Assembly: GCF_016616425.1 (NCBI RefSeq)
Contig: NZ_CP067101.1
Coordinates: forward strand, 5,270,001 to 5,334,000
Length of the DNA: 64,000 nt
Source: Bradyrhizobium diazoefficiens
Lineage (GTDB): Bacteria > Pseudomonadota > Alphaproteobacteria > Rhizobiales > Xanthobacteraceae
Direction of reading: 5' to 3'
Below the pieces are notes generated by a model that was not told where the DNA came from, made no database searches, and saw only the letters and a program-made list of their open reading frames with translations. Positions 1 to 64,000 of this stretch are shown piece by piece (position 1 is the stretch's first letter; each line of letters begins with the position of its first letter). A program made the translations under genes and the position numbers.

Positions 1-905
1 TCCTCCCTGAGCACGTCGACCAGCAGGCGCCCGGTCAGCGCGATGTCGGTGCGGCGAAGCATCGCCGCGTAGCGTTCGTTGAACAGCATGATCTTGCCGT
101 CCGCATCGAACATGCACAGCCCCTGCGACATGTTCTCGAGCGCCGTGTCCAGCACCATTTGCTGGGCACCCAGTTCGCCCTTGGCGCGGCGGTCGAGCAG
201 CGCAGCCACGAGTGCGATTGCGATGATCGCAACCGCGGCGCTGGCGGTTAGGAAGGACAGGGAGGCCGGCGGGATCGACAGGCCGCCGATCGCAAGCGTC
301 GGGTCCGGCGTCAGCAGCACGGCGCCCATCGCGGTGAAATGATGCGCGACGATGGCGACCGTCAGCAGGGCAGTCGCCGCCAATGCATGGAAGAGGTCGT
401 CGCGTCGCGCCGCCACGAACAGTGCAAGTGCCGCAAAGACAATTCCGGACAGGACCGAGACTGCGACCGTGCTTCCGATCCAGCTCACCCGCGCCGGTAT
501 CTCCAGCGCTGCCATGCCGGTGTAATGCATCGCCGCGATACCGGTGCCGACGATGACGCCGCCGAGAACGATCCACACCGCGCGCAAGGAGGATACGGCT
601 ATGCTCAGCCCCACAAAGTTCACGGAGATCGCCAAGATCAACGACAGAATGGTCACCGGGATGTTGTAGGCGCCCGCGCCTCCCGGCCCGTAGGCGAGCA
701 TCGCGATGAAGTGGGTCGCCCAGATGCCACATCCGCTGACGGCGGCATCGAGGCCGAGCCAGGCCAGACGCCCGAGGCCGTGCGTCGCCCGCGCCCGGTG
801 GAATAGGCTGATCGCCGCTGCGCTGGCGAGCAGACACACCGCGCCGCCAAGCGCGACCAGCCGCAAATCGTGCTCTTCGGTAAGACAGTAGAGAATTTGA
901 TACAT
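1..905 (-). CDS. MHYT-domain membrane sensor with PAS domain, 3' end outside window
   Basis: The reverse strand is open from an ATG at 905 to the window edge (about 301 residues seen, no stop). The N-terminus is a multi-span membrane region with three spaced MHYT-like motifs: ATHFIAM, then AAMHYTGMAAL, then AHHFTAM. These His/Met-bearing repeats define the MHYT sensor domain, thought to bind copper and sense a diatomic gas. After the last span comes DRRAKGELGAQQ and a PAS segment with the pattern ALENMSQGLCMFDADGKI. In this group such proteins usually continue into GGDEF and EAL domains (cyclic-di-GMP turnover), but that part is not in the window, so the output is inferred. It is divergent from the MFS gene at 1182. 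Confidence 0.85.
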   Translation of the reverse strand, partial: MYQILYCLTEEHDLRLVALGGAVCLLASAAAISLFHRARATHGLGRLAWLGLDAAVSGCGIWATHFIAMLAYGPGGAGAYNIPVTILSLILAISVNFVGLSIAVSSLRAVWIVLGGVIVGTGIAAMHYTGMAALEIPARVSWIGSTVAVSVLSGIVFAALALFVAARRDDLFHALAATALLTVAIVAHHFTAMGAVLLTPDPTLAIGGLSIPPASLSFLTASAAVAIIAIALVAALLDRRAKGELGAQQMVLDTALENMSQGLCMFDADGKIMLFNERYAAMLRRTDIALTGRLLVDVLRE

Positions 906-1181
906 TGCCGCCCCTATCGACTCGGCACTTGACCCGACAGAGATGGACGATCGGTAACTGGCCACAAACCAGGTCCGGGAATGGTAAACGGAGGATGTGT
1001 GTGTTCCCTCACATTGTTCATCCTCGCACCGGCGCACCGAGGCCGATCACCGCGCCGGCCGGCAAAGGCGTCGAAGGCTCGCGCTCTGCTCGCCATGCAG
1101 GCCCAATCCGCGCGGAGGCATGGGAACAGTGCGAGCCTGCGTCGTGTTCAGCCGTTATCTTCTCTGCAAGGCAGCTAAGTC

Positions 1182-2405
1182 ATGGCAAGAATTGGCAACA
1201 TCTCCGTTCCGTCAACGGCAAGGTCAGAGTTCGGCAAGACGGCAACGATCGTTGTTGTCGGGTGCCTGATCGGCGCGCTGTTCGCCGGCAGCACGGTCGC
1301 AACGCCGCTCTACGTCATCTACAAGCAGCAACTGGGATTCTCGCAGATCACGTTGACCCTGATCTATGCCGTCTACGTGGTCGGAAACCTGACCGCGCTT
1401 CTGATATTCGGCCGGATGTCCGATCAGGTCGGGCGGCGGCGCGCCGCGGTCCTCGCCATCGGCATCGCTATCGTGGGCGCGCTCGTGTTCCTGTTCGCCC
1501 ATGGGGTCGCATCGCTCTACATCGCGCGGGTGCTGAGCGGGCTTGCGATCGGAATCGGCGCCAGTACCGGCACCGCCTGGCTTGCGGAACTGATCGCCGA
1601 ACGGGACCGTTCGCGCGCCACCGTGATCGCAACGATCGCGAACTTCGCCGGCCTTGGTCTCGGCGCATTGATTGCCGGACTGCTCGCCGAATATGTCGCG
1701 CTTCCGCTGCGAACGCCGTTCATCGTCTATCTCGCGCCGCTGGTCGTTGTCGCAGCCCTGCTCGCCTTCGCTCACGAGACGGTAGATCGTCCTCTGGCCG
1801 CCTTCACGCAGCTGTCGGTACGCCCGCGCGCCAGCGTTCCGCCGTCGATCCGTCCTCAGTTCGTCGCGCCCGCGGTCACGGGCTTCGGCGCCATGGCGCT
1901 CGTCGCTTTCTTCGCCGCGCTCGCGCCGAGCGTGCTTGCCAATGAGCTGCATGTCACCAGCCACGCGATCGCCGGAGCGATCTTCCTCGAGCTTGCTTCC
2001 GCCGTTGCAATTGTCATTGCCCTGACGCGATCGATGTCGAACTCGGCTGCGATGCTATGGTCGCTCGGTCTGATGTTGCCGAGCCTCGCCCTGATCGTGA
2101 CCGCACAGTTCGCGGTATCGCTCGGAGTCATGATCGTGGCGACCGCGGCCTGCGGCGTGGCAGCGGGCCTCGGCTATCGCGGCAGCCTGCAGGTGGTGAA
2201 CCAGATCGCACCGGACGATCGCCGCGCCGAGGTGGTCTCGGCCTATTTCATCTGCTGCTTTCTCGGCAACGCGCTTCCGGTCATCGGGATCGGCGTCCTT
2301 TCCACCGTGATCAACTCGACCGTGGCGAGCCTGGTCTTTGCCACGACGATTGCAGTCTTTGCGGTGGTTGCGCTGGTGTTCGGCCTGAAGTACCGGGCCG
2401 GCTAG
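1182..2405 (+). CDS. MFS transporter
   Basis: A 407-residue protein with about twelve hydrophobic segments and the major facilitator signature FGRMSDQVGRRRAA in the loop between helices 2 and 3, as in drug/metabolite exporters and sugar transporters. The second half contains a short loop and another set of six spans. It is probably a proton-coupled inner-membrane exporter or importer; no substrate can be read from the sequence. The ATG at 1182 has only a weak Shine-Dalgarno (AAGG about 9 bases upstream). It stands alone, divergent from the MHYT sensor and convergent with the ferritin-like gene at 2470. Confidence 0.85.
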   Translation: MARIGNISVPSTARSEFGKTATIVVVGCLIGALFAGSTVATPLYVIYKQQLGFSQITLTLIYAVYVVGNLTALLIFGRMSDQVGRRRAAVLAIGIAIVGALVFLFAHGVASLYIARVLSGLAIGIGASTGTAWLAELIAERDRSRATVIATIANFAGLGLGALIAGLLAEYVALPLRTPFIVYLAPLVVVAALLAFAHETVDRPLAAFTQLSVRPRASVPPSIRPQFVAPAVTGFGAMALVAFFAALAPSVLANELHVTSHAIAGAIFLELASAVAIVIALTRSMSNSAAMLWSLGLMLPSLALIVTAQFAVSLGVMIVATAACGVAAGLGYRGSLQVVNQIAPDDRRAEVVSAYFICCFLGNALPVIGIGVLSTVINSTVASLVFATTIAVFAVVALVFGLKYRAG

Positions 2406-2414
2406 CGAGCCCCG

Positions 2415-2449
2415 AAAAAAGAGACGCCGCGCGAAATGCACGGCGTCTC
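2415..2449 (-). terminator. Intrinsic terminator of the ferritin-like gene
   Basis: GAGACGCCG (2421-2429) pairs perfectly with CGGCGTCTC (2441-2449) around an 11-base loop. On the minus strand the stem is followed by six T residues (the A run at 2415-2420). It lies 20 bases past the stop of the gene at 2470 and faces the MFS gene end at 2405. Confidence 0.85.
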
Positions 2450-2469
2450 CTCACAGAGGTATCCCGCTC

Positions 2470-2976
2470 CTAGCTTGCCGCGCGCAAATTCACCTTGCTC
2501 TCGGCGAGTGACGTCAGCTTCTTGTCGGTCGCCTTCTCTTCCTCGAGCGTCTTGGCGAGCACGCTGGCGCAGTCGTTGCGGCCGAGCTGCTTGGCCCAGG
2601 CAATCAGGCTGCCGTAGCGCACGATCTCGTAATGCTCGGCGGCCTGCGCCGCGTTGATCAGCGCGGCATCGAGCACCGCCTTGTCAGCGACTTCGCTGGC
2701 GGTCTCGTCAGCTTCCTCGATGATGCCGTCGATCGCCGGACAATCGACCGCCTTGACCGCGACGCTGTGCATCTTGAACACCTCCTCGAGCCGTTTGACG
2801 TGCTGCTTGGTTTCCTCAAGATGCGTCAAGAAGCCCTGCTTCAGCTGCGGGTCGGTGGCTTTATCTGCCATTTTCGGCAGCGCCTTGGTCAGCTGCTGCT
2901 CGGCATAATAAATATCCTGGAGCTGGTGCACGAACAGATCGTTCATGGTCTTGATGTCTTTTGTGAACAGTCCCAT
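2470..2976 (-). CDS. Ferritin-like DUF892/YciE-type stress protein
   Basis: 168 residues, starting at an ATG (2976) with a strong GGAGG eight bases upstream. A longer frame to 3141 lacks a ribosome site and adds non-family sequence. The N-terminus GLFTKDIKTMNDLFVHQLQD and the four-helix pattern with Glu/His metal positions (YYAEQQ, HLEETKQHV, AAEHYEI, LEEEKATDKK) match the DUF892 ferritin-like family (YciF/YciE of enteric bacteria). These are dimeric di-iron-type proteins linked to osmotic and general stress. An EcfG-type promoter lies 91-115 bases upstream of the start codon and a clear terminator follows the stop, so it is a single-gene transcript. Confidence 0.9.
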   Translation of the reverse strand: MGLFTKDIKTMNDLFVHQLQDIYYAEQQLTKALPKMADKATDPQLKQGFLTHLEETKQHVKRLEEVFKMHSVAVKAVDCPAIDGIIEEADETASEVADKAVLDAALINAAQAAEHYEIVRYGSLIAWAKQLGRNDCASVLAKTLEEEKATDKKLTSLAESKVNLRAAS

Positions 2977-3066
2977 CGTTTCGTCCTCCGGGTTTCTGGA
3001 ACACGCCGGCCGGCGACTTGCGCGAAAGTCGCTTACTCGGCCATGCTCGGTTGCTGATGGGGCCAC

Positions 3067-3091
3067 AACGAGCGCGCGGCATCGACGTTCC
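3067..3091 (-). promoter_or_regulatory. EcfG (general stress sigma factor) type promoter
   Basis: On the minus strand GGAAC (3091-3087) is followed after exactly 16 bases by CGTT (3070-3067). The rhizobial EcfG consensus is GGAAC-N16/17-CGTT. The -10 element lies about 90 bases before the start codon of the ferritin-like gene. Members of this family are typical general-stress targets, so sequence and gene content agree. Confidence 0.75.
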
Positions 3092-3113
3092 AAAGCGGCA
3101 TCGACGTTCCAAA
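3076..3113. repeat. Perfect 19-bp tandem duplication overlapping the EcfG promoter
   Basis: GCGGCATCGACGTTCCAAA occurs twice head to tail (3076-3094 and 3095-3113) with no mismatch. Each copy contains the complement of a -35 GGAAC box, so the promoter carries a spare -35 element 19 bases upstream of the functional-looking one; only the inner copy has CGTT at the right spacing. Confidence 0.9.
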
Positions 3114-3422
3114 AAGGACCGTATGGCTTGCGCTGGAACAATGCGGATGGCGCCGGGGTCTGAAATCGTTCCGGCAGACGAGAGCCGAGCCGGTTTCACG
3201 ACTCATGTGCTTGACGTGCTTAACGTGCCTCCGATGTGAACCGCGTATGACAGAAATGGCCGGTCCAGCGCAGAACCTATTGTTGTCAAGGGCTGCACAA
3301 GTCACTGTTTTTGCCTTAAATGAACTTCATTATGCCCAGCGGTCGACGCCAATCCTTGGCAGTGATCGCGCCCGACCGGCCAATGTCTGGCCAGATCGGT
3401 CTTGCCCCCGCCGGGAGGATGA

Positions 3423-4505
3423 ATGTACGGACTGCTGACCGCGCTGAAACGCGGCTTCAAGCGATGGATCGGCTGGCGACGGCTCGGCATTGCCGCGAGC
3501 GTCTTCATCATTGTCTTCGCGATCACCTCGCTGGTTCGGACCCTCAAGGGCATCGACACCGGGGTCATCCTGACCGCGCTAACCGAGATTCCGCGCGGGA
3601 GCATCGGACTGGCGGCGATCTGCGTCTTATTTGCGTTCTGTACGCTGACCTTCTACGACTTTTTTGCACTGCGAACGATCGGCAAGAAGCACGTGCCCTA
3701 TCGCATCGCGGCGCTCTCCAGCTTCACGTCCTATTCGATCGGGCACAACATCGGCGCCACCGTCTTCACCGGCGGCGCTATCCGCTTCCGGATCTATTCG
3801 GACTACGGGCTGAACGCGATCGATGTCGCCAAAATCTGCTTCCTGTCGGGCCTGACCTTCTGGCTCGGTAACATCTTCGTGCTCTCGATCGGCATGGCTA
3901 TCCATCCGGATGCCGCCTCCTCGATGGATCAGCTGCCCTCCTCGATCAACCGGCTGATCGCGCTCGGCGGCCTCGCCTCGATCGGCGCCTATCTGGTCTG
4001 GCTCTGCATGGGCGAGAAGCGGCGCGAACTCGGTCAGAAGGGCTGGAAGGTGGTGCTGCCGTCGGCGCCGCTGACGCTGGTCCAGATCCTGATCGGGGTG
4101 GTCGATCTCGGCTTCTGCGCCATGGCGATGTACCTGTTGATGCCGGCCAATCCGCCGATCGACTTCATGTCGCTCGCGGTGGTATTCATCCTGGCGACGC
4201 TGCTCGGCTTCGCCAGCCATGCCCCCGGCTCGATCGGCGTGTTCGATGCCGCCATGCTGCTGGCGCTGCCTGAATTCGGCCGAGAGCAGCTTCTGGCGAC
4301 GCTGCTGGTGTTCCGCATTCTCTATTTCGTGATCCCGTTCGGCCTTGCCATCTCCATCATGGGCACGCGCGAGCTCTGGATGAACGTGGTCGAGCCCTGG
4401 CAGGAGCGGCGGCGGCTGGCGGAGGCATGTGCGCAGGCCAATCTGCCCAAGCAGGTGACGCCGATGGAGCGCGAGCGGTTGCTGCGGCAGGCCAATAAGC
4501 GCTGA
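3423..4505 (+). CDS. YbhN/UPF0104-family integral membrane protein
   Basis: 360 residues with about eight membrane spans and a GGAGG five bases before the ATG. The pattern FTSYSIGHNIGATVFTGGAIRFR and, near the C-terminus, FASHAPGSIGVFDA match the lysylphosphatidylglycerol-synthase transmembrane family (UPF0104, YbhN). Members are thought to move or modify lipids or lipid-linked sugars in the inner membrane; the catalytic domain of full-length MprF is absent. A short basic amphipathic tail (EPWQERRRLAEACAQA) ends the protein. It is directly followed by a palindromic repeat at 4507. A second distant member of the same family is at 59241. Confidence 0.85.
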   Translation: MYGLLTALKRGFKRWIGWRRLGIAASVFIIVFAITSLVRTLKGIDTGVILTALTEIPRGSIGLAAICVLFAFCTLTFYDFFALRTIGKKHVPYRIAALSSFTSYSIGHNIGATVFTGGAIRFRIYSDYGLNAIDVAKICFLSGLTFWLGNIFVLSIGMAIHPDAASSMDQLPSSINRLIALGGLASIGAYLVWLCMGEKRRELGQKGWKVVLPSAPLTLVQILIGVVDLGFCAMAMYLLMPANPPIDFMSLAVVFILATLLGFASHAPGSIGVFDAAMLLALPEFGREQLLATLLVFRILYFVIPFGLAISIMGTRELWMNVVEPWQERRRLAEACAQANLPKQVTPMERERLLRQANKR

Positions 4506-4506
4506 G

Positions 4507-4551
4507 GCATGATCCGGAAAAGTGTGACGCGGTTTTCCGAAAAGATCATGC
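4507..4551. repeat. Rhizobial palindromic intergenic repeat
   Basis: Ends are the perfect inverted pair GCATGATC / GATCATGC, with a second inner pair CGGAAAA / TTTTCCG. It begins two bases after the stop of the preceding gene and could fold at its 3' end. This matches a class of dispersed repeats common in Hyphomicrobiales genomes. Confidence 0.8.
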
Positions 4552-4662
4552 CCAAACAACAAGGTGAAGCGTGATCCTTCAGGCGGCCCGGACAGAGGGT
4601 TGCAGGCGGCTGGGCACTGCTCTCTTATTTCCGCCTCAACTTTGCCGTTGAAAACGCGGGCC

Positions 4663-6615
4663 ATGATCCCTGTATTCCTTCGTACCCTCATCGCCGGCGC
4701 CCTGCTGCTCGCCGGGCTTTTGACCATATTGCCGTCCGAGCGCGCCGCCGCTCAGGACGCTGGCCCCCTGCAGATCAGTTGGGAGGTACGTAACCGCTTC
4801 CGGCTGTTCCGCGAGGAACGCGACTTCCTGCTCCATGTCGAGAGCGCGCGCAACCGCAGCATCCTGGCCGCCGAGCAATCGCTCGAGCTCCAGAGCGAAG
4901 GCCGCGGCTGGGCCCGCAACATGGTCAACCGCCTCTGCATCGACCTCCAGGGCCGGGTCAACCAGCCGTGCACCCGCGACAACACCAAGGAAAACTACCT
5001 CACCCCGATCGACCACCCCATCACCGTGCGCCTCGTTGGCGCGGTGCCGGTCGGCGCCATCTGCGCCTGGTCGTTCGACGACGGCGACGGGCCGCAACAA
5101 TCGACCTTCGATTGCGCCGAGCCGGTGAACCTGCGTGTCCGCTACGGCAAGCAGACGGTCGCAACCGTCGACGTCTCCTCCGGCTCTGATCCGACCCAGC
5201 GCGTCCAGACCGAGATCCAGGTCCGCGACATCTTCGTCGCAGGCCTCGGGGACAGCATCGCCTCCGGCGAAGGAAATCCGGACCGGGCGCTGGCGCTGTC
5301 GGACGAAGGTTTCTGCTTCCGCTCCTATCTCGGCACCGCCGGTGAACAGTACTACCGTCCGAGCCGTCACGGCTTCAAGGGCGGCCGCGCTTGCGAGGCG
5401 CCGGATACGCTCGCCAACTGGCAACGCTACAGCGCGCTCTGGTTCAACTCGCCGTGCCACCGCTCGCTGTACAGCTACCAGACGCGCACCGCGCTGGCGC
5501 TCGCGGTGCGCTACACCCACATCGCCGTGACCTTCCTGCCGCTCGCCTGCACCGGCGCCAGCATCAGCGACGGGCTGCTCGGCTCGCAGCGCGCCCGCGA
5601 ATGCCCGCCCGGCAAGACCGGCGTCTGCAACACCAGCGTGACCGCCCAGGTCGCGGAGCTGCGCGAGGCGCTCGCCGCAGCGAAGAAACGCCAGCCCGAC
5701 CGCACGCTCGATCTCGTGCTGCTCTCGGTCGGCGCCAATGACGTCTATTTCTCCGGTCTCGTCGCCGACGTCATCGTCGAGACCGCGACCGAGCGCGCGC
5801 TGTTCCGCCGCTCCGGCGTGATGGCGAGCGTCGACGATTCCCGCGATGCGCTGGCGCGGGAGCTGCCGAAGAACTTCGTCAAGCTGCGCGAGGCGCTGAA
5901 GCCCCTGGTCGGCGGCGACCTCTCGCACGTCGTCTATGTCTCCTACGCCAATCCCGCGCTCGCCGACGGCGGCGTGCCCTGCCGCGGCGGCCGGGCCGGC
6001 TTCGACATCCATCCGGCCTTCAACGCCGATCCGCAACGCCTTGCCCGCGTCTCGACCTTCGTCGACACCGAGTTCTTGCCGCAATTGAAGGGGCTCGCCA
6101 CCTGCACCCGCGGCGCGCTGTGCCGCGATCCCGAAACCGACCGCATGACCTTCGTGGACTCACACCAAGCGGCGTTCGCCGACCACGGCTTCTGCGCCCA
6201 TTCGGGCAACGATCCCGAATTCGACCGCACCTGCTTTGCCGAGAACGGCCAGAGCTTCAATCCCGATATCGTGAGCGCAGCGAGCCAGCCGATGCTGTGC
6301 GGCCGCGGCGCCTCGGAGTATCGCGCCTATCTGCCTCGCGCGCGCTGGATTCGCGACGCCAATGACAGCTATTTTGCCGCGATGACCTATCCGCAAGGAT
6401 TGCCGGCCGCGAGCCAGCCAACCGACATTCACGACGCGACCTGGGGCGTGCTCTCGGCCGTCTATGGCGGTGCGGTCCATCCGAGCGCCGAGGGCCACGC
6501 CGCGATGGCGGATGCGGCACTGCCGGCGGCGAGTGCCGTGCTCGGGCTGGACGCCGTGCCGCCCGGCGTGACGCGCGGATTTCTGCCGGAGCTGCTGCCG
6601 AGTGCGCAGCAGTAG
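4663..6615 (+). CDS. Secreted SGNH/GDSL-family hydrolase
   Basis: The start chosen (ATG 4663, 650 residues) gives a clean Sec signal, IPVFLRTLIAGALLLAGL followed by AAAQDA; a GTG 33 codons upstream gives a non-signal extension. Block I is GLGDSIASGEGNP (nucleophile Ser198), block III is SVGANDVYFSG (Asn359), and block V is HPSAEGH (His606). The Asp normally three residues before the catalytic His is Gly603 here, so the enzyme probably uses a Ser-His dyad. Between blocks there are many cysteines (FCFRSYL, PCHRSLYS, TCTRGALC, GFCAHS), suggesting disulphides in the periplasm or outside. It is likely an esterase or lipase; the substrate is unknown. Confidence 0.85.
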   Translation: MIPVFLRTLIAGALLLAGLLTILPSERAAAQDAGPLQISWEVRNRFRLFREERDFLLHVESARNRSILAAEQSLELQSEGRGWARNMVNRLCIDLQGRVNQPCTRDNTKENYLTPIDHPITVRLVGAVPVGAICAWSFDDGDGPQQSTFDCAEPVNLRVRYGKQTVATVDVSSGSDPTQRVQTEIQVRDIFVAGLGDSIASGEGNPDRALALSDEGFCFRSYLGTAGEQYYRPSRHGFKGGRACEAPDTLANWQRYSALWFNSPCHRSLYSYQTRTALALAVRYTHIAVTFLPLACTGASISDGLLGSQRARECPPGKTGVCNTSVTAQVAELREALAAAKKRQPDRTLDLVLLSVGANDVYFSGLVADVIVETATERALFRRSGVMASVDDSRDALARELPKNFVKLREALKPLVGGDLSHVVYVSYANPALADGGVPCRGGRAGFDIHPAFNADPQRLARVSTFVDTEFLPQLKGLATCTRGALCRDPETDRMTFVDSHQAAFADHGFCAHSGNDPEFDRTCFAENGQSFNPDIVSAASQPMLCGRGASEYRAYLPRARWIRDANDSYFAAMTYPQGLPAASQPTDIHDATWGVLSAVYGGAVHPSAEGHAAMADAALPAASAVLGLDAVPPGVTRGFLPELLPSAQQ

Positions 6616-6640
6616 GCCAGGCTGCCTCCCGATGCTCCGG

Positions 6641-6744
6641 TGTCATCGCCCGCGCAGCAGGCGGGCGATCCAGTACTCCGAGGCGGTTGTGATCGACTGA
6701 GAAGTTGCCGCGTACTGGTTTCCCGCCTTCGCGGGAAATGACAG
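6641..6744. repeat. Palindromic intergenic repeat with TGTCAT/ATGACA ends
   Basis: The element begins TGTCATCGCCCGC and ends GCGGGAAATGACA, so the outer 6 bases form a perfect inverted pair and the inner GC-rich stretches pair in part. It contains internal hairpins (GCCCGC-GCAGCA-GGCGGGC). It is typical of short dispersed elements in Bradyrhizobium-like genomes. Confidence 0.65.
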
Positions 6745-6842
6745 CGGGCTGCCTCGTGTAGTGCGCCGTAACAAACTGCGCTCGCGGATTCTGCCGCATC
6801 ACAACGTTCTCCCGACCTGCCGTTCCATCAATCCAAAAACGG

Positions 6843-6854
6843 TATCGATCGATA
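6843..6854. promoter_or_regulatory. Candidate operator for the hexarate genes (gudP side)
   Basis: TATCGATCGATA is a perfect 12-bp palindrome 82 bases before the gudP start codon. A close relative, CATCGGTCGATA, lies upstream of kdgD at 9349. The shared ATCG(A/G)TCGATA core before both transcription units, with a LysR gene between them, suggests a binding site of that regulator. No footprint data are known to me. Confidence 0.4.
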
Positions 6855-6936
6855 CTCCCTTGAACTTGGACACTTTGCCGCGCGCGCCTCTAGGAGTCGG
6901 ATCGAGGAAACATCTCGAGTTCTAAGGAGGCGCGCG

Positions 6937-8289
6937 ATGAGCGCAGTGGTGTCCGCAACGGACGTGAGAAGGTCTCGCGTCAGGTTGTTCATCGTGACCA
7001 TGTTGTTCCTGGTCACGACCGTCAATTATGCCGACCGCGCCACGCTGTCGATCGCAGGTCCGGCGCTCTCCAAGGAGCTGCATCTCGATCCCGTCGCCAT
7101 GGGCTACATCTTCTCGGCCTTCGGCTGGTCCTACGTGATCGCGCAGGTGCCGGGCGGCTGGCTACTCGACCGCTACGGCTCGCGCCTCGTCTACGCCGTC
7201 AGCATCCTCGTCTGGTCGATGTTCACGATGATGCAGGGCTGGGTCGGGTTCCTCAGCGGTGCAACGGCCGTCGCGGTGCTGTTTGCGCTCCGCCTTCTGG
7301 TCGGCTTCGCCGAGGCGCCCTCCTTCCCCGCCAATGCCCGCATCGTCGCCGCCTGGTTTCCGGGCAACGAGCGCGGCACCGCGTCGGCCTTCTTCAACTC
7401 CGGCCAGTATTTCGCGACCGTGATCTTCGCGCCGCTGATGGGCTGGGTCGCGCATTCCTACGGCTGGCGCTTCGTGTTCTTCGTGATGGGCGCGCTCGGC
7501 ATCCTCATGGGTCTCGTCTGGATCAGGACCATCTTCGGTCCGAAGGAGCATCCTTCGATCAACGAGGCGGAGTTCGATTACATCAGGGAAGGCGGCGCGC
7601 TGGTCGATCTCGACGCGCCCAAGGCCGATCTGAAACAGGAACGCGCGCCGCAGTCCGGCTCCGGTTGGGACCACATCCGCCAGCTTCTCTCCAATCGCAT
7701 GATGCTCGGCGTCTATCTCGGCCAATACTGCATCAACACGCTGACCTACTTCTTCCTGACCTGGTTCCCGGTCTATCTCGTCAAGGAGCGCGGCCTGTCG
7801 ATCCTGCAAGCCGGCTTCGTCGCGACGCTGCCGGCGCTCTGCGGCTTCATCGGCGGCGTGCTCGGCGGCATCATTTCCGATGCGATCCTGCGCGGGACCG
7901 GCTCGCTGACCATGGCGCGCAAGATACCGATCGTCGGCGGCATGCTGCTCTCGATGTCGATCATCGCCTGCAACTATGTCGACGGACAGGCGCTGGTGGT
8001 CGGCTTCATGGCGCTTGCCTTCTTCGGCAAGGGCATCGGTGCGCTCGGCTGGGCGGTCGTCTCCGACACCTCGCCGAAGGAAGCCGGCGGCGTCTCGGGC
8101 GGCCTGTTCAACACCTTCGGCAATTTGTCCTCGATCACCACGCCGATCGTGATCGGCTACATCCTGGCCGCGACCGGCTCGTTCAGCGGCGCGCTGGTGT
8201 TCGTCGGCCTCAATGCGCTGGTGGCGGCGTTCGCCTACCTCGTCATCGTCGGCAAGATCGAGCGGGTGACGCTCAAACATTCCTCCTGA
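6937..8289 (+). CDS. gudP: D-glucarate/galactarate MFS transporter (GudP/GarP type)
   Basis: 450 residues with a strong AAGGAGG site. The opening NYADRATLSIAGPAL, the run MGYIFSAFGWSYVIAQVPGG and EAPSFPANARIVAAWFP agree closely with the E. coli GudP/GarP hexarate transporters of the anion:cation symporter branch of the MFS. It should import D-glucarate and galactarate with protons. It is the first gene of the hexarate locus, has a candidate operator upstream, and is closed by a strong terminator before the LysR gene, so it is its own transcription unit. Confidence 0.9.
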   Translation: MSAVVSATDVRRSRVRLFIVTMLFLVTTVNYADRATLSIAGPALSKELHLDPVAMGYIFSAFGWSYVIAQVPGGWLLDRYGSRLVYAVSILVWSMFTMMQGWVGFLSGATAVAVLFALRLLVGFAEAPSFPANARIVAAWFPGNERGTASAFFNSGQYFATVIFAPLMGWVAHSYGWRFVFFVMGALGILMGLVWIRTIFGPKEHPSINEAEFDYIREGGALVDLDAPKADLKQERAPQSGSGWDHIRQLLSNRMMLGVYLGQYCINTLTYFFLTWFPVYLVKERGLSILQAGFVATLPALCGFIGGVLGGIISDAILRGTGSLTMARKIPIVGGMLLSMSIIACNYVDGQALVVGFMALAFFGKGIGALGWAVVSDTSPKEAGGVSGGLFNTFGNLSSITTPIVIGYILAATGSFSGALVFVGLNALVAAFAYLVIVGKIERVTLKHSS

Positions 8290-8321
8290 GGGCTCCCATG
8301 GGAGCTTGACCAGGTAACTCA

Positions 8322-8353
8322 ACGGCGGCCCAAAAAGCCGCCGTCTTTGTTTT
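8322..8353 (+). terminator. Intrinsic terminator after gudP
   Basis: ACGGCGGC (8322-8329) pairs with GCCGCCGT (8337-8344) around a 7-base loop, followed by CTTTGTTTT. It lies 33 bases after the gudP stop. Confidence 0.85.
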
Positions 8354-8383
8354 GGGGATGATCATTTGTTTTGGGGATGATCG
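8346..8383. repeat. 19-bp near-perfect tandem duplication upstream of the LysR gene
   Basis: TTTGTTTTGGGGATGATCA (8346-8364) is repeated as TTTGTTTTGGGGATGATCG (8365-8383), with one difference in 19. The copies begin inside the T tract of the gudP terminator and end 48 bases before the LysR start codon. Confidence 0.85.
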
Positions 8384-8431
8384 ATGCTAGAAGTGCCGGG
8401 GAAACGCCTTATCCATCCAAGGCATGTATCG

Positions 8432-9337
8432 ATGTTCGACCTCAACCAGCTCCGCTGTTTCGTCACGGTGGCGGAGGAACTGCATTTCGGCCGCGCCGCC
8501 ACGCGGCTGAACATGACCCAGCCGCCGCTGTCCCGGCAGATCCAGGTGCTCGAGCACATCATCGACGCGCCGCTGCTGGAACGCACCAGCCGCTCGGTGC
8601 GCCTCACCCCTGCAGGGCGCAGCTTTCTGCCGGAGGCGCGCCGCATCCTCAAGCTTGCGGAAAGCGCCTCGCAGGTCGCCCGCCGCATCGCGCTCGGCAA
8701 GACCGGCTCGGTGAAGATCGGCTTCACCGCGGCCGCGGCTTACGGCTTCCTGCCCGAGCTCGTCGCCGCCTGCCGCGCCAAGCTGCCCGAGGTCGACTTC
8801 TCGCTGAAGGAGATGGTGTCGGGCGACCAGTTCGAGGCGCTGACCTCGGGCCAGATCGACGCCGGCCTGCTCAGGCCGCCGATCGCGCGCCCCGAGCTCA
8901 CCAGTCGCCGCGTCGTCGCCGAGCCCCTGCTCGCCGCAATCCCGAAGAAGCATCCGCTGGCGAGCGCGGACAGCATCACCATCAAGGATTTCGACGACCA
9001 GCCCTTCGTGATGTATTCGCCCTATGAGAGCCGCTACTTCCATGACCTGCTGGTAGCGCTCTTCACCCGCGCCGACGTGCTGCCGCGCTACGTCCAGCAC
9101 TTAAGCCAGATCCACTCGATCCTTGCCATGGTGCGCGCCGGTCTCGGCCTCGCCATCGTGCCGGCCGCGGCCGCGAATCTGAAGATTTCCGACGTGCGCC
9201 TGCGCCCGCTGAAGCTGCGCACGCGCGTCCCCGTCGAGCTGTTCATGGTCTGGCGCCGCGACGACGAGAATCCGCTGCTGTCGGCGCTCGTCAAAATCGG
9301 CGGCGAACTTGCCTCCGTGGAGCCCGCCGAAGATTGA
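8432..9337 (+). CDS. LysR-family transcriptional regulator of hexarate catabolism
   Basis: 301 residues from the ATG at 8432, where the typical LysR opening MFDLNQLRCFVTVAEELHF begins; the frame extends upstream but without family sequence. The winged helix-turn-helix (GRAATRLNMTQPPLSRQIQ) is followed by the periplasmic-binding-like effector domain (IGFTAAAAYGFLPELV, later VRAGLGLAIVPA). It lies between gudP and kdgD in the same orientation, which makes it the likely regulator of glucarate/galactarate use. The effector would then be a hexarate or pathway intermediate; this is inferred from position only. Confidence 0.88.
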   Translation: MFDLNQLRCFVTVAEELHFGRAATRLNMTQPPLSRQIQVLEHIIDAPLLERTSRSVRLTPAGRSFLPEARRILKLAESASQVARRIALGKTGSVKIGFTAAAAYGFLPELVAACRAKLPEVDFSLKEMVSGDQFEALTSGQIDAGLLRPPIARPELTSRRVVAEPLLAAIPKKHPLASADSITIKDFDDQPFVMYSPYESRYFHDLLVALFTRADVLPRYVQHLSQIHSILAMVRAGLGLAIVPAAAANLKISDVRLRPLKLRTRVPVELFMVWRRDDENPLLSALVKIGGELASVEPAED

Positions 9338-9348
9338 TGCTGATTTCG

Positions 9349-9360
9349 CATCGGTCGATA
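9349..9360. promoter_or_regulatory. Candidate operator for the hexarate genes (kdgD side)
   Basis: CATCGGTCGATA matches the TATCGATCGATA palindrome ahead of gudP at 10 of 12 positions. It lies 109 bases before the kdgD start and 12 bases after the LysR stop. Confidence 0.35.
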
Positions 9361-9468
9361 TAGGCTTTGGCTTGGACCCGCATCGAACGGTCTCCTAAAC
9401 CACGGCGCATGGACGCGCAGGCCTCAAGCCCGCGATCCTCCACAAGACGCACGAAGGGAGCCGCGCCC

Positions 9469-10413
9469 GTGAGCAAGATGACCCCGCAGGAAATGGCCCG
9501 GAAGATCGGATCCGGCCTCCTGTCCTTTCCCGTCACGCCGTTCAGGGCTGACTACTCCTTCGACGAGGCGACCTACCGCGCCAACATGGACTGGCTGTGC
9601 GGCTACGACGTTGCCGGCCTGTTTGCCGCCGGCGGCACCGGCGAATTCTTCTCGCTGACGCCGACCGAGGTCCAGCAAATCGTCAAGATCGCCGTCGACG
9701 AGACCAAGGGCCGCGTGCCCGTGCTCGCCGGCACCGGCTACGGCACTGCGATCGCCCGCGAGATCGCTGTCGGCGCCGAGAAGGCCGGCGCCGACGGCCT
9801 GTTGCTGCTGCCGCCCTATCTCACCCACGCCGAACAGGACGGCCTTGCCGCCCATGTCGAGGCGGTCTGCGCCTCCGTGAAGATCGGCGTCATCGTCTAC
9901 AACCGCGACAACGCCATCCTCCAGCCCGACACGATCGCCCGGCTTGCCGAGCGCTGCCCGAACCTCGTCGGCTACAAGGACGGCATCGGCGACATCGAGC
10001 TGATGACCCGCGTCTACACCAAGCTCGGCGATCGCCTGACCTATGTCGGCGGCCTGCCGACGGCGGAGACCTTCGCGCTGCCCTATCTCGACATGGGCGT
10101 GACGACCTATTCCTCGGCCGTGTTCAACTTCGTTCCGGAGTTCGCCACCAATTTCTACGCCGCGGTGCGCAAGCGCGACCACGCCACGATCCAGGCCGGG
10201 CTGAAGGATTTCATCCTGCCGCTGATCGCGATCCGCAACCGCAAGAAGGGTTATGCGGTCTCCATCATCAAGGCCGGCATGAAGGTGATCGGCCGCGACT
10301 CCGGCCCGGTCCGCCCGCCGCTCACCGATCTCACCGAGCAGGAGATCGCGGAGCTGACCGCCTTGGTGAAAAATCTGCCCGCCATCCGATCGACACAACA
10401 GGCGGCAGAATAG
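9469..10413 (+). CDS. kdgD: 5-dehydro-4-deoxyglucarate dehydratase
   Basis: A DHDPS-fold (class I aldolase superfamily) enzyme that dehydrates and decarboxylates 5-keto-4-deoxy-D-glucarate to 2,5-dioxopentanoate (ketoglutarate semialdehyde). The GTG at 9469 is preceded by AAGGGAG at eight bases and gives 314 residues, the family length; upstream in-frame starts lack a site. The Schiff-base lysine is K170 in VGYKDGIGD, the proton-relay tyrosine Y144 in VIVYNRDN, and the substrate loop is [11 protein letters not shown]. It is 26 bases from gudD, which supplies its substrate, and belongs to the same operon. Confidence 0.93.
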
Positions 10414-10439
10414 CAGACGACAACAGGGAGGACCGTGCG

Positions 10440-11798
10440 ATGGCCGAGACCAATATCTCCAGCGCGCCAGTCGCCGGCGCACCGCTCGTCACGGCGATGC
10501 AGGTGATCCCGGTCGCGGGCCGCGACAGCATGCTCCTCAATCTGAGCGGTGCGCACGCGCCGTTCTTCACCCGCAACATCGTCATCCTCACCGACAATGC
10601 CGGCCACACCGGCGTCGGCGAGGTGCCGGGCGGCGAGAAGATCCGGCAGACGCTCCAGGACGCCAGCGATCTCGTGATCGGCAAGACCGTCGGCGCAATG
10701 AACAACATCCTCGCCGACGTTCGCACCGCCTTCGCCGACCGCGATGCCGGCGGCCGCGGCAAGCAGACGTTTGATCTTCGCGTGATGATCCACGCGGTCA
10801 CGGCGCTCGAATCCGCGCTGCTCGATTTGCTCGGTCAGCATCTGGGCCTGCCGGTCGCCGCGCTGCTCGGTGAGGGCCAGCAGCGCAACAGCGTCGAGAC
10901 GCTCGGCTATCTCTTCTTCGTCGGCGACCGCCGCAAGTCGAAGCTGAACTACGTCCAGGGCGAGAGCGGCAAGGCGGAATGGTTCAACCTCCGCCATCAG
11001 GAGGCGATGACACCAGAAGCCGTAGTGCGCCTCGCCGAAGCCACCCACGACCATTACGGCTTCGCCGATTTCAAGCTGAAGGGCGGCGTGCTGCGCGGCG
11101 AGCAGGAGATCGAGGCGGTCACCGCGATCGCCAGGCGCTTCCCCGACGCGCGCGTCACGCTCGATCCCAATGGCGCCTGGTCGCTGGACGAGGCGATCGG
11201 CCTCTGCAAGGGCATGGACGGCATCCTCGCCTATGCCGAGGACCCCTGCGGCGCGGAAGGCGGCTTCTCCGGCCGCGAGATCATGGCCGAGTTCCGCCGC
11301 GCCACGGGGCTGCCCACGGCGACCAACATGATCGCGACCGATTGGCGCCAGCTCTCTCATGCGCTGCGGCTCGGGGCAGTGGACATTCCGCTGGCCGATC
11401 CCCATTTCTGGACCATGCAAGGCTCGGTGCGCGTCGCCCAGACCTGCCGCGACAACGGCCTGACCTGGGGCTCGCACTCCAACAACCATTTCGATATTTC
11501 GTTGGCCATGTTCACCCATGTCGGCGCTGCCGCCCCCGGCAAGGTCACCGCGATCGACACCCACTGGATCTGGCAGGACGGCCAGGCACTCACCAGAGAG
11601 CCCCTCCAGATCAAGGGCGGCAGGATTGCCGTCCCGGACAGGCCGGGCCTGGGCATCGAAATCGACAGGGCGGCCATCGAGGCGGCGCATGAGCTCTATA
11701 AGCAGCATGGACTTGGTGCCCGCGATGACGCTATTGCCATGCAGGATCTGATCCCAGGCTGGACCTTCGACGACAAGCGTCCCTGCCTCGTGCGTTAA
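10440..11798 (+). CDS. gudD: D-glucarate dehydratase
   Basis: 452 residues, enolase superfamily, converting D-glucarate to 5-keto-4-deoxy-D-glucarate. The two acid/base residues align with E. coli Lys207 and His339 at a constant offset of seven: K214 in FKLKGG and H346 in [10 protein letters not shown]. Metal ligands are in DPNGAW, AEDPCG and TNMIATD. The ATG at 10440 follows GGGAGGACC. It lies between kdgD and the semialdehyde dehydrogenase with short gaps, so the three are co-transcribed. Confidence 0.95.
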
Positions 11799-11821
11799 GA
11801 ACACTTCCCTGGAGGAAAAAA

Positions 11822-13270
11822 ATGACTGCGATCCTGAAGAACTTCATCGGCGGCGAATGGGTCGAGGGCTCCGGCGTCACCAGGAACATCAACCCCTCCA
11901 ACACCAACGAGCTCGTCGGCGAATACGCCAGGGCCGACAAGGCGCAGACAGAGAAGGCGATCGCCGCCGCCAAGGCCGCCTTCCCCGCCTGGGCGCAGTC
12001 GACGCCGCAGGCGCGCTATGACGCCCTGAACAAGATTTCCCTCGAAATCCTCGCCCGCAAGGAAGAGCTCGGCCGCCTGCTCGCGCGCGAGGAAGGCAAG
12101 ACCCTGCCCGAAGGCATCGGCGAGGTTGCCCGTGCCGGCCAGATCTTTGCGTTCTTCGCCGGCGAGGCGCTGCGTCTGATCGGCGAAAAGGGCGCCTCCG
12201 TTCGTCCCGGCCTCGACGTCGAGCTCACCCGCGAGCCGATGGGCGTCGTCGGCATGATTACGCCCTGGAACTTCCCGATCGCGATCCCCGCCTGGAAGAT
12301 CGCCCCGGCGCTCTGCTACGGCAACACCGTGGTGTTCAAGCCGGCCGAGCTGGTGCCCGGCTCCGGCCATGCGCTGGCCGAGATCATCACCCGCTCTGGC
12401 ATTCCCGCCGGCGTATTCAATCTCGTGGTCGGCTCCGGATCCGTGGTCGGTCAGACGCTGCTGGACCATCCAGATGTCGCCGCGATCTCCTTCACCGGCT
12501 CGGTGCAAACGGGGCGCAAGATCGCGCAGGCCTGCGTGCTCTCGAACCCGATGAAGAAATTCCAGCTCGAGATGGGCGGCAAGAATCCGCTGGTCGTGCT
12601 CGACGACGCCGACCTCAAGACCGCCGTCGAAGTCGCCGTCAACGGCGCCTATTTCTCGACCGGCCAGCGCTGCACCGCGTCCTCGCGCCTGATCGTCACC
12701 GAGGGCATCCACGACCGCTTCGTCGCGGCCGTGGCCGAGCGCCTGAAGGGCCTGTCGGTCGACGATGCGCTCAAGGCCGGCGTGCATATCGGCCCCGTAG
12801 TCGACCAGAGCCAGCTCGACCAGGACCTGCGCTACATCAAGATCGGCCAGGACGAGGGCGCCAAGCTCGCGTGGGGCGGCGAGCTGCTCAAGCGCGAGAC
12901 GCCCGGCCACTACCTCCAGCCGGCGCTGTTCACCGAGGCCAACAACAACATGCGCATCGCACGCGAGGAGATTTTTGGCCCGGTCGCCGCCGTCATTCGT
13001 GCGAAGAATTACGAAGAGGCGCTGGCGATCTCCAACGACACCGAGTTCGGCCTCGCCTCCGGCATCTGCACCACCAGCCTGAAATACGCCTCGCACTACA
13101 AGCGCAACAGCGAATCCGGCATGGTGATGGTCAATCTGCCGACCGCCGGCGTCGACTATCACGTGCCGTTCGGCGGCCGGAAGGGTTCGAGCTACGGCGC
13201 CCGCGAGCAGGGCTCCTATGCCCGCGAGTTCTACACGACGGTGAAGACGGCTTATACGTTCCCCGGCTGA
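11822..13270 (+). CDS. Ketoglutarate-semialdehyde dehydrogenase (aldehyde dehydrogenase family)
   Basis: 482 residues with an ALDH fold: GMITPWNFPIAIP (cofactor domain), SFTGSVQTGR (nucleotide loop), general base E250 in QLEMGGKNP and catalytic C284 in STGQRCTAS. Neighbouring kdgD makes 2,5-dioxopentanoate, so this enzyme most likely oxidises it to 2-oxoglutarate with NAD(P)+, ending the non-phosphorylating pathway. GGAGG lies seven bases before the ATG and the gap from gudD is 23 bases. Substrate assignment rests on context; ALDH sequences alone do not settle it. Confidence 0.88.
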   Translation: MTAILKNFIGGEWVEGSGVTRNINPSNTNELVGEYARADKAQTEKAIAAAKAAFPAWAQSTPQARYDALNKISLEILARKEELGRLLAREEGKTLPEGIGEVARAGQIFAFFAGEALRLIGEKGASVRPGLDVELTREPMGVVGMITPWNFPIAIPAWKIAPALCYGNTVVFKPAELVPGSGHALAEIITRSGIPAGVFNLVVGSGSVVGQTLLDHPDVAAISFTGSVQTGRKIAQACVLSNPMKKFQLEMGGKNPLVVLDDADLKTAVEVAVNGAYFSTGQRCTASSRLIVTEGIHDRFVAAVAERLKGLSVDDALKAGVHIGPVVDQSQLDQDLRYIKIGQDEGAKLAWGGELLKRETPGHYLQPALFTEANNNMRIAREEIFGPVAAVIRAKNYEEALAISNDTEFGLASGICTTSLKYASHYKRNSESGMVMVNLPTAGVDYHVPFGGRKGSSYGAREQGSYAREFYTTVKTAYTFPG

Positions 13271-13300
13271 TCGGGAATGTCGAGCCGCGGCGCAGGTGCC

Positions 13301-13423
13301 CACCTCTCCCCTCCGGGAGAGGTCGGATCGCGCAGCGATCCGGGTGAGGGGTTACGCACTCTCGTGGAAGCCGCGGCCCCTCACCCGCGCCTCCGGCGCA
13401 CCTCTCCCCTCCGGGGAGAGGTG
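13301..13423. repeat. Long palindromic repeat, family A copy 1
   Basis: Begins CACCTCTCCCCTCCGGGAGA and ends TCCGGGGAGAGGTG, with inner blocks GGATCG...CGATCC and GGGTGAGGGG...CCCCTCACCC. The same plan recurs at 36147 and 54088. This copy sits inside the hexarate operon between the dehydrogenase and garD, where it may attenuate expression of garD or stabilise the upstream transcript. Confidence 0.9.
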
Positions 13424-13457
13424 TACGCACGGCTTTTTCCGTTCTTGAGGAAAGCAC

Positions 13458-14999
13458 ATGGACCAGGACGTCGCAGCGAAAGAGCAGCCCCGCTACATCA
13501 AGCTCAACGAGCGCGACAATGTCGCGATCGTGGTCAATGATTTCGGGCTTCCTGCCGGCTCCCGCTTCGCGAGCGGGCTGACACTGCGCGCCTTCGTGCC
13601 GCAGGGGCACAAGACGGCGCTGGTCGACATCGCGCAAGATCAGCCGATCGTCCGCTATGGCGAGGTGATCGGCTACGCGCTGTCGCCGATCCTGGCCGGC
13701 GAATGGGTGGACGAGGCGCGCATTCGCATGCCGGAAGCCCCTGACCTCGACAAGCTCGAGATCTCCACCGCCGTCCCCGCACCGCTGCCGCCGCTCGAAG
13801 GCTTTACGTTCGAAGGCTACCGCAATCCGGACGGCTCGGTCGGCACCAAGAACATCCTCGGCATCTCTTCCTCCGTGCAATGCGTCAAGGGCACGATGGA
13901 ATATGCCGTGAAGCGCATCCGCGCAGAGCTCTTGCCGAAGTATCCGAACGTCGACGACGTCGTGCCGCTGACCCATGCCTATGGCTGCGGCGTCGCCATC
14001 AACGCGCCCGACGCCGTGGTGCCGATCCGCACGCTGCAGAACATCGCGCTGAACCCGAACTTCGGCGGCGAAATCCTCGTCGTCGGTCTCGGCTGCGAGA
14101 AACTCGCGCCCGAGCGGCTAGTGCCGGAAGGCGTCAGCGATGCCATCGTGCGCATGCAGGACGAGGCGTTCGACGGCTTCGGCGCGATCGTCGATGCGAT
14201 CATGACCCAGGCCGAGGCACGGCTGAAGGTGCTCAACGCCCGCAAGCGCGAGACCTGCCCGGCCGCCGATCTCGTCATCGGCCTGCAATGCGGCGGCAGC
14301 GACGCCTTCTCCGGCGTCACCGCCAATCCCGCCGTCGGCTTCGCCGCCGATCTCCTCGTGCGCGCGGGCGCCACCGTGATGTTCTCGGAAGTGACCGAGG
14401 TGCGCGACGCCATCCAGTTGCTCACCCGCCGTGCCATCAACGAGGACGTCGGCCGCGCGCTGGTGCGCGAGATGGCCTGGTACGATTCCTATCTTGCGCG
14501 CGGCGGTGCCGATCGCAGCGCCAACACCACACCCGGCAACAAGAAGGGCGGCCTCGCCAACATCGTCGAGAAATCGCTGGGGTCCATCGTCAAGTCCGGC
14601 TCGTCCGCGATCACCGGCGTGCTCGCGCCCGGCGAGAAGGCGACGCAGAAGGGCATGCTGTTCGCGGCAACGCCGGCCTCGGACTTCATCTGCGGCACGC
14701 TCCAGCTCGCCTCCGGCATGACGCTGCAGGTCTTCACCACCGGCCGCGGCACGCCCTACGGCCTTGCGGCTGCGCCCGTGATCAAGGTCGCAACGCGCAG
14801 CGAGCTTGCACGGCGCTGGAAAGACCTGATCGACTTCGATTCAGGCAGCATCGCCACCGGGGAGAAGACCATCGAGCAATGCGGCTGGGACCTGTTCCGC
14901 CTGATCCTCGATGTCGCCTCTGGCCGCATCAAGCCATGGTCGGACCGCTGGGGCATCCACAACGACCTGACGCTGTTCAACCCGGCGCCGGTGACCTGA
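13458..14999 (+). CDS. garD: Galactarate dehydratase
   Basis: 513 residues of the UxaA/GarD iron-dependent dehydratase family, converting galactarate to 5-keto-4-deoxy-glucarate, the substrate of KdgD. An N-terminal SAF-like domain ([14 protein letters not shown], about residues 15-90) leads into the catalytic part: [50 protein letters not shown] and the end [13 protein letters not shown], all matching E. coli GarD closely. Conserved cysteines in YGCG, LGCE and QCGG fit metal binding. It is separated from the dehydrogenase by 187 bases holding a palindromic repeat, and it adds galactarate to the substrates of the locus. Confidence 0.93.
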
Positions 15000-15016
15000 G
15001 GGTTCAGGAGGCTCCC

Positions 15017-15373
15017 TTAAGTCATGCTGCCCGGCATGAAGCACCGCACCCGCGGGTGGCCATCGATATAGTGCTTCCACACCATGGTGCGGCCGATCCT
15101 GTTCGGCTCGGTGATGACGGCACCGTCGGGCACCACGACCCACTCGTCGTCGAGATGCACGCTGTAGCGCCCCTGGCTGGACTCCCAGTCGACGTCGGCG
15201 ACGACATAGCCGTCAGTGTCCGAGCAGCATTGACCGTATTCGCTATGCAGGCTCTCGAACCAGGGTTTGAGCGGCGAGTTGGCATAGCGCCCGTCGTCGC
15301 GCCCCAGCGCCGACGTCGCCAGCAACGTCATCAACCCGAGCAGCGTGATCGCACCCGATATTGCAGGTCTCAT
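15017..15373 (-). CDS. Small exported protein of unknown function
   Basis: 118 residues from ATG 15373, which gives a signal peptide (RPAISGAITLLGLMTLLATSALG). The mature part has SPLKPWFESLHSEYGQCC, then DVDWESSQGRYSVHLDDEWVVVPD and a Cys near the end (VRCFMPG), so it may have disulphides or bind a ligand in the periplasm. Similar short proteins with a CCSDTDG-type motif are common in this group, but I know no function. It converges on garD with only 17 bases between the stops. Confidence 0.75.
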   Translation of the reverse strand: MRPAISGAITLLGLMTLLATSALGRDDGRYANSPLKPWFESLHSEYGQCCSDTDGYVVADVDWESSQGRYSVHLDDEWVVVPDGAVITEPNRIGRTMVWKHYIDGHPRVRCFMPGSMT

Positions 15374-15669
15374 GTGGTCTCCGCGGTCGAAATGATCGCC
15401 GCGAGGCAAATGCCGCCGTCCGCCCCCGCGTGACGCGTGGCAAGCGTGGAGACGGCGACTCGTTCGCCCAGCAGCTTTGCCGACAACTATGCAAATCCGG
15501 CGCCAGCGTGCATTCCGGGGAACTACCGGAGCGCGTCTTGCACGCGTTCGACCTTCGGCGAACGTGGCTGTGCGGTGATGGGGACAGCGTCAGTAGCGGA
15601 TTCACCGCTCAGGCGGGAAACAAGCATGCGCGGAAGCAACGAGGCGGGGCAGTGCGCGAAAGTACGCCC

Positions 15670-16260
15670 CTACCGTTTCGCCGGCGCCATCATGCCGCCG
15701 CCCCTCTTCGTCGCGGGTGCCGGAGGCTTGGTGGCGGCAGCTTGCGCAGGCAGATATTTTGCCACGATGGCAGGATCCACCTCGGCGATGTAGGCATCCG
15801 GCAAGCGCGTCCAGGTCTCGTCCTTGCCGAGCAGCGAAATGCCGAGATAGCCGCGCAGGGTCAGGGTCTGGCCGTCAGGACTGACCTTCATGTTGGCCTT
15901 CCAGATCTGGCCGTCGCGCGGATTGAGCACGTTGCCGCCTTCGTACTTCAATCCTTCGCGCTTCATGTTGCGGACGAAGGAGATGCCGAGCACAGGCGCA
16001 TTCTTGCGATCGTCGGTGCACTTGCTGCAGACCTCGTTCGGATTGTCGCCGGGCCGCGGGAAGGTCTTTGCGATCACGCCCTCGAAGATGCCGTCGTGGT
16101 CGATGAACAGAAACCATCCGACCGTCTTGCCGTCTTCGACCTTCTGCCAGAGGCCCGCCGCCGTGGGCTCGGCGGTCTGCGCCGCAGACGGCGTCACCGT
16201 CGCGAGCGACAATGCGAGCGCGAGGAAGGGGAGCAGCCGAGAGCTGGAGAAATTCCGCAT
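15670..16260 (-). CDS. DUF2147 domain exported protein
   Basis: 196 residues with signal peptide [20 protein letters not shown]. The core [19 protein letters not shown], a [18 protein letters not shown] segment, [20 protein letters not shown] and [18 protein letters not shown] match the DUF2147 family of periplasmic lipocalin-like proteins. Function is unknown. A proline/lysine-rich tail follows the domain. It is a single gene; the 296 bases before its neighbour at 15373 hold nothing recognisable. Confidence 0.85.
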
Positions 16261-16363
16261 TAGATCACCTTGCTATTCCACGACCGCAATGGCCGCAGAC
16301 TACGGCGATTTCGCGAACGGTTCCAGCACCAGAAACATGGGGCACAGCCTCCCATGTGTTCTG

Positions 16364-18042
<1,679 letters not shown>

Positions 18043-18071
18043 TTCAATTCGGAAAGACAGGCCTATCAGGA

Positions 18072-18392
18072 TCAGGCTTGGCGTTCCGGCGTCGTCACGA
18101 CGACACCGTCGAGCTCGTCAGTGACCTTGATCTGGCAGGACAGGCGCGAATTCGGGCGCACGTCGAAGCCGAAGTCGAGCATGTCCTCCTCCATCGGCGT
18201 CGGGCTGCCGACCTTCTCGCGCCAGGCTTCATCGACATAGACATGGCAGGTTGCGCAGGCGCAGGCGCCGCCGCATTCGGCCTCGACCCCGGGAACGCTG
18301 TTGCGGATCGCGGCTTCCATCACGGTTGCGCCGTTCTCGATTTCCACCGTGCGGGTTTCGCCCTTGTGGTCGACAAAGTGAATCTTGGCCAT
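18072..18392 (-). CDS. 2Fe-2S ferredoxin (adrenodoxin type)
   Basis: 106 residues from ATG 18392 ([18 protein letters not shown]). Cluster ligands are C40, C46, C49 and C86 in the arrangement C-x5-C-x2-C...C, inside [16 protein letters not shown] and RLSCQI. This is the vertebrate-type (Isc Fdx/putidaredoxin) ferredoxin class that feeds cytochrome P450s, oxygenases or Fe-S assembly. An FAD reductase lies 679 bases downstream on the same strand. A longer frame to 18521 lacks a ribosome site. Confidence 0.93.
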
Positions 18393-18482
18393 GTGTGCTC
18401 GTGCTGCCGCGGTGCTGGAATGAAGGAGGGGTCCGGGCTGTCCTATAACGGGTCGATCAGCCCGGCGCCATAGGGTTTTGAT

Positions 18483-18528
18483 GCGAAGTGAATCCCGCTT
18501 TGCGGCAAGAAAGTGCGTCAAAACAAGA
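18483..18528. repeat. 46-bp dispersed repeat, copy 1
   Basis: Starts GCGAAGTG and ends GCGTCAAAACAAGA with 24 partly conserved bases between. An equal-length copy in the same orientation is at 37391-37436, with flanking blocks identical. It lies between the ferredoxin and HPt genes. Confidence 0.8.
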
Positions 18529-18556
18529 GAGTAGAGTCCGGCTCGGCCGCGCGGCT

Positions 18557-18931
18557 TCAGGGCTTCAGGATCGCCTCGATAGCGGCGCGGGCCTCGGTCA
18601 CCGCCTCCTTCAGCGCAGCGAAGGCGTGGCGCTGGTTATGGCCGGTCTGGATCGCAGTCTCCAGGCTCGCTGCGGCATCAGCCACCGCAAAGGCGCCGAT
18701 TCCGCGGGCCGAGCCCTTGAGCTTGTGGGCAAGTGTGCCGGCCTCGGCCGGCAGCGCCGCCATTGCCGCCATCAGGCGAACTGCCTGCTCGGCGAACATG
18801 GCCAGCACTTCCTGTTTCAGCTCCGCGTCGCCGAGCGTCATTCGGGAGAGATGGTCGAGGTCGAGCGGGCTGTCGATGGGTGCAAGCGGGGGCGATGGCA
18901 TCCAGTCCATCCGTTGCAGTTCAGGCATCAT
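18557..18931 (-). CDS. HPt (histidine phosphotransfer) domain protein
   Basis: 124 residues, nearly all a single HPt four-helix domain. The phosphorylated histidine is H69 in [17 protein letters not shown], followed by a typical AAASLETAI helix. It would relay phosphate between a hybrid kinase and a response regulator. No kinase or regulator adjoins it. It is divergent from the giant coiled-coil gene at 19329 and shares the 397-base intergenic region holding a CtrA box. Confidence 0.9.
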
Positions 18932-19328
18932 GGCGCAGGCCCCGGCATCGCGCGACGTTCCGCCGGTCCGGCGGTGAGTTTCACCTCACCCAAGCATGGA
19001 AATGGTTAACGAAATGTTTGGGGTCTTCAACGTAGTTCCGCCCGTTTATTGACGAAAAGTTGCCGCAATCGGCCGAGTCCGGTGGAGAATTACATTTATT
19101 GCTAAGGCGTTAGGGCGCGATCCTGTTAACGATGATTAAGATTGTCTTAATCGCAGGCATTTCATTCGCGACACTCTGCCAATAGGATGTTGCGGAAATT
19201 GGCGGACAAGCCGTCCGGGTGGGGACGGCTCGGAGATCCGCGCAAGCGGCATGATCCGGTCTGTGGGCTTGCGTAGCGCGCAGGGCTCGCGGGGGGACGC
19301 GTACTAGTAACGAGGGCTCGGACTGAAC
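18932..19328. other. Divergent control region between HPt gene and giant coiled-coil gene
   Basis: No gene is seen. It has a perfect CtrA box at 19136-19150 with an imperfect TTAA-N6-TTAA partner overlapping from 19126. A hairpin AGCCGTCC/GGACGGCT (19209-19230) lies further downstream, in what would be the 5' leader of the coiled-coil gene. Confidence 0.6.
19136..19150. promoter_or_regulatory. CtrA binding box (TTAA-N7-TTAA)
   Basis: TTAAGATTGTCTTAA matches the full alphaproteobacterial CtrA consensus and is itself an inverted repeat (TTAAGA/TCTTAA). The start codon of the giant coiled-coil gene is 178 bases away and that of the HPt gene 205 bases away. An additional TTAA at 19126 makes a second, six-spaced half-site pair. 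Confidence 0.7.
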
Positions 19329-22300
19329 ATGGCGAACACTCCGAAAAAGGTCAAAGACCCCACAGAAGTTGCGCTTTCTGCGATCCAGGAAGCCCTGAAC
19401 ATCAGCGACACGGCTGCGGACACCAGTCGCAACGCCTCGATGCGCAACGAAAGCGCGCCTCCGGTGGCATCGCCGGCGTCCCCGAGCTTCGACGAGCCGA
19501 GCTTCGAGCCGCGCCCTGCCGCCAACGAACGGGCGAGCGTGTTCGACCCGGTCGAGGAGCCGCGCTCTTCGCGTCGTGCCGCCAATGATGACCGCGAGAC
19601 CATCGGCCAGCTGCTCCAGGCGCTTCAGAAGGGCCGCCCTGCCCGCAGCGTCTACACCTTCGCCACCATCTTCGCCGGCGTCTGGCTCGCGGCCTGCGCC
19701 GCGCTGACATTCGGCTTCCTGCCCTCGATCCAGGCCGCCATGGGCCAGAGCGGCGGCGTGCTCGTCATCGCCGGCCTGATCGCGATGTTCTTCGCGCCGA
19801 TCATGCTGTTCTACTTCCTCGCCAGCCTGGTCTGGCGCGGCCAGGAAATGCGCATGATCGCGCAGGCGATGGCGCAGGTCGCGATCCGCTTCTCAGAGCC
19901 GGAGGACTCGGCCTCCGATTCCGTGGTCACCGTCGGCCAGGCCATCCGCCGCGAGGTTGCGGCGATGGGCGACGGCATCGAACGCGCGATCGCACGCGCC
20001 GGCGAGCTCGAGACGCTGGTCGCCAACGAGGTCGCCGCGCTCGAACGCGCCTATTCCGACAACGAAGTGCGCATCCGCGCCCTGCTCCAGGACATCGCGC
20101 ACCAGCGCGACAATCTGGTCGGCCAGGCCGAGCAGGTCCGCAGCGCCATCTCCGGCGTGCAGATCGATTTGCGCCACGACATCGCGCTGATCTCGGACGC
20201 GATCGCCTCGCGCGTCGACGAAGTCGCCAAGTCCATCACCGGCGCGCTGGAAGAGCGCGGCGCCCACATCACCAGCGCGCTGAGCAATGCCGGCGACAAC
20301 ATGATCCTGGCGCTGGGCGAGCGCGGCGGCGACCTGCTCGACCGCCTCGAGGAAGCCAGCAATGAGACCACGCGCGCCGTGCTCGACGCCAGCGAGCGGC
20401 TGACCACGAGCCTCAACTTCAAGACCGGCCACGTCCACGACGAGTTCGTCGACCTCGCCGACCGCGTCCACGAGATGCTGAACGAGCGCATCGACCGCAT
20501 CACCGGTGAATTCGAGCAGCGCTCCGCCGCAATCGTCGACGGCATCTCCGAGCGCACCGAGCAGGTGCACGACAGCCTGAAGAATTCCTCGGACTCGCTG
20601 CTGCTCGAGCTCGAGCTGCGCTCCAACGACCTTTCCGCCAAGATCGACGACGCCGGCAACCGGCTCGCCGGCCAGATCATGACGAGCGGCGACAAGGCGA
20701 GCGAGGCGCTCGACGCCACCGTCAACACCCTCGTCGCCAAGGTCGTCAGCCAGACCGAGACCGCGCACGACTCGCTGTCGCTGCAGATGAGCGCGTTCGA
20801 CGAGCTGGTCAGGAACCAGGGCACCGAGCTGGTCGAGAGGTTCGCCCGCGACTCCGGCACGCTGGGCGCCCTGATCACGCGCCATATCTCCGAGTTCGAC
20901 CGCACCGTGAAGACCTTCGGCGGCGAGATCGTCGAGCGCATGGGCCAGCGCACGCAGGACATCCATGAGTCGCTGAAGAGCTATGTCGACAATTTCGACA
21001 CCCGCTTCACCGCGAACGGCGGCGAGATCACGGCCGCGCTCGACCAGCGCCTGCTGCAGTTCGAGACCACGATCGGCGAGCGCGTCACCAACTTCGACGC
21101 CTCGTTGAACGGCAAGATCGCCGGCCTCGACAGCACCATTGAAGGCCACATCAAGACCTTCGACGAGCAGCTCGGCGGCCGCGTCACCGCACTCGAACGG
21201 TCGTTCGACACCCGCGCCAAATCCATGACCGACACCATCGACGAGCGCCTCAACACGCTCGCCTCGTCGCTGACCGACGGTGCCGCGCAGGCGATCCAGT
21301 CGGTCGACTCCCGCCTCACCCACCTCACGACATCGCTGACCGGCGGCGCATCGCAGGCCATCGAGACCATCGATGCGCGCCTCAACCACCTCACGAGCAC
21401 CCTGACCGATGGCGCGTCGCAGACCATCCAGTCGATCGACACCCGCCTGACCCATCTCACGACGACGCTCACCGGCGGTGCATCGCAGGCGCTCGAATCG
21501 ATCGACACCCGCCTCACCTATCTGACCACCGCGGTCACGAACGGCGCATCGCAGGCCGTGCAGTCGATCGACACGCGCCTGACCCTCCTGACCTCGACCC
21601 TCACGGACGGCACCGCTCAGGCAATCGAGGCGGTCGATCGCCGCATCACCGGCGTCACCGAGATCATCGACGGCCGCAGCACGCATCTGACCGACACGGT
21701 CACGGCGCGCTTCCAGGACATCCAGCAGGCCATCGAGACCAAGGTCGGCGCGGTCGCCAGCGACATCGACGTGCGCGTGGCGCAGTTCGAGGACCTGCTC
21801 GGCTCTCGCGTCGAGGCCGTCGCCGGCCGCATCGAAAGCAGCGGCCGCCAGGCCAGCGAGGACATGATGTCCCGCGCCGAGATGATCTCGACCGCGATCC
21901 GCTCGCATGTCGAGGACGCCGAGCGCTCGCTCACCAACCTCGTCGTCAACACCAGCGAGACGATCCAGACCGGGGCACGCACCGCCCAGCAGTCGCTGAT
22001 GACGGTCTCCTCCGACGTCAACGCCCAGCTCAAGATGACCTCCGCCGAGGTCGAGCGTGCGCTGACCGCCGCCGGCACCGGTTCTGCGAACTCGATCCTG
22101 AGCAGCGCCCGCGAGGCGCAGTCGACGCTGGTTGCAGCGTCTGGCGAAGCCTCCAGCCAGATCAAGGGGCTCGCGGCCGACGTCGAGCGCACGCTGTCCG
22201 CGGCAGGCGCGGCCACCGCAGCTTCGATCCTCGCCGGCGCCCGCGAGGTACAGACCACCCTCGTCACGACGTCCTCGGACGCGGCCAACCACGTCAAGAC

Positions 22301-25040
22301 GCTCACCGCGGACGTGCAGCGCTCGCTCACGATGGCCGGCACGACCACGGCGGAATCGATCACCGCCGGCGCCCGCGATGCGCAGAGCGCGCTGGTCGCG
22401 GCCTCGACCGAGACCGCCAACCAGATCAAGGCGCTGTCCTCCGACGTGCAGCGCTCGCTCACGATGGCCGGCACCTCGACGGCCGAGACCATCATGAGCG
22501 GCGCCCGCGAAGCCCAGAGCACGCTGGTCACGGCATCTTCGGATGCGGCGAGCCAGGTCAAGTCGCTCGCGGCCGACGTGCATCGTTCGCTCTCGCAGGT
22601 CGGCCAGTCGACCGCCGAGACGATCACCACCAGCGCTCGCGACGCCCAGAGCACCCTGCTCGCGGTTTCGGCCGAACAGACCAGCCAGGTCCGTTCGCTC
22701 GCAGCCGAGATGCAACGCGCGCTGGCAACCGCCGGCGGGGCCACCATCGAGGCGCTCACCAGCGGCGTGCGCGAGGCGCAAGGTACGCTGATCTCCGCTT
22801 CGACCGACGCGGCGAGCCAGATCAAGTCGCTGACCACGGACATCGAGCGCACGCTGACCGCGGTCGGCGCCGACACCGCCTCGACCATCCTCAACAGCGC
22901 GCGCGAGGCCCAGACCTCGCTGACCTCGACCTCGGCGGACGCCGCGAGCCAGATCCGCACGATCTCGACCGAGATCGAGCGCACGCTGAGCGCGGCCGCC
23001 GCAAACGCGACCAACGACATCCAGACCAGCGCGCTCAACGCCCAGAACGCGCTGATATCGGCCTCCAACGAGGCGAGCTCGCGGGTCAAGTCGAGCTCGT
23101 CCGACGTCGAACGTTCGGTGCTCGCCGCCAGCAGCAGCTTCGGCCAGGCCATGACCGGCAAGACCGACGAGATCGTCACCTACGTGCAGCAGCAGGCCGA
23201 CCGTCTGTCGAACATGATCGACGCCAAGCGCGGCGCGCTGGTGGATGCGATCGGCTCGAAGACCAGCCAGCTCACGCTCGACATCGACCGCGTCACCTCG
23301 GACGCACTGAAGTCGATCGAGACGCGCGGCCACGCCTTCTCGCAGACCATGATGGGCAACGGCTCGGAAGTCGCCCGCACCATCAACGCGGCGAGCGAGA
23401 TCGCCACCGGCGCGGTCGGCAAGTCGCTCAAGGACCTCGAGCAGGCCTCGCGCGCGGCGATCGACCAGTCCCGCCAGGTCTCGATCGCGGCCGTCACCGA
23501 GATGCAGGAGACCAGCAAGATCCTGCGTACCGACACGGTGGCACTGTTCGAGCGCCTGCGCGAAGGCAACATCCTGCTTCAGGAGGTGCTGACCGGTGCG
23601 CACGACAACCTCAACTCGCTCGAGCGGGCGCTCGTGACGCGCGTTGCCGACTTCGTCTCGGCGATGAACGACGTCACTTCGCGCAACGGCGCGGCGACGC
23701 AGAACCTGGAAGACCAGCTCAACGTCTTCAACAGCAAGACCACGAGGGCGCTCCAGGATCTCGGCGAGCTGTCGACCCAGTTCGACGCGCACGGCAAGGC
23801 GCTGGTCGAGGCCGCCCAGGTCGTCGAGCAGAGCAACAAGAACACCACCGCCTCGCTCGCCGAGCGCAAGCAGGCGCTGGAATCGCTCGTCACCACGATC
23901 GACCTGCGCACGGCCGATCTCGATCAGCGCCTGTCGCGCTTCACCGGCCTGCTCGATGAATCGCTGGCGGCCGCCGAAGAGCGCGCCCGCGACATCGCCC
24001 GCGTCGTCGCCGAGACCGCCGGGGCAGGCTCCGCCGCGATCACCCGCCAGTTCGAGGCGGTGCGCGCGGCATCCGAGGAGGAGCACCGGCAGACCATCGA
24101 GGCCATGCACGACATCTACCGCCAGACCACCGACGAGGCGGATACGATGTTCAAGCAGTCGACCGAGAAGTTCTCGAGCCTCGTCTCCAGCATGAAGCAG
24201 ATGGCTTTCGAGATGCACAACGAGCTCGAAGCCACCCGCAACGAGCTGCGCCGCGGCGTGCTGGAGATGCCGCAGGAGGCCGCCGAGAGCACTGCGCAGA
24301 TGCGCAAGGTGATCGTCGACCAGATCGAGGCCCTCGCCGAACTCAACCGCATCGTGGCCCAGCATGGCCGCGGCCTCGACGTCACCACGACGGGCCGAGC
24401 GTCCGTCGCCGTGCAGCGCCAGGAGGAGCCGATCATGGCAGCCGCGGGCGGTCGTGGTGCCGAGACCCGCATGCGCGACACCGGCAGCGCGTCAACGCTG
24501 CCGCCGCCGGACCTCGGCATGCCGGCCGCGCGCCGCACCGAAGCGCCGCCGGTCGCGCCTGCGAGCAACGACCAGGGACGTGACGGCTGGCTATCGGACC
24601 TGCTCAACCGGACGGACGCCAATCAGGGCGCCCCGACCGGCCGCGAGGCTCCCCGTGGCCGCGCCGCACCCGCGCCGCAGCCGCAGGCCCCGCAGGGCAA
24701 CGGCAATCCGCTGGAATCGCTGTCGCTCGACATCGGGCGGCTGATGGACCGCAACCTCGCCGCCGAGATGTGGGACCGCTACCAGCGCGGCGAGAACAAG
24801 GCCTTCACCAAGCGCCTCTACACGCCCGCCGGCCAGAAGGCCTTTGACGAGGTCGCCCGCAAGTACCGCGCCGACCGCAACTTCAAGGGCACGGTCGACC
24901 GCTACGTCGCCGAGTTCGAGCGCCTGCTCGACGAAGTCGCCCGCGACGGCCGCGGCCCGCAGGAGCTGCGCAGTCACCTGACCTCGGAGACCGGTCTGGT
25001 GTACACGCTGCTGGCGCATGCGGCGGGACGGCTGGGGTGA
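19329..25040 (+). CDS. Giant membrane-anchored coiled-coil protein, growth-pole-ring (GPR)-like
   Basis: 1903 residues. Residues 1-100 are polar and disordered; two membrane spans lie at about 108-130 and 143-168. From about 170 to 1650 the protein is almost continuous helix with apolipoprotein A1/A4/E-like periodicity, including six 22-residue repeats (648-779) and eight 44-residue repeats (899-1250). A Pro/Ala-rich linker (about 1690-1770) leads to a conserved C-terminal domain (LSLDIGRLMDRNLAAEMWD, then GLVYTLLAHAAGRLG). Size, membrane anchor and repeats resemble the Agrobacterium growth pole ring protein that organises polar growth in Hyphomicrobiales. That link is from memory of the family. 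The codon pattern looks like that of its neighbours. Confidence 0.85.
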   Translation: MANTPKKVKDPTEVALSAIQEALNISDTAADTSRNASMRNESAPPVASPASPSFDEPSFEPRPAANERASVFDPVEEPRSSRRAANDDRETIGQLLQALQKGRPARSVYTFATIFAGVWLAACAALTFGFLPSIQAAMGQSGGVLVIAGLIAMFFAPIMLFYFLASLVWRGQEMRMIAQAMAQVAIRFSEPEDSASDSVVTVGQAIRREVAAMGDGIERAIARAGELETLVANEVAALERAYSDNEVRIRALLQDIAHQRDNLVGQAEQVRSAISGVQIDLRHDIALISDAIASRVDEVAKSITGALEERGAHITSALSNAGDNMILALGERGGDLLDRLEEASNETTRAVLDASERLTTSLNFKTGHVHDEFVDLADRVHEMLNERIDRITGEFEQRSAAIVDGISERTEQVHDSLKNSSDSLLLELELRSNDLSAKIDDAGNRLAGQIMTSGDKASEALDATVNTLVAKVVSQTETAHDSLSLQMSAFDELVRNQGTELVERFARDSGTLGALITRHISEFDRTVKTFGGEIVERMGQRTQDIHESLKSYVDNFDTRFTANGGEITAALDQRLLQFETTIGERVTNFDASLNGKIAGLDSTIEGHIKTFDEQLGGRVTALERSFDTRAKSMTDTIDERLNTLASSLTDGAAQAIQSVDSRLTHLTTSLTGGASQAIETIDARLNHLTSTLTDGASQTIQSIDTRLTHLTTTLTGGASQALESIDTRLTYLTTAVTNGASQAVQSIDTRLTLLTSTLTDGTAQAIEAVDRRITGVTEIIDGRSTHLTDTVTARFQDIQQAIETKVGAVASDIDVRVAQFEDLLGSRVEAVAGRIESSGRQASEDMMSRAEMISTAIRSHVEDAERSLTNLVVNTSETIQTGARTAQQSLMTVSSDVNAQLKMTSAEVERALTAAGTGSANSILSSAREAQSTLVAASGEASSQIKGLAADVERTLSAAGAATAASILAGAREVQTTLVTTSSDAANHVKTLTADVQRSLTMAGTTTAESITAGARDAQSALVAASTETANQIKALSSDVQRSLTMAGTSTAETIMSGAREAQSTLVTASSDAASQVKSLAADVHRSLSQVGQSTAETITTSARDAQSTLLAVSAEQTSQVRSLAAEMQRALATAGGATIEALTSGVREAQGTLISASTDAASQIKSLTTDIERTLTAVGADTASTILNSAREAQTSLTSTSADAASQIRTISTEIERTLSAAAANATNDIQTSALNAQNALISASNEASSRVKSSSSDVERSVLAASSSFGQAMTGKTDEIVTYVQQQADRLSNMIDAKRGALVDAIGSKTSQLTLDIDRVTSDALKSIETRGHAFSQTMMGNGSEVARTINAASEIATGAVGKSLKDLEQASRAAIDQSRQVSIAAVTEMQETSKILRTDTVALFERLREGNILLQEVLTGAHDNLNSLERALVTRVADFVSAMNDVTSRNGAATQNLEDQLNVFNSKTTRALQDLGELSTQFDAHGKALVEAAQVVEQSNKNTTASLAERKQALESLVTTIDLRTADLDQRLSRFTGLLDESLAAAEERARDIARVVAETAGAGSAAITRQFEAVRAASEEEHRQTIEAMHDIYRQTTDEADTMFKQSTEKFSSLVSSMKQMAFEMHNELEATRNELRRGVLEMPQEAAESTAQMRKVIVDQIEALAELNRIVAQHGRGLDVTTTGRASVAVQRQEEPIMAAAGGRGAETRMRDTGSASTLPPPDLGMPAARRTEAPPVAPASNDQGRDGWLSDLLNRTDANQGAPTGREAPRGRAAPAPQPQAPQGNGNPLESLSLDIGRLMDRNLAAEMWDRYQRGENKAFTKRLYTPAGQKAFDEVARKYRADRNFKGTVDRYVAEFERLLDEVARDGRGPQELRSHLTSETGLVYTLLAHAAGRLG
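21270..21665 (+). repeat. Six tandem 66-bp units (22-residue repeats) in the coiled-coil gene
   Basis: Consecutive in-frame units of the form LT-D/G-GASQ-A/T-I-x-SIDTRL-T-x-LTTT, each 22 residues (for example LTDGASQTIQSIDTRLTHL). Two helical 11-mers per unit give a regular amphipathic helix. The units differ at synonymous sites, so this is an old expansion. Confidence 0.9.
22023..23078 (+). repeat. Eight tandem 132-bp units (44-residue repeats) in the coiled-coil gene
   Basis: Units begin SQIK-x-L-x-x-DVERTL, pass through TA-x-x-I-x-x-GAREAQ-S/T-LV, and end SSDAA, each exactly 44 residues without gaps. 44 is twice the 22-residue period of the upstream block. A ninth, degraded unit follows. 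The units are diverged, not recent duplicates. Confidence 0.9.
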
Positions 25041-25071
25041 ACTCGCGAACAGCGAGTGGCGAATAGCGAAT

Positions 25072-25101
25072 AAAAACGGAGGCCTCGCGGCCTCCGTTTT
25101 T
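25072..25101. terminator. Strong bidirectional terminator after the coiled-coil gene
   Basis: A 13-bp perfect stem, AAAAACGGAGGCC (25072-25084) with GGCCTCCGTTTTT (25089-25101), around the loop TCGC. It ends in T5 on the plus strand and equally on the minus strand. It begins 31 bases after the stop at 25040. Confidence 0.95.
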
Positions 25102-25154
25102 GTTTCAGCTCGTCATTCCAATAGCGAGCAGGAACGTGCGCAGATCAATCCATC

Positions 25155-25287
25155 CCGTCACCCTGAGGCGCCGGAGCGAAGCGGAGGCCTCGAAGGGCGA
25201 CAGCCCGGCTGCATCTCGACCGTTCATCCTTCGAAGCGCTCTATGCGCGCGCTGCGTCGCATAGCTCGCAGGATCTCAGGATGACGG
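25155..25287. repeat. Palindromic element without gene (family D)
   Basis: Outer ends CCGTCACCCTGAG and CTCAGGATGACGG are inverted copies with one mismatch; inner ends are GGCCTCGAAGG on the left and CATCCTTCGAAG on the right. The centre between the inner ends is only about 25 bases. It matches, half by half, the two pieces that flank the GIY-YIG gene at 25433. Confidence 0.85.
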
Positions 25288-25366
25288 AATATGAGCGAGG
25301 CTCGCGTTAGAACCAAAGAGTTGATCAACACCCTGAGTTGTGAATTTTACATTGACAGCGCACAAG

Positions 25367-25828
25367 CCGGCATCATCCTGAGCTGCGAGCACGGTGCGCG
25401 GCATCGCACGGCGAGCCTCCGAGGACAATTGGGTGGGCATCTATATTTACATGCTGAGATGTGCGGACGGCTCCTTCTACATCGGGAGCGCCACCGGTGA
25501 GGACACCTCCAAGCGTGTCGATGAGCACAACGCCGGGGCTCATCCGGGATATACCTACTCGCGGCGGCCGGTCGTGCTCGTTTGGTCCGAATATTTCGAT
25601 CGGATCACCGATGGGATCGCTGCCGAACGACAGCTCAAAGGCTGGAGCCGCGCCAAGAAAGAGGCGCTTATCCGTTCGGATTGGAAAGCAGTAAGCCAGC
25701 TTGCGCGACGGCGCGCTGGAGCGACGAAGCCCAGAACATAGACTCCGCGGCGGCAGACGGGCCGAGCATCCTTCGAGGCTTGGCCCGCGCTGCTGCGCAT
25801 CGCTGGCCGCGCACCTCAGGATGACGGG
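25367..25828 (+). mobile_element. Palindromic element split by a GIY-YIG nuclease gene (putative mobile repeat)
   Basis: Left half 25367-25425 (CATCATCCTGAGC...GCCTCCGAGGA) and right half 25762-25828 (GCATCCTTCGAGGC...CCTCAGGATGACGGG) correspond to the left and right arms of the intact element at 25155. The nuclease gene replaces the centre. The inner end of the left arm (GAGGA, 25421-25425) is the ribosome site of the gene, so repeat and gene form one unit. Interpretation as a mobile or formerly mobile unit is inference. Confidence 0.5.
25433..25741 (+). CDS. GIY-YIG nuclease domain protein
   Basis: 102 residues from the GTG at 25433, which has GAGGA seven bases upstream; an ATG at 25394 would start inside the repeat arm and has no site. 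The domain opens GIYIYMLRCADGSFYIGSATG, giving the two Tyr/Gly strands of the GIY-YIG fold, then SKRVDEHNAG (Arg of the active site) and the metal-binding Glu in AAERQLKGWSRAKKEAL. Small single-domain members (YhbQ/UPF0213-like) are widespread and often multicopy in rhizobia, with no settled role. It is likely a structure- or site-specific DNA nuclease. Confidence 0.85.
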   Translation: MGIYIYMLRCADGSFYIGSATGEDTSKRVDEHNAGAHPGYTYSRRPVVLVWSEYFDRITDGIAAERQLKGWSRAKKEALIRSDWKAVSQLARRRAGATKPRT

Positions 25829-25865
25829 AGCATCAGCGAATGCGAAGGGTCAACCCCACCCCCTT

Positions 25866-26738
25866 CTACCGCCTGCCGCTTGCGGCGGGCACCGGCCTCG
25901 GCGGCTCGGGCGGCGGGGCCGGCTGCGATGAGCTGCTGGCGCCGAACAGCACGCGGGTCGGGTTGCGGTCGAAATTGTTCACGGCGCGGCTGATGTCGCC
26001 GAGGGTGCGGCGGCCGTCGCTCATCAGCGCACCGGAGCGCTTGTCGAAATCGTCGGCAAGCTCACGGATCGACTTCACCGTCTGGAACAGCTCGCCGCCG
26101 TCCTTGCCGCCGGCAAGCGTGTTGAGGCCGAGCATGAGACTGTCGGCCTTGAGCATGACGCCGTCGACCTTGGCCATCACCCCGTCGATCTTCTCGGAAT
26201 TGCGCGCCAGCGAGGTGGTGAAGGTCTCCAGATTCTTCAGCGAGTTCTTCACCGATTCCTGATTGTCGGCGACGATCTTGTTGATGTTCTGCAGCGTGCC
26301 GCGGATCGCCTCGGTGACGTCCTGCAGCTTGTTGGGATCGGCGGTCAGCGTCGGAATGCCGTCCTGGTCGAGCGGCGGCGGGGGCGCGGCCTCGTCGCCG
26401 CCCTTGAGCGAAATTGCGGCGACGCCGGTGAGGCCCTGGAATTCGAGGCCGACCAGGGTGTCCTTGCGGATCGGGGCGTTGTTCTCGATCATGGCGAGTG
26501 CGACAACCCGCCGCGGGTTGTCGAGCTTCACCGAGACCACCTCGCCCACCCTGATACCGTTGAAATTGACGCTGCCGCCATTGCGCAGGCCCGCCGCCGG
26601 ACCCTCGAACACGACGCGCAGGGGGCTGCGCTGCTTGATGGTGTGCAGCGACTGGAACCACAGCACGAAGCCGATCGCCGCAGCGATCACCGCCAGCGTG
26701 AACGATCCGATCAGGACGTAATTCGCCCGCGTTTCCAT
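25866..26738 (-). CDS. MlaD/MCE-domain lipid transport protein
   Basis: 290 residues with an N-terminal membrane anchor (YVLIGSFTLAVIAAAIGFVLWF), then the MCE domain (LRNGGSVNFNGIRVGEVVSV, LVGLEFQGLTGVAAISL). A long helical region (about 130-250) and a proline-rich tail follow. MCE proteins form hexameric tunnels that carry phospholipids across the periplasm between the membranes. It is the third gene of an Mla-type operon, 42 bases after the ATPase; the gap has a 13-bp tandem repeat. No auxiliary lipoprotein or MlaC gene follows: the nuclease-bearing repeat starts 37 bases after the stop. Confidence 0.9.
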   Translation of the reverse strand: METRANYVLIGSFTLAVIAAAIGFVLWFQSLHTIKQRSPLRVVFEGPAAGLRNGGSVNFNGIRVGEVVSVKLDNPRRVVALAMIENNAPIRKDTLVGLEFQGLTGVAAISLKGGDEAAPPPPLDQDGIPTLTADPNKLQDVTEAIRGTLQNINKIVADNQESVKNSLKNLETFTTSLARNSEKIDGVMAKVDGVMLKADSLMLGLNTLAGGKDGGELFQTVKSIRELADDFDKRSGALMSDGRRTLGDISRAVNNFDRNPTRVLFGASSSSQPAPPPEPPRPVPAASGRR

Positions 26739-26780
26739 CAGGTGCTCCGGCTATTCATCCCAGCTACTCAACCCAGCCAC

Positions 26781-27551
26781 TCAACCCATGACCGCGCGGG
26801 CGCGCTTGCCATGGAAATACTGCCTCAGCCAGGGATGCTGCGAGGCCTGCATGTCGGCGATCGACCCTGCCGCAATGATCTTACCGTTCCCTAAAACGGC
26901 GATACGGTCACATGCGGTGTAAAGGCTGTCGAGATCGTGGGTTACCATGAAAACCGTCAGCCCCAAAGTGCGCTGGAGCGTCCTGACCAGTTCGTCGAAA
27001 TCGCCGGCGCCGATCGGATCGAGGCCCGAGGTCGGCTCGTCCAGGAAGACGAGGTCCGGATCGAGCGACAACGCGCGCGCCAGCGCCACCCGCTTGATCA
27101 TGCCGCCCGAGAGCTCGGACGGGAAGCGCTCGGCGACCTCGGGCTTGAGACCGACCATGGCGAGCTTGGCGATCGTGATCTCATCCATCAGCCGCTGCGA
27201 GACCCGCAGATATTCGCGCATCGGAAACTGGATGTTCTGCCGCACGGTCAGCGAGGAGAACAGCGCGCCCTGCTGAAACAGCACGCCCCAGCGCCGCTCC
27301 ACGTTGCGGCGCTGCGAGGTGTTCGAGGAATCCAGATCGACGCCGAACACCTCGATGGAGCCTGCGAGCTTCGGCACGAGGCCGATGATGGTGCGCGTCA
27401 GCACCGACTTGCCCGCGCCGGAAGGACCGACGAAGCCGAGGATCTCGCCGCGCTTGACATCGAGGTTGAGGCCGTCGAGCACGCGCGTTGCGCCGAACTG
27501 CACGGTGATGTCGCGGACGCGGATGATGGGATTCTGGATCTGGCCTGCCAT
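26781..27551 (-). CDS. MlaF-type ABC transporter ATP-binding protein
   Basis: 256 residues from ATG 27551, directly after the permease stop. Walker A is GFVGPSGAGKSVL, the ABC signature is LSGGMIKRVALARAL, Walker B is DLVFLDEPTSGLDP and the switch His is in VTHDLDSL. The C-terminus carries the short extension typical of MlaF. It energises retrograde or anterograde phospholipid transport with the STAS-permease and MCE proteins encoded beside it, at the inner membrane. Confidence 0.93.
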   Translation of the reverse strand: MAGQIQNPIIRVRDITVQFGATRVLDGLNLDVKRGEILGFVGPSGAGKSVLTRTIIGLVPKLAGSIEVFGVDLDSSNTSQRRNVERRWGVLFQQGALFSSLTVRQNIQFPMREYLRVSQRLMDEITIAKLAMVGLKPEVAERFPSELSGGMIKRVALARALSLDPDLVFLDEPTSGLDPIGAGDFDELVRTLQRTLGLTVFMVTHDLDSLYTACDRIAVLGNGKIIAAGSIADMQASQHPWLRQYFHGKRARAVMG

Positions 27552-27553
27552 CG

Positions 27554-28687
27554 TCACATCCCGATCGAGGCGAAGAAGATGGCGAACACGCCATCCATGA
27601 CGATGACGAAGAAGATGCCCTTCACCACCGAAGCCGTGGTGTGCTGGCCCAGCGATTCCGCGCTGCCCTGCACGGCGAGGCCCTCGACGCAAGCGACGAT
27701 GCCGATCACGGCGGCCATCACGGGTGCCTTGACGATGCCGACGATGAAATGATCGATGGAGATGGCATCGCGCAGGCGCAACAAAAAGGCCTCCGGCTGG
27801 ACGCCGCCATAGAGCCAGGCGACCAGGCCGCCGCCATAAAGCGCGGCCATCGCGCCGAGGAAGGCGAGGATCGGCAGCGCCAGCACAAGCGCCATCATGC
27901 GCGGCAGCACCAGGACCTCGATCGGGTCGAAGCCCATGGTGCGCAGCGCGTCGATCTCCTCGCGCATCTTCATTGAGCCGAGCTCGGCGGTGTAGGCGCT
28001 GCCCGAACGGCCCGCGACCATGATCGCGACCAGGAGCACGCCGATCTCGCGCAGCACCAGGACGCCCAGCATGTCGACGACAAAGATGTCGGCGCCGAAG
28101 CGGCGGAAATGGAAGATACCTTGTTGCGCGATGATGCAGCCGATCAGGAAGGTGATCAGCACGATGATCGGCACCGCGCGCCAGCAGACCTGCTCCATGT
28201 GGTGCACGGTCGAGGTGAGGCGGAACGAGCGCGGATGGATCAGGACACGAAATGCCGCCGCGAGCACGGCGCCGAGCATGTCGACGAGGCCTGCGACCGT
28301 CCCGCCCACACCGGCCACGGCACGGCCGATCTGCTCCAGCATGCTGGTGATGGTGATCGGGCTGCTGTCGACCACGGCCGTCGCCCTGACCCGCCGCACC
28401 TCGTCTACGAGGCTGGAATAATTGGCGGACAGCCCCGCGATCTGCGCCTCGACCGCTCCTTGCGTCAGGCTGCGGCGTAGCCGCTCGATCAGCCAGGCGC
28501 CGAAAGTATCGAGCCTGGCGACCTCGGAGACGTCGATGAAGATGCTTTGCGGGCCGCCGGCGAGCTTCTCGGCGTCGGCCACCATCCGCTCCAGGACCGG
28601 GGCGAAGCTCGCGGTCCAGGTCCCGGTGGCGCAGAGTGCCAGCGCGTTGCCCTTGGCAATCCGTTCCAGCTTCGGATCGCTATTCAA
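27554..28687 (-). CDS. MlaE-type permease with N-terminal STAS domain
   Basis: 377 residues, starting at a TTG (28687). Residues 1-110 form a STAS domain (FIDVSEVARLDTFGAWLIERL). The remaining residues form the MlaE permease with five to six spans and the conserved GRSGSAYTAELGSMKMREEIDALRTMG coupling loop (given here to mark the family). In E. coli the STAS protein MlaB is separate; here it is fused to the permease, as in many alphaproteobacteria. It is the first gene of the permease-ATPase-MCE operon. Confidence 0.92.
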   Translation of the reverse strand: MNSDPKLERIAKGNALALCATGTWTASFAPVLERMVADAEKLAGGPQSIFIDVSEVARLDTFGAWLIERLRRSLTQGAVEAQIAGLSANYSSLVDEVRRVRATAVVDSSPITITSMLEQIGRAVAGVGGTVAGLVDMLGAVLAAAFRVLIHPRSFRLTSTVHHMEQVCWRAVPIIVLITFLIGCIIAQQGIFHFRRFGADIFVVDMLGVLVLREIGVLLVAIMVAGRSGSAYTAELGSMKMREEIDALRTMGFDPIEVLVLPRMMALVLALPILAFLGAMAALYGGGLVAWLYGGVQPEAFLLRLRDAISIDHFIVGIVKAPVMAAVIGIVACVEGLAVQGSAESLGQHTTASVVKGIFFVIVMDGVFAIFFASIGM

Positions 28688-28778
28688 GATGTCCGTTCCC
28701 CTGTCGGGGCGGAGAAGATCAGATAGTTGCGCACGCGCCCTTACCCAGAGAAGGTATCCCCAAGTGGTTAATGTTAGT

Positions 28779-28796
28779 TGCTAGAGATAACTAGCA
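28779..28796. promoter_or_regulatory. Palindrome between the mla operon and the epimerase gene
   Basis: TGCTAG-AGATAA-CTAGCA, a perfect 6-6-6 inverted repeat 26 bases before the epimerase ATG and 92 bases from the permease start. The position fits an operator serving the divergent genes, but no regulator is known. Confidence 0.4.
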
Positions 28797-28821
28797 GGTT
28801 CAGATTTCGCCAGAGTTCAAA

Positions 28822-29817
28822 ATGACTTCCATGAAATTTGCAGCCTTGGCAACGCGAATCGAGTGCTTTCCGATCGCGGGCAGCTTTACCATCAGCCGGG
28901 GGGCCAAGACCGAGGCCGTGACGGTTGTGGCGGAGGTCAGCCGGGACGGACTGACCGGCCGCGGCGAGTGCGTGCCCTATCCCCGCTACGGCGAGACGCC
29001 CGAAGCGACGCGCGCGGCCATCCGGGCCATGCAGCAGGCCGTCGCGGACGGGCTCACGCGGCAGGCCCTGCAAGGTGCCATGCCACCGGGCGCGGCCCGC
29101 AACGCCCTGGATTGCGCCCTGATCGATCTGGAGGCCAAGGCAGCGGGCCTGCGGGCCTGGAACCTGCTTGGCCGCCCGGTACCGGGCGCGCGCACCACCG
29201 CCTATACCATCTCGCTGGGCACGCCCGAGGCCATGGCCGCCGCGACGGCCAAGGCGGCGCACCGGCCGCTACTGAAGATCAAGCTGGGCGGCGACGGCGA
29301 TGCGACGCGGATCGCGGCGGTGCGCAAGGCCGCTCCCGACTCCGAGCTGATCGTCGATGCCAACGAAGCCTGGACCGAGGCCAATCTGGAGCACCATCTC
29401 GCCGCCTGCCACGCTGCCGGCGTCACCCTGGTGGAGCAGCCGCTGCCGGCAGGCAAGGACGACGCGCTGGCGCGGATCAAGCGGCCGCTCGCGGTCTGCG
29501 CCGACGAAAGCGTGCATGACCGCTCTTCGCTTGCCCCATTGCGGCAACGCTACGACGCCGTGAACATCAAGCTCGACAAGACTGGCGGCCTCACCGAGGC
29601 GCTGGCCATGGCCGACGCAGCGCAGGCCCTCGGCTTCGAGATCATGATCGGCTGCATGGTCGCAACCTCGCTGTCGATGGCCCCCGCGATGCTGGTGACG
29701 CCGCAGGCGCGCTTCGTCGATCTCGACGGCCCGTTGCTGCTCGCGCGCGACCGCGACCACGGGCTGCGTTACGACGACAGCCTGGTCTATCCGCCGGACT
29801 CCTCGCTCTGGGGCTGA
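28822..29817 (+). CDS. Dipeptide epimerase / N-acyl amino acid racemase-like enolase-superfamily enzyme
   Basis: 331 residues; an ATG three codons downstream is an equally good start. The capping domain has GRGECVPYPRYGETPE. The barrel carries LLKIKLG (catalytic lysines), metal ligands in IVDANEAW, LVEQPL and CADES, a second Lys in AVNIKLDKTGG, and the end FVDLDGPLLL. This pattern is that of L-Ala-D/L-Glu epimerases (YcjG-like), which recycle murein peptides. A related set named DgcA racemises N-acetyl-D-glutamate; its partner is not next door, so the first is preferred. Its 3' end overlaps the convergent MFS gene by 31 bases. Confidence 0.85.
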   Translation: MTSMKFAALATRIECFPIAGSFTISRGAKTEAVTVVAEVSRDGLTGRGECVPYPRYGETPEATRAAIRAMQQAVADGLTRQALQGAMPPGAARNALDCALIDLEAKAAGLRAWNLLGRPVPGARTTAYTISLGTPEAMAAATAKAAHRPLLKIKLGGDGDATRIAAVRKAAPDSELIVDANEAWTEANLEHHLAACHAAGVTLVEQPLPAGKDDALARIKRPLAVCADESVHDRSSLAPLRQRYDAVNIKLDKTGGLTEALAMADAAQALGFEIMIGCMVATSLSMAPAMLVTPQARFVDLDGPLLLARDRDHGLRYDDSLVYPPDSSLWG

Positions 29818-30983
29818 GCGATCAGCCGATGCCGCGCCGACCAGATCAGAAGCGCGCCGGCAGCGGCCATCGCCGCCATGACGTAATACACGCCCTCGCC
29901 GATGCGGGCGTAGATCGCGCCTGAAGCGATCGAGGTCGTGGCGCCGAGCAGCCCGTTGCAGGCGGCATAGTAGCCCTGCCCGCGTGCAATCTGATGCGAG
30001 GGCACGCGCTGCACCAGGAGATTCATGGTGCCGACGATGGTCATTCCGAAAGTGAGGCCGTGGCCGAGCTGGACGATCGCAAGCAGCGCGAGCGGCGGCT
30101 CGTAAGCGGTGACGATCCAGCGCAATACGGCGCTGAGCCCCCCGATCGCGATCATCGTGGACGGATGCAGCGAGAAGCGCGGCGACAGCGCGAAGACGAC
30201 GATCTCGGCGACCACGCCCAGCGTCCACAGGCCCGCGATCGTCAGCCCACTGATCCCATGGAGCTGCCAGTTGATCGCGGAGAAGGTGTAATAGGCGACG
30301 TGGCTGCCCTGAATGAGCGCCGCCGACGCGATGACGGCCCAGAAGCCGGCATCGCGCAGTAGCGCCTTGCCGGCATGCCTCTCCGTCGTCTTTCGCTTGG
30401 CATCGTCGAGCGGCTGAAGCAAGAGGCTGGCTGCGACCGCGACGAGGGCCCATGCCACGATGACCCAGATCAGGTCGCGCGCGGCGATGCTGTCGACGAG
30501 ATAGCCGCAGGCGAGCGAGCCGGCGGCAAACGCCGCCGAGCCCCACAGCCGCAACGGTCCGTAGTCGAGCCCGTAACGTGCGACGCCGCGCAGCGCATAG
30601 GCATCGGTCAGCGGGGTCGTCGGCGTCCACATCATGCAGGTCAGCGCGTAGATCAGGAACAGGGTCAGCGGCTGCTGCTGCAGGCCGACCGCTGCAAATC
30701 CGATCGCGGTCGCCAGCACCGACACCATCATGGCGGCGCGAATGGCATGTCGCTTTTCGGCAAAGGCAGTGACTTGCGGCAGCGTGGTGAAGCGCGTGAT
30801 CGCCGGCAGCGCGTTGATGAGGCCGATCCAGGCCGCATCGACGCCGATGGCCTTCAGCCACACCGGGAAGAACGGCAGATGGGTGCCCGACACCGCGAAG
30901 ACGGCCGAATAGAACAGGGCGAGGCTGACGGCGAATCGCCGCTTGTTTCGTGCCGCGATGGGGATTTGTGATTCGGATTGCAT
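29787..30983 (-). CDS. MFS transporter (MFS_1-like, HcaT-type)
   Basis: 398 residues from ATG 30983, twelve spans. The opening RRFAVSLALFYSAVFAVSGTHLPFFPVWL and WTPTTPLTDAYALRG resemble the MFS_1-like/3-phenylpropionate transporter HcaT group. The usual MFS loop signature is degenerate, as in that group. Substrate is unknown. It converges with the epimerase gene (31-base overlap), and is divergent from the gene at 31059 over a 75-base gap. Confidence 0.85.
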   Translation of the reverse strand: MQSESQIPIAARNKRRFAVSLALFYSAVFAVSGTHLPFFPVWLKAIGVDAAWIGLINALPAITRFTTLPQVTAFAEKRHAIRAAMMVSVLATAIGFAAVGLQQQPLTLFLIYALTCMMWTPTTPLTDAYALRGVARYGLDYGPLRLWGSAAFAAGSLACGYLVDSIAARDLIWVIVAWALVAVAASLLLQPLDDAKRKTTERHAGKALLRDAGFWAVIASAALIQGSHVAYYTFSAINWQLHGISGLTIAGLWTLGVVAEIVVFALSPRFSLHPSTMIAIGGLSAVLRWIVTAYEPPLALLAIVQLGHGLTFGMTIVGTMNLLVQRVPSHQIARGQGYYAACNGLLGATTSIASGAIYARIGEGVYYVMAAMAAAGALLIWSARHRLIAQPQSEESGG

Positions 30984-31058
30984 CAAACCAATTGCGATTC
31001 GGTCGATATCGTGGTGATCGTTACAGTAACGCGCCGTGATTTGCGCGACGAGATTGCC

Positions 31059-32468
31059 ATGGCCAACGAAGCATTCGCCCTCTCGCCCATATCGGCCCGC
31101 GCGGCCGAGCCGAACGAGCAGGATTACGACGCGATCCGCGAAGCCTTCATGGAGACGGCACGCGGCCGCTGGTTCCTCGGCGAATACGCCAAGCGCAACC
31201 GCAATGCCGACACCCGCATGGTGCTCGACGCGGTCGCGAAGATCGAAGAAACCCTTGCGGCGCAGCGACAATCCGTCGTCGAAGACCGCCTGCCCGAAGC
31301 ATTGGTCGAGATCCGCCGCGCCATCCGCGAGGCCGAGACCATCGCGCTCGCGGCGTTCGACCCCGCGGCGATCGAGGCGAGCCTCGCGCCGATCCCGCGC
31401 GGGGTGCGCATCATCAAGGAGATCTCCTGGCGCTGGCGCGAGATCGGCGCCGACGGGCGAATCTGCGACCTCATTGATTCGCAGCTCGCCTCGATCGAGG
31501 CCGCCTGCGGACAGGCCCAGGCCATCGATCCCCGTGTCGAGCTCAAGATTGCGTTCGATCTGCTCAAGGACCGGATCGAGCAGACCGACGACGGCGCAAC
31601 GCCGCAGGCGACGCCGCCGGCTCCGGTGCAGGAGGCACCGTCATCCGTCGCCGAAGCGCCTGTCGAGACCGCGCCTACGGCGATGGCCAGCGACGCACCC
31701 GTGGCTTTTACGGAGGCGCCGCAGGAGATCGCGGAAGCTACGGAGCCCGAAGCCGCCGTAGAAGCGGCCGGCACCGCCGACGCGTTCGCAATTGCCGAGC
31801 AGGCCCTGGACGCGGCCGTCGCGCCGGAAATTGCGGCCGAAAGCCAGATCGCCCCCGATGACGACGCGCTCGACCATCTCGCGCCTAAAGATGTCGCGTC
31901 TGAAGATACCGCGCTTGAGGACGTCGCGTTTGAAGAGCCGGCCGCGGAAGCCGCTGACGCGTTCGCGCTCGATGCTGCCGCGCAAGCTGAGGACGACGCC
32001 GTGCTCGAGGCCATCGCGCTGGAGATGGCCGCGCCCGATCCGGAGTTCGACGAGATCATCGCGCCGGTCGAGATGGAAACGTCCGTTCCGGAGCCGAGGC
32101 CAGCGGAGGCGGCAGCGCCTGTTGCCGCCGAGCTTCCGGAGCCGATCGCATCTCAGCCGGTCGCCGCCTCGGTCGCGGAAGAGCCCGCCGCGGACGCGCC
32201 GATCGCGATGGACTCGCTTGCGCGCCTCACCGACGCCATTGCGGAGGCCGCCGCCGAAGTGATGGAGCAATCGGCCCCGGCCATGGCGGCCACCGCAACA
32301 TTCGCCACCGCCCCGTCGCTGCCGATGCCCTCCCCCGTTCCAGGGCCCTCGCTCGGTGCCACCATCCTCGCCAGCGGCATCTTGCAAAAGCCCCGCGCAG
32401 CCGCCAACGATCCCCTCGCGCCGATCCGCCGCATGACCCAGGCCGAGAAGATTGCGTTCTTCTCGTAA
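31059..32468 (+). CDS. Acidic Ala/Pro/Glu-rich conserved hypothetical protein
   Basis: 469 residues from ATG 31059. A folded helical N-terminal region (1-165) holds AFMETARGRWFLGEYAKRNR, then helices with WRWREIGADGRICDLID. From about 175 to 430 the chain is low-complexity, rich in Ala, Glu and Pro, with negative charge (EEPAAEAADAFALDA type). The C-terminus DPLAPIRRMTQAEKIAFFS is again ordered and likely a conserved docking peptide. I do not recognise a function; the layout suggests a cytoplasmic linker or scaffold. Confidence 0.75.
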   Translation: MANEAFALSPISARAAEPNEQDYDAIREAFMETARGRWFLGEYAKRNRNADTRMVLDAVAKIEETLAAQRQSVVEDRLPEALVEIRRAIREAETIALAAFDPAAIEASLAPIPRGVRIIKEISWRWREIGADGRICDLIDSQLASIEAACGQAQAIDPRVELKIAFDLLKDRIEQTDDGATPQATPPAPVQEAPSSVAEAPVETAPTAMASDAPVAFTEAPQEIAEATEPEAAVEAAGTADAFAIAEQALDAAVAPEIAAESQIAPDDDALDHLAPKDVASEDTALEDVAFEEPAAEAADAFALDAAAQAEDDAVLEAIALEMAAPDPEFDEIIAPVEMETSVPEPRPAEAAAPVAAELPEPIASQPVAASVAEEPAADAPIAMDSLARLTDAIAEAAAEVMEQSAPAMAATATFATAPSLPMPSPVPGPSLGATILASGILQKPRAAANDPLAPIRRMTQAEKIAFFS

Positions 32469-32478
32469 CGGTAAGCAC

Positions 32479-32614
32479 CGTGTCCCGGACAAGCTGCAAC
32501 GCGCCAGCGGTGCAGCGCAGAGCCGGGACCCAGGGGCTACGAACTCCTCGGCACCATGGGCCCCGGCTCAGCAGCGCACCGTCGACGGGACGCTGCGCTG
32601 CATCCGGGGCACGA
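32479..32614. repeat. Long imperfect palindromic intergenic repeat
   Basis: CGTGTCCCGGAC on the left and CATCCGGGGCACGA on the right form an imperfect inverted pair; internal blocks AGAGCCGGGACC and GGGCCCCGGCTC pair as well. It fills most of the gap after the acidic protein gene, whose stop is 10 bases before it. Confidence 0.75.
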
Positions 32615-32666
32615 GAGCGACATGCTGTGCTCGCAACGACGGATCAACTGGCGTGCGCCGGGCTCA

Positions 32667-33026
32667 TCACCCGCAATTCCACACTGCTCCGATCGGGGTC
32701 CGCGTCCAGCACGGCCCAAAACTGCCGCCATTGTAACGGCCGCCGCCGAAGCCGGGCCGGCCGAAATAGTGCCACTCGCCGTCCCAGCGGTAATATTGCG
32801 GAACCGGATCGATGTACCAATGGCGGCGGTCGTTGCGCGCGAGGCGCCGCATCGCGTCCTTCTGCTTGTAGAGCGGAATGCTGTTGCTCAGCGGCTGGCG
32901 ATAGCCCGGCAGAAAGCCGTAGCCGCGCCAGACGGGCTTGGGATGCTTTTGAGCTGACGCAGCGGACGCGACCGCCGGCAGCAGCGACAGGATGATGGCA
33001 ACAGACAGACACATAAGGCGGGACAT
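32667..33026 (-). CDS. Small secreted aromatic/glycine-rich protein
   Basis: 119 residues from ATG 33026, giving a signal peptide (RLMCLSVAIILSLLPAVASA). The mature chain is rich in Tyr, Trp, Arg and Gly: GYGFLPGYRQPLSN, WYIDPVPQYYRWDGEWHYFG and GGGRYNGGSFGPC. Two cysteines near the end (PCW, NCG) could pair. Function is unknown. It is downstream of the P-loop kinase and FucU genes on the same strand, with a 68-base gap. Confidence 0.72.
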   Translation of the reverse strand: MSRLMCLSVAIILSLLPAVASAASAQKHPKPVWRGYGFLPGYRQPLSNSIPLYKQKDAMRRLARNDRRHWYIDPVPQYYRWDGEWHYFGRPGFGGGRYNGGSFGPCWTRTPIGAVWNCG

Positions 33027-33094
33027 GAGCAGACCATAGACAGTCGGGTGCAGGGAGGCCATTCAAATCCGGGTGCAGAGACTTTTCGTCTCAC

Positions 33095-33628
33095 TCAGAT
33101 TGCAGACTGACCGATTTTTTCGCGCACATGGGCCTCGGCACGCGCCAGCAAGCGATCGAGCGCATGATCCGCCGTATCGAGCACCAGACGCTCCCGATCC
33201 CACGGCTCATAAGCGCGACTCAGGATGTCATCCCAGGTTGGAAGCCCATATCCGTCGATGTCGGGCGAACGGCTTTCGACACGCTGCCGGTGCAACGCCG
33301 GTTCGCTGCAAACCACTTCAATCTCGATCATGCACGCTGAGCTCAGCGAGGCAGTGTGTCGCCAGGCTGCGCGGCTTGCCAGCACCGGATTGACACAGTC
33401 CGCGACGACAAAGCGACCGAGCTTGAGATTTTCAGCGGCGAGCGCGTTGGCAATGGCATAGCCGGCCGCCCCGACGGCGAGCCCTGCGAGCCGCAATGTT
33501 TGCTCTATGGCATCGATGCGAAGATATGTCGCGGCCAGCCGAACGGTGAGTTCGCGAGAGATCGTGGTCTTGCCGGTGCCCGGAAGGCCCCCGAACACGA
33601 TGAGCGCGGGTGTAGATGGTTGATTCAT
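33095..33628 (-). CDS. P-loop AAA/kinase-type ATPase
   Basis: 177 residues with Walker A GGLPGTGKTTIS, an RIDAIE acceptor-side acidic motif, VVADCVNP (Walker B-like) and a lid Arg in HRQRVESR. This is the predicted-kinase (zeta-toxin/chloramphenicol-phosphotransferase-like) family. It is six bases from the stop of fucU, so translation is coupled. It may phosphorylate a sugar or small molecule linked to FucU substrates; that is inferred from the pairing only. Confidence 0.8.
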   Translation of the reverse strand: MNQPSTPALIVFGGLPGTGKTTISRELTVRLAATYLRIDAIEQTLRLAGLAVGAAGYAIANALAAENLKLGRFVVADCVNPVLASRAAWRHTASLSSACMIEIEVVCSEPALHRQRVESRSPDIDGYGLPTWDDILSRAYEPWDRERLVLDTADHALDRLLARAEAHVREKIGQSAI

Positions 33629-33634
33629 GCTGCC

Positions 33635-34078
33635 CTAGCCGATCACGCCCTTCCTGATCAGGAAGCATCCATAAGCCCTGGCGTCGCCGACCTGCACGAC
33701 GCCAAAGCCCGCTGCCGCCGCGCGATAAAAATCCGCCCGTGAGAGCTTGCCGGGACTGACGGAGACCCCACTGACGCGTTCGATCTCCGCCAGCACCGCG
33801 CGCTGCACGTCGGGGACGCGGTCGGGATCGTCGACCGGCATCATCACGCGCACCGGATCGGGATCGAAATCGTCGAGCGGATAGAGCGTCATGATGGCGC
33901 GGACGGCGATCTCCATGCGCAGGCCCGGCAACTGGATCAGGCGCTGCGACGATGTGCTGCTCGCGATGCGCGTCGCCGGATGGTTGGCATCGACGACCAC
34001 GAGGTCGTCGCCATGGCCCATGGAGGCCAGCAGCCAGAGCAAGTCGGGCGTCAGGATTGGATCGATCGATTTCAGCAT
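33635..34078 (-). CDS. fucU: FucU/RbsD-family sugar mutarotase
   Basis: 147 residues: LTPDLLWLLASMGHGDDLVVVDANHPA gives the catalytic His and Asp of the family, and the end AYGCFLIRKGVIG the conserved Tyr. FucU interconverts the anomers of L-fucose and related sugars. The rest of a fucose pathway is not nearby. It is first in a two-gene operon with a P-loop kinase, and divergent from the caspase-like gene across two CRP-like palindromes. The exact substrate is uncertain. Confidence 0.88.
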   Translation of the reverse strand: MLKSIDPILTPDLLWLLASMGHGDDLVVVDANHPATRIASSTSSQRLIQLPGLRMEIAVRAIMTLYPLDDFDPDPVRVMMPVDDPDRVPDVQRAVLAEIERVSGVSVSPGKLSRADFYRAAAAGFGVVQVGDARAYGCFLIRKGVIG

Positions 34079-34126
34079 GTGGCAGACTATCCTCCCAATC
34101 GATCGCTCACCATAGCAGGTTCCGAG

Positions 34127-34169
34127 CGTGATTCAGATCACGCAGGCCACCATCGTGATAGGGATCACG
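34127..34169. promoter_or_regulatory. Two identical-arm palindromes, CRP-like (GTGA-N6-TCAC)
   Basis: CGTGATTCAGATCACG (34127-34142) and CGTGATAGGGATCACG (34154-34169) are both perfect 6-4-6 palindromes with identical arms, centres 27 bases apart. The core GTGA-N6-TCAC is that of CRP-family sites. They lie 49 bases from the fucU start and 77 bases from the caspase-like gene start. Confidence 0.6.
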
Positions 34170-34245
34170 GACCACAGGCTCGAACGCAGCCAGGCTTCCC
34201 GGCAACCAATCTCGCATCGAGATCAAGTGCCAAAGGAGCCACGCC

Positions 34246-36042
34246 ATGTTCCGCCTAAAGCCTCTGCTGATGACAGCTAGCCTTGTGGCAAGCCTGTTCG
34301 GCTTCGCCTGCGGACCTGCCTCCGCGCAAGTCGCCCCGGTCGAGCCGGCCCCCACCATGCTGCAAGGCCCGGAGCAGCGGGTGGCGCTGGTGATCGGCAA
34401 TTCGAACTACCAGAACGCCCCGCAGCTCGCCAATCCCGACAATGACGCGCAGTCCATGGCGCAGTTCCTGAACTCAGCGGGCTTCGAGGTGGTTGCCGCA
34501 ACCGACCTGACCCAGAACGACATGCTGCGCGTGGTGCAGGACTTTTCCGCAAAAGTCTCGGCGCGCGGTCCGAACACGGTGGCGATGGTCTATTATGCCG
34601 GCCACGGCGTGCAGCTCGCCGGCGAGAACTACCTCGTTCCCGTCGATGCGAAGGTCTCCAGCCCCACCGAGCTCGTCAGCTATTCGGTGCGCCTTGTCGA
34701 CGTGATGTCGACGCTGGAGACGATACCGAGCCGCATGCGCATCGTCATCCTCGATGCCTGCCGCAACAACCCGTTTCCGACCGTGAACGACGCCGGCCGC
34801 GGCCTTGCGATCGTCGATGCGCCGAACGGCTCGATCGTGGGTTATTCGACTGCGCCGGGCACCGAAGCGCTCGACGGCACGGGCGGCCACAGCCCGTATA
34901 CGCAAGCCTTCCTGGACGTCGCGCGCCAGCCCAACGTGCCGATCGAGCAGCTGTTCAAGCGCGTGCGCCTCCAGGTGAACCAGTCCACCAGCGGCGCGCA
35001 GATTCCGTGGGAGAGCTCCTCGCTGACGAGCGATTTCACCTTCTTCGGCGACACGGCTGTTGCCGCCAGCCGCGCGCCGGTCAGAGCACCGGTGGTGCAG
35101 ATGGCCTCCAACCTGCCGAGCCGCTCGACCCGCCAAGCCTATGACTACGTCGTGTCCGAGGGCCGGCCGGAATACTATCAGGAGTTCATCCAGATGTATC
35201 CGCATGACCCGCTGTGCGACCACGTCCGCTGGCTGCTCAACAACATCCTGCTCTCGCAGGCCTGGCACAAGGCGGTGCTGGTGAACTCGCCGGTTGCCTA
35301 CAAGAATTTCTACGACAGCTATGGCAACACTCCCTATGCCAAGGTCGCGCAAGATCTTGAGATGCATCCGAAGCAGATTCCCTTGATGCAGGCGACCAAG
35401 TTCCTGGCGCCGCAGAACATTGCCCCGACCTTCAAGATCGGCAATCTCGGCCAGCCCAAATACATCCCGCTGCAGCAGGGCAATGGCGGCGCGCAGATGG
35501 GCGGCAATCTGCCGGTCGTGCAGAAGCTGGGCGACGGCAACATCGGCAAGCTCGGCAATGGCGGGCAGATCGTCAACCTGCCGGCCGGCAACAACAACCA
35601 GCCGAACGGCGCGCCGTCGCGGACCCCGGGCAAGATCGTGACCCTGCCCGCGCCGACCAACACGACCAACAGGAATGGCGGCATTGGCAAGATCGTGACG
35701 CTGCCGGCGACCAACACCCCGAATGGCGGCAACGCCAACGGCAGGCCGGGCAAGATCGTGAGCCTGCCCGTGAATGTCGGCAAGGGCGGCACGACTGTCG
35801 ACGTGAAGCCCGTTCAGACGCAGAACCACCCGATCCGCGTCAACAACGCCAACACCGGCATCGTGAAGCTCAACAACAACCCGGTGAACAAGGTGCAGGT
35901 GCAGAACAACTTCCAGAGCAGCCATCCGCAGCTCAATACGATGCCGAGCCGCATGGTCAACAGCAACAACAACTTCCGGCAGTCGATGAACCAGGCGCCG
36001 AGCATGGGCGGCGGCAATAATCACCGCGGCTTCATGCACTGA
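34246..36042 (+). CDS. Exported caspase-like (peptidase C14) protein with Asn/Gly-rich repeat tail
   Basis: 598 residues, GGAG ahead of the ATG. The signal peptide is LLMTASLVASLFGFACGPASAQ. The C14 caspase domain (about 45-275) has the p20 dyad His120 in YYAGHGVQ and Cys172 in ILDACRNNPF, with RVALVIGNSNYQNAPQL at its start. A linker with a helical region (300-390) follows. Then an Asn/Gly-rich low-complexity tail has four copies of GKIV(T/S/N)LPA-like units and ends NNNFRQSMNQAP. It is a periplasmic or secreted Arg/Lys-type peptidase by family. The function of such exported caspases in rhizobia is not established. Confidence 0.88.
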   Translation: MFRLKPLLMTASLVASLFGFACGPASAQVAPVEPAPTMLQGPEQRVALVIGNSNYQNAPQLANPDNDAQSMAQFLNSAGFEVVAATDLTQNDMLRVVQDFSAKVSARGPNTVAMVYYAGHGVQLAGENYLVPVDAKVSSPTELVSYSVRLVDVMSTLETIPSRMRIVILDACRNNPFPTVNDAGRGLAIVDAPNGSIVGYSTAPGTEALDGTGGHSPYTQAFLDVARQPNVPIEQLFKRVRLQVNQSTSGAQIPWESSSLTSDFTFFGDTAVAASRAPVRAPVVQMASNLPSRSTRQAYDYVVSEGRPEYYQEFIQMYPHDPLCDHVRWLLNNILLSQAWHKAVLVNSPVAYKNFYDSYGNTPYAKVAQDLEMHPKQIPLMQATKFLAPQNIAPTFKIGNLGQPKYIPLQQGNGGAQMGGNLPVVQKLGDGNIGKLGNGGQIVNLPAGNNNQPNGAPSRTPGKIVTLPAPTNTTNRNGGIGKIVTLPATNTPNGGNANGRPGKIVSLPVNVGKGGTTVDVKPVQTQNHPIRVNNANTGIVKLNNNPVNKVQVQNNFQSSHPQLNTMPSRMVNSNNNFRQSMNQAPSMGGGNNHRGFMH

Positions 36043-36062
36043 TCGCGCGCAAGGCGCACACG

Positions 36063-36102
36063 CGACGAAGGGGCAGAGCGACGACGCTCTGCCCCTTCGT
36101 CG
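36063..36102. terminator. Terminator-like 18-bp perfect hairpin after the caspase-like gene
   Basis: CGACGAAGGGGCAGAGCG (36063-36080) pairs with its exact complement (36085-36102) around the loop ACGA. It begins 20 bases after the stop. No long T tract follows, so it may act as an mRNA end stabiliser as well as a terminator. Confidence 0.7.
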
Positions 36103-36146
36103 TGTCGGGGAATGACGAGATGGAGTCGAGATGTTGCCCCGATTTC

Positions 36147-36302
36147 CACCTCTGCCCACCGGGGAGAGGTCGGATTGCTATGGCGCGCAATTGCGCGCCT
36201 GAGCAATCCGGGTGAGGGGCCGCAGCGCCTAACGAAGACCGTGATCCCTCACCCGGATCGCATCTTGCGATGCGATCCGACCTCTCCCTACGGGAGAGGT
36301 GG
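36147..36302. repeat. Long palindromic repeat, family A copy 2
   Basis: CCACCTCTGCCC at the left and GGGAGAGGTGG at the right, with inner GGTCGGATTG, CAATCCGGGTGAGGGG, CCCTCACCCGGATCG and GATCCGACCTCTCCC blocks. It shares plan and core with 13301 and 54088. It separates the convergent caspase-like and threonine dehydratase genes. Confidence 0.9.
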
Positions 36303-36336
36303 ACCGAGCCCTTCGCTCACACACGTTCGGCTAGAT

Positions 36337-37320
36337 TCAGGCCACCAGCTCCGCGAACAAATCGGCATCGACATTGCCGCCGGACAGCACGATGACGACG
36401 TTCTTCCCGGCAACATCGAGACGTCCCGCCAGCAGCGCGGCGAGAGCGATGGCGCCGCCCGGCTCGACCACCAGCTTCAGCTCGCGATAGGCGAACGCGA
36501 CTGCGGCGCCCACTTCGGCATCGGACGCAGTAACGCCGCGCGCGAGCAGCTTGCTGTTGATCGCGAACGTCATCTCGCCGGGGATCAGCGCCATCAGCGC
36601 ATCGCAGATGGTGCGGCCAGCCGGCCCGTGCGGCTCGCGATGACCCGCGGTCAGCGAAATGCCGTGATCGTCGAACGCCTCGGGTTCGGCGACCACGATC
36701 TCGGCCAGCGGATAGCGCGCCTTCACCGCGGTCGCGACACCGGCGATCAGGCCGCCGCCGGACGCCGGCGCCACCACAATGTCGGGTACGAGGCCGAGGC
36801 TTGCCATGTCCTCCGCGATTTCGCGGCCCGCGGTGCCCTGCCCCGCGATTACGAAGGGGTCGTCGTAAGGCCTGACGAGCGTCGCACCGCGCTTCTCGGC
36901 GATGCCGCGCGAGATCGCCTCGCGGTCGTCGCGGTCGCGGTCGTACAGCACGACGTCGGCGCCGTAGGACCTGGTGCGTTCGCGCTTCGACAGCGGCGCA
37001 TCCGCGGGCATCACGATGGTCGCCTGCATGTCGAGGATCTTGGCTGCCGCCGCCACGCCCTGGGCATGGTTGCCGGAGGAGAACGCGACCACACCGCCGG
37101 CGCGCTTGTCCTGCGGGATCGAGAATACCTTGTTGAAGGCACCGCGGAATTTGAAGGAGCCGGTGCGCTGGAGCATCTCCGGTTTCAAGAACACCTTCGC
37201 TCCGACGCGCTCATTGAGCACGGGAAAGGACAACAGCGGAGTGCGGACGGCATAGGGCGCAATCACGCGCGCTGCGGCATCGATGTCGGCGGGGCCGACC
37301 GGGAGGAGTTGTTCGGTCAT
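36337..37320 (-). CDS. Threonine/serine dehydratase (PLP-dependent)
   Basis: 327 residues from ATG 37320; a TTG two codons upstream is possible. Fold type II: the PLP lysine is in QRTGSFKFRGAFNK, the phosphate loop is SSGNHAQG, and the glycine loop is ASGGGLIAG; VLSGGNVDAD ends the core. It lacks the C-terminal ACT regulatory domains of IlvA, so it is the short catabolic type (TdcB-like or serine racemase-like) that deaminates Thr/Ser to 2-oxo acids. It is monocistronic, with repeats on both sides. Confidence 0.88.
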   Translation of the reverse strand: MTEQLLPVGPADIDAAARVIAPYAVRTPLLSFPVLNERVGAKVFLKPEMLQRTGSFKFRGAFNKVFSIPQDKRAGGVVAFSSGNHAQGVAAAAKILDMQATIVMPADAPLSKRERTRSYGADVVLYDRDRDDREAISRGIAEKRGATLVRPYDDPFVIAGQGTAGREIAEDMASLGLVPDIVVAPASGGGLIAGVATAVKARYPLAEIVVAEPEAFDDHGISLTAGHREPHGPAGRTICDALMALIPGEMTFAINSKLLARGVTASDAEVGAAVAFAYRELKLVVEPGGAIALAALLAGRLDVAGKNVVIVLSGGNVDADLFAELVA

Positions 37321-37390
37321 GGCCAAGCTTATCGCGGCCGTTGAGCCGCGGGCAAGACACCTCCGCGCGAGGATTCAGAAGCATTTTCGA

Positions 37391-37436
37391 GCGAAGTGGG
37401 GACCGGTTCGCGTCAAGAAAACGCGTCAAAACAAGA
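37391..37436. repeat. 46-bp dispersed repeat, copy 2
   Basis: GCGAAGTG...GCGTCAAAACAAGA, same length and orientation as the copy at 18483. It ends 9 bases before the stop of the glycosyltransferase gene. Confidence 0.8.
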
Positions 37437-37445
37437 ATCTACCCC

Positions 37446-38489
37446 TTAGGCCACGAAGCGTGGCTGCTCGTCGCCGTTCAGGCCGGGCAGCACCGCCCCC
37501 ACCGCCTGGATACTGTCGACAAAAGCCCGGGCCGAGGCTTCCCAGGTGTAATTGGCTGCGAACGCGACACAGTCCTGCCGGGAGACCTCAAGCGCCGCGA
37601 AGCAGGCGCTGCGCAGATCGTGATCGAGAGCCCCGACCGGGGCATCGCCGATCACGTCGCGGGGGCCCTTCACCGGGAAAGCCGCAACCGGCAGGCCGCT
37701 TGCCAGCGCTTCCAGCAGGACGAGGCCGAAGGTGTCGGTCTTGCTCGGGAACACGAAGACATCGGCCGCCGCATAGATTTCCGCCAGCGCCTCGCCGTGC
37801 TTTTCGCCAAGGAAGATCGCATCGGGATAGGTCTCTTCCAGGGCGCCGCGCGCCGGGCCATCGCCAACGATCACCTTGGTGCCGGGCAGATCGAGGTCGA
37901 GGAAGGCCTCGAGATTCTTCTCCACCGCGACCCGGCCGACCGACAGGAATACAGGTGCCGGCAGGCAGAGATCGATGGCGCGGGGATGGAACAAATGGGT
38001 GTCCACGCCGCGGGGCCACAACACGACATTGTCGAAACCGCGCTCCGTCAATTCGCAAGCAAGCGCGGGAGTCGCCGCCATCACGGCGCGGCTCGGGCTA
38101 TGGAATCGCCGCAGCGCCCGCCAGATCAGCGAGCCCGGAACCGGCATGCGGGCGCGGACATATTCGGGAAAGCGGGTGTGGAAGCTGGTCGTGAACGGCA
38201 GTCTGCGCTGGCGGCAATAGCGGCGGACCATCAGGCCGATCGGCCCTTCCGTCGCAATGTGGATGCTGTCCGGGCGCGCCTCTTCGATCAGCTTCGCAAT
38301 GCGGGCCGGGCGCGGCATCGCGAGGCGCACATCCCGGTAGCTCGGCATCGCAAAGGTGCGGAACGATTGCGGCGTCAGAAACGTGAACTCGACGCCGAGC
38401 CCTTTGGCCGCGTCGGCGAGCTTGGTCAGCGTCCGAACCACACCGTTGACTTGCGGGTGCCAGGCGTCGGTCGCGACCAGGATGCGCAT
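37446..38489 (-). CDS. GT4-family glycosyltransferase
   Basis: 347 residues. The N-terminal domain opens RILVATDAWHPQVNGVVRTL and the C-terminal domain has VGRVAVEKNLEAFL and the nucleotide-sugar motif FVFPSKTDTFGLVLLEALASG, which is a GT4 retaining transferase. Close patterns are found in mannosyl- and glucosyl-transferases acting on diacylglycerol or phosphatidylinositol at the inner membrane. It follows the metallophosphoesterase gene by 13 bases in the same operon, so both may act on a membrane lipid. Donor and acceptor are not known. Confidence 0.85.
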   Translation of the reverse strand: MRILVATDAWHPQVNGVVRTLTKLADAAKGLGVEFTFLTPQSFRTFAMPSYRDVRLAMPRPARIAKLIEEARPDSIHIATEGPIGLMVRRYCRQRRLPFTTSFHTRFPEYVRARMPVPGSLIWRALRRFHSPSRAVMAATPALACELTERGFDNVVLWPRGVDTHLFHPRAIDLCLPAPVFLSVGRVAVEKNLEAFLDLDLPGTKVIVGDGPARGALEETYPDAIFLGEKHGEALAEIYAAADVFVFPSKTDTFGLVLLEALASGLPVAAFPVKGPRDVIGDAPVGALDHDLRSACFAALEVSRQDCVAFAANYTWEASARAFVDSIQAVGAVLPGLNGDEQPRFVA

Positions 38490-38502
38490 CAGGCGGCCCT
38501 TA

Positions 38503-39315
38503 TCAAGCAGCTCTCGCCGCGACCTGCGGAACGGTTGCCGGCTTCTGCAAATGATCCGCCCAGGTGATGATCTCGAAATGGCCGTCGTCGTGCTCGACGA
38601 GCGCCGTGCAGCTCTCGACCCAGTCGCCGCAATTCATGTAGCGAATGCCGCCCTCGTCGCGGATCACGGCATAGTGGATGTGGCCGCAGATCACGCCGTC
38701 GGCGTCGTGACGACGCGCCTCGGCGGCGAGCGCCTGCTCGAACGCGCCGATATAATTGACGGCGTTCTTGACCTTCTGCTTGGCCCATTGCGACAGCGAC
38801 CAATAAGGCACCTTGAACAAGCGGCGAAAGAAGTTGACGAAGCGATTCATCTGGATCGCGAAGTCGTAGGCCTTGTCGCCGAGATGAGCGAGCCAGCGCG
38901 CGTTCTGCACCACGAGATCGAAGATGTCGCCGTGGATGACGAGATAGCGCTTGCCGTCGACGCCGGTGTGGACGGTGTTCTCGACCACGTCGATGCCGCC
39001 GAAATGCGTGCCGTAATAGTTGCGCAGGAACTCGTCGTGGTTGCCCGGGATGTAGATGACCTTGGCACCCTTGCGCGCCTTGCGCAGCAGCTTCTGCACG
39101 AGGTCGTTGTGGGACTGCGGCCAGTGCCAGCTCGATTTCAGCGCCCAGCCGTCGACGATGTCGCCGACCAGATAGATCGTGTCGGCATCGTGGTAACGCA
39201 GGAAGTCGAGCAGAAGATCGGCTTGAGAACCGCGGGCTCCGAGATGAACGTCGGAGATGAACAACGTGCGAAAGCGCCGCTCCGGGCTCTCGTCACTCAC
39301 ATCGTAACTTCCCAT
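38503..39315 (-). CDS. LpxH-like metallophosphoesterase
   Basis: 270 residues with the calcineurin-type metal motifs in order: ISDVHLG, LVGDIVDG, IPGNHDE, VIHGD and GHIHY. It belongs to the UDP-2,3-diacylglucosamine diphosphatase (LpxH-like) group, but rhizobial lipid A synthesis usually employs LpxI, so it could instead dephosphorylate a glycolipid precursor. It is the first gene of a two-gene unit with the GT4 gene. A 220-base gap free of visible features precedes thiD. Confidence 0.8.
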   Translation of the reverse strand: MGSYDVSDESPERRFRTLFISDVHLGARGSQADLLLDFLRYHDADTIYLVGDIVDGWALKSSWHWPQSHNDLVQKLLRKARKGAKVIYIPGNHDEFLRNYYGTHFGGIDVVENTVHTGVDGKRYLVIHGDIFDLVVQNARWLAHLGDKAYDFAIQMNRFVNFFRRLFKVPYWSLSQWAKQKVKNAVNYIGAFEQALAAEARRHDADGVICGHIHYAVIRDEGGIRYMNCGDWVESCTALVEHDDGHFEIITWADHLQKPATVPQVAARAA

Positions 39316-39535
39316 GCGCCAGCCTGTAACAATGTCCCGTGACAGGGGGATGACCGATTGAACGTTTGAGGCACCTTCAAATACGAATCACGCCTTGCCT
39401 CGCCCTCCCCGCGGATATCAGTCGCATGCGACAATCAGGCGACATGGGGCCGCGGCGGTCCCCGCAAGACCACGGAACCCCGTGGGTTTTGCTCAATGAA
39501 GGACGCCAGGCGCCAAGCCCCATCACAAGCCCGCG

Positions 39536-40336
39536 TCAATAGAACCTGTGGAGATGATGGATCGGGCCGTGCCCCTGTCCGACGCTGAAGCGGTCGGCGG
39601 CGCCAATCGCCGCGCTGATCCAGGCCTTGGCGTTGCGCACGGCGCTTTCCATATCCTCGCCCTTGGCCAGCCCCGCCGCGACCGCCGAGGACAGCGAGCA
39701 GCCGGTGCCATGGTTGTTGCGGGTGGCGAGGCGAGGCGCGGCGAGCGCGATCGTGTTGTCGGCATCGACGAGATAGTCGATGCTCTCGGCGCCCTCGCCA
39801 TGCCCGCCCTTGATCAGGACCGCACCGCAGCCGAGCGTCAGCAGGCGCCGCCCCTGGCTTTCGATCTCCGCCCCGCCTGCCGCGACCGGCCCGTCGAGCA
39901 GCGCCGCGGCCTCCGGCAGATTGGGCGTGATCACCGACGCCAGCGGCATCAGCCTGGTGCGCAGGACGTTGACGCCCTCGGATGCCAGCAGGCGGTCGCC
40001 GGAGGTCGCTACCATCACGGGATCGAGCACGACGTGCCGGGGCGCCCAGCGCGACAGCGCGACCGCGATCGCATCGATGCTGGCGACGTCAGCCACCATG
40101 CCGATCTTCACTGCGCCGATGTCGAGATCGGAAAACACCGCGTCGATCTGTTCGGTGACGAACTCCGCGGGCACTGCGTGGATGCCGGTGACGCCGCGCG
40201 TGTTCTGCGCGGTCAAGGCCGTGATGGCGGACGCCCCATAGACGCCGAGCGCGGCAAAGGTCTTCAGGTCGGCCTGGATGCCGGCGCCGCCGCTCGAATC
40301 GGAGCCGGCAATGGTGAGCGCGACCGGGGTCGTCAT
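39536..40336 (-). CDS. thiD: Hydroxymethylpyrimidine/phosphomethylpyrimidine kinase
   Basis: 266 residues from ATG 40336; the frame runs on upstream without family sequence. The ribokinase-like fold opens [20 protein letters not shown] and has [30 protein letters not shown] and the anion hole [18 protein letters not shown]. It phosphorylates HMP and HMP-P in thiamine synthesis. It stands alone; I saw no TPP-riboswitch-like leader in the bases before it. Confidence 0.93.
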
Positions 40337-40647
40337 CGCCGGACACATTTGCTGGATACGGACACCGCCATGGCCTGTCTTAGCGCGACCGTGGAACTCC
40401 AGCAAGCGCACCGAGCTGCAGCCGACCGTGATTCGCGACACCGTGGCGCGCACTTCGAATCAGGCGGACATGGCGGGGCCGCGACGCCGTAATAGTGCGG
40501 CCTTGAAAATACAACCGCGCCGGGCGCTTGGTATAATCGCGAATCTGCTTCGCCGATGCGTGAGACGTCAGGTGGTGGAACTGTTCAGCGACACCGGTGC
40601 TGCGGGCCTCCTCGGCCCGCAAGCCGCCTGGACTTGGGGGTGGAACC

Positions 40648-42627
40648 ATGTGGGCTTTTTTCGAACGTCTCCTCGACTCGTCCATGCTCTCGCCGCACGG
40701 CATCTGCCTGCTGTGGGAGCCTGAACTGATCTGGCTTCACGTCGTCTCCGACGCCTGCATTGCCGTCGCCTATTTTTCGATTCCGTTTGCCCTCGGAATC
40801 CTCGTCACCAAGCGGCGCGATCTCAAATTCGGCTGGGTCTACTGGGCGTTCGCGATCTTCATCATGGCGTGTGGCCTGACCCATGTACTGTCGATCTACA
40901 CGCTCTGGGTCCCGGTCTACGGCATCGAGGGCATCGTCAAGGCGGCGACCGCGGTGGCGTCCGTGTTCACGGCGGGTGCGCTCTGGCCGCTGCTGCCGAG
41001 TATCCTGACGATCCCCTCGCCGTTCGAGCTGCGGCAGGTCCAGGCCGCGCTCGAGGAGGAGGAAATCAAGAGCCGGGACGCGACGCTGCTGCTCCGGCAG
41101 GTCAGCGACGCACAGCGCGCGATGCGCGACAGCGTGGCGCGCCTCACCGCAATCGTCGAGACCGCGGTGGACGGCGTCATCCTGTTCGACGCGCAAGACC
41201 GCATCCTGCTGTTCAATCCGGCCTGCGAGCGCTTGTTCGGCTACTCTGCCGACGAGGTGATGAGCCGGAACGTCAGGATGCTGATGCCTGAGGCAGTCGC
41301 TGCGCCCGACGGCCACGCAAGGCATTTCGCGACTGCCGGCGAGGCCATCGGCCTGCGCAAGGACGGATCGACCTTTCCGATGGACGTGTCGGTCGGCCAG
41401 GCGCGGCAGGACGGCGAACTGATCTTCGTCGGCATCGTCCACGACCTGACTGCGCGCAAGCTGACCGAACAGCAGCTTCAGCAGGCGCAAAAGATGGAGA
41501 CGGTCGGTCAGCTCTCCGGCGGCATCGCTCACGACTTCAACAATCTGCTCACCGTCATCATCGGTAACGCCGAGCACTTGAGCGAGCAGCTCAAGACCTG
41601 GCCCGACCTGAGGCGCTTTGCCGACGACATCTGCCAGTCGGGCGAGCGGGGCGCCGAGCTGACGCAGCGACTGCTCGCATTCAGTCGCCGCCAATTGCTG
41701 CAGCCTCAGACGATCGATTGCCGGGGCCTGCTCGATTCCATGTTCAAGCTGCTCAAGCGCACCTTGCGCGAAGACATCGAGATCAAGACGGCGTCCGGGC
41801 CCGGCACGATCCTGGCCTTCGCGGACCGCGCCCAGCTCGAATCCGCGGTGCTGAACCTTGCGCTCAACGCACAGGATGCCATGCCGGCCGGAGGTCACCT
41901 GACGCTGAGCACGGAGTTGACCGCGCTCGACGACGACTATCGTGCGCTTCACCCCGAAGTCGCATCCGGGGCTTACGCGTTGATCTCGATCGCCGACGAC
42001 GGCGAAGGCATGACGCCCGAGGTCACCCGGCGCGCATTCGAGCCGTTCTTCACCACCAAGGAGGTGGGCAAGGGCTCGGGCCTCGGCCTCAGCATGGTCT
42101 ATGGCTTCGCCAAGCAATCCAATGGCCATGTCTCGATCTACAGCGAGGCAGGCCTTGGGACGACGGTCCGGATCTACCTGCCGCGCGCGGACACCGGACA
42201 ATCCCACACCGACCTTACCGATGGCGAGGACGCGGCGCCGCGGGGATACGAGACGATCCTGATCGCCGAGGACGACCCGTTCGTTCGCTCCTCCGCCATT
42301 CGCAGGGTGGAAGCCCTCGGATATCGCGTCGTTGCCGCGGTCAACGGCAAGGAGGCCTTGCAGCAGTTGCGCACCGACCCCAGCATCGACATGCTGTTCA
42401 CCGATATCGTGATGCCCGGCGGCATCAGCGGCTGGGAGCTCGCCGATCAGGCGCGGCGGATTCGCCCCTCGCTGCCGGTCCTGTTCACCTCGGGCTACGC
42501 GCTGGAAACCCTGGTCGAGCAGGGCCGCGCGCATGCGCAGGCCATCGTGCTGATCAAGCCCTATCGCAAGGTCGAGCTCGCCCAGCGGCTCAGAGACGCT
42601 TTCGCCGCAGCGGTCGTGACCACCTAG
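40648..42627 (+). CDS. Hybrid histidine kinase with ethylene-receptor-like membrane domain
   Basis: 659 residues from ATG 40648 (GGGGG site). Three spans at about 30-115 match the ethylene-binding domain of plant ETR1. D35, Y42, P46, I72, C75 and H79 align with ETR1 D25, Y32, P36, I62, C65 and H69 at a constant offset of ten. A PAS domain (about 168-285) is followed by the kinase (His295 in [14 protein letters not shown] motifs [31 protein letters not shown]) and a receiver domain (Asp586 in [10 protein letters not shown]). It would sense ethylene or a metal/redox cue and phosphorelay through its own receiver. No partner regulator adjoins it. Confidence 0.88.
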
Positions 42628-42740
42628 GGATCGTGACCTCCTGGGGCGCCGGACAGGCATCTGGCGGCCGGCAAGTCCGCTTGCTAAATCGTGCCGGGTT
42701 TGGCCTATTAGCCGCCAGATACGCTTTCGGAGTGCCCGCG

Positions 42741-42986
42741 ATGGTTCCTTTTTTCGTCCAGATCAAATGCAAGCTCGGCCAGTCCTATACGGTCGCCAAT
42801 GCGCTTGCCGAAGCCGAGATCGCTTCCGAAATCTACTCCACGGCCGGCCAATACGACCTCCTCGTGAAGTTCTATGTCGACAAGGACACCGACATCGGCC
42901 ATTTCGTCAACGAGAAGGTGCAGGTGCTGCCGGGCATCCAGGACACCCTCACCATCATCACTTTCAAGGCGTTTGGCGCCAGCTAG
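42741..42986 (+). CDS. Stand-alone Lrp/AsnC ligand-binding (RAM) domain protein
   Basis: 81 residues: FFVQIKCKLGQSYTVANALAE, AGQYDLLVKFYVD and VLPGIQDTLTIITFKAF form the alpha-beta sandwich of the Lrp/AsnC effector domain with no helix-turn-helix. Such SMAM proteins bind amino acids and can mix with full-length Lrp partners. ATG 42741 is 114 bases after the kinase gene and may be its own transcript. Convergent with the cytochrome gene at 42994 (7-base gap). Confidence 0.85.
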   Translation: MVPFFVQIKCKLGQSYTVANALAEAEIASEIYSTAGQYDLLVKFYVDKDTDIGHFVNEKVQVLPGIQDTLTIITFKAFGAS

Positions 42987-42993
42987 CTTAGGA

Positions 42994-43920
42994 CTAACCG
43001 GCTTCCTCGCGCTTGGGCGGCGGCGGACCGTCCACCGGCGGCAGCGATTTGAGGTAGTCCGCCATCGCCGCAATATCCTCGTCGGACAACTGTGAGGTGT
43101 TCTTGATCACGCGTCTCATCGCGCCGCCGACGCTGTCGCCGTCGGGCAATTCGCCGTACTTGAGCAAATAGGCAATATCCTTCGCGCTCCACTCGCCGAG
43201 GCGCTTCTGGGTGATGTTGGGCACCCAGCCCTCACCTTCCGGATTGGGCCCGCCGGCAAAGCGCTGGCCCGAAATGATGCCGCCGAGCGCGTTGCGCGGA
43301 CTGTGGCATTCGGCGCAATGGCCGAAGCTGTTGACGAGATAGGCGCCGCGATTGAATTGCGGCGACTTGGTGCCGTCGGCAATGAGCGGCTTGTCGTCGA
43401 GAAACAAGAATTTCCAGATGCCGACATTGCGCCGGATATTGAAGGGAAACCGCACGTCATGGTCGCGCACCTTGCCGGTCACAGGCGGAAGCGTCTTCAG
43501 ATAGGCGAAGAGGTCGAGCACGTCCTCACGCCTTGCGTGCCGATAGGACGTATACGGGAAGGCGGGAAAATAATGCTGACCGCCCGGCGAAACGCCATGC
43601 ATCACCGCGTTGATGAAGTCGGCGTCCGTCCATTTGCCGATGCCGTCATTCGGATCGGGCGAGATGTTCGGCGCGTAAAATGTTCCGAACGGCGACTTGA
43701 TTGCGGCGCCGCCGCCGAGCCTGACGCGATCGGGCTGGTCGGGCGTGGCATGGCAGGACGCGCAGCCCCCGACGTTGAACATCGCCTCGCCGTTGGCGAG
43801 GTCTGCCACATGGGCCGGCGCATAGCCCGCGGCCGCCCCGACCGGCGCGCTGAGCCACCAATAGACGCCGGCGGCAGCGACCGCGGCGAGCAGCCCCACG
43901 AGAATTGTTCGTTGCGACAT
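42994..43920 (-). CDS. Di-heme c-type cytochrome, membrane-anchored
   Basis: 308 residues. An N-terminal hydrophobic segment (ILVGLLAAVAAAGVYWWLSAP) acts as an uncleaved anchor or signal. Heme sites are CASCH (near residue 53) and CAECH (near 203), with distal Met candidates in the usual places. The layout is that of the cytochrome subunits that receive electrons from alcohol, aldehyde or sugar dehydrogenases in the periplasm, but no dehydrogenase adjoins. The orphan molybdenum hydroxylase at 46649 is 2.7 kb away and not clearly linked. Confidence 0.88.
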   Translation of the reverse strand: MSQRTILVGLLAAVAAAGVYWWLSAPVGAAAGYAPAHVADLANGEAMFNVGGCASCHATPDQPDRVRLGGGAAIKSPFGTFYAPNISPDPNDGIGKWTDADFINAVMHGVSPGGQHYFPAFPYTSYRHARREDVLDLFAYLKTLPPVTGKVRDHDVRFPFNIRRNVGIWKFLFLDDKPLIADGTKSPQFNRGAYLVNSFGHCAECHSPRNALGGIISGQRFAGGPNPEGEGWVPNITQKRLGEWSAKDIAYLLKYGELPDGDSVGGAMRRVIKNTSQLSDEDIAAMADYLKSLPPVDGPPPPKREEAG

Positions 43921-44075
43921 GCGGATCCATTCACTCGTCGCGGCGAACCTAAGACCATTGTCGTTGCGGCTCCAACCACGAAGAATTTAGCCCGCTCTGG
44001 CCGGAAACGGGAATAAACTGAAGTGCCGACTGTTGGAAGTTTGGCAGCCCAAACGGGTTCAGCAGGGAGAATGTC

Positions 44076-44492
44076 ATGAATAAGACTGTCATTGCCGCGT
44101 TAGCGCTTGGTGCCATCGCTTGGGCCGGCCCGGCCAGCGCCGAAAAGCTGAAAGCAACGCTCAGCGGCAAGTCCGAAGTGCCGGCAACGACCAGCAGCGG
44201 CACCGGAACCGCCGACCTGGATTATGATGCCGCCAGCAAGAAGCTGTCCTGGACCATTACCTATTCAGGCCTCTCCGGCCCCGTCACCGCCGCGCATTTC
44301 CATGGGCCTGCGGAGCCCGGCAAGAACGCCGGCGTCGCGGTGGCGATCCCGAATGCGACCTCGAGTCCGGTGAAGGGCTCGGCAACGCTAACCGAGGCCC
44401 AGGCCGCCGATCTGCTCGGAGGCAAGTACTACATCAACATCCACACCGCGGCCAATCCAGGCGGCGAGATCCGCGGTCAGGTGACGAAGTAG
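44076..44492 (+). CDS. CHRD-domain exported protein
   Basis: 138 residues with a signal peptide (KTVIAALALGAIAWAGPASA) and one CHRD domain: KATLSGKSEVPATTSSGTGT, LSWTITYSGLSGPVTAAHFHGPA and YYINIHTAANPGGEIRGQV. CHRD domains are named from chordin and have no settled bacterial role; His residues in AAHFHG and NIHTAANPGGEIRG may bind metal. Translation start has GGGAG upstream. Convergent with the PLP enzyme gene, with a terminator between. Confidence 0.9.
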   Translation: MNKTVIAALALGAIAWAGPASAEKLKATLSGKSEVPATTSSGTGTADLDYDAASKKLSWTITYSGLSGPVTAAHFHGPAEPGKNAGVAVAIPNATSSPVKGSATLTEAQAADLLGGKYYINIHTAANPGGEIRGQVTK

Positions 44493-44525
44493 TCCGAAGA
44501 ACTAGTCCTAAGGCTGTTTCGTTGT

Positions 44526-44559
44526 GAAGGCCTGGCGCAGGAGAGGGCGTCAGGCCTTC
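44526..44559. terminator. Hairpin between convergent CHRD and PLP-enzyme genes
   Basis: GAAGGCCTG (44526-44534) pairs with CAGGCCTTC (44551-44559) around a GC-rich 16-base loop. It lies between the two convergent stops and may terminate both. Confidence 0.6.
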
Positions 44560-44575
44560 TCGATTCTCGCCACGC

Positions 44576-45859
44576 TCAAGCCGCGTTCAGCGCCTGCCCG
44601 AGGTCGGCGATCAGATCCGACGGGTGCTCGATGCCGATCGACAGCCGGATCGTGGAATCGAGCACGCCGATTTTTCGGCGGATGTCGGCGGGAACGCCGG
44701 AATGAGTCATGGTCGCGGGCAGGCTCGCGAGCGACTCGGTGCCGCCGAGACTCACCGCCAGCTTGAGGATTTGCAACGCGTCGAGGAATCTGACCGCCGC
44801 CTCCTTGCCGCCGACGATGTCGAACGAGAAGGTGGATCCAGCACCGAGACATTGCCTCGCGAACGCACGCCCGGCTGGCGAAGCCTCGTCGTGATGACCG
44901 AGGTAGTGGACCTTGGCGACCTTGGGATGGTCGCGCAGGAAGTCCGCAACGAGGCGCGCATTGCCGTTCGCCTTCTCCATGCGCAGGCTCAGCGTCTCGA
45001 GCGAGCGGTTGATCATCCAGCAGGAATGCGGATCGAGCTGGGTGCCGATGGCGCCGCGCAGCGCCTTGATGCCCTTCATGATCGCCTTCGAGCCGAGCGC
45101 TGCACCCGCGATCAGGTCGGAATGACCGCCGACATATTTCGTCAGCGAGTACAGCGAAAGATCCGCGCCGTGCTCGATCGGCCGCTGAAACACCGGCCCG
45201 AGCAGCGTATTGTCGCAGGCGATGATCGGTGTGTGTCCCTGGGCCTTTGCGATGGTCTCGGCGACACCGCGGATCATCGCGATGTCGACCAGGCCGTTGG
45301 TCGGATTGGCAGGAGTTTCGATCAGGATCATCGATACGCGGCCCTTGCCCATGGCCTCCTCTGCGGCCTGCTTGACGGCCGCTTCGTCGATCCCGTCGGC
45401 GAAGCCGACAGCGCCGATCGACAGGCGCGCCAGCGTGTTCGTCAGCAGCGTTTCGGTCCCGCCATAGAGCGGCTGGGAGTGCAGGATGACGTCGCCGGGG
45501 CGGACAAAGGCGAGGATCGTGGTCGCGATCGCCGCCATGCCGGATGAGAACAGCGCGCAGCTCTCGGTGCGCTCGTAGATCGAGAGCCTGTCCTCGACGA
45601 TCTCGCTGTTGGGATGATTGAAGCGCGAATAGACCAGGCCCGCGCCCATCCCTTCCGGCGGCTCGCGCCGGCCGGCGACGTAATCGAAAAAGTCCTGCCC
45701 GTCATCGGCGGTCTTGAACACGAAGGTGGACGTCAGGAACACCGGCGGCTTGATGGCGCCTTCCGACAGTTGCGGATCATAGCCATAGGTCAGCATCAAG
45801 GTTTCGGGATGCAGCATGTGATTGCCGATGTGGGTCTTGGACGGGAACGGTTTTGCCAT
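44576..45859 (-). CDS. Cystathionine gamma-synthase family PLP enzyme
   Basis: 427 residues from ATG 45859. Trans-sulfuration (Cys/Met metabolism) fold type [22 protein letters not shown] substrate loop, SGMAAIATT, the PLP lysine in [15 protein letters not shown] and the C-terminal [17 protein letters not shown]. The family includes cystathionine gamma-synthase, O-succinylhomoserine sulfhydrylase and methionine gamma-lyase; motifs fit a synthase or lyase, but the reaction cannot be fixed here. The [16 protein letters not shown] opening is usual for the rhizobial subgroup. I found no SAM-riboswitch-like leader. Confidence 0.88.
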
Positions 45860-45996
45860 GGCCTGTCTCGCTGTTGATTCGGATCCTCGCCGGGCCTCGG
45901 CATGAAGATAACCGTTCTGACAGCGATCCGTCAGGCCTTGCGCAGTGAATTTGCAGCTGCGCTTGCGCGCCGACTCTGCGGCTTGCCGTGCGTCCC

Positions 45997-46085
45997 GTGG
46001 CCCGGATGAAGCGCAGCGCAATCCGGGGGAGTCCTGTACGAGCCGATCGTTTGTCCCCGGATTCGCTGGGCCCCATTCGGGTTAC
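45997..46085. repeat. Imperfect palindromic intergenic repeat
   Basis: GTGGCCCGGATGAAGCGCAG...CAATCCGGGG on the left and CCCCGGATTCGCTGGGCCCC...CGGGTTAC on the right form an imperfect inverted pair. It lies between the PLP enzyme start and the cytochrome c stop, 13 bases before the latter. Confidence 0.7.
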
Positions 46086-46097
46086 GAACCAAAGCAG

Positions 46098-46547
46098 CTA
46101 CTTCAACTTCACCCGATACGTCTCATGGCAATCGTTGCAGCGGTCGTTGATGGCGGTATACGCCGCTTTCAGGCTGGCAACATCCGTGATCTTGCCTTTG
46201 GCCTCGGCGATCGCCTTTTGCACCGGCGGAATCTTGGAGTCGAAATCGGCCTTGTTCCGCCAGACTTTCTGCGAGGAGCCATAGGTCGCGTTCACCACGT
46301 CCTGCTTGGGATTGACTGCGAAGGTCTTGGCGATCTTGGCGACGTCGGTATCGAGATTGGCCAGGGCCTCATCTACGGCCTTCTGGCTGTAGGGAATGTC
46401 GCCTTTCGTCATCTTCAGGATGATCGTGTACAGGCTCTTGGCCTGCGAACGCATCAGATTGTCCTGCTGAACGGCGATCTCCTGCTGCGCCATCACGGCG
46501 CCCACACCCAGCAAGAGGGTGCCCCCGACAATCATCGTTCGTTTCAT
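46098..46547 (-). CDS. Cytochrome c' / c-556-like
   Basis: 149 residues from ATG 46547, signal peptide MIVGGTLLLGVGAVMAQ. The chain is a four-helix bundle and the single heme site is C-terminal, CNDCHETYRVKLK, as in cytochromes c' and c-556. The start VQQDNLMRSQAKS gives the candidate axial Met. Members bind NO or CO or carry electrons in the periplasm. It is 101 bases after the CoxL-like gene on the same strand. Confidence 0.9.
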   Translation of the reverse strand: MKRTMIVGGTLLLGVGAVMAQQEIAVQQDNLMRSQAKSLYTIILKMTKGDIPYSQKAVDEALANLDTDVAKIAKTFAVNPKQDVVNATYGSSQKVWRNKADFDSKIPPVQKAIAEAKGKITDVASLKAAYTAINDRCNDCHETYRVKLK

Positions 46548-46648
46548 TGGCCAGTGTCTCCCGCTCGCAGACATGGGGGGTGGGTCTGTTGATGGATAGA
46601 ACCCCGCAGCGGGCGTTTATTCCCGCCGCGGAACGATATCGTCGCCGG

Positions 46649-48958
46649 CTACAGGCTGTGACGGCGACGGTGCTCGCTGATCGCGATCCACACCCGCTCC
46701 GGGGTTGCCGGCATGTCGATGTGGTCGATCTTGTATTCGCGCCAGAGCGCGTCGACGATGGCGTTGACCACGGCCGGACAGGAGCCGATCGCGCCGGCCT
46801 CGCCCGCTCCCTTCACCCCCATCGGATTGGTCTTGCACGGGACGTTGTTGGTCTCGAACACGAAGGTCGGCCCGTCCACCGCGCGCGGCAGCGCATAGTC
46901 CATGAAGGTTGCGGTAATGAGCTGGCCGTCGCCTGCGCCATAGACCACTTGCTCCATCAGCGCCTGGCCGATGCCCTGCATGGCGCCGCCATGCACCTGA
47001 CCTGCCAGCAGCAGCGGATTGAGCGTCTTGCCGAAATCATCGACGATCACGTAGTTGACGATCTTGATGATGCCGGTGGCCGGATCGATCTCGACCTCCG
47101 CGAGATGCGTGCCATTCGGATAGGTGCCGTCGGCGCTGGCAAACGTCGCACTGCCGTTCAGCTTCGAGGGATCCGCGCTCGCACGCTTGGCAACATCGGC
47201 AAACGAGATCGACCGGTCGGTGCCGGCGATACGGATAACGCCGTCGGTAATCTCGAGGTCGCCGGAACTCGCCTCCAGCGCCTGCGCCGCGATCTCCTTC
47301 AGCTTGGTACCGAGCTCACGCGTGGCGCGTTCGACGCTGACGCCGCCGGACGGTATAGAGGCCGAGCCGCCGGTGCCGAGCCCGGTCGCGATCTCGGCGG
47401 TGTCACCCTGGCGGACGTGCACGCGCTCGGGCGGCAGGCCGAACTGCTCCGCGACGATCTGCGCATAGGCGGTCTGGTGGCCCTGCCCGCTCGACTGCGT
47501 GCCGATGAGGACGATGACGTCGCCGTTGGGATCGAGCCGCACATTGGCGGTCTCCTCACCCATCACGCCGCAGACCTCGACATAGCTCGCAAGCCCGATG
47601 CCGCGGATCAGGCCGTGCTTCTTGGCCACCTTGGCGCGCTTTCCAAACTCCTTCCACTCCGCGATCTCCATCGCGCGCTTCAGATGCGCGGAGAAGTCGC
47701 CGGAGTCATAGACCTTGCCGGTCGCGGTCTTGTAGGGCAGCGCCTTCGGCTGAATGAAGTTCTTGCGGCGGATGGCATCCACCGTCATGTCGAGCTTTCG
47801 CGCGCAGGCATCGACGAGGCGCTCGATCACATAAGCCGCCTCGGGCCGGCCCGCACCGCGATAGGCGTCGACCGGCACGCTGTTGGTGAAGATGGTGCGC
47901 ACCCGGCAGTGGAAGGCCTGGATGTCGTAGAGGCCCGGCAGCATGCCGGCGCCGCCATGGGGAATGTAGGGCCCGAAGGTCGACAGATACGCGCCCATGT
48001 CGCCCATCAGGTCGCAGTCCATGGCGAGGAACTTGCCGTCCTCGGCCAGCGCCATCTTCGCAGTGGTGACGTTATCGCGCCCCTGCGCATCGCCCATGAA
48101 GTGCTCGGAGCGATCGGCCGCCCACTTCACCGCCTTCTTCAGTTTTCGCGCGGCAACCGCCATCAACGCATATTCCCGGTAGGGAAACAGCTTCGTGCCG
48201 AACCCGCCGCCGACGTCGGGGCAGATCACCCGCATCTTGTCTGTGGGGATATTGAGCACGTTCTGACAGAGAATGTCGCGCAGGCGATGGCTGCCCTGGC
48301 TACCGACCGTCAGCGTCAGATGGTCGCGCTTGGCGTCGTATTCGCAGACCGCCGCGCGCGTCTCCATGAAGCTCGCGACCACGCGCGGATTGACGATGGA
48401 GATTTCGGCCACCGCATGCGCCTTGGCGAAGGCGGCTTCGGTCGCCGCCTTGTCGCCGATCGAGACGTCGAACAGCACGTTGCCGGCCTTGTCGGGCCAG
48501 ACCTGCGGTGCGCCCTTCTTGACGGCGTTGACGACGCCGGTCACCGCCGGCAGCGGGCTCCATTTGACGTCGATTGCCTCGATCGCGTCGCGGGCCTGGT
48601 CGATGGTCTCGGCAACGACGAAGGCGACGGCGTCACCGACATGGCGCACTTCATCCTTGGCCAGGATCGGGTAAGGCGGGCCGGTGAACGGATCGGTCTC
48701 GAGATTGAACAGGCAGGGCAGATTGCCGAGATCCTTGACGTCATCCGCGGTCAGGATCAGCGCGACGCCAGGCAGGCTGCGGGCACGGCTCGCATCGATG
48801 GTGTATTTGGCATGCGCATGCGGCGAACGCAGCATCAGGCAGCGGAGCGCAGCCTGCGGCGCGTAATCGTCGGTATAGCGGCCCTTGCCGCGGATGAGCG
48901 CGTCATCCTCCTTGCGCAGCACGCTTTGGCCAACGCCGAACTTGATGGGAGCCGCCAT
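46649..48958 (-). CDS. Form II CoxL-like molybdopterin hydroxylase large subunit (orphan)
   Basis: 769 residues of the xanthine-oxidase/CO-dehydrogenase large subunit family. The active-site loop AYRGAGRPEAAYVIERL is the form II motif; true aerobic CO dehydrogenases carry AYxCSFR, so CO oxidation is unlikely and an unknown substrate is expected. MGVKGAGEAGAIGSCPA near the end holds the base-catalyst Glu. It opens GVGQSVLRKEDDALIRGKGRY. The FAD (CoxM) and Fe-S (CoxS) subunits, normally adjacent, are absent from the window, so partners must come from elsewhere. A c-type cytochrome follows. Confidence 0.88.
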   Translation of the reverse strand: MAAPIKFGVGQSVLRKEDDALIRGKGRYTDDYAPQAALRCLMLRSPHAHAKYTIDASRARSLPGVALILTADDVKDLGNLPCLFNLETDPFTGPPYPILAKDEVRHVGDAVAFVVAETIDQARDAIEAIDVKWSPLPAVTGVVNAVKKGAPQVWPDKAGNVLFDVSIGDKAATEAAFAKAHAVAEISIVNPRVVASFMETRAAVCEYDAKRDHLTLTVGSQGSHRLRDILCQNVLNIPTDKMRVICPDVGGGFGTKLFPYREYALMAVAARKLKKAVKWAADRSEHFMGDAQGRDNVTTAKMALAEDGKFLAMDCDLMGDMGAYLSTFGPYIPHGGAGMLPGLYDIQAFHCRVRTIFTNSVPVDAYRGAGRPEAAYVIERLVDACARKLDMTVDAIRRKNFIQPKALPYKTATGKVYDSGDFSAHLKRAMEIAEWKEFGKRAKVAKKHGLIRGIGLASYVEVCGVMGEETANVRLDPNGDVIVLIGTQSSGQGHQTAYAQIVAEQFGLPPERVHVRQGDTAEIATGLGTGGSASIPSGGVSVERATRELGTKLKEIAAQALEASSGDLEITDGVIRIAGTDRSISFADVAKRASADPSKLNGSATFASADGTYPNGTHLAEVEIDPATGIIKIVNYVIVDDFGKTLNPLLLAGQVHGGAMQGIGQALMEQVVYGAGDGQLITATFMDYALPRAVDGPTFVFETNNVPCKTNPMGVKGAGEAGAIGSCPAVVNAIVDALWREYKIDHIDMPATPERVWIAISEHRRRHSL

Positions 48959-49222
48959 TTTATCTTCCCGTTCTCATGGTTGTTTTGCGAGCCATATTGC
49001 CGTGGAAAAACTGGCATGGCAAACGGGTTTGTCGGTGCCCGACCTCGATCCCGGCATGGCTACTTCTGCCGAGACCGCCACAGCGCGTGGGGCAGGAACG
49101 AATCCCTGTTACAAAAGATTGTATTTGCGGAGACGAAAACCGGAGCAGAACAGTCCCCAGCGTGACTTGCGGCGTCATGCCCGTGCGGCCTGCGTTTACG
49201 TCCTCAATGAACGAGTGGACCC

Positions 49223-49402
49223 ATGCCCAACCCGACCAAAGAACAGATGACCGAAGAACAGATCCGAATTCGCGCGCATCAATTGTGGGATCTTGCGGGA
49301 CGGCCCGAGGGGCGTGACGACGAATTCTGGCACGAAGCCGAACGCGAACTGAAGGGCGGCGCGGACAATTCCGACGAGAAGTCCGAGACGTTTCTGGAGT
49401 AG
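49223..49402 (+). CDS. Small DUF2934 protein
   Basis: 59 residues: MPNPTKEQMTEEQIRIRAHQ, then LWDLAGRPEGRDDEFWHEAE and a short acidic tail. The IRxRAxxLWEL-GRPxGRDxEFWxxAE pattern defines DUF2934, a short helical family common and multicopy in rhizobia, of unknown function, often stress-linked. Too short for usual gene-finder cut-offs. It is followed by a hairpin at 49414 and converges on the DUF1127 gene. Confidence 0.8.
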   Translation: MPNPTKEQMTEEQIRIRAHQLWDLAGRPEGRDDEFWHEAERELKGGADNSDEKSETFLE

Positions 49403-49413
49403 CAGGCATAAGC

Positions 49414-49453
49414 CTGAGAACAAGCAGGCCAACTCAGCGCCGCTTGTTCTCAG
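49414..49453. terminator. Hairpin between the DUF2934 and DUF1127 genes
   Basis: CTGAGAACAAGC (49414-49425) pairs exactly with GCTTGTTCTCAG (49442-49453) around a 16-base loop, in the gap between two convergent stops. No T tract follows on either strand. Confidence 0.55.
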
Positions 49454-49483
49454 AACGCATGTCCACGTCTTGCAGTTGATCAT

Positions 49484-49873
49484 CTACATCCCGCTGCGGC
49501 TCCAGAGATACCATGTGCGATCTCTCAGCTTATCGATCGATCGCCGAGGCGTAAGATAGTCGAGCTCGCCTCGCGTCAGGCCGATGTCCATCAGCTCCCT
49601 GTCGCTCAGGTCCCGCAAAGTGAGCTGCGGATTCCGACGCCGTTCCTGAAACGCAAGCCAAGCCCGCTTGAGCAGACCGCAGACGTCTGGCGCCGCGGAT
49701 CCGGCTGCATCCTTGTCCGGCAAAGCGCCGTCCAGCGCCGCGGCCGACGCCTTGAGGCGCACCGCCAAAGCCTGGTCGATCGCGTCCTTCGCCTGCACGA
49801 TGGAGAGATTGAGGCCGCGCCTTGCGGCCTCGCCTTCAATTCCAGGTGAGACGTCCGTTAGTTGGGGTGGCAT
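49484..49873 (-). CDS. DUF1127 domain protein
   Basis: 129 residues. The C-terminal LAFQERRRNPQLTLRDLSDR and ELMDIGLTRGELDYL match DUF1127, a small Arg-rich domain found in rhizobial proteins linked to phosphate and C/N metabolism and RNA binding in Agrobacterium. The preceding 75 residues are a less conserved extension (AGSAAPDVCGLLKRAW), longer than the usual 45-60 residue members. It is a single gene on the minus strand. Confidence 0.85.
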   Translation of the reverse strand: MPPQLTDVSPGIEGEAARRGLNLSIVQAKDAIDQALAVRLKASAAALDGALPDKDAAGSAAPDVCGLLKRAWLAFQERRRNPQLTLRDLSDRELMDIGLTRGELDYLTPRRSIDKLRDRTWYLWSRSGM

Positions 49874-49910
49874 CGCATGCTCCTGCTGTTGTGCCGGCAG
49901 GGAGCGTGGC

Positions 49911-49945
49911 CAAACAAAAGGCCCCGTCCGATGCCGGCGGGGCCT
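49911..49945 (-). terminator. Minus-strand intrinsic terminator with no clear gene before it
   Basis: AGGCCCCG (49945-49938 on the minus strand) pairs with CGGGGCCT (49926-49919), followed by TTTGTTTG. It terminates RNA coming from the right, where only a 25-codon frame (49974-50051) is visible, and precedes the DUF1127 gene. Confidence 0.7.
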
Positions 49946-49973
49946 GGTGGAAAAAGATGTCGTCGTCGAAATC

Positions 49974-50051
49974 CTAGCGCACGACTCCTTCCACGGCCCA
50001 ACCGAAGCGGGTCATGTGGTTGCAGTTGATTTTGCGCACGGATTTGATCAT
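49974..50051 (-). other. Possible 25-codon small protein or small RNA ahead of an orphan terminator
   Basis: An ATG-started 25-codon frame (MIKSVRKINCNHMTRFGWAV...VVR) ends 28 bases before the terminator at 49945. No clear Shine-Dalgarno is seen. It could be a short peptide gene, a leader peptide, or a non-coding RNA; it is reported only because the terminator implies a transcript. Confidence 0.3.
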
Positions 50052-50381
50052 GAGACGCGTGTACCACGGCAACCGCGCAAAATCAAGAGATGTGCGGATA
50101 TTAGTTGCAGCCTGGAGGCGAGCCCGTTCTGGCGCATTCATCCTCCGAGCCTTGCGGCACTCTCCTGACCGATCATGGCTACAGTTCAGGAGACCCAGCA
50201 CGACATCCGCCGACGGTGACAAGCCGGATGTTTTGCGATCGCTTAGAGAGGGCGCTACTGGACCCGAAACCGACTTAGCGACAGCTAAATCGTGGTGCTA
50301 TTAGTTGATGCATTGTCAACCTCTACGAAGCAAGAATGGGAAACGTGGGACTGCTGTCGGTAGTCGAACTCGGAGGCCATC

Positions 50382-50715
50382 TTGAGTAAGATCAAAACTC
50401 CCCGGGAAAAGAAGCGAGCTCAGCTACGCAAACGACCGACGCAATACATATGGCGAAAATCAGAAGAGCAGTCGAAAGAACATTCCGCACAGCAAACAAC
50501 TTGCGCATCAGGGTGAGCGACGCACGGTGCGACAAGCTCTCGTCGCCGCGCAAGGTGACGTTGCAGTCGAAATAGCAGATGAAGCGCAGTCGCAAGTATT
50601 GCGCAAAGGTCGAATGAAGAGGCCGAAGGCGTTTCGAAAGTCACCGGATACCCCGCTAGGCGAAGTCATTGAGCAACGGTTGCGCAGGCGGGCGAGCGAG
50701 ATGAATGATAAATAG
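50382..50715 (+). pseudogene. Frameshifted small conserved gene (SKIKTPREKK family)
   Basis: The TTG at 50382 has GGAGG five bases before it and reads SKIKTPREKKRA; then the frame shifts at the C run around 50420. Removing one C of GCTCAGC (50418-50424) continues, in the other frame, as SYANDRRNTYGENQKSSRKN, IPHSKQLAHQGERRTVRQAL and, near the end, RPKAFRKSPDTPLGEVIEQR to the stop at 50715, giving a 110-residue product. That layout matches a family of small basic proteins common in rhizobia. It may be a true pseudogene, a sequencing slip, or recoding; which is unknown. Confidence 0.6.
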
Positions 50716-50983
50716 CTGCTTTGAGTTCGTCACCGCCGATGCCCGTTCATGATCCGTTACCGAAGACTGCATGGTCCGTCCGTAGGTCGGCTCGCTGGGC
50801 TTGACCGGACATGGCTCGGCCCGCGCGTGATTGCTGCTTGTGACCCCATGGCCGATATGGCGGGCTAGTGCAGTACCACGTGCTGTTGTGTTATTATGCG
50901 GTCCGGGTCCGGCGGCGGATGCCCTGTCAGGTCCCCAAAGAAATTCATAGCGGTCACGAGATTGGCATCGTCAGGAGCTGTCG

Positions 50984-52441
50984 ATGACATCCATTGACGA
51001 ACGGCTTCTCGAAAGCAAGATGACTCAAGTCGAGCAAGCCCGTGCCTGGAGCCCGCGCGTAATCTCCAAATTCGAAACGCTGATCCGCAGCGGCGACGAG
51101 GTCAGCGTCTTCCGCGCAAACCCACTAGCGTTCGCCCGCGATCGCGGTGTGGCCGAGCCGGAAGCGATCGATTTATTCCTCCACGCCGCCCGGGCCGGGT
51201 TGCTCGACCTGCATTGGGACATTCTATGTCCCCATTCGGGCCTGGTGCTGGAGAGCTTCGGGAAGTTACGGGCACTCCGGAGTCATTTCGTCTGCGGGCT
51301 GTGCGATATCGATGGTGAAACGGATCTCGACGACTTTATCGAAGCTTCTTTCTCCGTCTCGCCGCAAGTGCGGCGACTCGCATTGCATGACATTGACAAC
51401 CTCTCGATCGAAGACTTGCACTGGAAGCTGAAATTTGCCGACAGCGGGCGGCTACCGGGCGGGCAAACCCGATTTGTTGACGTCCTGCGCACGCTCGTGC
51501 GCGGCATGGCATATCTGCCAGCAGGCGTGACCACGACGCTGCAGGCAGAGATTGGGCCCGGCGCCCTCTCAGGCGTCAACGTCCAGACGCAGGCTGGCTT
51601 CATGCTTCCGGTCGTGGACTCCTCTGTGGCCGCACCGGCTTCCAGCATGACCCCGGCCGTCATTCGCATCAACTACGACGGGCAACGTTTCACGTCCGCT
51701 GTGTCGGCCGTTCCGTTGGGCCGCGCTGTGTTCGAGGTCAGCAACATGGGCGCTAAGCGCGGCTCGCTACTCTTGATCAACTGGCCACCGGAGATCGTGG
51801 CCATGCCAGAGAAGCCGACGCTCCATTTCGATCCCTACCTCTCCGGCGGCATGCTGCTGACGCGGCAAACCTTCCGCAAGCTCTTCCGCTCCGAGCGCGT
51901 CGACGAGGAGGAAGGCCTCGGGGTGCGACAGGTGACACTCCTGTTCACCGACTTGAAGGGCTCAACCGCCCTGTACGAGCATCTCGGGGACCTCAATGCC
52001 TATGCGCTGGTCCGGGAACATTTCGCTCTGCTCGACGCAGCCGTCCAACGGTTTGCCGGTGCGATCGTAAAGACCATCGGCGATGCCGTGATGGCAGCCT
52101 TCTCCCGACCGGTCGACGCCGTGGCAGCGGCGCTCCACATGCTGCAGGAGATTGGCCAATTTAACCGCGAGCAGCGCCAGCCTGCCATCATTCTGAAGAT
52201 AGGCGCACACTGCGGGCCGTCCATTGCCGTGACCCTCAACGAGAATCTCGACTACTTCGGCCAGACCGTGAACATCGCCGCGCGAGTGCAATCGTTCGCG
52301 GATGCCGGCGAAATCTGTCTGACGGAAGCACTCTACACGGCACCTGGCGTTCGTGAGCTGTTGACGGGTCGCCACGTCGAGGGGTTCGAGGCGCCGCTAC
52401 GCGGCGTCGAGGGCAGCGCACGGGTCTATCGCGTCACGTAG
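50984..52441 (+). CDS. Class III adenylate/guanylate cyclase with DUF5939 N-terminus
   Basis: 485 residues. The C-terminal cyclase domain (about 310-470) has the metal Asp323 in VTLLFTDLKGST, Asp367 in KTIGDAVMAAF, and DYFGQTVNIAARVQSF for the ribose/transition-state pocket. The N-terminal 300 residues match DUF5939, which includes a CxxC-like region (FVCGLCDIDGE) and may sense a ligand or redox state. It should make cAMP (or cGMP) in the cytoplasm. It is divergent by position from MurJ and is not in an operon. CRP-like sites occur at 34127 in the window. Confidence 0.88.
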   Translation: MTSIDERLLESKMTQVEQARAWSPRVISKFETLIRSGDEVSVFRANPLAFARDRGVAEPEAIDLFLHAARAGLLDLHWDILCPHSGLVLESFGKLRALRSHFVCGLCDIDGETDLDDFIEASFSVSPQVRRLALHDIDNLSIEDLHWKLKFADSGRLPGGQTRFVDVLRTLVRGMAYLPAGVTTTLQAEIGPGALSGVNVQTQAGFMLPVVDSSVAAPASSMTPAVIRINYDGQRFTSAVSAVPLGRAVFEVSNMGAKRGSLLLINWPPEIVAMPEKPTLHFDPYLSGGMLLTRQTFRKLFRSERVDEEEGLGVRQVTLLFTDLKGSTALYEHLGDLNAYALVREHFALLDAAVQRFAGAIVKTIGDAVMAAFSRPVDAVAAALHMLQEIGQFNREQRQPAIILKIGAHCGPSIAVTLNENLDYFGQTVNIAARVQSFADAGEICLTEALYTAPGVRELLTGRHVEGFEAPLRGVEGSARVYRVT

Positions 52442-52475
52442 GCAGAGCGGACATAACGAACCCATTGATAGTCGC

Positions 52476-54005
52476 CTAGCCGCGCACCAGCGAGACCAGC
52501 CAGTTGCGACCGAACAGGAGGAGGATCGCGAGCACGTAGACGATGGTGCCTCCGACAGCCAGCAGAACCAGCGTTACTTCGTCCCTGAAGCCGTGCATGG
52601 AGGCAAGAGCGGCTGGGCTGAAATGCGCGATCAGCCGGAACGCGGCGGCGAGGATCAGCCCGGTCAGCAGGAATTTCGCGAGCGACAGCAGCCAGGCGCG
52701 GTCCAGCACGAGAAAGCCGCGCCGCACGGCGAAGAACAGCACCAGCAAGAGATTGGTCCAGACGCCGACTGCAGTTGCCAGCGCGAGGCCGATCTGGGCG
52801 AGCGACCCCATCAACGCGATCTTCAGTGCGACGTTGACCGCAATTCCGGTCAGCGATGCCCGAACCGGCGTCGACGTGTCCTTGCGCGCATAGAAGGTCG
52901 CGACCGCGCTGCGGATCAGCACGAAGGGGATCAGGCCGATGGCGTAGGCCGCAAGTGTGCCACCCGCAGCGACTGCATCGGCTTTGGAGAACGCACCGCG
53001 GGCGAACAGCGCGCGCATGATCTCGTCAGGCACGGTGAGGAAGGCGGCCACGAAGGGGATCGAGAACAACAGCGTGAAGTCGAAGGCGCGGCGCTGCGCC
53101 TTCATCGCGCCGTCATGGTCATTGGCCGTGATCCGCCGCGACATCTCCGGCAGCAGCACGGTACCGATGGCGATGCCGATCACCCCGATCGGCAGCTGGT
53201 TGAGCCGATCGGCATAATAGAGCGCCGACAGCGCACCGGCGGGCAGGAAGGTCGCGATGATGGTGTCGGCGAACAGCGCGACTTGCGTGCCCATCGAGCC
53301 CAGCGCCGCCGGGCCCAGCGCTTTGAAAAAGCCACGAACATCTTCGTCGAGCTTGAGCGGCGCAAAGCGCGGCAGGCCGCCGTGGCGGGCGAGATCGCCG
53401 GCAAGCAGAAAATATTGCAGGAAGCCGGAGATGAGGACGCCCCAGGCGGCGGCGTGGCCGGCCGTCGGAAACCAGGCGGCGAGTGCGAGCGTCATCATCA
53501 TCGCGACGTTGAGGAAGATCGACGCCGCCGCGGCGCTGGCGAAGCGCTGCATCACGTTGAGCATGCCGCCATAGAGCGTCACCAGCGTGATCAGGAGCAG
53601 ATAGGGAAAGGTGATCCGGGTCAGCTCGATCGCGAGCTTGCGCTGCTCGGCATCCTCGGAAAAGCCGGGCGCCAGAATGCTCATGGCCTGCGGCATGAAC
53701 AACCAGGCGACGATCAGCAGCAAGACTTGCGAAGCCAGCAGCAGCGTGAAGATGCGGTCGGCGAACAGATGTGCCGCCCCTTCGCCCTTCTCGCCATGCA
53801 CATGGGCATAGGCCGGCACCCAGGCGGCGTTGAAGGCCCCCTCGGCGAAGATCGCGCGGAAATGATTGGGCAGCCGTAGCGCCACGAAAAAGGCGTCGGC
53901 CACGGGGCCGGCGCCGAGGATCGCCGCGAGCATGATGTCGCGGGCAAATCCCGTCAGCCGCGAGAGCAGCGTATATCCGCCAACCGTGAAAATGCGTCCG
54001 AGCAT
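52476..54005 (-). CDS. murJ: Lipid II flippase MurJ
   Basis: 509 residues, fourteen spans, MVF (MviN) family. GYTLLSRLTGFARDIMLAAILG opens the protein; conserved PNHFRAIFAEGAFNAAWVP, LADTIIATFLPAGALSALYYADRLNQLP and FYARKDTSTP follow. It flips lipid II across the inner membrane for peptidoglycan synthesis. It ends the left edge of the surface-polysaccharide block, separated from the aminotransferase by a palindromic repeat. Confidence 0.95.
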   Translation of the reverse strand: MLGRIFTVGGYTLLSRLTGFARDIMLAAILGAGPVADAFFVALRLPNHFRAIFAEGAFNAAWVPAYAHVHGEKGEGAAHLFADRIFTLLLASQVLLLIVAWLFMPQAMSILAPGFSEDAEQRKLAIELTRITFPYLLLITLVTLYGGMLNVMQRFASAAAASIFLNVAMMMTLALAAWFPTAGHAAAWGVLISGFLQYFLLAGDLARHGGLPRFAPLKLDEDVRGFFKALGPAALGSMGTQVALFADTIIATFLPAGALSALYYADRLNQLPIGVIGIAIGTVLLPEMSRRITANDHDGAMKAQRRAFDFTLLFSIPFVAAFLTVPDEIMRALFARGAFSKADAVAAGGTLAAYAIGLIPFVLIRSAVATFYARKDTSTPVRASLTGIAVNVALKIALMGSLAQIGLALATAVGVWTNLLLVLFFAVRRGFLVLDRAWLLSLAKFLLTGLILAAAFRLIAHFSPAALASMHGFRDEVTLVLLAVGGTIVYVLAILLLFGRNWLVSLVRG

Positions 54006-54087
54006 GCGGACTCTTCTAGTGGCTTATCGGGCAGCCGATAAGGCTTTGAAGTCCGATGTGATCAAAAAAGACGGTTGTTCGGCTCTT

Positions 54088-54220
54088 CACCTCTCCCGAA
54101 GGGAGAGGTCGGATCGCATCGAACGATGCGATCCGGGTGAGGGGTTATAGTCCCACCGAGTGCCGCGGCCCCTCACCCGGATCGCTGCGCAATCCGACCT
54201 CTCCCCGCTGGGGAGAGGTG
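54088..54220. repeat. Long palindromic repeat, family A copy 3
   Basis: CACCTCTCCCGAAGGGAGAGGTC on the left, GGATCGCATC...GATGCGATCC and GGGTGAGGGG...CCCCTCACCCGGATCG in the middle, and CTGGGGAGAGGTG at the right end, as at 13301 and 36147. It lies 8 bases after the aminotransferase stop and may end that transcript. Confidence 0.9.
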
Positions 54221-54228
54221 AAACAAGA

Positions 54229-55380
54229 TCAGCCCGCCAGCGCGCCGCGGACGGCAGCGATGATTCGCTCCTGATCGGCTTCGGTCAGATAGGCGTGCAT
54301 CGGCAGGCTGATGACGTCCTGCGACAGGCTCTCGCAGGCAGGCAGGCCGCCGTCGGCGACCGGATACTGCTTGTAGGCGGTCTGCTGATGCATCGACTTG
54401 CCGTAATAGATCGCGGTCGGCACGCCCTGGGCCTTCAGCGCCGCGGCAAAACCGTCGCGGTCGGTCCCCTTCGGCAGGCGGATGGTGTATTGCGCCCACA
54501 CCGAGGTGTTGCCGGGGGCCAGGCGCGGCACGGTCACAACGTTGGACAGGCCGCGCGCGTAGCGTTCCGCGACCTTGTTGCGGGCGGCGATCTCGTCGTC
54601 AAAGATCTTCAGCTTCTCGATCAGGACCGCGGCCTGCATGGTGTCGAGCCGGCCGGTCAGGCCGAGGCGGACGTTGTCGTATTTGTCGACGCCCTGCCCG
54701 TGCACGCGGATGCTGCGCAAGGTGGCCGCGAGCTGGTCGTCATCGGTGAAGATCGCGCCGCCGTCGCCGAAGCAGCCGAGCGGTTTTGCCGGGAAAAAGC
54801 TGGTTGCGGTGGCGTGCCCGAAGGTGCCGAGCTTGCGGCCCTTGTAGCTCGCGCCAAAGCCTTGAGCTGCGTCATCGAGCACGAACAGGCCCTCGGCCCT
54901 GGCGATCTCGGCGATGGCGTCGTGATCGGCGGGCTGGCCGAACAGATCGACCGGAATGACCGCGACCGGCTTGAGGCCGGCCTTGCGCGCTGTCGCAATG
55001 CCGCGCTTCAGCGACTCCGGGCTCATGTTGAAGGTCGCTTCGTCGACGTCGACATAAACAGGGGTCGCGCCGGTCCGCGCCACCGGCGATGCGGTTGCGA
55101 TAAAGGTGAAGGACGGACACAGCACGGCATCGCCGGGCCCGACATTTGTCGCCATCATGACCATCAGGATCGCGTCGGTGCCGCTGGCGCAGCCGATCAC
55201 GTGCTTGGCGCCGCTGTAGGCCGCAAGCTGCTTTTCGAGCTCGGCGACTTCAGGGCCGTTGACGAACTGGCAATGATCGAGGACGCGCTTGACCGCGGCA
55301 TCGAGCGAGGCGCCGAGCCGGCGCCGCTGCGAAGCAACGTCGATGAAGGGAATGGGGTCGGAACGCAGATGCTGGTTCAT
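54229..55380 (-). CDS. DegT/DnrJ-type sugar aminotransferase (WbpE-like)
   Basis: 383 residues from ATG 55380 (GAGAAGG upstream). PLP fold type I of the DegT/DnrJ/EryC1/StrS family: the internal aldimine lysine is in ATSFFPAKPLGCFGDGGA, with GSDTDAILMV-like CASGTDAILM and HGQGVDKYDNVRLG. Aligned families transfer an amino group to 3-keto nucleotide sugars, such as UDP-GlcNAc-3-keto-uronate (WbpE). It is 34 bases after the Gfo/Idh gene, whose oxidised product would be its substrate. Confidence 0.88.
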   Translation of the reverse strand: MNQHLRSDPIPFIDVASQRRRLGASLDAAVKRVLDHCQFVNGPEVAELEKQLAAYSGAKHVIGCASGTDAILMVMMATNVGPGDAVLCPSFTFIATASPVARTGATPVYVDVDEATFNMSPESLKRGIATARKAGLKPVAVIPVDLFGQPADHDAIAEIARAEGLFVLDDAAQGFGASYKGRKLGTFGHATATSFFPAKPLGCFGDGGAIFTDDDQLAATLRSIRVHGQGVDKYDNVRLGLTGRLDTMQAAVLIEKLKIFDDEIAARNKVAERYARGLSNVVTVPRLAPGNTSVWAQYTIRLPKGTDRDGFAAALKAQGVPTAIYYGKSMHQQTAYKQYPVADGGLPACESLSQDVISLPMHAYLTEADQERIIAAVRGALAG

Positions 55381-55414
55381 GGCGCCTTCTCGAATGGTCG
55401 GCATGGAAAAGGGA

Positions 55415-56419
55415 TCAGCCGGCGACGCGGCGCGGACCCTTGCGGGCGGGCGCCGCCGCTGCGGGACGCGAGGGCGTCTCCAGGCACTGGGTGGCGATCT
55501 CGAGGCTGGCGACGCCTTCGTCGCCGGTAACCGCCGGCGTCTCGCCGTTACGCACCGCCTTGAGGAATGCGATCAGCTCGGCGCGCAGCGGCTCGTCATG
55601 GCCGACCGGCAGATGCCGCATCGAGTAGCTGCCATCAGGCTTGAAGCCGAAACACTCGGTGACCTGGCGCGTGAGCAGGTCGCCCATCACGTATTTGCCG
55701 CGGGTCGCGACCGTGACGCTGCGCGCCTTGAACGGCGTCAGCCAGTTGGTGTTGATGTGCGCGAGCACGCCATTGGCGGTGCGGAACTGCAAAAGCGCGA
55801 TGTCTTCGCGCTCGGCAACCGCGCTCGACAGCTGCGGCTGCACCTCGACGATGTCGGATTCAGTGAACCAGCGGATCAGATCGATGTCGTGCACGGCGAG
55901 GTCGATGACGACGCCGACATTGGACATGCGCGGCGGGAACGGGCCGACGCGCGTGATCGCGATGGAAAGAATATCCTCGCCCGCGATCGCCTGCTTGACG
56001 GCGGCGACCGCCGGATTGAAGCGCTCGACGTGACCGATCATCAACGTGACGCCGGCGTTCTGCGCAGCGGCGACGATCGCGCGGCCCTCTTCGACCGTGG
56101 ACGCGATCGGCTTCTCGACCAGCACGTGGATGTTCCTGACAATGCAGGCGAGCGCGATCTCGTGATGCAGATGGGTGGGGGCTGCGATGGTGACCGCATC
56201 GACGCCTTCGGCGAGGAGCTGGTCGAGCGTCTCGAAGCTCGCGCAATTGGCAAGTTCCGTGGCGCGCGAGCGATGCGCGGGCGAAGGATCGACGACGCCG
56301 ACGAGGCTGACCCCAGGCAGGCCGCTAAGCACACGCGCATGATTGCTGCCCATCACGCCGGCGCCAATGACGCCGACGCGCAAGCCGGCGTTAGCCGGTG
56401 CAGATCCTTTGGAACTCAT
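55415..56419 (-). CDS. Gfo/Idh/MocA oxidoreductase (WbpB-like)
   Basis: 334 residues. NAD fold LRVGVIGAGVMGSNHARVLS, then the substrate motif VLVEKPIASTVEEGR, and catalytic-loop His/Asp in VGVVIDLAVHDIDLIRWF. WbpB/WlbA in this family oxidise the C-3 of UDP-2-acetamido-glucuronate. The next gene is a DegT aminotransferase, so the pair should produce a 3-amino sugar for an envelope polysaccharide. A C-terminal Ala/Pro/Arg tail (SRPAAAAPARKG) is unusual and may be flexible. Confidence 0.88.
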   Translation of the reverse strand: MSSKGSAPANAGLRVGVIGAGVMGSNHARVLSGLPGVSLVGVVDPSPAHRSRATELANCASFETLDQLLAEGVDAVTIAAPTHLHHEIALACIVRNIHVLVEKPIASTVEEGRAIVAAAQNAGVTLMIGHVERFNPAVAAVKQAIAGEDILSIAITRVGPFPPRMSNVGVVIDLAVHDIDLIRWFTESDIVEVQPQLSSAVAEREDIALLQFRTANGVLAHINTNWLTPFKARSVTVATRGKYVMGDLLTRQVTECFGFKPDGSYSMRHLPVGHDEPLRAELIAFLKAVRNGETPAVTGDEGVASLEIATQCLETPSRPAAAAPARKGPRRVAG

Positions 56420-56600
56420 CTGAGAAACCCCGATTCAACCCAAATCCCCGGCGTGCTTCTAGCACGGCCGCCACATTTGTGGCGAATGCCCGCTGAGCTG
56501 CCCGGACACGATTTGATTCAAAAAGTTACACGTTCCCCGGGCCTTAACCCGAAAAGACATCGCTCTTTCGGCCCGGGTCGCGCGATTCGGAGCTTGCTGG

Positions 56601-58019
56601 TTACGATCTTTGATAGTCGTCTTCAATCCGGATGATGTCGTCTTCCCCGAGATAGCTTCCGGTCTGGACTTCGATCAGTTCCAGCATGATTTTACCGGGG
56701 TTCTCCATGCGGTGCACCGCGCCCATCGGGATGTAGATCGACTCGTTCTCGTGCACGGTCTTCACGGTCTCGTTGACAGTCACCCGGGCGGCGCCGCGCA
56801 CCACGATCCAGTGCTCGGCACGATGATGGTGCTTCTGCAGCGACAGCCGCCCGCCCGGCTTCACCACGATGCGCTTGACCTGGTGGCGCTCGCCATTGTC
56901 GACGGATTGGTAGCTGCCCCAGGGCCGATGCACCTTGAGATGCTCCTCGGTGACCTTCGGTGCGACCGCCTTCAGCTTGGTCACCAGACGCTTCAGCCCG
57001 TTGGCATCCTTCTGGCGCGAAACCAGAACGGCATCCGCGGTTGCGACCACGACGAGATCGTCGACGCCTTCGAGCGCGACCAGCGCCTGGTCGGTGGTGA
57101 CGTTGCAGTTGCGGGAATCCTCGAACACCGCGCTGCCATGCGCCGCATTGCCTTGCGCGTCCTTCTCGGACAGCTCCCACACCGCGTGCCAGGAGCCGAC
57201 GTCGGACCAGCCGCACGACACCGGCACCACGGCGGCGCGCGAGGTCTTCTCCATCACCGCATAGTCGATCGAGATCGCCTTCGCCGAGCCGAACGCCTCG
57301 GGCTCCAGCGTGACGAAGCCGAGATCGCGGCCGGCATTCGCGACGGCGCTGCTGACGGCCTCGACGCTCGCTGCATCGACCTTGCGGTATTCGTCGAGCA
57401 GCACAGTGGCCGGAAACATGAAATTGCCGCTGTTCCAGAGATAGCCCGAATTGACGTAGTCGGATGCCTTCACCGCGTCCGGCTTCTCGACGAAGCGCGC
57501 GACTGCATGCATCTCGCCGGAGATCACCTCGCCCGGATTGATATAGCCGTATTCGGTCGCCGGCCGCTCCGGCTTGACGCCGAAGGTGACGATGCGGCCG
57601 GTGCTCGCAGCGCTGAGGCCCGCGCGGCAGGCGGCAACGAAGGCGGCGTTGTCCTGCACGACGTGATCGGCGGCGAGCGCAAGCACGATCGCTTCACTGA
57701 TGCGGTTCTGCGCGAACACCGCGCCCGCGGCGATCGCGGGGCCGGAATCGCGCCGCATCGGCTCGAGGAGCACGTCGGCCTCGACACCGATCTCGGCGAG
57801 CTGCTCCAGCACCATGAAGCGATAGGACGCATTGGTGATGACGATCGGCCGATCGAACAGCTGGGGATCGGAGACGCGCAGCAGCGTGTCCTGGAAGGTC
57901 GAGCGCGTGCCGAACAGCGGCAGGAACTGCTTCGGGCGCACCTCGCGCGAAGCCGGCCACAGCCGCGTGCCGGCGCCGCCGCACATGATCAGGGGGATTA
58001 TGCGTTTGTCCATTGTCAT
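56601..58019 (-). CDS. manC: Mannose-1-phosphate guanylyltransferase/mannose-6-phosphate isomerase
   Basis: 472 residues from ATG 58019; an ATG two codons on (58013) is as good. The nucleotidyltransferase domain opens with CGGAGTRLWPASREVRPKQFL, with AADHVV, EKPD and NSGYLWNSGNFMF. The C-terminal cupin domain has HRPWGSY and QKHHHRAEHWIVVRGAARVTV, the metal site of type II PMI. It makes GDP-mannose for polysaccharide. It is one base from the end of the upstream epimerase gene, so likely translationally coupled. Confidence 0.93.
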   Translation of the reverse strand: MTMDKRIIPLIMCGGAGTRLWPASREVRPKQFLPLFGTRSTFQDTLLRVSDPQLFDRPIVITNASYRFMVLEQLAEIGVEADVLLEPMRRDSGPAIAAGAVFAQNRISEAIVLALAADHVVQDNAAFVAACRAGLSAASTGRIVTFGVKPERPATEYGYINPGEVISGEMHAVARFVEKPDAVKASDYVNSGYLWNSGNFMFPATVLLDEYRKVDAASVEAVSSAVANAGRDLGFVTLEPEAFGSAKAISIDYAVMEKTSRAAVVPVSCGWSDVGSWHAVWELSEKDAQGNAAHGSAVFEDSRNCNVTTDQALVALEGVDDLVVVATADAVLVSRQKDANGLKRLVTKLKAVAPKVTEEHLKVHRPWGSYQSVDNGERHQVKRIVVKPGGRLSLQKHHHRAEHWIVVRGAARVTVNETVKTVHENESIYIPMGAVHRMENPGKIMLELIEVQTGSYLGEDDIIRIEDDYQRS

Positions 58020-58020
58020 C

Positions 58021-59010
58021 TCAAACCTTGAAGTAGTCCCGATACCAGGTGACAAAATTGTGGACCCCATGCTCGATCGGCGTTGACGGTGCAAAGCCGG
58101 TGTCGCGCATCAAATCCTCGACATCCGCGAACGTTTCCAGCACATCTCCCGGCTGCATCGGCAGCAATTCTTTGATCGCCGTCCGGCCCAGCTCTCGCTC
58201 CAGAAGACCGACGACGTGCATCAGTTCCTCCGGATGGTGGTTGCCGACATTGTAGAGCTTAAGCGGCGCATTTGCGGCAGCCGGATCGTCCACGGGGACC
58301 AGGTCGATCAGCTTGGATACAACGCGGGTCACGTCATCAACGTAGGTGAAGTCGCGACGCATCCTGCCATGGTTGAAGAGCCGGATCGGCTTGCCCGCCA
58401 CAATGGCGTTCGCGAACAGAAACATGGCCATGTCGGGCCGTCCCCACGGGCCGTAAATGGTAAAGAAGCGCAGGCCCGTGACCGGCAGGCGATAGAGATG
58501 GCTGTAGGACTGCGCCATCACCTCGTTCGCCTTCTTGGTCGCGGCGTAGAAGCTCACGGGATGATCGGTGCGGTCCGCAACCGCAAATGGCAGTTTTGTG
58601 TTGGCGCCGTAAACGGAGGATGACGAGGCGTAGACGAGATGACGACAGCCATTGTGGCGGCAGCCCTCGAGCACGTTGAGAAAGCCCTGGAGATTGGAAT
58701 CGGCGTAGGCGTGCGGCTGCTCGATCGAGTAGCGCACGCCGGCCTGTGCCGCGAGATGAACGACCTTGGTAAAGCGGTGTTGCGCAAACAGCGCCGCCAT
58801 CGTCGCGCGGTCGGCGAGATCGGCCTCGACGAAGCAGAAGCGGGAGCAGCCCTGCAACAGCGCCAGGCGCGCCCGCTTCAATGCCGGATCGTAATAGGCG
58901 TTGAGATTGTCGAGCCCGACGACGGACCGGCCTTCGGCCAGCAGCTGCCGGGCGACGTGAAAGCCGATGAAGCCGGCGGCTCCCGTGACCAAAATCGCCT
59001 GATCCGTCAT
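58021..59010 (-). CDS. UDP-glucuronate 4-epimerase-like SDR
   Basis: 329 residues from ATG 59010 (MTDQAILVTGAAGFIGFHVA). Extended SDR: GxxGxxG as above, SSSSVYGANTKLPF and the YxxxK catalytic pair in VSFYAATKKANE, with RFFTIYGPWGRPDMAMF. This set matches UDP-glucuronate 4-epimerase (LspL-like), giving UDP-galacturonate, a common rhizobial LPS sugar. Its stop is directly followed by manC. A longer upstream frame has no family sequence. Confidence 0.9.
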   Translation of the reverse strand: MTDQAILVTGAAGFIGFHVARQLLAEGRSVVGLDNLNAYYDPALKRARLALLQGCSRFCFVEADLADRATMAALFAQHRFTKVVHLAAQAGVRYSIEQPHAYADSNLQGFLNVLEGCRHNGCRHLVYASSSSVYGANTKLPFAVADRTDHPVSFYAATKKANEVMAQSYSHLYRLPVTGLRFFTIYGPWGRPDMAMFLFANAIVAGKPIRLFNHGRMRRDFTYVDDVTRVVSKLIDLVPVDDPAAANAPLKLYNVGNHHPEELMHVVGLLERELGRTAIKELLPMQPGDVLETFADVEDLMRDTGFAPSTPIEHGVHNFVTWYRDYFKV

Positions 59011-59240
59011 TCTGTTCCCTGGGATCCCTGGCCCGATCCTGTTTAGCCGCCACTTCGAGGTGGTCGCAATAGGCCCGCCGCGCCTCACGCCGTCCATAAC
59101 GGCTCGCCAAACGGCTCTTCATAACGGCTCTTCATAACGGCTATTGCAAGATCGGCGCCAAGACCATACCAAAGCGGCCGAATTCGGCGCCTCGCGTCGG
59201 GTTGCCTCAAATCTTCGCAAACCCAGTTCATGCGGGCGAG

Positions 59241-60200
59241 ATGCGCCGAATCCTGCTGTCGACGGCCAAAATCCTGATTTCCGCGGCGCTGCTCTATCTG
59301 GCGCTGCGCAAGGTCGATCTATCCGAACTGTTTTCGCGCTTCACCGTGACCAGCCTGTTCTGGATCGGCGTGGCGATCGCGATCACGTTCCTGCAGATCT
59401 TCGTCGGCGTGCTGCGCTGGCGCGAGATCAGCGCCGTCTGCGGTGCGCCGCTCGAGCTCGGCCGGGCCATGCGCTACAACGTGATCGGCTCTTTCTTCAA
59501 CCAGACCCTGCCATCGGCGATCGGTGGCGACGCGGTCCGGCTGTGGCTCGTCGCACGTGCCGGGGCCGGCTGGCGTGCGGCGACCTATTCGATCTTCGTC
59601 GATCGCGCGATCGGCCTGATCGCGCTCGCGGTTCTCATCGTCGCGAGCCTGCCCTGGAGCTACACCCTCATCGCCGATCCGCAGGGGCGCTCGGCGCTGC
59701 TCCTCATCGACCTCCTGGCGCTCGCCGGCGGCGTCGGCTTCCTGATCTTCGGCGCGCTGAGATGGCGCTGGCTGAAGACCTGGTGGGCCACGCATCACAT
59801 TCACGCCTGTGCCGTGATCGCGAACGGCGTGATCTTCAACCGCAGCCGCGGACCGATCATCGCAATCCTGTCGGTCCTCGTTCACGTGCTCGCCGTCGTC
59901 ATCGCCTGGTGCGTCGTGCAGTCGATCGCGGCCCCGGTTCGCTTCAGCGACGTCTTTCTGCTCGTGCCGCCCGTGATGCTGATCACGATGATGCCGATCT
60001 CGATCGCCGGCTGGGGCGTACGTGAGGCCACGATGGGCCTGGCGTTCGGCTTCGCGGGACTTGCCGCCAGCGAGGGCGTCAATGTCTCGCTGCTGTACGG
60101 CGCGGTGTTCTTCATCGTCGGTGCGTTCGGCGGCCTGGTCTGGATCCTCAGCGCGGAGAAAGCCGCGCAGGGGGCGGTGCCGATCGGAGTGCCGGAGTGA
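59241..60200 (+). CDS. YbhN/UPF0104-type membrane protein in the polysaccharide block
   Basis: 319 residues from ATG 59241 (a TTG 13 codons upstream is possible), seven to eight spans. Motifs NVIGSFFNQTLPSAIGGDAVRLWLV and the C-terminal ISIAGWGVREATMGLAFG belong to the lysylphosphatidylglycerol-synthase TM family. It overlaps the next gene by four bases (GTGA), so it is coupled to the WecA-like transferase and may act in moving or modifying a lipid-linked sugar. It is a distant paralogue of the gene at 3423. Confidence 0.87.
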   Translation: MRRILLSTAKILISAALLYLALRKVDLSELFSRFTVTSLFWIGVAIAITFLQIFVGVLRWREISAVCGAPLELGRAMRYNVIGSFFNQTLPSAIGGDAVRLWLVARAGAGWRAATYSIFVDRAIGLIALAVLIVASLPWSYTLIADPQGRSALLLIDLLALAGGVGFLIFGALRWRWLKTWWATHHIHACAVIANGVIFNRSRGPIIAILSVLVHVLAVVIAWCVVQSIAAPVRFSDVFLLVPPVMLITMMPISIAGWGVREATMGLAFGFAGLAASEGVNVSLLYGAVFFIVGAFGGLVWILSAEKAAQGAVPIGVPE

Positions 60201-61216
60201 ATCCGACCGCCGATGCGCTCGCCGCCGCGCCCTTGCTGCTTGCCATCGCGATTGCCGCGCTGATATCGGCGCTCGTTACCTGGACCAGCCGTCCGCTGCT
60301 CCAGCGCTACACGCTGGCGCGGCCGAATGCGAGATCCTCGCATCGCATACCGACCCCGCAGGGCGCCGGCATCGCGGTGATCGCTGCGACGCTGATCGTC
60401 GCCTCGGCCTGGTCGGCCGGGGTCAATGTCGCGATCCCGCCGGCGCTGGTCGCTGCAACGGTCGCGATGGCGCTGGTCGGATTTGCCGACGACATCGTGT
60501 CGCTGCCGGTGCTGGTGCGGCTGGTGCTGCAGGCGGCCGCCGTCGGTGCGGTGGTGTTCACCGCGCCCGAGACCGCGCGCATCGTGCCGGCTATGCCTCT
60601 TGCGCTGGAGCGCGGCCTCGTCCTGCTCGCAGGTGTCTGGTTCGTGAACCTCGTGAATTTCATGGACGGCCTCGACCTCATGACGGTGGCCGAAGTGGTG
60701 CCGATCACCGCGGCGCTTCTGCTGCTCGGATCGCTGGGCGATCTGTCCTGGCCGGCCGCGCTCGTCGCCACGGCGCTGTGCGGCGCCATGCTCGGCTTTG
60801 CACCGTTCAACAAACCGGTCGCAAGAGTCTTCCTGGGCGATGTCGGCAGCCTGCCGATCGGCCTTTTGCTCGGCTGGTGCCTGCTGGAGCTCGCCTGGCG
60901 CGGACAGCCCGCTGCGGCGCTGCTGCTGCCAGCCTATTACCTCGCGGATTCCACCATCACGCTGTTTCGCCGCATCATGAGGCGCGAGCCGTTCTGGTCG
61001 GCCCACCGCACGCACTTTTATCAACGTGCGACCGACAACGGGTTGACGGTCCCGCAGGTGGTCGGCGGGGTGTTCGCGCTCAATCTCTTGCTGGCATTGC
61101 TTGCCATCGTCAGCGTTCGCGCCGGTTCGGTGACGATCACGCTGATCTCGCTGTTTGCAGGCGCGACCGCGACCGCTTTGCTGCTGCGGCGCTTCGCTCG
61201 CGTTCAGGCATCCTGA
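60197..61216 (+). CDS. WecA/WbpL-like undecaprenyl-phosphate glycosyl-1-phosphate transferase
   Basis: 339 residues, about eleven spans, starting at a GTG that overlaps the upstream stop (GGAG seven bases ahead). MraY/WecA superfamily: FADDIVSLPVLVRL (first Asp pair), FVNLVNFMDGLDLMTV, and FLGDVGSLPIGLLL. It starts O-antigen or similar chains by moving a HexNAc-1-P to undecaprenyl phosphate. Its 3' end overlaps the convergent epimerase gene by 13 bases, an arrangement common with 4-keto-reductase partners. Confidence 0.88.
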   Translation: MNPTADALAAAPLLLAIAIAALISALVTWTSRPLLQRYTLARPNARSSHRIPTPQGAGIAVIAATLIVASAWSAGVNVAIPPALVAATVAMALVGFADDIVSLPVLVRLVLQAAAVGAVVFTAPETARIVPAMPLALERGLVLLAGVWFVNLVNFMDGLDLMTVAEVVPITAALLLLGSLGDLSWPAALVATALCGAMLGFAPFNKPVARVFLGDVGSLPIGLLLGWCLLELAWRGQPAAALLLPAYYLADSTITLFRRIMRREPFWSAHRTHFYQRATDNGLTVPQVVGGVFALNLLLALLAIVSVRAGSVTITLISLFAGATATALLLRRFARVQAS

Positions 61217-62151
61217 GCCGACGCCGCGAGCCGCAACCCCTCCTCGAGCGTAACCTGCGGTTGCCAGCCGGTCGCGATCGCCTTCGAGATATCAAGCTCG
61301 AGCGAGCCGATCAGGCCGTCATTCATATCCCGACGCCCCATCACGCGGAGGACCGTGCCGAGCAGGTCAGGCGGTATGCCGAACAGCCGGGCACTCTTGC
61401 CCGACGCTCTCGCCAGGCACGCGATGAATTCGGGCGTCGAGACCCGTTCCCTGTCGGCGAGCAGGAATACCTCGAAATCGCTGGTGGGGTCGGGATGACC
61501 GAGCCGGTACAGGATGAACGACGACAGGTTCTGCACGGAAAGAAAGTTGCGGCGATTGCGGATCGCCGCAAAGGGCAGCGGCAGCCCCAGCCTCACCGCG
61601 CTCGTGAGCAGCGCGAAATTGCCCTTGGCCCCCGCGCCATAGACCATCGGCGGCCGGATCACCGAGATCTTCATGTCGCACTCGCGCGCCAGCGTCCTCA
61701 AGCCCGCCTCGGCCGCCGCCTTGGACATGCCGTAGAGGCCGCGCGGCGTCGGGACGTCGTCCTCGCGGAACGGCGCCCGACCTTCATTGCTGCGTCCGTG
61801 AACGAGAACGGTGCTGATGAAGATGAAGTGGCGCACGCCGGCCGTCGCCGCGCAGCGCGCCAAATGCAGCGTGCCTGCGATGTTGACGTTGCGGTAGAGC
61901 TGGACCGCGTGCTCCTCGTTCTTGTAATGCACGCGCGCGGCGAGATGGACGACCGCGTCGACACCTGCAAGCGCAGTGTGCCAGCCCGTTTCGGGACCGA
62001 TCGATCCGATCACGACCTCGTCGCCGACGCCTTCAGGGCTGCGGACAGCGCGGCGGACCGACCATCCCTCGCGCGTGAGCGCAGGCACGATATGCCGGCC
62101 AAGAAAGCCGCTCGCCCCCGTCACCAGCGCGACTGGTTTCCGCTCGCTCAT
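61204..62151 (-). CDS. NAD-dependent epimerase/4-keto-sugar reductase-like SDR (WbpV/WbpK type)
   Basis: 315 residues. Extended SDR: VTGASGFLGRHIVPAL, FIFISTVLVHG, and the catalytic GLYGMSKAAAE (Tyr/Lys). This subgroup is usually encoded beside a WecA/WbpL-type transferase and produces the HexNAc (such as QuiNAc or FucNAc) transferred by it. The convergent overlap with the transferase gene and the nearby 4,6-dehydratase agree. Whether it epimerises or reduces cannot be settled from sequence alone. Confidence 0.85.
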   Translation of the reverse strand: MSERKPVALVTGASGFLGRHIVPALTREGWSVRRAVRSPEGVGDEVVIGSIGPETGWHTALAGVDAVVHLAARVHYKNEEHAVQLYRNVNIAGTLHLARCAATAGVRHFIFISTVLVHGRSNEGRAPFREDDVPTPRGLYGMSKAAAEAGLRTLARECDMKISVIRPPMVYGAGAKGNFALLTSAVRLGLPLPFAAIRNRRNFLSVQNLSSFILYRLGHPDPTSDFEVFLLADRERVSTPEFIACLARASGKSARLFGIPPDLLGTVLRVMGRRDMNDGLIGSLELDISKAIATGWQPQVTLEEGLRLAASAQDA

Positions 62152-62235
62152 CGGAGTGCCGCCAGAACAGCGTTGGCCAGCAATCCGCCGGACAAACCGG
62201 CACGGAAGACGACGATCTTGCCCCGAGGCTGCATG

Positions 62236-64000
62236 TCAAGCCGCGGTCGACCCGAATTCGGGCACCGCATCCCTCAGGACGGTCCTGATGGTGGCGCGAT
62301 CATCGCGCGCGATCGCCTGCTCGAGCGCCGCGATCCATTTGCGCACCGTCTGCATCGGCGGCTCGTTCGGTTGCGCGGCCATGATGCCGGCAATGCCGAT
62401 TTCGTGGGTCGGCTCCTCGGAGGCGAACAGAATCTCGTACAGCCGCTCGCCCGGCCGCATGCCCGTGAACACGATATCGATGTCATAGCCGGGCTCAAGG
62501 CCTGAGAGGCGGATCATGCGCTCAGCAAGATCGACGATCTTCACCGGCTGGCCCATGTTGAGCACGTAGACCGAGACATCCGGCCGCGCCTGTCCGAGCG
62601 CGTGCGTCGCCGCCGTGATGACGAGATCGCAAGCCTCGCGGATGGTCATGAAATAACGGACCATTTCGGGATGGGTGACGGTGACGGGGCCGCCGGCCTC
62701 GATCTGGGCCTTGAACTTCGGCACCACCGAGCCGTTCGAGGCCAGCACGTTGCCGAACCGCACGGAGATCAGCCGCGTCGGCGGCCTGGCCCCGGCGCTC
62801 GCTGCTGCAAGATCGTGATCGAGCGCCTGGCAATACATCTCGGCGAAGCGCTTGGTCAGGCCGAGCATCGATACGGGTTCGATCGCCTTGTCGGTCGAGA
62901 TCATCACCATCGCCTCGGCGCCGGCGGCAACCGCCGCATCGGCGACGTTGATCGAGCCGAAGATGTTGGTCTTGACTCCCTCGCTCCAGTCGCGCTCGAG
63001 GATCGGCACGTGCTTGAGGGCTGCGGCATGGAACACGATATCCGGCTTGAACTCGGCCATCAGGCGCATGATGCGCTCGCGGTCGCGGATATCGGCAATT
63101 CGCCCTTCGATCGCCGCGCCGGAGCCGTGGGCGGCGAGCGTCTCCGTGACTGCATAGAGCGCCGGCTCTGAATTCTCTACAATCAGCAGGCGCGCTGCAC
63201 CAAAGGCTACCACGCGCTCGCATACCTCGGATCCGATCGAGCCGCCGCCGCCGGTGACGATCACAGCCTTGCCCTTGATCAGCGCTTCAAGGCGGGCATA
63301 GTCGATCTTCTCGCTCGCCCGCAACAGGAGGTCCTCGACCGCGACCGCTGTGAGCCGCGGCGCCTCGCCGCTCTCCAGCGACGGCATGCGGCTCACGATC
63401 ACCCCCAACTTGCGCGCCCGCATCAGGATCGATTCTGGATGAGCTTCCGGCTCGAACGCCGACGGCGTCATCACGAGGCGGGCGATCGGCTTGTTGCGCT
63501 TGGCGAAATCGACAATGATGTCCTCGACGTCATCAATGCCTCCCAACACCGGCACGTTGCGGATGAGCTGGCCCAGATCCGCCCGCGAGGGCGACAATAT
63601 GCCGACCGGCCAGATCCCCTTGATCGCTCCGCTCTCGATACCGCGGAGCAGCACCTCGGCATCCGCCGTGCGCCCAATCAGCAGCGTCGGCGCGGCATCG
63701 TCGGTGCGGGCATGACGCCGCACCCGCGTGTAGCGGAAGTAGCGGTAGGTCATGCGAAGCGCGCTGAGGAAGGCGATTTCGAGGAACCAATAGAGGAGGA
63801 TGGTTACCTTGCCGACGAAGAAGCTGCCACGGACGTTGGGCGCGACGAAGATATAGTCGAGCACGAGCAGCGCGAGCGTCAGCACGGTCGCGGCGCGGAT
63901 GATGTTGAGCGCATCTGGCAGCGAGATGAAGCGCCACTTCGTGGTAGTCAGGTTGAAGAGGAAGAACACGACCACGCTGAAGGCGAGGAAGTAAGGCAGG
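62236..64000 (-). CDS. CapD/WbpM-type nucleotide-sugar 4,6-dehydratase, 5' end outside window
   Basis: At least 588 residues; the frame runs off the right edge (LPYFLAFSVVVFFLF continues upstream), so a GTG at 63975 is not the real start. About four N-terminal spans lead to a cytoplasmic CoA-like domain (ALRMTYRYFRYTRV, LLIGRTADAEVLL). The SDR domain has VTGGGGSIGSEVCERV, HAAALKHVPILER, SDKA-like ISTDKAIEPVSMLGLTKR and MRPGERLYEILF. It dehydrates UDP-GlcNAc at C4/C6, starting the QuiNAc/FucNAc route that the neighbouring reductase-like SDR completes. Confidence 0.92.
   Translation of the reverse strand, partial: LPYFLAFSVVVFFLFNLTTTKWRFISLPDALNIIRAATVLTLALLVLDYIFVAPNVRGSFFVGKVTILLYWFLEIAFLSALRMTYRYFRYTRVRRHARTDDAAPTLLIGRTADAEVLLRGIESGAIKGIWPVGILSPSRADLGQLIRNVPVLGGIDDVEDIIVDFAKRNKPIARLVMTPSAFEPEAHPESILMRARKLGVIVSRMPSLESGEAPRLTAVAVEDLLLRASEKIDYARLEALIKGKAVIVTGGGGSIGSEVCERVVAFGAARLLIVENSEPALYAVTETLAAHGSGAAIEGRIADIRDRERIMRLMAEFKPDIVFHAAALKHVPILERDWSEGVKTNIFGSINVADAAVAAGAEAMVMISTDKAIEPVSMLGLTKRFAEMYCQALDHDLAAASAGARPPTRLISVRFGNVLASNGSVVPKFKAQIEAGGPVTVTHPEMVRYFMTIREACDLVITAATHALGQARPDVSVYVLNMGQPVKIVDLAERMIRLSGLEPGYDIDIVFTGMRPGERLYEILFASEEPTHEIGIAGIMAAQPNEPPMQTVRKWIAALEQAIARDDRATIRTVLRDAVPEFGSTAA

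Follow-up and report, generated by a model that had tools for sequence, protein, structure and literature searches.

A standalone GIY-YIG nuclease gene set between CGTC-tagged REPs in Bradyrhizobium: a candidate dedicated enzyme for its own repeat family

In Bradyrhizobium diazoefficiens a gene for a small standalone GIY-YIG nuclease has a unit of a dispersed palindromic repeat on either side, and next to it stands a dimer of the same repeat that carries no gene. We propose, with a probability of roughly 0.55, that this nuclease is the dedicated enzyme of its own family of CGTC-tagged REPs, which it would cleave and help to spread, and that it resembles a RAYT in its working without being one. 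A wider reading, to which we give slightly less than even odds, is that standalone GIY-YIG nucleases are the missing enzymes of CGTC REPs in several phyla. They would then represent a second, transposase-free route by which REPs are made and spread, in which a hydrolytic hairpin or cruciform nuclease, set within its own repeat and evolving together with the stem of that repeat, cuts the ends and host repair joins them.

REPs are common bacterial genome repeats; if they do have a GIY-YIG partner, a single small protein and an oligonucleotide hairpin would be enough for a test. Such a partner would give a likely substrate to many proteins annotated as 'GIY-YIG nuclease family protein' (the nuclease described here has 5218 relatives at E <= 1e-5), and would mean that two unrelated enzyme superfamilies have converged on one arrangement with palindromic repeats.

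The nuclease locus and its kin in the same genome

The window is the whole stretch of DNA that was analysed, 64,000 nt in length. The features of the nuclease locus, in window coordinates, are the following.

19329..25040, + strand: left neighbour gene, 1903 aa, used for reading the orthologous site
25069..25104, no strand assigned: terminator-like hairpin 3' of the 1903-aa gene, also found in relatives, outside the element
25155..25287, no strand assigned: gene-less dimer of family-A CGTC REPs (plain palindrome), recognised by sequence; the family is shared with the intact dimers L008, L018 and L020
25352..25357, + strand: TTGACA, a -35-like box 5' of the left REP that recurs at other clade-A sites; possible promoter element
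25371..25425, + strand: 5' (left) REP of the nuclease unit, worn, with CATC instead of CGTC and a decayed stem
25421..25425, + strand: GAGGA, putative ribosome-binding site closing the left REP on its 3' side; intact relatives have GAAGGA
25433..25741, + strand: standalone GIY-YIG nuclease of the UPF0213/prokaryotic Slx1-like kind, 102 aa; GTG start at 25433, stop at 25739-25741
25762..25828, + strand: 3' (right) REP, with the GACG tag outermost
25866..26738, - strand: right neighbour gene, MlaD-like and presumably mlaD, used for reading the orthologous site

The nuclease gene matches the Pfam GIY-YIG profile PF01541 with an E-value of 5.6e-14 (52.6 bits, against a cut-off of 22.6). The 13-mer CTCAGGATGACGG is present in the gene-less dimer (25275-25287) and in the right REP (25815-25827), and has 19 copies in the 7.14 Mb genome, against none for the same letters reversed. 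The coordinates, the profile match and the 19 core copies thus confirm the proposal of an earlier note on this DNA, that a nuclease gene is enclosed by two units of a dispersed palindromic repeat, with a gene-less dimer alongside. The note would have given up that proposal had the repeat not recurred elsewhere, which the same copies show that it does. The two arms are 93% complementary across 15 nt (25373-25387 with 25810-25824), and the GAGGA that the note had placed at the inner end of the left arm is found there, ending 7 nt ahead of the nuclease GTG.

An intact family-A repeat consists of CCGTCATCCTGAGG, a variable hairpin, CCTCGAAGGATG and a short spacer with CGGCC..GGCC, after which the unit follows inverted. 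By eye, the right half of the dimer spacer (..GGCCGTNCATCC; GGGCCG) is retained 3' of the nuclease, the left half is absent 5' of it, and the nuclease gene appears to replace the spacer. The note had described the second element as the same two arms with a replaced centre; in the window copy, the left arm has lost both tag and fold. The left-arm tag has changed from CGTC to CATC and its fold is no better than that of shuffled sequences (z +1.33). The fold z is -1.35 for the right arm and -1.92 for the plain dimer at 25155-25287, for which 9 of 200 shuffles are equally good. The nuclease unit of the window is a worn copy. Rfam has no family within window positions 24000-27000.

A sister nuclease copy, 93% identical to that of the window, lies at G000:C1:3104398-3104694. 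Both of its REP units are strong (fold z -6.2 and -4.0), and an intact gene-less dimer in the same genome has a fold z of -7.1. At the sister locus (L002:1397-1990) a third REP and about 25 nt of adjoining sequence come close to a direct repeat of the REP beyond the nuclease. Recombination between the two would remove the nuclease and leave a single REP, as in other species; the near-repeated REP itself could come from duplication or gene conversion.

The PF01541 profile identifies seven genes in this genome, six small ones and one frame of 693 aa, which from its length we take to be UvrC. By eye, five of the six small genes adjoin palindromic repeats of four families and the sixth does not. 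Two lie in family A (ATCCTGAGG), one is flanked by two dimers of a ATTGCGAGC..GCAATCCAG repeat, one lies in a GTCGTCCCTGCG..CGCAGGGACCCATA repeat (family B) and one in a TGTCCCGGACGCG.. repeat. Four repeat families beside five genes perhaps represent a pattern rather than one element. In the blind flank-to-flank arm test described below, which has a cut-off of 15, L004 (28) and L005 (39) pass, and the window locus (L001, 13), the sister locus (L002, 14), L003 (14) and L006 (9) fail. Whether all GIY-YIG copies are flanked by arms, a check that the note had suggested, is therefore answered in the negative by both counts. Since the scores of the window and sister loci are below 15 and within the range of the best controls, the assignment of these two loci rests on family resemblance.

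Arms, tags and unit layout across loci

For the arm test, the 300 nt upstream of each nuclease match were aligned to the reverse complement of the 300 nt downstream, and scores of at least 15 were counted as arms. Arms were found in 87 of 113 small GIY-YIG loci, against 5 of 312 other ORFs of the same loci used as a gene-centred control; the 26 loci without them include the four failing loci of this genome. Within Bradyrhizobium, 27 of 34 loci pass (L043 was omitted because its sequence is incomplete), against none of 136 control windows, the best of which scores 14. In the set of named genomes, 60 of 79 loci pass, against 4 of 888 control windows; these loci come from a scan with a five-sequence alignment and are the best 80 of 503 relatives, less L104, which is incomplete. 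The rows outside Bradyrhizobium (L087 and L089-L134 without L104, L117 and L125; L091 and L092 are nearly the same in sequence) pass in 27 of 44 cases. In two further clades of the genus, whose loci were picked among the matches listed and tested with 350-nt flanks, arms are present at 9 of 14 A' loci and 24 of 25 B' loci, together 33 of 39. Because of this picking, and because the best 80 of 503 are heavy in Alphaproteobacteria, the fractions are not a census.

The window and gene-centred controls rule out chance or a hotspot as the origin of the arms, and the note's own counter-proposal, that arms would be found beside the gene only as often as by chance, is at odds with the 87 of 113 loci against 5 of 312 ORFs. 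Arms are at control level (7 to 10) in L006, L051, L054, L089, L102, L112, L115, L120, L121, L128, L131 and L133, and the other sub-threshold loci score 11 to 14. It is possible that small genes with control-level arms are domesticated or unrelated forms.

Most of the arms are CGTC/TGTC-tagged REPs. The tag stands at the arm end in 73 of the 87 arm pairs, against about 22% under random placement, and GTAG in none of the 87. Described by its direction in the arms rather than by the head and tail of the 2013 paper cited below, it is oriented outward in 58 tagged pairs and inward in 15. The automatic test is negative in 14 of the 87 pairs, some of which have a tag further out (L065, L099) or CCTC (L052, L053). 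The arms of clade A' carry the CCTC variant, and by eye several repeat families have CCA-like tails.

The CGTC REP superfamily has been described as mostly alphaproteobacterial, with TGTC and CCTC variants, CCA tails and an 8-9 bp stem starting AT, and as occurring in dimers that are mostly head-to-head (Di Nocera et al. 2013, PMC3733652). Bradyrhizobium is among its carriers, and Neisseria dRS3 and Rickettsia RPE are counted as CGTC repeats (PMC3733652). The repeats described here share with it the tag and the alphaproteobacterial weight, appear similar to it in stem, CCA-like tail and dimers, and have in the A' arms a match to its CCTC variant. They differ in the enzyme partner that we propose: as published, CGTC REPs are apparently without a dedicated transposase, and 'GIY' is absent from the available part of the paper (PMC3733652).

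Copies of the repeats are also found elsewhere in the genomes concerned. In 14 genomes from other genera CGTCAYCCCGG has 12 to 253 copies and the reversed pattern 0 to 7, with 253 against 3 in the genome of L130. Where the locus is without arms, the counts are 12 against 4 (L097), 18 against 3 (L089) and 45 against 0 (L121). The pattern YGTCATTCCNGC occurs 88 times against 3 reversed in a Rickettsiales genome (L087), 28 against 1 in a Syntrophaceae genome and 20 against 0 in a Dehalococcoidia genome, all three with arms at the locus, and 6 to 11 times against 0 to 4 in the genomes of the armless L112, L120 and L102. The genomes of L123 and L108 are repeat-rich (104 against 0 and 50 against 1) and their arms score 11, so unflanked genes do exist in repeat-rich genomes.

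The layout of the unit was compared across 25 clade-A loci. In 20 of them the end of a REP, with the motif ..AAGGA, lies 6-12 nt ahead of the start, mostly at 7 nt (up to 16 nt tested), which fits a candidate ribosome site. No REP end stands just 5' of the start in the remaining five (L042, L044, L045, L048, and L046, whose match begins within the gene). A TTGACN or TTAACN box is found within 150 nt in 21 of the 25 loci; where a REP tag is found as well (18 loci), the box begins 19 nt ahead of it in 17. The window TTGACA has the same spacing, and the conserved unit thus exceeds the arms. Of the 18 pairs in the 5' REP consensus fold, 4 show double changes; with a covariation term of +0.25 kcal/mol, we claim no covariation support for it. 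The clade-A nuclease gene is under purifying selection, with a median dN/dS of 0.062 (21 genes, 100 pairs; 3 of 24 excluded for an internal stop). The clade-A matches with an internal stop (L041, L047, L049) have 5' REPs without the inner hairpin.

Pairing of nuclease clades with REP families

Each Bradyrhizobium nuclease clade has its own REP family. Among the 50 Bradyrhizobium loci with arms of at least 15 and a readable tag, 17 of 18 clade-A nucleases lie in A arms and 30 of 30 clade-B nucleases in B arms; the other two loci belong to neither clade.

The pairing extends to copy number. Out of 117 Bradyrhizobium genomes, 26 have a clade-A nuclease (at least 70% identity, including three with an internal stop) and at least 38 have a clade-B nuclease (at least 75% identity, partial genes included, among the matches listed); since many of these are draft genomes, an apparent absence may be a gap. 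The median number of exact repeat-A cores is 39 in genomes with the clade-A nuclease and 3 in those without (AUC 0.852, p 2.3e-8), and for clade B, with hosts taken among the matches listed, the medians of repeat-B cores are 39 and 4 (AUC 0.817, p 1.3e-8). The cross pairs are flat: 0.512 (p 0.42) for the clade-A nuclease with repeat B, and 0.534 (p 0.27) for the clade-B nuclease, with hosts again among the matches listed, with repeat A. Kinship was handled by a two-way division of the genus on MlaD identity. Both groups retain the specific pairs (AUC 0.82 and 0.88; 0.81 and 0.92), which to that extent argues against species phylogeny as the source of the correlation, with one cross pair, the clade-A nuclease with repeat B, weakly positive in one group (AUC 0.693, p 0.029) and the other cross pairs at 0.457 to 0.547.

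Across species of the genus the repeat-A count varies from 0 to 155. At least 20 repeat-A cores are present in 16 of 91 genomes without the clade-A nuclease, and at least 20 repeat-B cores in 19 of 79 without the clade-B nuclease by the matches listed. Thus, either the repeats persist in these many non-hosts or another enzyme serves them.

Within B' (25 loci), the stems are of the types CCGGCGAA..CCGG (11 loci), CTGGCGAA..CCAGG (11) and CGCCCGGCTTGACCGGGCG (three). For the first two types, protein distance is 0.172 inside a type and 0.306 across types, a difference reached in 0 of 5000 permutations (22 loci), and the CTGG stem type corresponds to one clade of the B' protein tree. The stem types thus track the protein tree, and the palindrome alters on both sides along with the protein. 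Taken over 72 loci, the distance between proteins correlates with that between their arms (r 0.707, 0 of 2000 permutations). After dereplication to one locus per 70%-identity cluster (N=18) the correlation is gone (r 0.083, 535 of 2000), so the protein-arm link is seen within and between close clades, and deep co-divergence across phyla is unsupported.

These results bear on the idea that a small mobile nuclease gene simply lands in REPs as safe or preferred targets, the REPs owing nothing to the nuclease. REPs have been reported as IS targets (PMC1525189) and nuclease units do occupy several sites. Random landing would hardly produce like framing in 20 of 25 clade-A loci at different sites, a stem kept by each clade even within B', or a copy number of the nuclease's own repeat that can be predicted from its presence, and we consider this explanation very unlikely.

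A different enzyme might spread the repeats. RAYT-type genes (PF01797) were sought in 21 genomes, and are present in 3 of the 13 Bradyrhizobium genomes searched, including one gene in the genome studied here. None was found in G004 (136 exact repeat-A cores), G010 (104) or G002 (47). The fetched flanks of seven PF01797 loci contain no exact A or B core, and a loose CGTC-like pattern is found near three of them (L195, L198, L199). A RAYT as partner of these repeats is unsupported by either the search or the flanks. If a HUH (Y1) transposase spread these REPs as with GTAG REPs, with the GIY-YIG gene incidental, the likeness of REP dimers in both superfamilies (PMC3733652) would be expected, and the PF01797 gene of this genome and the loose patterns could be accommodated. 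The repeat-A-rich genomes in which PF01797 was not found, the coreless flanks, and the 2013 survey, which in its available part reports no tyrosine transposase gene flanked by CGTC REPs (PMC3733652), make that explanation scarcely credible to us.

In G006 and G007, the PF01797 genes (L198 and L199, respectively, both among the loci just named) lie between inverted arms starting CGTAGG, which resemble GTAG-type REPs, the kind that RAYT genes would be expected to have. A GTAG REP/RAYT and a CGTC REP/GIY-YIG kind may coexist in one genus.

Sites, enzyme and known systems

Host genomes contain 1-3 nuclease matches at E <= 1e-20. The 26 clade-A loci occupy 10 sites and the 34 clade-B loci 5 sites, and from these shared sites vertical inheritance of the nuclease is likely. 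With so few matches and sites, a high-copy transposon is unsupported; the nuclease looks low-copy and mostly stationary rather than a busy transposon. RAYT genes, too, occur in few copies and mostly stay where they are.

Of the 30 relatives fetched for the window site, 19 were readable. The nuclease is present in two (this genome and G107), and by eye and tblastn 17 relatives are without it (one of these, L146, is itself a doubtful match), so that empty orthologous sites, which the note had suggested looking for, do exist. Among the 17, L163 has a family-A dimer alone and the others have different REP families or none. The REP family in this gap, which separates the 1903-aa gene from the MlaD-like gene (window 25041-25865, L135-L164), varies by species, which indicates a recurrent REP site. 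A second site was matched in 59 of 60 genomes, and 27 of 30 fetched loci were read: the nuclease is present in 5 (tblastn agrees), a single family-A REP in 10 (some degraded), no REP in 10 and other REP families in 2, by eye. These states are scattered across the local gene tree, a pattern that old presence with repeated loss fits as well as gain does. Presence and absence at the two orthologous sites show that REPs and nuclease come and go. Inverted arms, as in classical IS and MITEs, are present; inspection of the second site by eye revealed neither a target duplication nor a clean insertion boundary, and conservation extends beyond the arm. The few matches and sites, and the even balance of gain and loss at the second site, leave the note's term 'autonomous element' unsupported as stated.

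The small number of sites, the scattered second-site states, the REP-rich genomes without nuclease and the worn window copy would all agree with a formerly mobile REP-nuclease pair that is now inherited vertically, its REPs serving as terminators or RNA stabilisers and its nuclease recruited elsewhere. Such a relic would not be expected to show repeat-A counts that range so widely within one genus and track nuclease presence, or several copies with intact stems, and we judge it very improbable.

The nuclease has the domain and the catalytic residues of the GIY-YIG superfamily: Y6, Y16, R28 and H32 are invariant and E65 is present in at least 90% of 51 sequences. Pfam detects no further domain beyond PF01541. 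The AlphaFold2 model built from the 51 sequences has a mean pLDDT of 91 and a pTM of 0.78. Its nearest solved folds are the UPF0213 proteins 1ZG2 and 1YWL (E below 0.001), followed by the branched-DNA nucleases Slx1 and At-HIGLE (E 0.05-0.1, probability 0.98-1.00). By its predicted fold the nuclease belongs with the UPF0213/prokaryotic Slx1-like cluster of standalone domains, closest to BH0048/EF2693, and it is like 1YWL and 1ZG2 in domain, length and fold. Those two were solved as hypothetical proteins and predicted to be repair enzymes, with no repeat association reported in the available descriptions.

GIY-YIG enzymes hydrolyse DNA and keep no covalent link, so joining would need other enzymes. 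With a GIY-YIG instead of a HUH-Y1 enzyme, the chemistry must differ from that of RAYTs: TnpA-REP enzymes cut single-stranded REP through a covalent tyrosine link (PMC8266576). The GIY-YIG enzyme ANKLE1 introduces a single-strand nick into a cruciform (PMC10287932).

As a dedicated REP enzyme, the nuclease would be expressed from the 5' REP, which carries the ribosome site and might allow autoregulation. It would recognise the REP hairpin or cruciform through tag and stem, and would nick the REP much as Slx1-type enzymes nick branched DNA. Host replication and repair could then copy the nicked or released REP or insert it at another place. In the long run, gene-less REP dimers would build up as a population that depends in trans on one nuclease gene or a handful of them; these genes would mostly stay put and be kept by selection.

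Several of the same observations, namely purifying selection, few sites per clade, the Slx1-like fold and a ribosome site within the 5' REP, would suit a nuclease that spreads nothing. It would process replication-borne REP hairpins or cruciforms as a repair function that preserves the stability of REP-rich genomes, with the arms as sensors for autoregulation. The 2006 superfamily survey groups the standalone prokaryotic forms with Slx1 and predicts a role in break repair for them; its section on these forms does not mention repeats (PMC1564403). A repair role would not require a gene nested in the repeat across successive clades, nor one enzyme per REP family in one genome (five genes, four families, by eye), and the cognate enzyme is absent from many REP-rich genomes. 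We regard this alternative as unlikely, if worth keeping in mind.

The closest known systems are the REP/RAYT (TnpA-REP) REPtrons, related to IS200/IS605. Shared with them are a gene in low copy number between palindromic repeats of its own, numerous dimers without a gene, enzyme-specific repeat families and a tetranucleotide tag at one end. The enzyme here, in which PF01541 is the only domain found, is GIY-YIG, without the HUH motif and catalytic tyrosine of HUH-Y1, and the tags are CGTC/TGTC/CCTC, unlike the GTAG of RAYT systems. The note's comparison to REP/RAYT logic therefore holds up: the nuclease lies in a REP pair, gene-less dimers are dispersed, and a GIY-YIG enzyme takes the place of the HUH transposase. 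Like GIY-YIG homing endonucleases of the I-TevI type, the nuclease is encoded within its own DNA element; unlike them it has no extra Pfam domain, no Rfam intron nearby and many different sites.

The note had known of no described element of this design, and our search agrees: among the matches listed in the open-access literature, preprints excluded, no paper linking GIY-YIG enzymes to REPs was found. A term search of the main text of the 2025 RepRanger REP survey (PMC12306157) gave no nuclease, RAYT or GIY, and in PMC9465073 GIY-YIG and RayT appear, in the part available, as separate lines of a gene list. Br-REP1 and Br-REP2 are likewise REPs of Bradyrhizobium, described in 3' UTRs; endonuclease, excinuclease and RAYT are absent as whole words from the main text of that paper (PMC5082802). 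Elsewhere in the window, at 54086-54222, there is a palindromic pair of CTCTCCCGAAGGGAGAGGTCGG and its inverted form with 71-93 nt between them, whose family differs from the REPs at the nuclease locus.
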